A DNA stretch of 26,836 bases from positions 1 to 26,836 of IMG/VR virus record IMGVR_UViG_3300006928_003520. The stretch is one strand, 5' to 3'. The notes beneath the pieces are model-generated. The model had not been told where the DNA came from. It did no database searches and worked only from the letters and a program-made list of their open reading frames with translations. Made by a program: the position numbers and the translations under genes. Every line of letters starts with the position of its first letter. Within the stretch, counting starts at the first letter, position 1. This document shows, piece by piece, positions 1-26,836 of this stretch. Source of the stretch: a virus.

Positions 1-2
1 AA

Positions 3-1010
3 CCCTCAATCGGCTACGTCCTGGTTGGTCCAAAAAATGATGGAGGTTGGTCAATGCGCCATGATCAGGGATTCCAATCTCTCACCAAACATGGTTATGT
101 AGTTGAGGGAGTGGAGTCTGTATCCGAAGCAGACTCTGGGCGAGTCTTCAAGAAACTTTCACGTAAGCACGATCTCGTGTTTGGTACGTCATTTGGTTTT
201 ATGGAGGCAATGTCCAAGACAGCAGAGAAAAGGAAGAAGACCTTTTTCCTGCATGCTACGGGCTATAAAGGAAATGACACGAACTTCGACAACTATGTTT
301 GTCATTCGTTCCAAGCACGTTTTCTTACTGGTATTGCCGCAGGGATGCTAACCAAAAATGGCAAAATCGGGGTAGTTGGGTCTCATCCCATTCCCGAGAT
401 TATTCGTAACATTAACGCACTAACACTCGGTGCCAAATCTGTAAATCCAAACATCAAAGTTGAGATAGTTTGGATCAACTCTTGGTTTGATCCTCCTAAA
501 GACATGGAGGCAGCGAAAGTGTTGTTAGATCAAGGTAACGATATTTTATACACCACTACAGACTCTCCTAGTGTAGTTGTCCTTGCTGAAAAAGCAACAA
601 AGGAAGGCAACAAGGTTTGGAGCATGGGTAACGATGCCCCAATGGGAGAATTTGGTCCAACTGCATATGCCACTGGTATGATGTTTAATTGGAATGTTCT
701 GTATAAGCACATTGCTGACCTCGCCAGTGAAGGCAAACTTACCACAGGTCAGAGATGGAATTGGGGTCTCAAAGAAAACTGTGTTGGCTTATCACCATGG
801 GGCGAAAACGTACCTGGAAAAGTAGTCAATAAAGTTGAGACTATCAAAATGCACTGGATTAATGATGAGATGGATGAATGGTATCCATTTTCACAGGGAT
901 TCACCAAACAAGATGGTACAAAGGTTGAAGCAGGGGTCGTCAAGAGACCTGAGTTGGAAACCATGATGTACTATGTTGATGGAGTTACAGGACAATTTCC
1001 TGTCAAATAA
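3..1010 (+). CDS. BMP-family (PnrA/Med-like) ABC transporter substrate-binding protein, 5' truncated
   Basis: The reading frame is open from the first bases of the window, so the ATG at 54 is internal; the codons before it read as the family's first beta strand (IGYVLVGPKNDGGWS). About 335 codons are present, and only the signal peptide and a few residues seem to be missing. Family landmarks in order are the GPxxDGGW motif, HDQGF, FGTSFGFMEA, HATGYKGND, RFLTGIAAGMLTKNGKIGVV, PIPEIIRNINALTLGAKSVN, VWINSWFDPPKDMEAAK and TTTDSPS. These proteins bind purine nucleosides or bases in the periplasm and pass them to an ABC permease. It is followed by a terminator, so it ends a transcription unit. In a phage it would be an auxiliary metabolic gene that feeds nucleotide scavenging through the host permease; that role is inferred. 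Ligand identity cannot be read from the sequence. Confidence 0.88.
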   Translation, partial: PSIGYVLVGPKNDGGWSMRHDQGFQSLTKHGYVVEGVESVSEADSGRVFKKLSRKHDLVFGTSFGFMEAMSKTAEKRKKTFFLHATGYKGNDTNFDNYVCHSFQARFLTGIAAGMLTKNGKIGVVGSHPIPEIIRNINALTLGAKSVNPNIKVEIVWINSWFDPPKDMEAAKVLLDQGNDILYTTTDSPSVVVLAEKATKEGNKVWSMGNDAPMGEFGPTAYATGMMFNWNVLYKHIADLASEGKLTTGQRWNWGLKENCVGLSPWGENVPGKVVNKVETIKMHWINDEMDEWYPFSQGFTKQDGTKVEAGVVKRPELETMMYYVDGVTGQFPVK

Positions 1011-1017
1011 TTTTAAA

Positions 1018-1041
1018 AAAAAGTGCCTTCGGGCACTTTTT
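1018..1041 (+). terminator. Intrinsic terminator after the BMP-family gene
   Basis: A perfect hairpin has arms AAAAAGTGCC and GGCACTTTTT around a stable TTCG tetraloop. The A-run before and T-run after make it look bidirectional. It lies 8 bases after the stop codon at 1010 and directly precedes the next promoter. Confidence 0.9.
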
Positions 1042-1044
1042 CGC

Positions 1045-1073
1045 TTGACATTTTTCCCTTTTTGTGCTATACT
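1045..1073 (+). promoter_or_regulatory. Sigma70-type promoter with extended -10 (class TGTGxTATACT)
   Basis: The -35 is a consensus TTGACA at 1045-1050, the spacer is 17 bases, and the -10 is TATACT at 1068-1073 with an upstream TG (1065-1066). The flanks TTTTTCGCTTGACATTTT (1037-1054) and TATACTTAGTTTAAGT (1068-1083) recur exactly at the promoter at 3393. It drives the CobT-like gene, with a predicted transcript start near 1080. Confidence 0.88.
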
Positions 1074-1111
1074 TAGTTTAAGTAAAAAATGCAAACAACC
1101 AATGAGGTATG

Positions 1112-3376
1112 ATGTCAAACATTAATGTAGAATCCAAATCACAGTTAGCTCAGTTACTTGCTCAAGAGGGCATTGTCGTTATCCACGATAAGAATCTTGA
1201 GACTGCCGCATTTGATCCCGTCAAAAGAAAATTATTTTTACCTGTCCTCAAAAAGATGACAGGTGATGTGTATGACCTTTTTGTTCTTCATGAGGTTGGA
1301 CATGCACTTTATACCCCACCAAAAGGTTTTCATGATACCCCATCTGAGCATGGTGCTCGCTACAAAGGTTTCCTCAATGTAGTTGAAGATGCTCGCATTG
1401 AGAAAAAGATGAAACGTAAGTACCCAGGTGGTCGATCACCAATGATTCGTGGCTACCATGGCTTGATGAAGCAGGACTTCTTTGGAGTCAATGGCATGGA
1501 TTGTAATAAACTCAGTATGATTGATCGTTTCAATCTTTACTTCAAGTGTGGTCTTGCTCTTGACATCAAGTTCAGTGAAGATGAAAGTGAGTTCATTGAT
1601 CGAGGTCATAACCTTGAGTCATGGGATGATGTCCTTGATTTGGTTGAAGACCTTTGGGAGTATGCTGCGCAGGAGCAGATCGATGAAGAGACACTCAAAG
1701 ACATGATGGCATTACCTATAGACTTTGATATAGATCCATTTGATGAGGATGATGATGACGATGTAGAGTATGAGCAGTCTGAAGGATCATCTAATGAAGA
1801 AGAGATGGAAGCCAACGTCAAACAAAGTAATGATGGTGAGAAAGATAAAGGTGAGGAAGAGGATGATGAAACTCCTGTCATGGGGCAAGAGGGTGGATCA
1901 TTCATCAATGACTCATATGAGATCCCTGAACCTGGACAAATCTCAATCACTGATCAAATGTTCAGAGATAAAGAGAATGAACTGGTCAGAACAGACTTGA
2001 ATGGTGATGTCCATTATATTAACATCCCAACATTCCCATACACTGACTATATTGCCAAAGACACCGTAGTATTTGAAGATCATATCAAACGTATTGAGGA
2101 AACATTCGATCACTGGGAACAGACTGGACAACAAGCACGTTACGTCAGTTGGTGCCAAGAACGTGGTGATGAGTCCTGGACGAAATACCAAGAATGGGAA
2201 CAGCAAAACAAACCCATTATCAACTACATGGTCAAAGAGTTTGAGATGCGCAAGCAGGCAAGACTTAACAAACGTGCTCGCATTGCTCAGACTGGTTTGA
2301 TCGACACTAACAACCTCTATAAATACCGAATCGACGATAGGATTTTCAAGCAGGTCACTTCAGTACCTGAAGGTAAAAATCATGGTCTGATTTTCTACAT
2401 TGACTTTTCAGGTTCAATGGGAAACATTATTGGTAACGTGATTCAACAGGCAGTTACCATGGCACTGTTTTGTCGCCAACTCAAAATACCTTATCGCATA
2501 TATGGCTTCACCAATGGTAACAGTCATAAGATTGCTAAGATCATGGACGAAAATGGTGTTGGTAACAGACAGACGATTCGTGAGAATCAAAAAGAGAAAT
2601 ACCAAAGGGAAGGTGATATTGACATGGACCACTCTCTTTGCTTATTTGAGATGTTCACCGACAAACAAACCTCAGCAAACTTCAAACGCATGGCTCGAGC
2701 CATGATTGAGTTTCCAAAGTATGGACATGTTCCGATCCCACTGTCTGGCACACCATTAAATGACGCCATCATGATGGGCATCGACCTTTGTAATGACTTT
2801 CGTAGGGAGTATGGCCTGGATATCGTCAATACAATCTTCATGACGGATGGTGACTCTCATGGTTGTAGTAGTTACATGGTTGAAGAGAATAATAACATGG
2901 TACCAAAATACTTTCACACAAGCAAAGATATTATCTTTGTCAAGCATAAGAAAACCAATACACAGGTTGAGGTTGGTCGTGAAAGTGGTCGTAACAGTGG
3001 AGTGATGACTGATGCCTTGGTCAAGTTGTACAGAAAGGCAACTTCATCCCAGGTCATTGGCATCAACATTGTTAATCGTATTGATGGTTTTGTTGCTCGC
3101 AAGGCAGGACTAAACTACTTTGAAATGAAAGAGGACATTCGTAAGAATGGTTTCCTTGTTAGTGAAACTGATGCATATGATCAGTTCTTTACTGTAATGG
3201 ATAAGACACTCAGAATGTCAAACAAGCAGGAGCAAAATTTTGGTGCCATTGAAGCACAGCAAGATTACAGTCGCTCAAAACTTGGTACTGCATTCAAGAG
3301 AATGAATCGCGACAGACTTAAGCAAAGGTTTATGCTTGGGCAGTTTGTTGAGATGGTTGCTGAAAAAAGATTGTGA
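1112..3376 (+). CDS. CobT-like protein: zincin (HEVGH) plus von Willebrand factor A domain
   Basis: This 754-residue protein has three parts. The N-terminal part carries a zinc-protease motif HEVGH (residues 60-64) followed by VVEDARIE (about 90-97), whose E/D residues could complete a metal site. A very acidic, low-complexity linker spans about 206-255. The C-terminal VWA domain has a complete MIDAS: DFSGS at 431-435, Thr547 in SGTPL and Asp579 in MTDGD. Phage versions are usually labelled CobT (cobaltochelatase) because the next gene resembles CobS. With no CobN here, a MoxR/VWA chaperone-like or proteolytic role is as likely. ATG 1112 is preferred over ATG 1109 because the GAGG at 1104-1107 leaves only one base before 1109. 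It has its own strong promoter and is cotranscribed with, or parallel to, the AAA+ gene downstream. Confidence 0.85.
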   Translation: MSNINVESKSQLAQLLAQEGIVVIHDKNLETAAFDPVKRKLFLPVLKKMTGDVYDLFVLHEVGHALYTPPKGFHDTPSEHGARYKGFLNVVEDARIEKKMKRKYPGGRSPMIRGYHGLMKQDFFGVNGMDCNKLSMIDRFNLYFKCGLALDIKFSEDESEFIDRGHNLESWDDVLDLVEDLWEYAAQEQIDEETLKDMMALPIDFDIDPFDEDDDDDVEYEQSEGSSNEEEMEANVKQSNDGEKDKGEEEDDETPVMGQEGGSFINDSYEIPEPGQISITDQMFRDKENELVRTDLNGDVHYINIPTFPYTDYIAKDTVVFEDHIKRIEETFDHWEQTGQQARYVSWCQERGDESWTKYQEWEQQNKPIINYMVKEFEMRKQARLNKRARIAQTGLIDTNNLYKYRIDDRIFKQVTSVPEGKNHGLIFYIDFSGSMGNIIGNVIQQAVTMALFCRQLKIPYRIYGFTNGNSHKIAKIMDENGVGNRQTIRENQKEKYQREGDIDMDHSLCLFEMFTDKQTSANFKRMARAMIEFPKYGHVPIPLSGTPLNDAIMMGIDLCNDFRREYGLDIVNTIFMTDGDSHGCSSYMVEENNNMVPKYFHTSKDIIFVKHKKTNTQVEVGRESGRNSGVMTDALVKLYRKATSSQVIGINIVNRIDGFVARKAGLNYFEMKEDIRKNGFLVSETDAYDQFFTVMDKTLRMSNKQEQNFGAIEAQQDYSRSKLGTAFKRMNRDRLKQRFMLGQFVEMVAEKRL

Positions 3377-3392
3377 AAATGGAATTTTTCGC

Positions 3393-3421
3393 TTGACATT
3401 TTCGGAAAAGTGTGTTATACT
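3393..3421 (+). promoter_or_regulatory. Sigma70-type promoter with extended -10, near-copy of the promoter at 1045
   Basis: TTGACA lies at 3393-3398, the spacer is 17 bases and TATACT is at 3416-3421 with TG at 3413-3414. The 18 bases around the -35 (3385-3402) and 16 bases from the -10 onward (3416-3431) are identical to the promoter upstream of the CobT-like gene, while the spacer interior differs. It drives the CobS-like gene. Confidence 0.88.
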
Positions 3422-3470
3422 TAGTTTAAGTTGAAAATGAGAAATTGATAACCCCAAATAAGAGGATCTT

Positions 3471-4628
3471 ATGGGAACTAGACCAGCACGCAGAACAGTT
3501 GAAACATCAGTATTCGCAACAGCAATGAAGAGTAAGGTTCAAGACCGAACCATTGGTGGAGCAGAACTAACTGAGGTATCTCATGAACTTGGTATGAAAC
3601 CAAAATCATGGTCTGACCTCGATGACTTTAAAGCAGGTTATGGTAAGTGGTGTTTTGCTAACTCAGAAAACCTGATGATGGCTGAGACAAAAACTGACTC
3701 TTCAGCTAATACTACGTCAACCATTAAAGCAACAACTGAGGTATTTGATGTTGCTGGTGACAATCTGGTACCACCCAAAGATGAAACCTTTGTCCCATGG
3801 GGCAACTATAGGGACATCCACTCAGTCCTAAAGTCCAATATGTTTTACCCAATGGTAATAACAGGACACTCCGGTAATGGTAAGACCTTCGGTGTTGAGC
3901 AGGGTTGTGCCCGACTCAACAAAGAATGTGTCAGGGTCAACTTCACAGTTGAGACTGATGAGGATGATCTTCTTGGTCACTACATCCTGGTTGATGGTAA
4001 GACTGTCTGGCAGGATGGACCAGTACCAACTGCAATGAAACGTGGTGCAGTTTTACTCCTTGATGAGTATGACCTGGCTAGTTCCAAAATCATGTCACTC
4101 CAAGCAGTGCTTGAGGGCAAGCCATTGTTCATTAAAAAACTCAACACCTACGTATATCCTAAAAATGGATTCAATATCGTAGCAACTGCTAATACTAAAG
4201 GTAAAGGTAGTGAAGATGGTCGGTACATTGGTACCAATATCCACAATGAGGCATTCCTCGATCGCTTTCCGATAACCTTTGAGCAACCATATGCCAATAG
4301 GAATATGGAGGTCAAAATGGTCGTCAACAACATGACGGCACTTGGCAAGGTTGATGAGGACTTTGCTTCCAAGTTGGTCGACTGGGCATCCATCACCCGT
4401 GCTACCTTTAATGAAGGTGCGATTGATGAGATGATTGCAACACGACGATTGATTCACATAGTTAAAGCATTCTCAATCTTCAACGATAAACGCAAGGCAA
4501 TCGAACTTTGCATCAATCGTTTTGATGAGATCACCCGTCAGTCCTTCATCGACCTCTATGAGAAGATTGATGCAGGGTTGGAGGAGAATCCAGAGGAAGC
4601 AGTCTCCCCAACTGATGACGTAATATAA
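3471..4628 (+). CDS. cobS: CobS-like / MoxR-type AAA+ ATPase
   Basis: This 385-residue AAA+ ATPase has Walker A GHSGNGKT (132-139), Walker B VLLLDEYD with Asp198-Glu199, a sensor-1-like NIVATANT segment, and an arginine-finger region around NEAFLDRFPITF. MoxR/CobS proteins hydrolyse ATP and work with a VWA partner, here the product of the gene just upstream. In cobalamin synthesis CobS-CobT power cobalt insertion by CobN, and marine phages very often carry cobS. Whether this phage pair serves B12 synthesis or another remodelling task cannot be decided here. The start is fixed by AGAGG at 3461-3465, five bases before the ATG. The first 80 residues have no recognisable motif. Confidence 0.88.
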   Translation: MGTRPARRTVETSVFATAMKSKVQDRTIGGAELTEVSHELGMKPKSWSDLDDFKAGYGKWCFANSENLMMAETKTDSSANTTSTIKATTEVFDVAGDNLVPPKDETFVPWGNYRDIHSVLKSNMFYPMVITGHSGNGKTFGVEQGCARLNKECVRVNFTVETDEDDLLGHYILVDGKTVWQDGPVPTAMKRGAVLLLDEYDLASSKIMSLQAVLEGKPLFIKKLNTYVYPKNGFNIVATANTKGKGSEDGRYIGTNIHNEAFLDRFPITFEQPYANRNMEVKMVVNNMTALGKVDEDFASKLVDWASITRATFNEGAIDEMIATRRLIHIVKAFSIFNDKRKAIELCINRFDEITRQSFIDLYEKIDAGLEENPEEAVSPTDDVI

Positions 4629-4632
4629 TCCT

Positions 4633-4677
4633 CTAAATAATCTGTCGATCGACAGGGCACGTGTTGGATGCGTGCCC
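4633..4677 (+). promoter_or_regulatory. CTAAATA element followed by a palindrome and a GC-rich hairpin
   Basis: CTAAATA (4633-4639) resembles the late-promoter element proposed for marine T4-like phages. It is followed by a perfect 14-base palindrome CTGTCGATCGACAG (4642-4655) and, sharing its last base, a hairpin with arms GGGCACG (4655-4661) and CGTGCCC (4671-4677). No U-run follows, so this is not a standard terminator. It could be an RNA-processing or attenuation structure, or a protein-binding palindrome. Confidence 0.4.
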
Positions 4678-4695
4678 ATCCTCTAAAGGTACATT

Positions 4696-4863
4696 ATGAA
4701 CGTATGGCGCAAAAGCATTGTCAAGGGACTTGGCTCCCAGATTGAAGAACTCTTAAAACAAGAATATGAACGTGGTTGGGATGATGCTATGAAATATGCC
4801 CAAATGGAGCAAAAAAAGGCAAATGAGTTGTTACAAGAAAAACAACTTGACAAACAGAAGTAA
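4696..4863 (+). CDS. Small charged protein, 55 aa, unknown function
   Basis: An ATG with AAAGG at 4685-4689, six bases upstream, opens a 55-residue frame ending in TAA at 4861. The product begins MNVWRKSIVKGLGSQIEE and continues as a highly charged, Glu/Lys/Gln-rich helix, probably amphipathic or coiled-coil. It lacks cysteines and membrane segments. The next gene's -35 element lies within its final codons. I do not recognise the family. Confidence 0.6.
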   Translation: MNVWRKSIVKGLGSQIEELLKQEYERGWDDAMKYAQMEQKKANELLQEKQLDKQK

Positions 4864-4875
4864 AAAAGGTATAAT
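4847..4875 (+). promoter_or_regulatory. Sigma70-type promoter (class AGGTATAAT)
   Basis: A consensus TTGACA at 4847-4852 and a consensus TATAAT at 4870-4875 are separated by 17 bases. It shares the AACTTGACA and AGGTATAAT context with the promoters at 14192 and 18061. The predicted transcript start near 4882 gives a leader of about 23 bases before the glycosyltransferase-like gene. Confidence 0.88.
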
Positions 4876-4904
4876 ATATTATTGTTAATTATGAAAGGTT
4901 TTGA

Positions 4905-6029
4905 ATGGAAATAAAAATAGATCAAACGACGTTGGGTGGCAAATCACTAATGATTGCGACACCAATGTATGGAGGTCAATGTCATGGTATGTATGCCAAG
5001 TCTTGTATTGACCTGGCTATGTTACTTGGCATGAATAATGTACCTCATAGATATTATTATATCTTCAATGAGTCCTTGATCACAAGGGCAAGAAATTATT
5101 TGGTCGATGAGTTTCTCCGAGCAGAGGATAATAATGGAAAACCTCTTGAGTACCTTCTTTTTATTGATGCTGATATTCATTTTGATCCACGTGATGCTAT
5201 GGCCATGTTGGCTTTAGCAGGACCAGGTAAAGATGACAAACGCATTGTTGGTGCTCCTTATACCAAAAAGACGATTGCTTGGGAGCAAGTTCATGCTGCG
5301 ACCAAGATGGGTGTAGTTGACGACAACCAAGGCAATCCTGATATCCTCAAAAGGTTCACTGGTGATTTCGTATTCAATCCTTCGACTGAAGAGGGCAATG
5401 AGATTAAACTATCTGAACCAGTTCCAGTCATGGAAGCAGGTACAGGTTTCCTGTTGATCCATCGCTCAGTGTTTGATGAGTTTAAAGAGACATGGCCAAA
5501 GTTTTCGTATAGACCTGATCACAATCGGTCAGAACACTTTGATGGGTCACGAATGATTCATGCATACTTTGACACAATCATTGATAATAAAGAGTGGTTG
5601 CCTGAGAATGCTACCAACAATACTGATCGGTATTTATCTGAAGACTATTTGTTTTGTCAGATGGCTCGTAAGATTGGTATTAAGATTTGGTTCTGTCCTT
5701 GGATTCAGTTGCGTCATATTGGCTCATACATATTTGAGGGTCACATGGGTGCGATTGCTGAGATTCAGGGTCGTCAAATGTATTTGAAGAAGCATGGCAA
5801 ACTGCCTACAAATCAACCTGATCCTTCTGGTAAAGCACAGTTTCCTGGTGCACCATCAGCAGTAACTCCTGTCAAAGCAGATGAAGTTAAAGATGAAGAG
5901 TTGTTCTCATTAACTCCAACCCCACAGTGGAAAAAAGATCAGTTGAAGGCAGACCTGGAGAAATCAGCAACTGAGAACAAAGGTGCTCCCCCTCCTCCAC
6001 CCAAGACTAAGAAAAAGGGTAAAAAATGA
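4905..6029 (+). CDS. Glycosyltransferase-like protein (GT-A fold, DxD motif)
   Basis: This 374-residue protein has the layout of a GT-A-type transferase: an N-terminal KSLMIATPMYGG strand and loop, RARNYLVDEFL, then FIDADIHFD containing a DxD-like metal site at Asp88-Ala-Asp90. A later EAGTGFLLIHRSVFD segment, DYLFCQMARKIGIKIW and a QLRHIG stretch are typical acceptor-side elements. The last 60 residues are low complexity and end in a Pro run and a Lys-rich tail (PPPPPKTKKKGKK), probably disordered. AAAGG at 4894-4898 sets the start. It has its own promoter, and its stop overlaps the next ATG (ATGA). Acceptor unknown: cell-surface polymer, virion protein and modified DNA are all possible. Confidence 0.65.
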   Translation: MEIKIDQTTLGGKSLMIATPMYGGQCHGMYAKSCIDLAMLLGMNNVPHRYYYIFNESLITRARNYLVDEFLRAEDNNGKPLEYLLFIDADIHFDPRDAMAMLALAGPGKDDKRIVGAPYTKKTIAWEQVHAATKMGVVDDNQGNPDILKRFTGDFVFNPSTEEGNEIKLSEPVPVMEAGTGFLLIHRSVFDEFKETWPKFSYRPDHNRSEHFDGSRMIHAYFDTIIDNKEWLPENATNNTDRYLSEDYLFCQMARKIGIKIWFCPWIQLRHIGSYIFEGHMGAIAEIQGRQMYLKKHGKLPTNQPDPSGKAQFPGAPSAVTPVKADEVKDEELFSLTPTPQWKKDQLKADLEKSATENKGAPPPPPKTKKKGKK

Positions 6030-6349
6030 TTGGGAAAAAGAAAAAGTCTGAAACAGACATCAACCTCAAGTATAATGAAGATAAAATACTTGATGATCTT
6101 AGGTCTTATATTGAGACCACGTACGGTCAACACTATGTTGACGTTAAAAAGGACATTCAAATTCAGGATGTCTTCGATTCTATTAGCATTGCAGAAGAGT
6201 TCTGTCGTGGTGCTGCGATCAAATACCTGATTCGATTCGGTAAAAAAGATGGCAAAAACCCTAAGGATCTCATGAAGGCAATGCATTATACGGTACTCTT
6301 GTACCACTATGCTTTTAAAACGATAAAGGATGGCAATGAAATTAAGTGA
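6026..6349 (+). CDS. DUF3310-type small protein
   Basis: This 107-residue protein contains FCRGAAIKYLIRFGKKDG followed by DLMKAMHYTVLLYHY, which matches the DUF3310 pattern (GNAIKYxxRxGKK then a helical segment) common in phages. The first 30 residues are lysine-rich and variable. It starts within the upstream stop (ATGA overlap) and overlaps the gp45 start by 14 bases, so it is translationally coupled to both. Function is unknown; family members often sit beside nucleotide-metabolism and replication genes. Confidence 0.6.
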   Translation: MIGKKKKSETDINLKYNEDKILDDLRSYIETTYGQHYVDVKKDIQIQDVFDSISIAEEFCRGAAIKYLIRFGKKDGKNPKDLMKAMHYTVLLYHYAFKTIKDGNEIK

Positions 6350-7007
6350 TAATACAATCAATGTCCTGAAAAACTATTCGACCATTAATGAGTCGATTGT
6401 GTTTGAAGAAGGTAACCGACTGCGAACAGTCGCTAAAAACAAATCAATCTTGGCTGAGACTGTGATTGAAGAGACCATTCCACGTAGGTTTGCGATCTAT
6501 AATCTCAATCAGTTTATTGGTGCTATGCAGATGTTTGATCGTGCTGATCTTGAGTTTGAAGAGAAGTTAGTCAAAATGAAATTCTCAGGCACTACAATCA
6601 ACTACACTTGTGCAGATGAGTCACTGGTTGTTAAGCCACCTGAGAAGGATATCAACTTCCCTGATGCTGAGGTCAAATTTGTAATGTCCTCAGAAAACAT
6701 TGAACGCATTCGCAAAGCAAGTGCTACTCTGAGTTTACCTGAGGTTGTCTTCAAAGGCGAAGAGGGTGCTGAGTTTGTTGCATGTGTCATGGATGTTAAC
6801 AATACTTCCTCATCAGTTATGGAAGTGCCTTTGGGTACAAACTCCACAGTCAAATGTTCGATGGTGTATAAAGTTGAAGCATTGAAACTTATCACAACTG
6901 ACTACAATGTTGCTATCTCATCCAAGGGTGTTGGTAGTTTCATCTCAGGGTCAGATAAATATAAGTATTTCATCGCAACTGAAGCATCTTCAACATTTGG
7001 GTCTTAA
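6336..7007 (+). CDS. 45: Sliding clamp (DNA polymerase accessory protein), gp45
   Basis: The 223-residue product starts MKLSDNTINVLKNYSTIN, closely matching the start of T4 gp45 (MKLSKDTTALLKNFATIN), and has the family's usual length. gp45 is the trimeric clamp that tethers gp43 and, in T4, also acts as the mobile activator of late transcription. The start at 6336 is chosen over the ATG at 6330 because AAAGGA (6325-6330) would overlap the earlier ATG but sits five bases from 6336. Its TAA overlaps the gp44 ATG by one base (TAATG), keeping clamp and loader in one translational unit. Confidence 0.95.
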   Translation: MKLSDNTINVLKNYSTINESIVFEEGNRLRTVAKNKSILAETVIEETIPRRFAIYNLNQFIGAMQMFDRADLEFEEKLVKMKFSGTTINYTCADESLVVKPPEKDINFPDAEVKFVMSSENIERIRKASATLSLPEVVFKGEEGAEFVACVMDVNNTSSSVMEVPLGTNSTVKCSMVYKVEALKLITTDYNVAISSKGVGSFISGSDKYKYFIATEASSTFGS

Positions 7008-7954
7008 TGGATAAAAATATACTATTTGTCGAGAAATATCGACCACAAACTATACAGGATTGTATACTTCCTGATCACATGAAAAGTGTGTTCAGTAAGT
7101 TTGTTCAACAGGGAGTCATGCCAAACCTATTGCTGACTGGTTCAGCAGGTGTTGGTAAGACCACTGTGGCAAAAGCATTATGTAATGAACTTGGATATGA
7201 CGTCATGTTCATCAACTGCTCAGAAGAAAGGGGTATTGATACTCTGAGAACCAAGATGATGGGTTTTTGTTCAACTGTCTCAATGACAGATGATCGCAAG
7301 TGCCTAATCCTTGATGAAGCAGATTATCTTACACCTGATGCACAGGCAGCACTTCGAGCATTTATTGAGCAGTTCGCTGCTACTTGTTCATTTATAATGA
7401 CCTGTAACTTCAAAAATCGTCTGATCCCACCTTTGCATAGTCGGACAACTGTTATTGACTTCAAGATAGGCAAAAAAGAGTTGCCTACACTCGCAGCAGG
7501 CATGATGAATCGCATCATTGGAATCTGTGAGCAAGAGAGCATTACAGTTGAAGATAAGAAGATTATTGCTGAGGTTGTCACAAAATACTTTCCTGACTTT
7601 CGCAGGACTCTAAATGAAATACAGAGGTATTCAATCGGTGGTACGATTGATACAGGTATACTGGCTCAGATACAAGAACTCAATACAAATGATCTGATCC
7701 CTGCTCTCAAGGAAAGAAACTTCAAGATCGTCCGCAAGTGGGTTGCAGACAACTCAGATGTTGAGATGAGTTCACTCTACAAAAAATTATACGACGAATT
7801 ATATAAAACACTTGATCAAACAAATCAATCGATTCCTCAGATGGTCTTGCTGATGGCAAGGTATCAGTACCAGTCTGCTTTCGTCGCAGATCAGGAGTTG
7901 AACCTCACTGCTTGTTTGGTTGAGATCATGGGCGATTGCTCATTCAAGGATTGA
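7007..7954 (+). CDS. 44: Clamp loader large subunit, AAA+ ATPase gp44
   Basis: The 315-residue protein is close to T4 gp44 in length (319). It has Walker A GSAGVGKTT (45-53), Walker B CLILDEAD with Asp103-Glu104, a sensor-1 segment MTCNFKNRLI and an arginine finger in LHSRTTVIDF. Four copies with one gp62 load gp45 at primer-template junctions. The N-terminal FVEKYRPQTIQDCILP is the usual clamp-loader signature. It starts on the last base of the gp45 stop. Confidence 0.95.
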   Translation: MDKNILFVEKYRPQTIQDCILPDHMKSVFSKFVQQGVMPNLLLTGSAGVGKTTVAKALCNELGYDVMFINCSEERGIDTLRTKMMGFCSTVSMTDDRKCLILDEADYLTPDAQAALRAFIEQFAATCSFIMTCNFKNRLIPPLHSRTTVIDFKIGKKELPTLAAGMMNRIIGICEQESITVEDKKIIAEVVTKYFPDFRRTLNEIQRYSIGGTIDTGILAQIQELNTNDLIPALKERNFKIVRKWVADNSDVEMSSLYKKLYDELYKTLDQTNQSIPQMVLLMARYQYQSAFVADQELNLTACLVEIMGDCSFKD

Positions 7955-7955
7955 A

Positions 7956-8246
7956 ATGACAGAATATTATGAACACCCTCAATACAGTTTTGAGTGTACT
8001 GATGACGTTGGAAACAGAATAGTCGTTGAGTTTACTGCTGAGACATTGTCTGAGATTACTGCTAAGTTTGTTGACTTTCTTAAGGGAGTTGGCTTCTCTT
8101 ATGTAACAGGTATCAGTGTACTATCAAAAGGTTCAGAAGAAAATCCATCAAACTGGAATTATCACTTTGATAGTTGGGGCGAATATCAGCATCCGCCCAT
8201 AGATGAAATGATCAACAAAATCGCAGAAAAGGTAGCAAATGAGTAA
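7956..8246 (+). CDS. Small protein between gp44 and gp62, unknown
   Basis: A 96-residue acidic protein (MTEYYEHPQYSFECTDDVG...) begins at ATG 7956, one base after the gp44 stop, with AAGGA at 7946-7950. An upstream ATG at 7920 in the same frame lies inside gp44 and lacks a ribosome-binding site. The sequence is rich in aromatic residues (GFSYVTG, NWNYHFDSWGEY) and has no catalytic motif I recognise. It overlaps gp62 by 8 bases, so it is probably made together with the clamp loader. Confidence 0.7.
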   Translation: MTEYYEHPQYSFECTDDVGNRIVVEFTAETLSEITAKFVDFLKGVGFSYVTGISVLSKGSEENPSNWNYHFDSWGEYQHPPIDEMINKIAEKVANE

Positions 8247-8643
8247 ACCTTCTCCATTTTCCATTGTTGGCAATCTTAACAGCAAAGAAAAAGGTCATCT
8301 TATGGATGGTGAAGAAGGTGAATTATATGAGTCCTCCTACTCTGGTTTTATTATTAACCGAGGATTATCGATGACTCAAGAGACAGTTGTCCATGCTAAT
8401 ATAATGAACTGCTACCCTGACCTCCCATCAAGATGGCAATATGATTTTTTGTTTTATGGTATACGTGCTAAGAAAAGATGGGGCAAGTGGGCAAAACGTA
8501 ATACTTCAAAGTATCAAGAATCAGTAAAAAAGTTTTTTAGTTATTCTGATCAAAAAGCAAAAGAAGCAATCAAGGTTTTATCCAAAGAACAACTTGACGA
8601 GATATTCCAATGGTTTACGACTGCGGAAGGTGGAAAATCCTAA
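8239..8643 (+). CDS. 62: Clamp loader small subunit, gp62
   Basis: The 134-residue product is shorter than T4 gp62 (187), but its centre, YDFLFYGIRAKKRWGKWAK, lines up with the T4 segment FNYLMAAVPRGKRYGKWAK. Position directly behind gp44 and ahead of RegA is the conserved T4-like order. GAAAAGG (8226-8232) is six bases before the ATG. The missing C-terminal third suggests a reduced loader collar, as in other marine T4-like phages. Confidence 0.85.
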   Translation: MSKPSPFSIVGNLNSKEKGHLMDGEEGELYESSYSGFIINRGLSMTQETVVHANIMNCYPDLPSRWQYDFLFYGIRAKKRWGKWAKRNTSKYQESVKKFFSYSDQKAKEAIKVLSKEQLDEIFQWFTTAEGGKS

Positions 8644-8646
8644 ATA
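8640..8646 (+). promoter_or_regulatory. CTAAATA element, candidate late promoter upstream of regA
   Basis: CTAAATA overlaps the gp62 stop codon and lies 40 bases before the regA ATG. It resembles the late-promoter -10 element of marine T4-like phages. Evidence is only the heptamer and its position, and a read-through early transcript could serve regA equally well. Confidence 0.35.
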
Positions 8647-8685
8647 TGTTAGTGATTATCTCTATGTTTTATAGGGATTATAAGT

Positions 8686-9087
8686 ATGGATATTATCCAA
8701 TCGTTCGTCGAGATCACCCTTAAGCAACCTGATGATTTTTTGAAGATAAGAGAGACATTGAGTCGTATTGGCATTGCTTCAAAACGTGAGAAGAAATTAT
8801 ACCAATCATGTCACATTTTGCATAAACAGGGTAAGTATTATCTCGTTCATTTTAAAGAGTTATTTAAGTTGGATGGAAAACCATCAGACTTCAACCAATC
8901 TGAGACAGACATCGCAAGACGCAATAGCATAGCGAACTTGCTTTCGGAATGGGGTTTATGTAATCTGGTTGAACCAGCAAAAACCGCAAGTCCAACCTGC
9001 TCAGTAAATACATTGAAAATCCTCTCATACAAAGAAAAAGGTGAGTGGATACTTGAGACAAAATATAATGTAGGTAACAGTGAGTAA
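8686..9087 (+). CDS. regA: RegA translational repressor of early genes
   Basis: The 133-residue protein contains VEITLKQPDDFLKIRETLSR and YQSCHILHKQGKYYLVHFKE, nearly superimposable on T4 RegA (IEITLKKPEDFLKVKETLTR, YQSCHILQKKGLYYIVHFKE), and ends KYNVGNSE like the T4 KYTIGN. RegA binds mRNA near start codons and represses its own synthesis and that of replication genes such as gp45 and gp44. The N-terminus is six residues longer than in T4. GGGA lies 8 bases before the ATG. The 3' end overlaps the dUTPase start by 8 bases. Confidence 0.95.
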   Translation: MDIIQSFVEITLKQPDDFLKIRETLSRIGIASKREKKLYQSCHILHKQGKYYLVHFKELFKLDGKPSDFNQSETDIARRNSIANLLSEWGLCNLVEPAKTASPTCSVNTLKILSYKEKGEWILETKYNVGNSE

Positions 9088-9580
9088 AAAATTAAAAATA
9101 TATAGAACAACAGACAAGGCAGTCATACCCAAATATGCGACAGAACAGTCGTCATGTTTTGACCTTCATGCCTGTTGGAATGGTCCAGTGAAAGTTTGGA
9201 ATGCCTATTCAAATAGTGACACTGAGAGAGAACCTCAAGATGTCTTGATTTTGAATCCAGGCGATAGAGCATTAGTACCAACAGGTCTAATATTTGATAT
9301 TCCTAAAGGTCACTCAGTGCGCACGCATCCACGTTCAGGGATGGCGTTAAAAAATGGGATGACATTAATCAACTGTACTGGAGTCATTGATAGTGACTAT
9401 GTACAAGAGACCTTTGTCCCAATCATTAATCTTACAGAGGCACAGTCATCGATCAAGTTTGGCGATAGAATCGCTCAAGCAGAGATGGTAAAAGACCTGA
9501 AAGTATCATTTGAAGAAGTTGAAAATGCTCCTGGCGATAAAACTGATCGCACTGGTGGTCTTGGTTCAACTGGGGTGTAG
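9080..9580 (+). CDS. dut: dUTPase (deoxyuridine 5'-triphosphate nucleotidohydrolase)
   Basis: All five trimeric dUTPase motifs are present: SCFDLHA (I), HPRSGMALKNG (II), GVIDSDYVQE (III), GDRIAQAEM (IV) and DRTGGLGSTG (V). The enzyme turns dUTP into dUMP and pyrophosphate, keeping uracil out of DNA and supplying dUMP. An insertion of about 25 residues (NGPVKVWNAYSN...) lies between motifs I and II. Translation starts at GTG 9080 with TAGG at 9071-9074, overlapping regA by 8 bases. It precedes the putative DNA-modification cassette, where dUMP could also be the precursor of an altered thymine; that link is an inference. Confidence 0.95.
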   Translation: MSKKLKIYRTTDKAVIPKYATEQSSCFDLHACWNGPVKVWNAYSNSDTEREPQDVLILNPGDRALVPTGLIFDIPKGHSVRTHPRSGMALKNGMTLINCTGVIDSDYVQETFVPIINLTEAQSSIKFGDRIAQAEMVKDLKVSFEEVENAPGDKTDRTGGLGSTGV

Positions 9581-9599
9581 TAACCGATCAAGAAGTCCC

Positions 9600-9686
9600 A
9601 TGATCAAATGCAAATCTTGTACTGGAGGTGCTGGGTACTATGTTGACAGCACCAAACAGTCTTGCAGTTGTGGATTCTTTAAATAA
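9600..9686 (+). CDS. 28-residue cysteine-rich mini protein (zinc-knuckle-like)
   Basis: ATG 9600 opens a 28-codon frame encoding CKSCTGGAG, a YYVD spacer and CSCG, i.e. two cysteine pairs, which could bind one zinc ion. The first half resembles the CxxCxGxG knuckle of DnaJ-type fingers. The ribosome-binding site is weak (AAGAAG at 9590-9595). It fits exactly between dUTPase and the next gene, which supports it being real; function is unknown. Confidence 0.5.
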   Translation: MIKCKSCTGGAGYYVDSTKQSCSCGFFK

Positions 9687-9692
9687 AATAAC

Positions 9693-10775
9693 ATGATAGA
9701 GAAAATGAGAACTGACCTTGACTACCGTGACCCAAAACACAGGTGGGAAGGTTTTGACATGTTCTATCGATACATGCTTGAGACTCATGAATGGTCGCCT
9801 GATATCGTACTTGAGAGATGGTTACTCGATGACATGAATGCAGACTTTGAGAAGAGATGCACAATGGCATTTTTTCATGGTGCCTGCCACGCAGGTCCAG
9901 TTGAGTCTGCTTTTGCAGTAACATTCCCCACAGTTACTGCTGATATCATTCCTGAGATGACTGAGTGGTATCTAAAATACAAGAAAAAACTTATCTTTAG
10001 TCCTGACTGTAAATATCGCAAAATAGTATTTGAGAAGTTTCTCAAGTCAGTTGGTGACTCTCTTACCACCACCCTTGGTGATTACATCAAAAAATCCTTC
10101 ACAGTTGGTACTGACATCGAAAACTATAATGACCTTAAAAACAGGTGCATGAATGATTGGTTTCACTGGGGTCGGATGGGTCACTGGTCTTTTGTTGAGG
10201 CGATGGTTGGAATGACTGATGCACCACTTGAAGCACCTGACATGGAGTTTGCGACAGGCAAGTCTCACAGATCAGGTTGGGCATTTGCCATTGGCAGAGA
10301 TGATTTAGTTGACACTGATGATATTAGTAAAGATGATATGGAGATGCTTGAGAGGACAGCAAAGGAATATGTTGAGAGTGTTGACCATCCCAATGCTAAC
10401 TTTTTGAACTTTGAGACCTGTTGTTGTAACTACAAACGTCAACACAAAGGTACAAGGTATGCTGGTTGTTATACTGATGAGCAAGAGTTAGAAACAGAAG
10501 AGGCAAGACACCTGTTGCCTGAGTTTGAATGGCTTTGGGATAAATATATGAAAGCACGACCTCAGGTTTTACCTCACGCAATGCTTGCTGAGATGAATCC
10601 TGAACAATGGGAAACACCATCAGCATATGTGGCAAGTATGAACAAGGCATTATCCAACTATGGTAGGATACCTCGTGCTGAAGCATGGCACAACAAAACA
10701 CCTCAGTTTTGGACTGAGGTTGAAAATCAACCCTTTGCCCGTACTAGTGCGGCAGTGACGGATCTTTTATTTTGA
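9693..10775 (+). CDS. Alpha-glutamyl/putrescinyl thymine pyrophosphorylase clade 3-like protein (predicted DNA-base hypermodification)
   Basis: The 360-residue protein matches the pattern I know for this family: an N-terminal LDYRDPKHRWEGFDMFYRY, a WLLDDMNADFEKRCTMAFFHG segment, KYRKIVFEKF, then MGHWSFVEAM, the SHRSGWAFAIGRDDL motif (about 191-205) and FLNFETCCCNYKR followed by TRYAGCYTDEQ (about 237-262). The family is DNA-glycosylase-like and was predicted to replace a pyrophosphorylated 5-hydroxymethyl pyrimidine in DNA with an amine or amino acid. It is followed after one base by a DNA methyltransferase and then a P-loop kinase, the partner expected for the phosphorylation step. The family call rests on remembered motifs, and no biochemical activity can be proved from the sequence. 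Confidence 0.65.
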   Translation: MIEKMRTDLDYRDPKHRWEGFDMFYRYMLETHEWSPDIVLERWLLDDMNADFEKRCTMAFFHGACHAGPVESAFAVTFPTVTADIIPEMTEWYLKYKKKLIFSPDCKYRKIVFEKFLKSVGDSLTTTLGDYIKKSFTVGTDIENYNDLKNRCMNDWFHWGRMGHWSFVEAMVGMTDAPLEAPDMEFATGKSHRSGWAFAIGRDDLVDTDDISKDDMEMLERTAKEYVESVDHPNANFLNFETCCCNYKRQHKGTRYAGCYTDEQELETEEARHLLPEFEWLWDKYMKARPQVLPHAMLAEMNPEQWETPSAYVASMNKALSNYGRIPRAEAWHNKTPQFWTEVENQPFARTSAAVTDLLF

Positions 10776-10776
10776 T

Positions 10777-11472
10777 ATGATACAAGAATACATTTTAGGC
10801 AGTTGCATGGACAACATGGATACAGATGAGTATGATTACTTCTGTTCCAGTCCACCCTGCTATGAAGACCTAAAGGCATTTGGTGTACAACTAAACAAAC
10901 CTGAGACATACAAGACTGGGTTTCTTGACCTTATTGTCCCCAAACTTAGACCAAGTTTGGGTACTGTTACTTTCACATTTACAGGTTGTCGCAGAAACAA
11001 CTCTCAAATCCTGCCAAAGTTTTACTATCTTACACAGTGCTTTTTTGAGAATGATTACTACCTACGTGATGTTAAATACTATAAGAAAAAAGATGGATAT
11101 GATGGGTACTCGCATACCATCGGTCATGTTTACACTTTCCAAAAACGTGGGACAAAGGGGTTATACAATCTGAGACGTGATGAGTTATATAATACATATG
11201 GCCATGACATCTGGGGACCATTTTTGAGAGAGCAGAAGATAGCAGGTGAGGTAGTTGGTCTACCCATTGAAGTGCCTGAGCGATGTATTCTTAATTTTAC
11301 TGACCCAGGACATGTAGTTTATGATCCATTTGGAGGGATTGGTACAACAGGTTTGGCAGCAGATGAACAAGGAAGAGGATATCTGATGTATGAGATCAGA
11401 CCTGAAATTTATGCCGAAGGTGTTAGACTCTTCGACGAAAAACATAATGATGTAACTGAGATACTATTTTGA
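10777..11472 (+). CDS. Beta-class DNA amino-methyltransferase (SPPC-Y catalytic loop)
   Basis: This 231-residue protein has motif order IV then I, the beta class of N4-cytosine/N6-adenine DNA methyltransferases. Motif IV is SPPCYEDL (25-32), where a Cys is inserted in the usual SPPY. Motif I is DPFGGIGTTGLAADEQGRGY (from Asp183), with the SAM-binding loop and a C-terminal YEIRPE. SPPY usually goes with N4-cytosine, but the inserted Cys makes base specificity uncertain. It begins one base after the previous stop and overlaps the kinase start (TTGA), so the three genes form one translational unit. It may protect phage DNA or act within the hypermodification pathway. Confidence 0.8.
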   Translation: MIQEYILGSCMDNMDTDEYDYFCSSPPCYEDLKAFGVQLNKPETYKTGFLDLIVPKLRPSLGTVTFTFTGCRRNNSQILPKFYYLTQCFFENDYYLRDVKYYKKKDGYDGYSHTIGHVYTFQKRGTKGLYNLRRDELYNTYGHDIWGPFLREQKIAGEVVGLPIEVPERCILNFTDPGHVVYDPFGGIGTTGLAADEQGRGYLMYEIRPEIYAEGVRLFDEKHNDVTEILF

Positions 11473-12038
11473 GAAAACTAATATACATGATTGGCATGCC
11501 TGGTACTGGCAAAACCACTGTAATCAAAAAACTAATGGAGCAGGTTCCCTTTATCCGTGATGAGGCACCTATTCAACTCCTTGAGACTCACTCTAGCACA
11601 ACTGATCCTAAAATCAGATTGCTTGGTGTATATGAAGATGATCAGGTATATAGTGGGACTGATCGGTTAAGCATGGCAGTTGCCCCTCAGGCAATCAAAT
11701 ACCTTGAGAGGAAAAATGATGAGATAATCCTTGGGGAAGGTGACCGCCTAAATAACAAAGGATTCTTCCGTGCTGCGTTGGATAATGATTTTGAGTTACA
11801 TATCATTGTCCTTGAGACCTCTGATGCTGAAAGGCAACGAAGGTATGATGAGCGAGGGTCGAATCAAAAGGATTCATTTTTGAAGACTGTGAATACTAAA
11901 GTCAACAATATGGTTGAAGCATTTGGTCCACAGAATACATTGTTTGGTCAAGAACCAGGATATGTTACAAGAGTGCAACACAGCACTCCTGATCAGACAC
12001 AAACAGTGGTAGATCTAATCATGAGTTTAAGGGACTAG
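11469..12038 (+). CDS. P-loop nucleotide/DNA-base kinase of the modification cassette
   Basis: The 189-residue product has Walker A GMPGTGKT (9-16), followed by YSGTDRLSMAVAPQA, LGEGDRLNN and a basic lid-like ERQRRYDERGSNQ with TKVNNM. I recognise the SGTDxLSMxxxP plus EGDRL combination as that of a kinase often found beside thymine-pyrophosphorylase-like genes in phages. Its predicted job is to phosphorylate a hydroxymethylated base, in DNA or as a nucleotide. The start is TTG 11469, overlapping the methyltransferase stop. The alternative ATG at 11487 would cut into the first beta strand (KLIYMIG), so it is disfavoured. Confidence 0.72.
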   Translation: MRKLIYMIGMPGTGKTTVIKKLMEQVPFIRDEAPIQLLETHSSTTDPKIRLLGVYEDDQVYSGTDRLSMAVAPQAIKYLERKNDEIILGEGDRLNNKGFFRAALDNDFELHIIVLETSDAERQRRYDERGSNQKDSFLKTVNTKVNNMVEAFGPQNTLFGQEPGYVTRVQHSTPDQTQTVVDLIMSLRD

Positions 12039-12134
12039 ATGGGTATGCACTGGGGAGAAAGACTGGCTCTACTTGTTGGGCTATCATCAATATTATTTTT
12101 GCTGTTATATGAAAAAGGATTTAGCATCATATGA
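12039..12134 (+). CDS. 31-residue single-span membrane peptide
   Basis: ATG 12039 follows the kinase TAG directly and has a strong AAGGGA at 12029-12034. The product is MGMHWGERLALLVGLSSILF then LLLYEKGFSII, with one hydrophobic helix (about residues 8-24). Function is unknown; its position makes it the last gene of the modification cassette. Confidence 0.6.
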   Translation: MGMHWGERLALLVGLSSILFLLLYEKGFSII

Positions 12135-12151
12135 TGTGAACAAGGAATCTA

Positions 12152-12544
12152 ATGGCGTATGCTGATAAAGTGGTGGACCACTTTGAGAACCCAAGGAACG
12201 TAGGATCACTCGACAAGGACAGTCCAAATGTAGGAACTGGTCTTGTTGGCGCACCAGAATGTGGTGATGTGATGAAATTACAGATACAGGTAAATGAAGA
12301 AACTGGAGTCATCGAAGACGCGAAATTCAAGACCTTTGGTTGTGGCAGTGCTATTGCTGCTAGTTCCCTTGCTTCTGATTGGGTCATTGGTAGAACTGTT
12401 AATCAGGCGAAAGAACTCTCGAACGTTGAGATTGTTGAGGAACTGTCATTGCCTCCTGTCAAAATTCATTGCTCTGTACTCGCTGAAGATGCGATCAAAT
12501 CGGCCATTGAAAATTATAAATCCAAAAGGGGACAAAATGGATAA
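12152..12544 (+). CDS. iscU: IscU-type iron-sulfur cluster scaffold protein
   Basis: The 130-residue protein is very similar to E. coli IscU along its whole length (MAYADKVVDHFENPRNVGS versus MAYSEKVIDHYENPRNVGS). It keeps the three cluster cysteines (Cys37 in GAPECGD, Cys64 in FGCGSAIA, Cys107 in KIHCSVLAEDA), Asp39, and the LPPVK motif recognised by HscA. IscU assembles 2Fe-2S clusters with sulfur from IscS and hands them to apo-proteins. There is one inserted residue near position 51. AAGGA at 12142-12146 fixes the start. No iscS, iscA or hsc gene is nearby, so it would have to use host partners. It looks like an auxiliary metabolic gene acquired from a proteobacterium. Confidence 0.95.
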   Translation: MAYADKVVDHFENPRNVGSLDKDSPNVGTGLVGAPECGDVMKLQIQVNEETGVIEDAKFKTFGCGSAIAASSLASDWVIGRTVNQAKELSNVEIVEELSLPPVKIHCSVLAEDAIKSAIENYKSKRGQNG

Positions 12545-12599
12545 AAAATCGAAAGGTAAGGGTGGGGAGCAAAAAGAAAATGCTCCCCATTGCCTCTGA
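12537..12599 (+). CDS. Short ORF (20 aa) with in-frame UGA and a 22-codon gene-like continuation
   Basis: ATG 12537 follows a strong AAAAGGGGA and overlaps the iscU stop by 8 bases. It encodes MDKKSKGKGGEQKENAPHCL and then UGA (12597-12599). The same frame continues for 22 codons, PKQLTGKELEDAIRLWELRG plus GM, and stops at 12666-12668, overlapping the next GTG start by four bases. That overlap and the helix-like content suggest the two parts were, or are, one 42-residue gene. Confidence 0.45.
   Translation: MDKKSKGKGGEQKENAPHCL
12563..12589 (+). other. Stable hairpin inside the short ORF after iscU
   Basis: Arms TGGGGAGCA (12563-12571) and TGCTCCCCA (12581-12589) pair perfectly over a 9-base A-rich loop. 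There is no U-run after it, so it is probably an mRNA stability or processing structure at the 3' side of iscU rather than a terminator. It ends 7 bases before the in-frame UGA at 12597. Confidence 0.55.
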
Positions 12600-12648
12600 C
12601 CAAAACAATTAACAGGCAAGGAACTTGAAGACGCAATACGTCTTTGGG

Positions 12649-12664
12649 AACTAAGAGGGGGAAT
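12649..12664 (+). repeat. 16-base direct repeat, copy 1 (contains ribosome-binding site)
   Basis: AACTAAGAGGGGGAAT occurs here and again at 13057-13072. In both places its AGAGGGGG core is the ribosome-binding site of the gene that follows (GTG 12665 and ATG 13077). Confidence 0.7.
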
Positions 12665-12802
12665 GTGATAAAATACCAAGATTTAAAAGAACTCAAATTG
12701 AAGAACTCAGACAAGGCGATGAAGTTAGAGAAAGAGATTCAACAACTAAGGACTGCTCTAATGAAAAAGGAAACAGAACTTGCTAGATTGATGGCAGAAT
12801 GA
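12665..12802 (+). CDS. 45-residue coiled-coil-like protein, unknown
   Basis: GTG 12665 is preceded by AGAGGGGG and opens a 45-codon frame that ends in an ATGA overlap with the next gene. The product (MIKYQDLKELKLKNSDKAMK...) is almost entirely charged helix with leucines in heptad-like spacing, e.g. KLEKEIQQLRTALMKKETEL, so a coiled coil is likely. Function is unknown. Confidence 0.6.
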   Translation: MIKYQDLKELKLKNSDKAMKLEKEIQQLRTALMKKETELARLMAE

Positions 12803-13053
12803 AAACTGTTCTTCAGATGTTTGAGAATAGGATGAAAGATGAACGTACTGATAAGTACGTTGCTGATGAGATTAAGAAAAGAAAACTTGCTAAACATTTG
12901 GTCAATGCTACAGACGACAAGAAAATGTTGAAAGGCAAACCTGCTTTCATTTTCCCACACCATACGGGCAGCACCAAAATTCACGTTTACTTAAGGAAGA
13001 TGGCAGGTCCCTCGAAGGGAGTTATGGCCTATAATTATGATATCAAATTTTAA
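12799..13053 (+). CDS. Hypothetical basic protein, 84 aa
   Basis: It starts in an ATGA overlap with the preceding coiled-coil gene. The N-terminal half is a charged helix (FENRMKDERTDKYVADEIKK) and the C-terminal half appears to be beta-rich (PAFIFPHHTGSTKIHVYLRK, MAYNYDIKF). No catalytic motif is recognised. Translational coupling suggests it acts with its 45-residue neighbour. Confidence 0.65.
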   Translation: MKTVLQMFENRMKDERTDKYVADEIKKRKLAKHLVNATDDKKMLKGKPAFIFPHHTGSTKIHVYLRKMAGPSKGVMAYNYDIKF

Positions 13054-13056
13054 TGT

Positions 13057-13072
13057 AACTAAGAGGGGGAAT
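13057..13072 (+). repeat. 16-base direct repeat, copy 2 (contains ribosome-binding site)
   Basis: This is identical to 12649-12664. The G-rich core lies 7 bases before the lipoprotein ATG. A repeat this short could be a recombination joint for swapping small genes or a shared translational control element. Confidence 0.7.
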
Positions 13073-13076
13073 TTAG

Positions 13077-13277
13077 ATGTTAAAGATTGTGGGTATTTTG
13101 GCAATCTTATTATTAATGAGTGGATGTACCCCAGATGTTCACGGATGTTGGGGATATAATTATGAGTCAGGTTTATTGAGAGGAACAAGGGACGCAAATA
13201 AATTTTATGTATCACCTTACAGACAATGCGTTTCCCGAGACACAATGCAGGACTTGCATAGAATGAATGATGAATGA
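13077..13277 (+). CDS. Small lipoprotein, 66 aa
   Basis: A short basic N-terminus, a hydrophobic run (IVGILAILLLM) and the lipobox MSGC with Cys17 mark a type II signal peptide. The mature part is about 50 residues with two more cysteines and aromatic residues (GCWGYNYESG). Immediately before a holin-like gene it could be an outer-membrane spanin-type subunit, but it lacks the Pro-rich body of Rz1, so an exclusion or envelope lipoprotein is also possible. Confidence 0.65.
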   Translation: MLKIVGILAILLLMSGCTPDVHGCWGYNYESGLLRGTRDANKFYVSPYRQCVSRDTMQDLHRMNDE

Positions 13278-13560
13278 AACCATACATAAGCACTGGAGAG
13301 ACTGGTTAGCAGTCGTCTATATTACCATTTGCCTGTGGGATTTTATTATTGGCGCAGCATGGTGGAATCTTTCCATACAAAGCATGTTTTTAGATTGCGT
13401 TGCTCGCGAAGTAGGGCAAGCCATATGTTTTCAAAATGCTCCACCGCCATGGGATCCATACACTCTAAGAAATGGTGGAATGTTTCACATTGCTATGGGT
13501 GCTATTCTTGGTGCATCAGCATGGAAAAGATCTGAAGAAAAACCTGACAAAACAGATTAA
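13267..13560 (+). CDS. Putative holin, small membrane protein with two hydrophobic segments
   Basis: The 97-residue product has hydrophobic segments at about 12-33 (WLAVVYITICLWDFIIGAAW) and 70-87 (GGMFHIAMGAILGASAW), joined by a loop with WDPYTL, and a charged C-terminal tail (KRSEEKPDKTD). The RDWLxxxYxxICxxDF and LTLxxGGxFHxAMGAILG arrangement resembles holins of marine phages. Holins make the membrane lesions that release endolysin; the M15 peptidase gene lies 1.4 kb downstream. It overlaps the lipoprotein gene by 11 bases. ATG 13267 or 13270 could be the start; neither has a good ribosome-binding site, suggesting coupling. Confidence 0.6.
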   Translation: MMNETIHKHWRDWLAVVYITICLWDFIIGAAWWNLSIQSMFLDCVAREVGQAICFQNAPPPWDPYTLRNGGMFHIAMGAILGASAWKRSEEKPDKTD

Positions 13561-14195
13561 TGGGACTTGGCTCACCAATACTTTATTTTATAGAGTCCAA
13601 TATTGAGGAAGTGTTTGGCAAGGTTGATGGACTCAAAATGCTTGAGTTGGGTGATCAAGAAATTAGACAACCCAAATCCGATCAAATATACTACTTTAAG
13701 GATTGGAAGGGTATTGATGGTGAGACCTCTGGCAAAGAGTATTTTACAAAGAGAGGTTATCACCATACCTCAGTTGATGAGAAAGGTTTGAGAGGTGCTG
13801 AAGTAAGAGACCTCACCAAACCTGAACAGTTTTTAGATTGGCATGACTGCTTTGATGTTATTACAAACTCAGGGACAACAGAACACGTAGAACCTCATGA
13901 AGCACAATATGACTGCTTTAAGATTCTGCATGACTGTTTAAAAGTTGGTGGTATTTTTATCCACTCTGTCCCAAGTGTGTATGCGCATGATGTCCTTGGG
14001 ATATGGAAGGGTCACTGCCAAAATTATTATCATAGCCAGTTCTTTGAGATGCTGGCTGAAGAGAATGATTATGAACTTTTGCGCAACACCGACATGAACA
14101 ACAACTGTTGCGTAGTTTTGAAAAAAGTTATTGACCAACCATTTATGGATGATCGCAATGCACTCAATAGTTTAGTTGCGAGAAGAATAACTTGA
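13560..14195 (+). CDS. SAM-dependent methyltransferase-like protein (degenerate motif I)
   Basis: The 211-residue protein has a class I methyltransferase outline: MLELGDQEI (27-35) at the motif I position, an acidic-tip analogue near HTSVDEKG, FDVITNSGTTEHV as the motif IV-like strand, and a LKVGGIFIHSVPS strand with a later HSQFFEMLAEEN helix. The usual GxGxG loop reads GDQEI, so SAM binding may be altered or lost. The substrate is unknown. Its ATG overlaps the holin-like stop by one base (TAATG). Confidence 0.55.
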   Translation: MGLGSPILYFIESNIEEVFGKVDGLKMLELGDQEIRQPKSDQIYYFKDWKGIDGETSGKEYFTKRGYHHTSVDEKGLRGAEVRDLTKPEQFLDWHDCFDVITNSGTTEHVEPHEAQYDCFKILHDCLKVGGIFIHSVPSVYAHDVLGIWKGHCQNYYHSQFFEMLAEENDYELLRNTDMNNNCCVVLKKVIDQPFMDDRNALNSLVARRIT

Positions 14196-14219
14196 CAAAA
14201 GAGAATAAAGAGGTATAAT
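14192..14219 (+). promoter_or_regulatory. Sigma70-type promoter (class AGGTATAAT)
   Basis: TTGACA at 14192-14197 and TATAAT at 14214-14219 are both consensus and 16 bases apart; the -35 overlaps the stop of the preceding gene. The context AACTTGACA and AGGTATAAT matches the promoters at 4847 and 18061. The predicted transcript start falls at about 14226, exactly on an ATG. It should drive the 44-residue ORF and Hsp20. Confidence 0.85.
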
Positions 14220-14225
14220 TAGTCT

Positions 14226-14360
14226 ATGATTAAAAAAGCTAAATATATATTGAAATGCGAAGCAGGCACATATGCCGAAGACAGCATTTCATCATTGGTG
14301 TGGACAATCTTTACACACCGACTCGGACACTTTCTAAAAGGAGAAGGTTTTCGAGACTAA
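14226..14360 (+). CDS. 44-residue small protein, possibly translated from a leaderless mRNA
   Basis: The frame (MIKKAKYILKCEAGTYAEDS...) runs 44 codons to TAA at 14358. There is no ribosome-binding site, and the ATG coincides with the start point predicted from the -10 element seven bases upstream, so a leaderless transcript is plausible. No family is recognised. It may alternatively be untranslated leader for Hsp20. Confidence 0.45.
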   Translation: MIKKAKYILKCEAGTYAEDSISSLVWTIFTHRLGHFLKGEGFRD

Positions 14361-14412
14361 CCGAGTCGCCAAATGGGACTCATATTAATAACACTGCCTA
14401 TAAGGAGTGACT

Positions 14413-14913
14413 ATGTATACTTACCGCGATCAATGGACAACCCAATTTCCCCAGGAATTCAATAAAGCACTTAACTGTGCAGTTGGATTTGATAATATGA
14501 TCCAGAGACTTTTTGAAGTATCTGATGGAGGAGGTAAGGGATCCAATAACTACCCACCTTACAATTTGATAAGAGAGAATGATAATTACATTCTTGAAAT
14601 GGCTTTGGCTGGCTTCCACGAGGAACAGTTAGAGGTTAAATATCAAGATGGTACCCTGACGGTCGGTACTATAAAAGGTTGGGAACAAGACCTTGATGAA
14701 GATAAATATATTCATCGTGGCATTGCGGCACGTACGTTTACCCGCACGTTTACCCTATCTGACGATGTTATCGTGAAGGGAGCAGACTTCAAAAATGGTC
14801 TGCTTATTATTACTATGGAACGCATTGTGCCTGATGAGAAAAAGGCAAGGACTATTCCGATAGGGGAGTCGAATACTAAATCAGAAAGTCAGTTATTGAC
14901 TGAAGACAAGTAA
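14413..14913 (+). CDS. hsp20: Small heat-shock protein, Hsp20/IbpA family
   Basis: The 166-residue protein has the IbpA layout: VGFDNMIQRLFE near the N-terminus, the alpha-crystallin domain from YPPYNLIRENDNYILEMALA through the FTRTFTLSDDVIVKGADFKN strand, GLLIITMERIVPDEKKARTI, and a short tail. These ATP-independent holdases bind unfolding proteins and are common in marine T4-like phages, where a role in virion assembly is suspected. TAAGGAG (14401-14407) is placed five bases before ATG 14413, so the in-frame GTG at 14407, which lies inside that site, is not the start. Confidence 0.93.
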   Translation: MYTYRDQWTTQFPQEFNKALNCAVGFDNMIQRLFEVSDGGGKGSNNYPPYNLIRENDNYILEMALAGFHEEQLEVKYQDGTLTVGTIKGWEQDLDEDKYIHRGIAARTFTRTFTLSDDVIVKGADFKNGLLIITMERIVPDEKKARTIPIGESNTKSESQLLTEDK

Positions 14914-14923
14914 TCACAAGTGG

Positions 14924-14939
14924 GGTGCCTTCGGGCACC
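14924..14939 (+). terminator. GC-rich TTCG hairpin after hsp20 (terminator-like)
   Basis: GGTGCC and GGCACC pair around a TTCG tetraloop, 11 bases after the hsp20 stop. The stem resembles the terminator at 1018-1041, but no U-run follows, so it may only attenuate transcription or protect the upstream mRNA end. Confidence 0.5.
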
Positions 14940-14952
14940 TCTGAAGGAATGA

Positions 14953-15417
14953 ATGAAAATATCACGTAACTTTTCTCTGAATGAACTTACCAAATCATCG
15001 ACTGCTATACGTCTTGGTTTAGATAATTCTCCATCCATGGAGCACTTAGTTCCTATGACCGCACTGTGTCACAAGGTATTACAACCTGTTAGAGATGAAC
15101 ACGGGGTCGTGACTGTTAACAGTTGTTATCGTAGTCCAGCACTTAATGAGGCAGTAAAAGGTTCAGCAACATCCCAGCATTGTAAGGGTCAGGCAGCAGA
15201 CATTGAAGTCATGCGAATGGGAAATGATGAACTCGCCGCATGGATATACAACAATCTTGATTTTGATCAGTTGATCCTAGAATATTTTGATCCTAAGTCT
15301 GGTGATCCAAATGATGGTTGGGTGCATGTTTCTTACAGCCATGATGGCGACAATCGTAAAAACGCCATGATGATTAACAAATCAACACAAGGCAAGTACA
15401 TACCATGGGAACCATAA
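14953..15417 (+). CDS. Endolysin-like M15 peptidase (L-alanyl/D-alanyl zinc peptidase)
   Basis: The 154-residue protein matches the M15 (VanY/Peptidase_M15_3) fold: VTVNSCYRSPALNEAV, then SQHCKGQAADIE with zinc ligands His76 and Asp83, and WVHVSY with His125. Such enzymes cut peptide bridges in peptidoglycan. There is no signal peptide, so release would depend on a holin, for which the small membrane protein at 13267 is the candidate. GAAGGA at 14943-14948 sets the start. Confidence 0.85.
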   Translation: MKISRNFSLNELTKSSTAIRLGLDNSPSMEHLVPMTALCHKVLQPVRDEHGVVTVNSCYRSPALNEAVKGSATSQHCKGQAADIEVMRMGNDELAAWIYNNLDFDQLILEYFDPKSGDPNDGWVHVSYSHDGDNRKNAMMINKSTQGKYIPWEP

Positions 15418-15545
15418 AAGAAAAATTAGCAGATAAATGTTGGAATATTTTGCAGTGGGCAGACTCAATACTGCTACACTGGCGTAGTAAAGTGAACAAG
15501 TGGAAAGATAAATTAAAACAAGAACAACGAACAACAAATAACTGA
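15405..15545 (+). CDS. 46-residue basic amphipathic protein, unknown
   Basis: ATG 15405 overlaps the endolysin end by 13 bases and the frame stops three bases before gp43. The product (MGTIKEKLADKCWNILQWAD...) is Lys- and Trp-rich, probably one amphipathic helix. The ribosome-binding site is weak, which suggests coupling to endolysin translation. Function is unknown. Confidence 0.5.
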   Translation: MGTIKEKLADKCWNILQWADSILLHWRSKVNKWKDKLKQEQRTTNN

Positions 15546-15548
15546 TTA

Positions 15549-18053
15549 ATGCATTTTTATACCTCAGTAAATAAACTAGGTAATAGTGTCGTCGTCAGGG
15601 GCATCCGTGACGGCAAACGATACAAGCAGAACATCAAAAATTATGAACCCACGATGTTTGTTGTTGATTCAACAGGCAAGTCTCCGTGGCGTACAACTGA
15701 TGGGAAGTGTGTCGCACCAATCAAAGTCGGCAACACAACTGAACTCCATAAGTGGAGAGAAAAATACAAAGAAGTAGACAACTTCCCTATCTATGGGTAT
15801 GAAAGATATGCCCAGCAATGGATCACTGAAAATTTCCCTGAAGAAATCGCCTTTGATTTTACCCAGTTCCGTATTGGTTATATGGATATTGAGGTATCAT
15901 CTGAAGAAGGTTTCCCCTCCCCTGAGCAAGCAAATTACCCAGTTACTGCCATCACTCTTTACGTTGATGGCAAATATTACATCTGGGGTTCACAACCTTG
16001 GGAAAACAAAGATAACATCAATGCAGAATATCGTCTATTTGAAGACGAAAAGGTTTTGCTTGATGACTTCCTCCTCACTTGGCAGAAACTAGACCTAGAC
16101 ATCATCACTGGTTGGAATGTCAGGTTCTTTGACCTACCTTACCTTTACAATCGTGTAGCCAAACTTGTTGGTGATGATGCCAACAAAAGATGGTCACCAT
16201 GGAATTATGTTAGGTATGCTACCACACCTGGATATGCAGGCAAACATAGAGAGTTTATTGACATACTTGGTATAGCAACTCTTGATTACATTGAGTTGTA
16301 TAAGAAGTTTACCTATGTCAATCAGGAATCATATAGACTTGATTTCATTGCTAATGCTGAACTTGGTACAGGTAAACTTTCATTTGAGGAATATGGGTCA
16401 CTTCATACCCTTTGGAAGAGTGATTGGCAAAAGTATTTGGACTACAACATACAAGACGTATCATTGATTGTACAGTTGGAAGCCAAAATGAAACTGATTG
16501 AGACTGCCGTCACCCTGACCATGTCAATGAAGTCTGTGCCTGATGCATGTTATACTCAGGTGCAAATGTGGGACAACAAAATATATGACTACCTTTGGAG
16601 ACGCAATATTGTTGTGCCACCTCGTAAAGATGATGGGCATCGTGATTCAGTTGAAGGTGCCTATGTCAAAGATGTTCATCCTGGCTTATACAACTGGGTC
16701 ATGTCCTTTGACTTGAATAGTTTGTACCCTCATCTCATCATGCAGTATAATGTATCACCTGAGACTTACCTTGGTGTCGACAACACTCCTGGAGTAAGAA
16801 GGTTTTTGAACAAAGATGTTGACTTACCTGAAAACTGCACCATGACTCCAAATGGTGCCAAGTTCAAAACAGACAAACAAGGTTTCCTTCCCAAACTGAT
16901 GCAACAGTTTTACGATGATCGTAAGATTTTCAAAAAGCAAATGCTCAAACATGAGCAGGAGTTGGTCCATGAAACTGATCCTGCCAAAAGATTTGAACTT
17001 GAGAAAAAGATCTCATCGCTGAATAACCTTCAGATGGCTCGTAAGATTTCATTAAACTCTGCTTATGGTGCACTTGGTAATATTTACTTCAGATGGTATG
17101 ATCGCAACTTGGCTGAGGCGATTACACTTGCTGGACAACTGTCCATTAGGACTGCTGAGATAGCAGTTAACAAATGGATGAATGGAATATTCAAAAATGA
17201 AAAAGACTATGTTATTGCTGCTGATACGGATTCGCTTTATATTAATATGGAAGATATGGTCACGGATAGATTTAAAGATGTCCCATTCGATCCAATGGAA
17301 ACTGTTATTGTTGAATTTTTGGATAAGGTGGGTGATGGGCCACTTCAGACTGTTATTGATGAAGCGTATAAAGATCTTGCCATATACACAAATGCGTTTG
17401 AGCAAAAAATGTTCATGAAACGTGAGGGTATTTCCTCCAAGGGTATTTGGACTGCTAAAAAACATTATATTCTCAATGTTTGGAACAATGAGGGTGTCCA
17501 GTATGAAAAACCTAAATTAAAAATGATGGGCATTGAAGCAGTCAAGTCCTCAACTCCATCCGTGTGTCGTGACAAACTCAAAAAAGCATTTGACATCATC
17601 ATGAACAAAGATGAAGCATTCCTACAAGAGTTTGTCAGGAAGTTTAAGTTGGAGTATCATTCCCTGCCAGTTGAAGATATTTGTTTTCCAAGGGGTGTGA
17701 AAGGTTTGGCCAAGTATCGTGACAAACAATCACTATACAAAACTGGGACACCTATCCATGTGCGAGGTTCACTTTTATACAACAACGCACTTGAGGAATA
17801 TAAGGTTGGACAAAAATATGAGAAGATCCAAGAGGGTGAGAAAATCAAATTTACTTATCTTAAGATCCCAAATCCAACTCATGAGAACGTGATTGCTATG
17901 GTTGATGGCCTACCAAAAGAGTTTGGTCTCGATAAATATGTTGATCGCGATATAATGTTTCACAAAACTTATGAAGAACCATTGAATGACATTGTTGAAA
18001 AGATTGGTTGGTCTCTTGAGAAGAAAAACTCGCTTGAGGACTTCTTCGCCTAA
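15549..18053 (+). CDS. 43: DNA polymerase, family B, gp43
   Basis: This 834-residue polymerase is slightly shorter than T4 gp43 (898). The 3'-5' exonuclease motifs are MDIEV (Asp113, Glu115), GWNVRFFDLPYL and YNIQDVSLI. The polymerase motifs are A SFDLNSLYPHLI (Asp388), B KISLNSAYGALGN and C AADTDSLYI (Asp559, Asp561). It replicates phage DNA with the gp45 clamp and proofreads. All catalytic residues are present. The start has no clear ribosome-binding site and is probably coupled to the small ORF that ends three bases upstream. It is immediately followed by a promoter that makes uvsX a separate unit. Confidence 0.97.
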   Translation: MHFYTSVNKLGNSVVVRGIRDGKRYKQNIKNYEPTMFVVDSTGKSPWRTTDGKCVAPIKVGNTTELHKWREKYKEVDNFPIYGYERYAQQWITENFPEEIAFDFTQFRIGYMDIEVSSEEGFPSPEQANYPVTAITLYVDGKYYIWGSQPWENKDNINAEYRLFEDEKVLLDDFLLTWQKLDLDIITGWNVRFFDLPYLYNRVAKLVGDDANKRWSPWNYVRYATTPGYAGKHREFIDILGIATLDYIELYKKFTYVNQESYRLDFIANAELGTGKLSFEEYGSLHTLWKSDWQKYLDYNIQDVSLIVQLEAKMKLIETAVTLTMSMKSVPDACYTQVQMWDNKIYDYLWRRNIVVPPRKDDGHRDSVEGAYVKDVHPGLYNWVMSFDLNSLYPHLIMQYNVSPETYLGVDNTPGVRRFLNKDVDLPENCTMTPNGAKFKTDKQGFLPKLMQQFYDDRKIFKKQMLKHEQELVHETDPAKRFELEKKISSLNNLQMARKISLNSAYGALGNIYFRWYDRNLAEAITLAGQLSIRTAEIAVNKWMNGIFKNEKDYVIAADTDSLYINMEDMVTDRFKDVPFDPMETVIVEFLDKVGDGPLQTVIDEAYKDLAIYTNAFEQKMFMKREGISSKGIWTAKKHYILNVWNNEGVQYEKPKLKMMGIEAVKSSTPSVCRDKLKKAFDIIMNKDEAFLQEFVRKFKLEYHSLPVEDICFPRGVKGLAKYRDKQSLYKTGTPIHVRGSLLYNNALEEYKVGQKYEKIQEGEKIKFTYLKIPNPTHENVIAMVDGLPKEFGLDKYVDRDIMFHKTYEEPLNDIVEKIGWSLEKKNSLEDFFA

Positions 18054-18060
18054 AAAGAAC

Positions 18061-18089
18061 TTGACATTCGAGGGATTAAAAGGTATAAT
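18061..18089 (+). promoter_or_regulatory. Sigma70-type promoter (class AGGTATAAT) upstream of uvsX
   Basis: Consensus TTGACA (18061-18066) and TATAAT (18084-18089) are 17 bases apart, with the same AACTTGACA and AGGTATAAT context as the promoters at 4847 and 14192. It begins seven bases after the gp43 stop and has a predicted transcript start near 18096. Confidence 0.9.
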
Positions 18090-18120
18090 AGTTGTTGTTC
18101 AAAATCCCAAGGACCCAAAT

Positions 18121-18219
18121 ATGTTATATGAGCACCCGTGTCGATCTTGGGAGGACATGGATGCATTTTTTAATATGTCGCCATATAATTGGCGTGTGAT
18201 TGAAGTAAGGAAAATATGA
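18121..18219 (+). CDS. 32-residue leader protein of uvsX, unknown
   Basis: ATG 18121 has AAGGA at 18109-18113 and follows the promoter by about 25 bases of leader. The product begins [20 protein letters not shown] and ends in an ATGA overlap with uvsX, which would couple their translation. The frame is also open upstream into gp43 but that part precedes the promoter. No family is recognised. Confidence 0.6.
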
Positions 18220-19298
18220 ATGAATACCTTCAGGACTTGGTTAAGGAGACTGGCAATGAATATGCAGGAGTTGTTGCGGATGGCGTATCTGCTGGTGATG
18301 TTACCGATTATATTGATTCTGGCAGTTATGTACTTAATGCTCTCTCATCTGGCTCAATATTCGGTGGCTTCCCGTCTAACAAAATTACTGCGATTGCAGG
18401 AGAACAAGCAACTGGCAAGACTTTTTTCGTACTCGGCATGGTACGATCCTTTCTTGATAACAACCCAACTGGTGGGGTTTTATATTTTGAGAGTGAGTCA
18501 GCACTAAGCAAAGAGATGGTTGAGAGTCGAGGCATTGACTCTAAACGCATGTATATTATCCCAGTGACAACCATTCAAGAGTTTCGTTCTCAGGCACTCA
18601 AGGTGATTGACATGCATCTAAAAACACCTGAGAAGGATCGCCCACCATTGGTGATTTGTCTTGATAGTTTAGGCAACCTGTCAACTGAGAAAGAAGTCTC
18701 AGACATGCAGGAAGGTAAAGACACAAGGGATATGACTCGTGCTCAGTTGATTCGTGGAGCATTCCGTGTCCTAACTCTGAAAGCAGGCAAAGCCAACATT
18801 CCTATATTTGTTACAAACCATACCTTTGATGTGATTGGTTCCTATGTCCCAATGAAGGACATGGGTGGTGGTGCAGGTTTGAAGTATGCTGCATCAAATA
18901 TTATTTTCTTGAGTAAACGTAAAGTTAGAGATGGAACTGAGATTGTTGGTAATATTGTAAAAGCAAAAAATTACAAATCACGTCTAACAAAAGAGAATAA
19001 GCAGGTCGAAGTTGCTATCACCTACGACAAAGGTTTGGATCGTTATTATGGTATGTTGGATCTTGCCTTGCGCTATAATATATTTAAAAGTGTATCTACC
19101 AGAGTCGAACTTCCAGATGGGTCTAAGCAGTTTGGTAAGACGATCAATGAGAATCCTGAAAAGTTTTTTACAGAAGATATTCTAAAACAAATTGATGAGG
19201 GTGCTAAGAATGAGTTCTTGTATTCCTCAACTGAACCTTGGACAGAGGAAGAAGATGGCGAGTCACAGACCGAGTCCACCAGCACCAATGCTGATTGA
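18216..19298 (+). CDS. uvsX: RecA-like recombinase UvsX
   Basis: The 360-residue RecA-fold protein has Walker A GEQATGKT (62-69), Walker B VICLDSLG (Asp150), an IFVTNHTFD strand and a DNA-binding-loop region with [15 protein letters not shown]4 UvsX has 391 residues. It forms filaments on single-stranded DNA for strand exchange and recombination-dependent replication. The C-terminus is acidic ([14 protein letters not shown]), as expected for a gp32/UvsY-regulated recombinase. It overlaps a leader peptide upstream and a 65-residue gene downstream. Confidence 0.95.
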
Positions 19299-19452
19299 GA
19301 CTGAATCACATATAAATGAGCATGAGATTATGCAGATGTTACAAAGGCATGCTCTAAATGGTCAAACTGAGAAGTTCTATGAGTTACTCAAAGAGATTCC
19401 TGGTGAAGACAAGCGAAGGGATATCATAGAATTATGCCAGATGAAGAGATAG
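19255..19452 (+). CDS. 65-residue protein overlapping uvsX, unknown
   Basis: ATG 19255 has AGAGGA at 19244-19249, five bases away, and overlaps the uvsX end by 44 bases. The frame extends further upstream but without a ribosome-binding site. The product starts [12 protein letters not shown] and continues as two charged helices ([20 protein letters not shown]). It overlaps the next gene by 19 bases. Function is unknown. Confidence 0.6.
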
Positions 19453-19856
19453 AACATGAGGTACAAGTCGGTGATAAAGTTTATACCGACAAAGGTATGG
19501 CCCAGGCAAGTATTACCTGGGCATGGGTTTTAAACCCTATTGATCAAGATGATACTGATCACCATTGCATCCAAATTAGTCATCCAAATTTTGACGGAAC
19601 CATCATACGCCTAAATAACATCGGAGTCATAGGCGATGACCCTCATCCAGAGACTGGTGAGGTACACCCAAAAGCAGGCAGACTTTACGTGGACTATAGC
19701 ATTATTGCAGTCCAGACTAAGTCAAGTGCTGATAGGACTGAATGGAAGCAAGAAGAAAAAGAAGAGTTTGATGAAGTAGTTGAGCATATTGCTATACAAA
19801 TCTTAGCGAGAGATGGACTTGATAGAGCTAACAATCCTGCGGAACCTATTAACTAA
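19434..19856 (+). CDS. Hypothetical acidic protein upstream of gp41, 140 aa
   Basis: The product ([20 protein letters not shown]...) opens with a small beta-barrel-like stretch, contains HHCIQISHPNFDGTIIRLNN and ends in acidic helices. The ribosome-binding site is poor (AAGGGA is 12 bases away), so coupling to the overlapping gene upstream is likely. It overlaps the gp41 start by 44 bases. No family is recognised. Confidence 0.65.
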   Translation: MPDEEIEHEVQVGDKVYTDKGMAQASITWAWVLNPIDQDDTDHHCIQISHPNFDGTIIRLNNIGVIGDDPHPETGEVHPKAGRLYVDYSIIAVQTKSSADRTEWKQEEKEEFDEVVEHIAIQILARDGLDRANNPAEPIN

Positions 19857-21213
19857 CGAACCTTTTATGAGGAAGACTCTTCCCTTCCTCAAACCAGATT
19901 ATTTTCATGACCCTGTACAAAAAGTTGTTTTCAACCAGATATTTTCTTTCATAGAGAAATACAATGCTTGCCCTACGCAAGAGTCATTAAGTATTGATCT
20001 AAGTAAAGCAAAGTTATCTGATGATTTGTTCAAGGGGTCAGTTACCCTAGTCAATGAGTTAAAGTCAGAGGAAGATAGTCCTGAAATTGAGTGGTTGGTA
20101 GATGAGACTGAAAAGTTCTGCCAAGACAAAGCAGTATACAACTCAATTATGAAATCGATTGAGATCATCGATGGGACAAACAAAAAAGACGATAGTGGAG
20201 CAATCCCTAAAATACTATCTGATGCTCTAGCAGTCTCTTTTGATCCAAATATCGGTCACGACTTCATCAAAGATGCTGAAGCAAGATTCGACTGGTATCA
20301 TCGCCGAGAGTCTAAGATAGAATTCGATTTAGAGTACATGAACAAGATCACTGATGGTGGTCTGCCTGACAAGACATTGAATATTGTCATGGCTGGCACT
20401 GGAGTTGGTAAATCATTGTTCATGTGTCATTGTGCAGCAGCAAACCTGTATCAAGGTAAAAACGTGCTGTACATTACGATGGAGATGGCTGAGGAACGAA
20501 TCGCAGAAAGAATTGATGCTAACCTGCTCGACATCCCACTCCATCAACTAAGAGAGATACCAAAGGACACTTACGACAGTAAAATATCGTCCTTGAAAAG
20601 TCAAGTCAAAGGCAAGTTGATTGTCAAAGAATATCCCACTGCCAGTGCGCATGTTGGGCACTTTAGACACCTTGTCAATGAACTGAAGATAAAAAGAAAT
20701 ATACGTCCAGATATAATCTATGTGGACTATTTGAATATCTGTGCATCCGCTCGAATGAAGGGCAACCTGACTAACCTGTATCAACTGGTTAAGTCGATTG
20801 CTGAAGAGTTGAGAGGTTTTGCAACAGAGATGGAGGTGCCCATCGTCTCAGCCACTCAGTTGAATCGTTCAGGATTCATGTCAAGTGATGTAGACCTTGG
20901 AGACACTTCCGAATCATTTGGATTGCCTGCTACAGCAGACTTCTTTATTGCCATCCAGTCATCTGATGAACTGGAGGAAAAAGGTTTGTTGTTAGTGAAG
21001 CAACTCAAAAACCGATACAATGACCCTGCTATGTATAAAAGGTTCGTGATCGGTGTTGATCGTTCAAAAATGCGTCTGTTTGACATAAGTGATCAAAGTT
21101 ACGTCAACAATACACAAGGTAAGAAACAAAAAGAGGATGATACTCCTGCCTTTGATGTTGGTACTGACAATCGCATGACAAACAAACGTGATTTCGGAAA
21201 TTTTCAATTCTAA
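19813..21213 (+). CDS. 41: Replicative DNA helicase, DnaB-like gp41
   Basis: The 466-residue protein is collinear with T4 gp41 (475). It shares WLVDETEKFCQ, GAIPKILSDALAVSFD, AGTGVGKS (Walker A, 194-201), NVLYITMEMAEERIAERIDA, RPDIIYVDYLNIC (Walker B), SIAEELRGFATE and ESFGLPATADFFIAI. It is the 5'-3' hexameric helicase that unwinds DNA at the fork and recruits the primase gp61, which is not in this window. The ribosome-binding site is weak, so expression probably depends on coupling to the overlapping gene upstream. Confidence 0.95.
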   Translation: MDLIELTILRNLLTNEPFMRKTLPFLKPDYFHDPVQKVVFNQIFSFIEKYNACPTQESLSIDLSKAKLSDDLFKGSVTLVNELKSEEDSPEIEWLVDETEKFCQDKAVYNSIMKSIEIIDGTNKKDDSGAIPKILSDALAVSFDPNIGHDFIKDAEARFDWYHRRESKIEFDLEYMNKITDGGLPDKTLNIVMAGTGVGKSLFMCHCAAANLYQGKNVLYITMEMAEERIAERIDANLLDIPLHQLREIPKDTYDSKISSLKSQVKGKLIVKEYPTASAHVGHFRHLVNELKIKRNIRPDIIYVDYLNICASARMKGNLTNLYQLVKSIAEELRGFATEMEVPIVSATQLNRSGFMSSDVDLGDTSESFGLPATADFFIAIQSSDELEEKGLLLVKQLKNRYNDPAMYKRFVIGVDRSKMRLFDISDQSYVNNTQGKKQKEDDTPAFDVGTDNRMTNKRDFGNFQF

Positions 21214-21223
21214 TGAGTAGTCT

Positions 21224-21835
21224 ATGCTTGACCCTAAAAGGATGCACCGCATCTTTGGTACCATCGATGCTGCCCACAAAACTTGGGACCATTTTGTAAA
21301 TCATCACGCCACCTCATGGGATACTATTGAGATCCAAATGTCCGAAGATCTCACTGAGGTGCTTGGAGTCCAAACCAAGTTTTTAGTTAAGATAGCCAAA
21401 CGACTTAACGCCAATGAGTGTTATTTGGATGGCTCCACGTATGTACCAGATACCTACCGATCTGATGCTCGTATTGACATCACCTTTTATTGTTCTGAGA
21501 TGGTGTATGAGAGGAAGGTTGGGATCACCCTACCAGTATTAACTGAACTAGCTCATGATTTTACTAAGGTCATTCTGCATGAATATACCCATGCCAATCA
21601 GAATGACTGTGATCATGACCCTGGGGATCAAATTTATGATTTGGTCGATCCACTGGAGGTTGATGCTTACTCATCTGAGCTAGCATATGACTACATTCGG
21701 TACAACCATGACCTCACCAAGTCTGATGTGTTTGATAGGTTTCATAAGTCTACATCAAGTGAAGTCAAGTCCGAACTATACCATCTGACCGCACTTAAAG
21801 CAGAATTTCTTGAGAAATTGGTAACACCTAAATAG
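21224..21835 (+). CDS. Zincin-like putative metalloprotease (HEYTH)
   Basis: The 203-residue protein has LAHDFTKVILHEYTHANQ with HEYTH at 119-123, and about 20 residues later DPLEVDAYSSELAYDYI, where Glu145 can serve as the third zinc ligand of a gluzincin-type site. The first 80 residues lack known motifs. The stop overlaps a CTAAATA element. Possible roles include processing of virion or host proteins; there is no signal peptide. It is unrelated by motif context to the zincin in the CobT-like protein. Confidence 0.6.
   Translation: MLDPKRMHRIFGTIDAAHKTWDHFVNHHATSWDTIEIQMSEDLTEVLGVQTKFLVKIAKRLNANECYLDGSTYVPDTYRSDARIDITFYCSEMVYERKVGITLPVLTELAHDFTKVILHEYTHANQNDCDHDPGDQIYDLVDPLEVDAYSSELAYDYIRYNHDLTKSDVFDRFHKSTSSEVKSELYHLTALKAEFLEKLVTPK
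21828..21834 (+). promoter_or_regulatory. CTAAATA element, candidate late promoter of the 3' cluster
   Basis: CTAAATA overlaps the stop codon of the zincin-like gene and ends 29 bases before the next start, leaving room for a start site and the AGGAG at 21854-21858. It is the best-placed of the three such elements and would head the cluster of putative capsid-targeted proteins. Confidence 0.45.
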
Positions 21836-21863
21836 AAGGCAATCTTTTATTTTAGGAGTTATA

Positions 21864-23123
21864 TTGTTATCTTTTACATCTTTTAAGGCACCTGAAGGAG
21901 TTAACTTTATCGTTGAAGGTAAAGAGGGAAAGAACCTCCACCTTGAACATTTAGAAGATGAAGTGTTGAATGGTGGTGTTGAAGGTGTAGCAATGGCATT
22001 CAAGTTTTTGGATGCCTTGAATGAGATGATGGATGGTTCAGCGACCTCCAGTGTTAAGATAACAACCAAGTGGGATGGTGCTCCGGCGATATTCTGCGGG
22101 GAAGACCCAACAGATGGTAAGTTCTTTGTTGGCACTAAATCTGTCTTTGCAACAAACCCTAAGCTATGCAAGACAGACGCAGACGTGGATGAGTTCTACT
22201 CTGAATCAGGGTTGAACCCCAAGTTGAAAATCGCCCTCAAGGAATTATCAACAATAGGTATTCCAAAGGGTCATGTCTTCCAAGGTGATATGATGTTCAC
22301 CTCAGAAGACCTCTCGGATCAGACGATTGATGGTACAGATTATGTTACCTTCCAACCCAATACAATCGTCTATGCCATTCCCAAAGGTACTCCCCTCGCT
22401 CGTGAAATTAAAGGTTGTAAAATAGGTGTAGTCTTCCATACTGATTATTCAGGTAAGGGAGAATTATCTGAGTACAGAGCATCATTCAACCCTGCAGTCA
22501 ATAAGTTAAAAAGACCAAAAGGTGTTTGGATACAAGATGCTGAGTATTCTGATGCAACTGGTACAGCAATGTTTACCAAGTCTGAAAGCACAAAGTTTTC
22601 AAAACAGATTACTGCTGCTAGGAAGATAGCAAATAGAGTAGACAAGTCCATTATTGAAAGATTCTCCAGTGATGTCAAACTTAGGGTAGACATCAAGGCA
22701 TTTATGAATTCTAAAATAAGACAGGGGCAAAAAATTGCCAATACCTCTAAAATGGCATTGGAGTTGCTTGAATACCTTGAGGACAAGTATATGAAACAGA
22801 TTAGTAAACTCAAGACTCAAAAGACCATTGATGCTAAGACTTCTGCATTGAAGGAGTTTATTGCAGGTTTGATGTCTTCAAAGGGCAAGATCAAAATAGT
22901 ATTCGACTTGATGAGCGCTATACAAGAGGCCAAAGACATCATTGTCAAGAAACTTGAGAAGGTAAAACAGATGACGGATACTTTCGTCAAAACTGAGACT
23001 GGGTTCAAAGTTACAGGACCAGAAGGTTTTGTTGCCGTGGATAAGATGAAAGGCAATGCTGTCAAAATCGTGGATCGCTTGGAGTTTTCTATGGCGAACT
23101 TTAACGCAATAAAAAGTTGGTAG
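21864..23123 (+). CDS. KxDG-motif protein, possible nucleotidyltransferase/ligase-like (DUF6267-type)
   Basis: The 419-residue product starts at TTG 21864 with AGGAG five bases upstream. It contains ITTKWDGAPAIF with KWDG at 69-72, the shape of the ligase/capping-enzyme motif I (KxDG), then GKFFVGTKS, VFQGDMMF (139-146, like the E/DG motif III), TIVYAIPKG and GCKIGVVFHTDYSG. The C-terminal half is helical and lysine-rich. I associate it with an uncharacterised family common in marine T4-like phages. The N-terminus MLSFTSF and FIVEGKEG includes IVE/G, a good prohead-protease site. Enzymatic activity is inferred only. Confidence 0.6.
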   Translation: MLSFTSFKAPEGVNFIVEGKEGKNLHLEHLEDEVLNGGVEGVAMAFKFLDALNEMMDGSATSSVKITTKWDGAPAIFCGEDPTDGKFFVGTKSVFATNPKLCKTDADVDEFYSESGLNPKLKIALKELSTIGIPKGHVFQGDMMFTSEDLSDQTIDGTDYVTFQPNTIVYAIPKGTPLAREIKGCKIGVVFHTDYSGKGELSEYRASFNPAVNKLKRPKGVWIQDAEYSDATGTAMFTKSESTKFSKQITAARKIANRVDKSIIERFSSDVKLRVDIKAFMNSKIRQGQKIANTSKMALELLEYLEDKYMKQISKLKTQKTIDAKTSALKEFIAGLMSSKGKIKIVFDLMSAIQEAKDIIVKKLEKVKQMTDTFVKTETGFKVTGPEGFVAVDKMKGNAVKIVDRLEFSMANFNAIKSW

Positions 23124-23160
23124 GATGAAAACATTAAAAACATTTTTAACAGAAGCACCT
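23103..23160 (+). repeat. 58-base direct repeat, copy 1
   Basis: It spans the last codons of the KxDG gene and the start of the first paralogue. It matches 23929-23986 at 54 of 58 positions, with a period of 826 bases. Confidence 0.95.
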
Positions 23161-23922
23161 GAGAAAACACTTAAGATAGAACCTTTGTCTGCTATACGTT
23201 TATTGATAGACTATTATGTTCATGTTTACTCTCCTAATAAAATTTCTAATGAAATGGGTGACCTCGAGAAAATATATAAGGAAAATTTCAAGAAGGTAAT
23301 TTATGATGAATGGTATGAAGATTATGACGAAGAGGAAATGAAGGAATATTTAGATGATTCAGGACTAGATCCTGAAAAAGATTGGGAAGATATATTTATG
23401 GATCTCGATGGAGAAAATAGTGACGCTATAGACAATGGTACAATAGAGGACTTTGGTCTTTTGCCAATAGATGATACTTATCATCCTGTAGTTCAATGCA
23501 TTGGGAAGGCATGGCCAATGGCGCCAAGAAACTTTTCCACTAATGATCAGATAGAGTACCAAATTGAATCCGGCAAGTTCGGTGATTATGAAAATGGTGA
23601 TGGAATGCTTATTTGTTTTAATTCTTACAAAAATGGCCCAGGGCAAATGAAATCTGCAGCCAAAGAAGCAAGGTTAAAAGTAGAAAAAGATAAGGCATGG
23701 AAAATGGTTCCATTAAAGGCAATCATAGAAGGTGTTGAAACACTTTGGTTAAAAGAAGAAAGTTTGACACCATCAGCAGGGTTAGGTAAACTTTTGACTG
23801 ATCCGAAATACGGTGTTAGTATGGATAAAAAAGAACTCAATACGTTAAATACTAAAGGATTAGATAAGTATGATATTGAGTGGGCAAAAAATTTCAGAAA
23901 AGAATATAAGAGGTTTTTATGA
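23125..23922 (+). CDS. Acidic protein with T4-type capsid-targeting N-terminus, paralogue A
   Basis: The 265-residue protein starts MKTLKTFLTEAPEKT. The first 11 residues match the capsid-targeting sequence of T4 internal proteins (MKTYQEFIAEA), with the prohead-protease site LTE/A at the same place. A strongly acidic middle (EWYEDYDEEEMKEYLDDSGL) follows. The C-terminal third, with GPGQMKSAAKEA, KLLTDPKYG and MDKKE, is shared with paralogue B. No enzyme motif is seen. It begins one base after the upstream stop and has little ribosome-binding site, so it is probably coupled. Confidence 0.75.
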   Translation: MKTLKTFLTEAPEKTLKIEPLSAIRLLIDYYVHVYSPNKISNEMGDLEKIYKENFKKVIYDEWYEDYDEEEMKEYLDDSGLDPEKDWEDIFMDLDGENSDAIDNGTIEDFGLLPIDDTYHPVVQCIGKAWPMAPRNFSTNDQIEYQIESGKFGDYENGDGMLICFNSYKNGPGQMKSAAKEARLKVEKDKAWKMVPLKAIIEGVETLWLKEESLTPSAGLGKLLTDPKYGVSMDKKELNTLNTKGLDKYDIEWAKNFRKEYKRFL

Positions 23923-23928
23923 GACTTG

Positions 23929-23986
23929 AACGCAATAAAAAGTTGGTAGAATGAAAACACTAAAAACATTTTTGGCAGAAGCACCT
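23929..23986 (+). repeat. 58-base direct repeat, copy 2 (duplication junction)
   Basis: It carries a non-coding relic of the KxDG gene's last codons followed by the start of paralogue B. Immediately upstream, 23919-23931 (ATGAGACTTGAAC) is identical to the first 13 bases of the gene at 24718. Together they form the junction of a tandem duplication and create an 11-codon chimeric frame (MRLERNKKLVE) that ends in an ATGA overlap with paralogue B. Confidence 0.93.
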
Positions 23987-24721
23987 AAGATAGAAGCAAT
24001 GGATTGGAAAGACGCATTCAAGATGTTGATGTTCCATGCTATAGAAACTGAAGGAATGAACTTCGATGATGATGTAGAAAAGGTAAAAGAAAGTTATGTA
24101 GAAATGGTGGAAGATCTCAGATCAGATGGATTGGGAGAGTGGGCTAGCATGGATCCTGACGAACAAGAAGAAGAATGGGATGATGATTTTGATAAGTTTT
24201 TTAATGATGAATATTGGGAGGAAAATTCAGATGACGTTACTATTGGTGCAGCAGCAAAAAAGGTTGAATTGAAAAGTGCAACTGCTGAAGATTTGTTTAC
24301 TGATTCTGAAGAGTCACCAGGTCCTTATGGCGATCCTTCAGGAGGAATGCCTGATAATGGTGAGGGTCAGTTAGAGCACATGATGAGTAATATTTATCGT
24401 GAGGCAGAAGGATGGAAAAATATGATAATGAAATTTGGTGGATTTAAAGGTGCTGGGAAACAAATGGCCATCGATGCAAAGAAAAAAATAAAAACAGATT
24501 GGAAATTGATTAATCCTGATGAACTTATTAAAAATACAACAGATCTGTTGAATGGTTTTACTAAAACCACGCCAACCCATGCTATCTCAAAACTTATGCT
24601 CAAACCAAACTTCGGCATCAATGCTGATAAAAAAGAATGGGCTAACTTCTGTAAAAAACCAGAGACTTACGACAGAAAATGGTGGGTGAGTCTCCAAAAA
24701 GAATTTGGAAAGTACACATGA
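23951..24721 (+). CDS. Acidic protein with T4-type capsid-targeting N-terminus, paralogue B
   Basis: The 256-residue protein starts MKTLKTFLAEAPKIE, nearly identical to paralogue A, with protease site LAE/A. The middle is very acidic (DPDEQEEEWDDDFDKFFNDE). The C-terminal third resembles A in spacing and residues: GAGKQMAIDAKKK, KLMLKPNFG, ADKKE and a final WWVSLQKEFGKY against WAKNFRKEYKRF. The two proteins are otherwise quite diverged. Its ATG overlaps the end of the chimeric 11-codon frame left by the duplication, which may provide translational coupling. Function is unknown. Confidence 0.75.
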   Translation: MKTLKTFLAEAPKIEAMDWKDAFKMLMFHAIETEGMNFDDDVEKVKESYVEMVEDLRSDGLGEWASMDPDEQEEEWDDDFDKFFNDEYWEENSDDVTIGAAAKKVELKSATAEDLFTDSEESPGPYGDPSGGMPDNGEGQLEHMMSNIYREAEGWKNMIMKFGGFKGAGKQMAIDAKKKIKTDWKLINPDELIKNTTDLLNGFTKTTPTHAISKLMLKPNFGINADKKEWANFCKKPETYDRKWWVSLQKEFGKYT

Positions 24722-25671
24722 GACTTGAACATCAAATCAAAAATGTCATCAATCGCATTGATGAGAAGGCCAAAGATACACCTGGCCAGGGTGGGATGAA
24801 AGAGCATCCCATTTCCAAAAAAACTAACGATTATGAAGAAAAGTATTTTCAGCATGCCTCAGTTACGGATGATCGTGAAAAGTTTATCACAGGTAAAAAA
24901 CCTGAACAAAAAGATAATATTGAGGACACAGAGGGTCATTCGAACCCTGCTGAAAAATCAAAAGACAAAGCACCGAAAGAATCGGAAGAAATTATTGATG
25001 AGAGGGTATTGCCCTCAAATCTAGCAATGACTGGTTACATTGACAAAACCACCGTAGGATTTATTCTCAAAGGTCAGATGAAATATGACTGGTGGCCAGC
25101 CATAGGACAGAATGGAGCCAAAGAGGATGATAAGGTAGTTTTTAAGTTTAATAAACCTCAGGGAGATACTATTTCAGGTGTTCCCCAGTCAGGTAAGTAC
25201 AAAGGTAAGATATTTGATTACAACATCGTAAAAGATAACTTCAAGGTTCCTGCTGCGGAACTTCAAAAACATAGACTAAAGGAAGATATGAATATTGATT
25301 TAAAACAAGTCAAGGACCTGACTGAAAAGAAACAAGAGAAGGAAGGTTACAATGTAAAGATGGCTGCTGCTGCCCTAAAGGACAAAAGTCACATGGACAT
25401 GGGTGGTGAAAAGCATCCTGTTAAAATGGATAAAAAGACTGCAAAGAAAATTATGAAGGATGTCAAAGAGGGCAATGTTGAGAATGTATCCTTTGCTGAT
25501 GCAGTTCGCCTTGCACAAGAGACAGCAGTTCAGTCCCATAAAGAGTATTGGGAAGAAGCAGCGAAAAAACGTGATGAAGGTTGGGGTGGTAAAGGTGGAG
25601 TTCCTGGTAAGGGATCGGTTACCACTATCGCAAAAGCGAAAAAAGGTGGAATGACCATCGGTGGCAAGTAA
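24718..25671 (+). CDS. Hypothetical lysine-rich virion-type protein, 317 aa
   Basis: The start MRLEHQIKNVINRIDEKAK at 24718 overlaps the paralogue B stop (ATGA) and is confirmed by the duplication scar, which preserves the same ATG and following bases. Residues 20-100 are polar and probably disordered (KPEQKDNIEDTEGHSNPAEK). A folded part around TVGFILKGQMKYDWWPAIG and VVFKFNKPQGDTISG follows, then a Lys-rich helical region and a Gly/Lys tail (GWGGKGGVPGKGS). No enzyme motif is recognised. It ends one base into the next gene (TAATG). Confidence 0.7.
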   Translation: MRLEHQIKNVINRIDEKAKDTPGQGGMKEHPISKKTNDYEEKYFQHASVTDDREKFITGKKPEQKDNIEDTEGHSNPAEKSKDKAPKESEEIIDERVLPSNLAMTGYIDKTTVGFILKGQMKYDWWPAIGQNGAKEDDKVVFKFNKPQGDTISGVPQSGKYKGKIFDYNIVKDNFKVPAAELQKHRLKEDMNIDLKQVKDLTEKKQEKEGYNVKMAAAALKDKSHMDMGGEKHPVKMDKKTAKKIMKDVKEGNVENVSFADAVRLAQETAVQSHKEYWEEAAKKRDEGWGGKGGVPGKGSVTTIAKAKKGGMTIGGK

Positions 25672-26267
25672 TGAAAACTTGGACGCAGTTCATAAAGGAA
25701 ACAAAAGGTAAAACTGCCGTTGTTACTTTTGGCAGGATGAATCCTCCCACCATTGGCCACCAAAAGTTGGTTGATGAGGTGTTGAGGGTTGCTAAGCAGA
25801 ATGGTGCAACCCCATATGTTTTTGTTTCCCATACTCAGAAGAAACCTAAAGATCCCCTTGACTATAAAACTAAGGTTGCGATTGCTGGTAAGGCATTTGG
25901 TAAGGCGATTCAAAAGGATAAGGTAAACAACCCTTTTGATGCCGTATACAAAATGCGAGATGAAGGGTATGATACTGTTTTCTTTGTGGCAGGTTCAGAT
26001 CGTGTTCCTCAATACAATGCTATGTTTAAAAAGTATTCAGGACACCCTGACCCTGAGAAAGATATTGGAGTTGAACTGCAAGTAGTTTCCGCAGGCGAAA
26101 GAGACCCTGACGCAGATGGTGCTGAAGGGATGTCTGCAAGTAAAATGCGTGCATTGGCAATGGAGAATGATTACACTAACTTCATGCTTGGTGCACCTGA
26201 AAAACTAAGAGAACCTGATGTCAAGAAGATGTTTATAGCAATCAGAAAGGCAATGGGAGCAAAATAA
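25671..26267 (+). CDS. Nucleotidyltransferase of the TxGH/cytidylyltransferase-like superfamily (NMNAT-like) with capsid-targeting-like N-terminus
   Basis: The 198-residue protein has the HIGH-type signature FGRMNPPTIGHQ with TIGH at 27-30, a VFFVAGSDRVPQYN core and GMSASKMR (153-160), the analogue of the SxxxxR phosphate-binding motif. Members transfer nucleotidyl groups, for example to nicotinamide mononucleotide, FMN or pantetheine phosphate. The catalytic domain starts right after residues 1-11, MKTWTQFIKET, which resembles the T4 capsid-targeting sequence with a weaker protease site IKE/T. NAD-related activity delivered with the DNA is an attractive but unproved idea; the exact substrate cannot be read. 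Confidence 0.78.
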   Translation: MKTWTQFIKETKGKTAVVTFGRMNPPTIGHQKLVDEVLRVAKQNGATPYVFVSHTQKKPKDPLDYKTKVAIAGKAFGKAIQKDKVNNPFDAVYKMRDEGYDTVFFVAGSDRVPQYNAMFKKYSGHPDPEKDIGVELQVVSAGERDPDADGAEGMSASKMRALAMENDYTNFMLGAPEKLREPDVKKMFIAIRKAMGAK

Positions 26268-26285
26268 TATAATGAAAGGAGTTGA

Positions 26286-26423
26286 TTGGTACGTCGTGGT
26301 ATTTTTAAGTACGAAAGTAAGAAAGTAAAGAAACGGACGAGCATAGGTAAGTCACCATTTTCCAAACCAAAAAATAAACACAAGAGAAGAAATTGGAAAA
26401 AATACAGAGGACAAGGGAAGTGA
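26286..26423 (+). CDS. 45-residue highly basic protein with TTG start
   Basis: TTG 26286 is preceded by GAAAGGAG (26274-26281) and an in-frame stop right upstream (26283-26285), so TTG is the only usable start. The product, VRRGIFKYESKKVKKRTS then SKPKNKHKRRNWKKYRGQGK, is about 45% Lys/Arg and could bind nucleic acid. Similar small basic proteins occur in marine T4-like phages as far as I recall. It overlaps the next GTG by four bases (GTGA). Confidence 0.65.
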   Translation: MVRRGIFKYESKKVKKRTSIGKSPFSKPKNKHKRRNWKKYRGQGK

Positions 26424-26836
26424 AGCATTTCAAAAAGTTATTTGAGGAGGTCAAGAATCCGACCTTCCTTGTATTGACTATTGCGAAACCTATGGATAGC
26501 AATCCTCAAGCATATTGGGGTAGCATGGAGAATACTCATATAGTATTTGTTGATGAGTGTTACCTTGATACCAAAAAAGTAAGGGCAGGCAAGGTTACCA
26601 TAAAAAACTACAATGGCAACCTTGATGATTTAGATATTAAGATCCAAGAGACCTTTGCGATCCCCTTGGGGTCAGTTCTTTCAGATGAGTCAAGACTTGG
26701 TGTTGCTGAGTCACTTGAGACACTTGGTGTGGCTATGCTAAATGAACTCACCACCATGAAAAATGCGAGGAACAAACTCACTACATCTCGCATTCTTGCT
26801 GATGCTAAAATGCCAACACCAATCACATCTATTGTA
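26420..26836 (+). CDS. ATP-grasp (RimK-like) ligase, 3' truncated by the window
   Basis: GTG 26420 opens a frame that stays open to the window end (139 codons). The segment LGVAMLNELTTMKNARNKLT followed by TSRILADAKMPTPITSIV is the classic entry to an ATP-grasp domain (variable Asn, DK-like RNKL, PTP.T). RimK-type enzymes ligate amino acids such as glutamate to carboxyl groups. The N-terminus MKHFKKLFEEVKN is reminiscent of the capsid-targeting peptides upstream, though its E/V site is poor. The catalytic C-terminal part lies outside the window. Confidence 0.65.
   Translation, partial: MKHFKKLFEEVKNPTFLVLTIAKPMDSNPQAYWGSMENTHIVFVDECYLDTKKVRAGKVTIKNYNGNLDDLDIKIQETFAIPLGSVLSDESRLGVAESLETLGVAMLNELTTMKNARNKLTTSRILADAKMPTPITSIV

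Follow-up and report, generated by a model that had tools for sequence, protein, structure and literature searches.

The end of a 26.8 kb genome fragment of a marine T4-like virus (IMG/VR record IMGVR_UViG_3300006928_003520; the whole analysed stretch of 26,836 nucleotides is called the window) raised the question why several of its proteins begin like the internal head proteins of phage T4, and what such proteins would do. The cluster is most probably a cargo locus, the proteins of which would be packaged into the head and then enter the next host together with the DNA. It is located downstream of a gp41-type helicase gene; in related genomes, the locus is found between the gp41 and gp61 genes. 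The features are compiled in Table 1. A CTAAATA element had been described as heading the cluster; the site is present, and its role as a promoter is only suggestive, with 7 sites in the window versus 3.3 expected.

Table 1. Coordinates of the genes, predicted propeptides and sequence element of the candidate cargo locus (a slash marks the predicted cleavage site)
Feature	Position	Strand	Remarks
CTAAATA element	21828..21834	+	possible T4-like late promoter, ~36 bp upstream of DUF6267 start
DUF6267 protein (KxDG nucleotidyltransferase/ligase-like)	21864..23123	+	PF19782 profile match; TTG start
DUF6267 capsid-targeting propeptide (predicted), 18 residues, cut after E18	21864..21917	+	leader sequence
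Protein A, acidic candidate internal protein, MKTLKTFLTE/A	23125..23922	+	leader kept in L001 and L002
Protein A capsid-targeting propeptide (predicted), 10 residues	23125..23154	+	residues 4, 7, 8, 10 = L, F, L, E
Protein B, paralogue of A, MKTLKTFLAE/A	23951..24721	+	26% identity to A
Protein B capsid-targeting propeptide (predicted), 10 residues	23951..23980	+	residues 4, 7, 8, 10 = L, F, L, E
Protein D, basic, no assigned function	24718..25671	+	ATG 24718 overlaps end of B
TxGH (NMNAT/cytidylyltransferase-like) nucleotidyltransferase, MKTWTQFIKE/T	25671..26267	+	phrog_3041, E=1.5e-52
Nucleotidyltransferase capsid-targeting propeptide (predicted), 10 residues	25671..25700	+	W4 F7 I8 E10
ATP-grasp (RimK-like) protein, GTG start	26420..26836	+	cut by window end; weak leader MKHFKKLFEEV

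Mutagenesis in T4 assigned residues 4 and 7 of the leader to targeting, and residues 8 and 10 to cleavage by gp21 (PMC9026906). All four key residues are retained in the 10-residue leaders of A, B and the TxGH nucleotidyltransferase. The targeting positions are W4/F7 in the nucleotidyltransferase, F4/F7 in the DUF6267 protein and L4/F7 in A and B, which deviate by a Leu instead of an aromatic residue at position 4. The predicted (I/L)xE cleavage sites are LTE (A), LAE (B), IKE (nucleotidyltransferase) and IVE (DUF6267). The N-termini given in the preliminary description for A, B, the nucleotidyltransferase, the ATP-grasp protein and the KxDG (DUF6267) protein were all recovered. The nucleotidyltransferase site, assessed there as weaker, is E10/T in this virus but E/A in the related loci L001, L002 and L072. 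The leader ascribed to the ATP-grasp protein is present, but it is too degenerate to be counted: residue 8 is Phe rather than Ile or Leu, LFE is placed one residue early, and in the L002 version (MKHFKTMFEEV) Met replaces Leu. The IVE/G site of the DUF6267 protein was confirmed as FIVE/G at residues 15-19. Translation of this protein starts at a TTG preceded by an AGGAG ribosome-binding site, and its leader, MLSFTSFKAPEGVNFIVE/G, keeps F4 and F7 with the processing site displaced to residue 18. FIVE/G aligns with FITE/x or YITE-type sites of relatives, and residues 1-26 of the structure model have a pLDDT below 50.

The motif ^M.{2,6}F[IL].E was matched by 3 of the 31 window genes, namely A, B and the nucleotidyltransferase. 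Based on a background rate of 4/589, taken from genes undetected in the virions of three proteome-mapped cyanophages, the binomial probability is p=0.0012. The same three proteins also satisfy a stricter ten-residue rule, for which 0.02-0.09 matches are expected per genome. Across 80 partly redundant environmental loci around nucleotidyltransferase homologues, 112 of 1250 ORFs carried the motif versus 10.2 expected. These ORFs span more than 10 unrelated families, in which the four-position pattern is the same and the remaining leader positions vary; elsewhere, leaders are also seen on kinases, a SAM lyase, an HD phosphohydrolase and a nucleotidase-like protein. The pattern noticed in the cluster is real and reaches well beyond the window. 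In T4, a looser scan recovered IPII, IPIII, Alt, gp21, gp22 and gp24. A loose motif, [FYL][ILVMF]xE, applied genome-wide was near chance in HTVC008M, P-HM2, Syn1 and DLP6, and was discarded as unusable.

Orthologues of the nucleotidyltransferase have been detected in purified virions of S-SM1, S-SCSM1, S-CREM2 and S-SZBM1. All four carry a leader (MKKFSAFLNEA, MKSFLQFLKEA, MKNFSSFLTEA and MRFRQFIIEA, respectively), which lends strong support, for this family, to the claim of the preliminary description that proteins are packaged into the head by means of a T4-type targeting peptide. Cleavage of these orthologues is not mentioned in the available parts of the same reports. In S-CREM2, the motif was present on 4/28 non-structural virion proteins versus 1/167 undetected proteins (p=0.0016), and the combined value for three phages was p=0.004. 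S-SCSM1 and S-SZBM1 had one virion motif match each, and the genome-wide test was not significant for either phage singly. The virion kinase of S-CRM01, the leader of which was checked as a prediction made beforehand, begins MISFDQFLSEK. The authors of the S-CREM2 and S-SCSM1 studies point out that carry-over could account for some of the virion detections. The DUF6267 protein of S-SZBM1 was not detected in virions. In S-PM2, the nucleotidyltransferase domain is fused to DUF6267, has no leader and was undetected in virions. S-CBWM1 was set aside as a test, since it encodes an NMNAT without a leader and is described as a non-T4 phage.

The preliminary description had named the absence of a gp21-type protease as evidence against packaging. 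The close relative G002 encodes such a protease (E=1.3e-36), on the contig that carries L002, and so do 6/6 complete genomes; it was not found within the 26.8 kb window, which is a fragment of the genome. The sites in capsid proteins match the leader sites (FLSE/A in Melnitz, FLAE/A in S-SCSM1, FLTE/A in T4). Because of the leaders, the virion orthologues and the gp21 gene in a relative, it is very likely that the tagged set is packaged into heads, and this virus very probably holds a few such enzymes that would be delivered with its DNA.

In 22 nucleotidyltransferase sequences, GRxNPPTIGH and SASKMR (MSASKMR) are conserved. Matches of the window protein to PF01467 and TIGR00125 were just under the cut-off, and 8 of the 22 members gave weak matches to the nicotinate/nicotinamide nucleotide adenylyltransferase model. 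The DUF6267 protein matched PF19782 over its full length (E=1.9e-103, 347 bits versus a curated cut-off of 27), a family with at least 466 phage records. K69, D71, G72, E387, G388 and K401 are invariant across 23 DUF6267 sequences, and the KxDG, EGxVA and KxVDR elements are invariant or nearly so. In a fold search, the top 26 VIA-align rows were RNA ligases or tRNA ligases (best row: Z 8.8, rmsd 3.5 over 186 residues); Foldseek alone returned nothing with E<0.001. Searches of PDB sequences with the DUF6267 protein and the nucleotidyltransferase gave spurious matches only, and a defence-database scan was empty except for a marginal AbiEii match to DUF6267. The protein looks like an RNA-ligase-type nucleotidyltransferase, and the ligase activity proposed earlier gains moderate support from the fold and the invariant motifs, as a prediction. 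Head packaging of DUF6267 is well supported by leader conservation; a cargo status of this family, previously of unknown function, appears to be new.

The suggested paralogy of A and B was borne out (26% identity, E=2e-11), and their leaders differ only at residue 9. Both are acidic (A, pI 4.7, net charge -17; B, pI 4.6, net charge -20). Protein A had no match in Pfam, PHROG or PADLOC; apart from two IMG/VR contigs that encode a homologue, it was absent, also from all of 50,697 phage records. No homologue of B was found, and B is absent from L001, L002 and L072. Neither A nor B has a homologue in any proteome-mapped phage. Their packaging as acidic accessory proteins is well supported by the leaders. 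Protein D is 66% identical to its L001 homologue. The L001 relative of the ATP-grasp protein is longer and carries a C-terminal PF05618 protease domain.

For the cargo reading, the following course is proposed. Late in infection, A, B, the nucleotidyltransferase and the DUF6267 protein would be made with N-terminal capsid-targeting sequences, which would dock them in the prohead core via residues 4 and 7. A gp21-type protease would cut after the Glu of (I/L)xE, a specificity also used in trimming the major capsid protein; once mature, the cargo would remain in the head as DNA is packaged. By analogy with Alt and the internal proteins of T4, it would be carried into the next host along with the DNA. 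The delivered set would comprise adenylyl/nucleotidyl-transfer and ligase-like enzymes plus acidic accessory proteins, available before phage gene expression. The anatomy of the leaders, the homologies, the protease genes of relatives and the orthologues in virions are observed; we infer that the proteins encoded here are cleaved, packaged, ejected and active. The mechanism of T4 and the NMNAT-like proteins of virions were each known before; the link between them appears to be new.

The leader-bearing proteins might instead be prohead-core or structural parts that gp21 processes and that then stay in the head as assembly parts without acting in the next host. In T4, the head core also contains gp21, gp22, gp67 and gp68, several of which gp21 cleaves, and IPIII influences the morphogenesis of the head (PMC9026906); the T4 motif matches include gp22 and gp24. 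Such a role is nevertheless improbable, given the conserved catalytic motifs of the cargo (KxDG, GRxNPPTIGH) and the enzymes that bear leaders elsewhere; moreover, A and B are both missing from a relative of 93-96% identity and are therefore dispensable for assembly. A still less probable explanation is that the shared N-termini reflect inheritance or a local sequence preference, with the proteins acting unpackaged in the cell during late infection. A leader could be kept by descent inside each family, and leaders are lacking on both the nucleotidyltransferase and DUF6267 of P-HM2 and Syn1, as well as on the fused form of S-PM2; packaging is therefore not essential to function everywhere. Against this stand the unrelated families that hold the four-position pattern while other positions vary, the association of the leader with virion proteins in S-CREM2, and its presence on 4/4 virion-detected orthologues.

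A narrower form of the cargo reading confines packaging to A, B, the nucleotidyltransferase and DUF6267, whereas D and the ATP-grasp/RimB-like protein would act in the cell, for instance as a protein-modifying pair. If the cargo reading is accepted, the chances of this restriction are about even. D has only a weak RIDE site (RIDE or RVDE); in the ATP-grasp protein, the site is no more than LFEE, and L002 has Met in place of Leu. However, many nucleotidyltransferase homologues carry MLLRELFEAP-type leaders, which suggests that an LFE-type site may work, and several S-SCSM1 virion proteins of the same locus (gp89, gp90, gp92) have no clear leader.

The T4 targeting rule offers a route for the NMNAT-like proteins that cyanophage virion proteomes repeatedly hold and whose route was unexplained, and it makes cargo predictable from genomes alone. 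DUF6267 gains a candidate role, and the kinases, SAM lyase, HD hydrolase and nucleotidase become possible early effectors in abundant marine phages. As a speculation with a rather low chance of being right, marine T4-like phages might bring finished enzymes for repair and counter-defence into the host: DUF6267, as a ligase-like enzyme, would reseal RNA that host defence nucleases have cleaved, the NMNAT-like enzyme would restore NAD+ after its depletion by NAD-degrading defences, and A/B-type acidic proteins would possibly be DNA mimics. The locus would then be a swap site, where effectors are recruited by gaining the ten-residue tag. For A, the DNA-mimic idea derives solely from its charge, because its structure model was too poor to use (pLDDT 38).

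Relative to what is recorded for PF19782, the leader, the cargo status and the RNA-ligase-like fold are proposed anew; the corresponding phrog_455 includes the nucleotidyltransferase as well, owing to fused forms such as S-PM2d138. DUF6267 shares with T4 RNA ligases 1 and 2 and the Naegleria RNA ligase the KxDG motif I, an EGxV-like motif IV and a Lys in a motif V-like position (fold Z 7.2-8.8), but differs from them in having no meaningful PDB sequence match and a long inserted helical region (239-366). The cyanophage virion NMNAT/cytidylyltransferase (T4-GC190) has a homologous domain and mostly the same neighbourhood as DUF6267, with the leader on all four virion members; the window protein is a short 198-residue form. 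In their available parts, the reports on this virion NMNAT note or propose virion carriage and name no targeting signal. Compared with the T4 system, the cargo is unrelated, A and B are acidic whereas T4 internal proteins are basic, the genes are clustered downstream of a helicase gene, and the DUF6267 processing site has moved to residue 18. In common with IPI, IPII, IPIII and Alt of T4 and their protease gp21 are the ten-residue leader with residues 4, 7, 8 and 10, the (I/L)xE site, a gp21-type protease (here in relatives), and an accessory and variable cargo.

The window, a virus contig of 26,836 bases, derives from a marine T4-like phage. The encoded DNA polymerase shares 49% identity with polymerases of cyanophages, and the DUF6267 protein shares 45% with its counterpart in Methylophilales phage Melnitz. 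The candidate cargo cluster lies downstream of replication genes; the equivalent stretch is located between the gp41-type helicase and primase genes in Melnitz, P-HM2, Syn1, S-SCSM1 and S-CRM01. Coordinates are compiled in the table.

All N-termini quoted in the preliminary description were recovered unchanged. The acidic proteins A and B (pI 4.6-4.7) were confirmed as paralogues (26% identity), with leaders differing at residue 9 only. The motif ^M.{2,6}F[IL].E was matched in the window by A, B and the nucleotidyltransferase only (3/31 genes), hence p=0.0012 against a background of 4/589 from genes undetected in virions of three proteome-mapped phages. The predicted cleavage site of DUF6267, FIVE/G (slash, predicted gp21 cleavage point), was present in displaced position and aligned with FITE, YITE or YLIE of relatives; F4 and F7 were retained. 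Residues 1-26 of the predicted structure had pLDDT <50, consistent with a detachable leader. The gene upstream of DUF6267 may encode a zincin-type metallopeptidase, as suggested by its HEYTH motif and, after this, a conserved stretch that includes a Glu.

In T4, residues 1-10 of IPIII are sufficient for packaging, residues 4 and 7 serve targeting, residues 8 and 10 serve cleavage, and gp21 cleaves after L/I-x-E (PMC9026906). Leaders of the window locus and its relatives had mostly F/Y/L at position 4, F/Y at 7, I/L at 8 and E at 10, the other positions being variable; the P3 and P1 counts are partly circular because the same pattern served to locate the sites, whereas conservation of residue 4 is free of this. 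Judged from sequence, the predicted leaders of the window locus obey the T4 rule. Nucleotidyltransferase leaders of another, shorter type (MLLRELFEAP) retained only the LxE/A site. A gp21-like protease (PF03420), on which the preliminary description had made its proposal depend, was found among relatives on the contig of locus L002 and in Melnitz, HTVC008M, P-HM2, Syn1, DLP6 and T4. Capsid-protein sites, established for T4 alone and otherwise read from sequence, matched the leaders (Melnitz FLSE/A, S-SCSM1 FLAE/A, S-SZBM1 ILTE/A, S-CREM2 LLTE/A, DLP6 LLGE/A, T4 FLTE/A). A looser motif scan of T4 retrieved IPII, IPIII, Alt, gp21, gp22 and gp24. Small proteins of T4, S-SZBM1 and S-SCSM1 are possible additional internal proteins.

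The TxGH nucleotidyltransferase, a member of the NMNAT/cytidylyltransferase class, is the counterpart of cyanophage core cluster T4-GC190. T4-GC190 is reported from S-SM1 virions but not from those of S-PM2 (PMC3037559), and the nucleotidyltransferase is also reported from virions of S-SCSM1 (PMC9602691), S-SZBM1 (PMC9146016) and S-CREM2 (PMC10665884). All four virion-detected proteins carry a leader (S-SM1 MKKFSAFLNEA, S-SCSM1 MKSFLQFLKEA, S-SZBM1 MRFRQFIIEA, S-CREM2 MKNFSSFLTEA); the S-PM2 domain, which forms the end of a DUF6267 fusion protein, lacks one. The motif occurred in 4/28 non-structural virion proteins of S-CREM2 (SAM lyase gp6, gp13, kinase gp14, nucleotidyltransferase gp154) versus 1/167 undetected proteins (p=0.0016), and was enriched among virion proteins of three phages pooled (p=0.004). 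The virion-reported kinase of S-CRM01, examined as an advance prediction, begins with MISFDQFLSEK; its gene is flanked by those for DUF6267 and the nucleotidyltransferase. The Cas9 label of another S-CREM2 virion protein was unsupported here, since Pfam matches were absent.

Loci around 80 nucleotidyltransferase homologues in IMG/VR were surveyed. Nearly all homologues had a leader with a hydrophobic-x-Glu terminus directly ahead of the catalytic domain (e.g. MINSFSQFLVEE, MIGSFKQYLVEE, MSVKSFSQYITEA, MLLRELFEAP); those of loci L084, L085, L087, L090 and L091 had none. Motif-bearing ORFs numbered 112/1250 in these partly redundant loci versus 10.2 expected from internal positions, and belonged to more than ten unrelated families, including an HD_4 phosphohydrolase and a 5' nucleotidase-like protein. 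The HD_4 protein of L116 (RelA/SpoT-type HD domain) is possibly a packaged alarmone-hydrolase-like enzyme. Family phrog_1462, with a member in S-SCSM1 virions, might be of the PD-(D/E)XK nuclease type, given its PADIxV...SLKK pattern.

Features of the window and of related loci
Sequence	Position	Feature	N-terminus or site
Window	21224-21835	metallopeptidase candidate	no leader
Window	21864-23123	DUF6267 (PF19782); TTG start with AGGAG site	FIVE/G
Window	23125-23922	A	MKTLKTFLTE/A
Window	23951-24721	B	MKTLKTFLAE/A
Window	24718-25671	D	
Window	25671-26267	nucleotidyltransferase	MKTWTQFIKE/T
Window	26420 to beyond window	ATP-grasp protein; GTG start, end lost	
L001	9933-11264	ATP-grasp protein	
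L014 (S-CREM2)	7704-10313	virion protein annotated Cas9 nuclease	FMAE/A within residues 1-25
L072	4832-5080	A and B missing, D shortened	
L097	315-1613	phrog_1462 member	MKSLVSFISEG
L116	7156-7716	HD_4 protein	MQRFKTYINEE
L152 (S-SCSM1)	3343-4677	gp90, phrog_1462	
T4 (NC_000866)	18969-19133	small protein	MKTFKEFIKED
S-SZBM1	122314-122631	small protein	MKSFKSFLSES
S-SCSM1	44215	small protein	MKTFKQFMSES

The KxDG, EGxVA and KxVDR elements are invariant in DUF6267. For its model, Foldseek alone yielded no hit at E <0.001; the best fold neighbours were RNA ligases, with Z scores of 8.8 (Naegleria ligase), 7.4 (T4 Rnl2) and 7.3 (T4 Rnl1). In many phages, DUF6267 and the nucleotidyltransferase are encoded side by side or as a fusion, an arrangement suggestive of joint action. 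The ATP-grasp protein of L001 unites RimK- and RimB-like parts in a single chain (PF08443 fused to a PF05618 protease domain).

The T4 targeting rule and the virion NMNAT-like proteins and kinases of cyanophages were already known, and host entry of the latter had been suggested (PMC10665884, PMC9602691); in the open-licence papers searched, the rule was nowhere tied to these proteins. New here are their predicted targeting peptide, DUF6267 as candidate cargo whose predicted fold is ligase-like, and a sequence rule from which one more virion protein, the S-CRM01 kinase, was predicted. We infer that the cargo may be injected into the host and perhaps acts in counter-defence. Locus L072 lacks A and B, yet shares 93-96% identity with the window in DUF6267 and the nucleotidyltransferase, a case of gain and loss of candidate cargo between near-identical phages. 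By this comparison, A and B appear to be accessory cargo of variable occurrence, like the internal proteins of T4-type phages.
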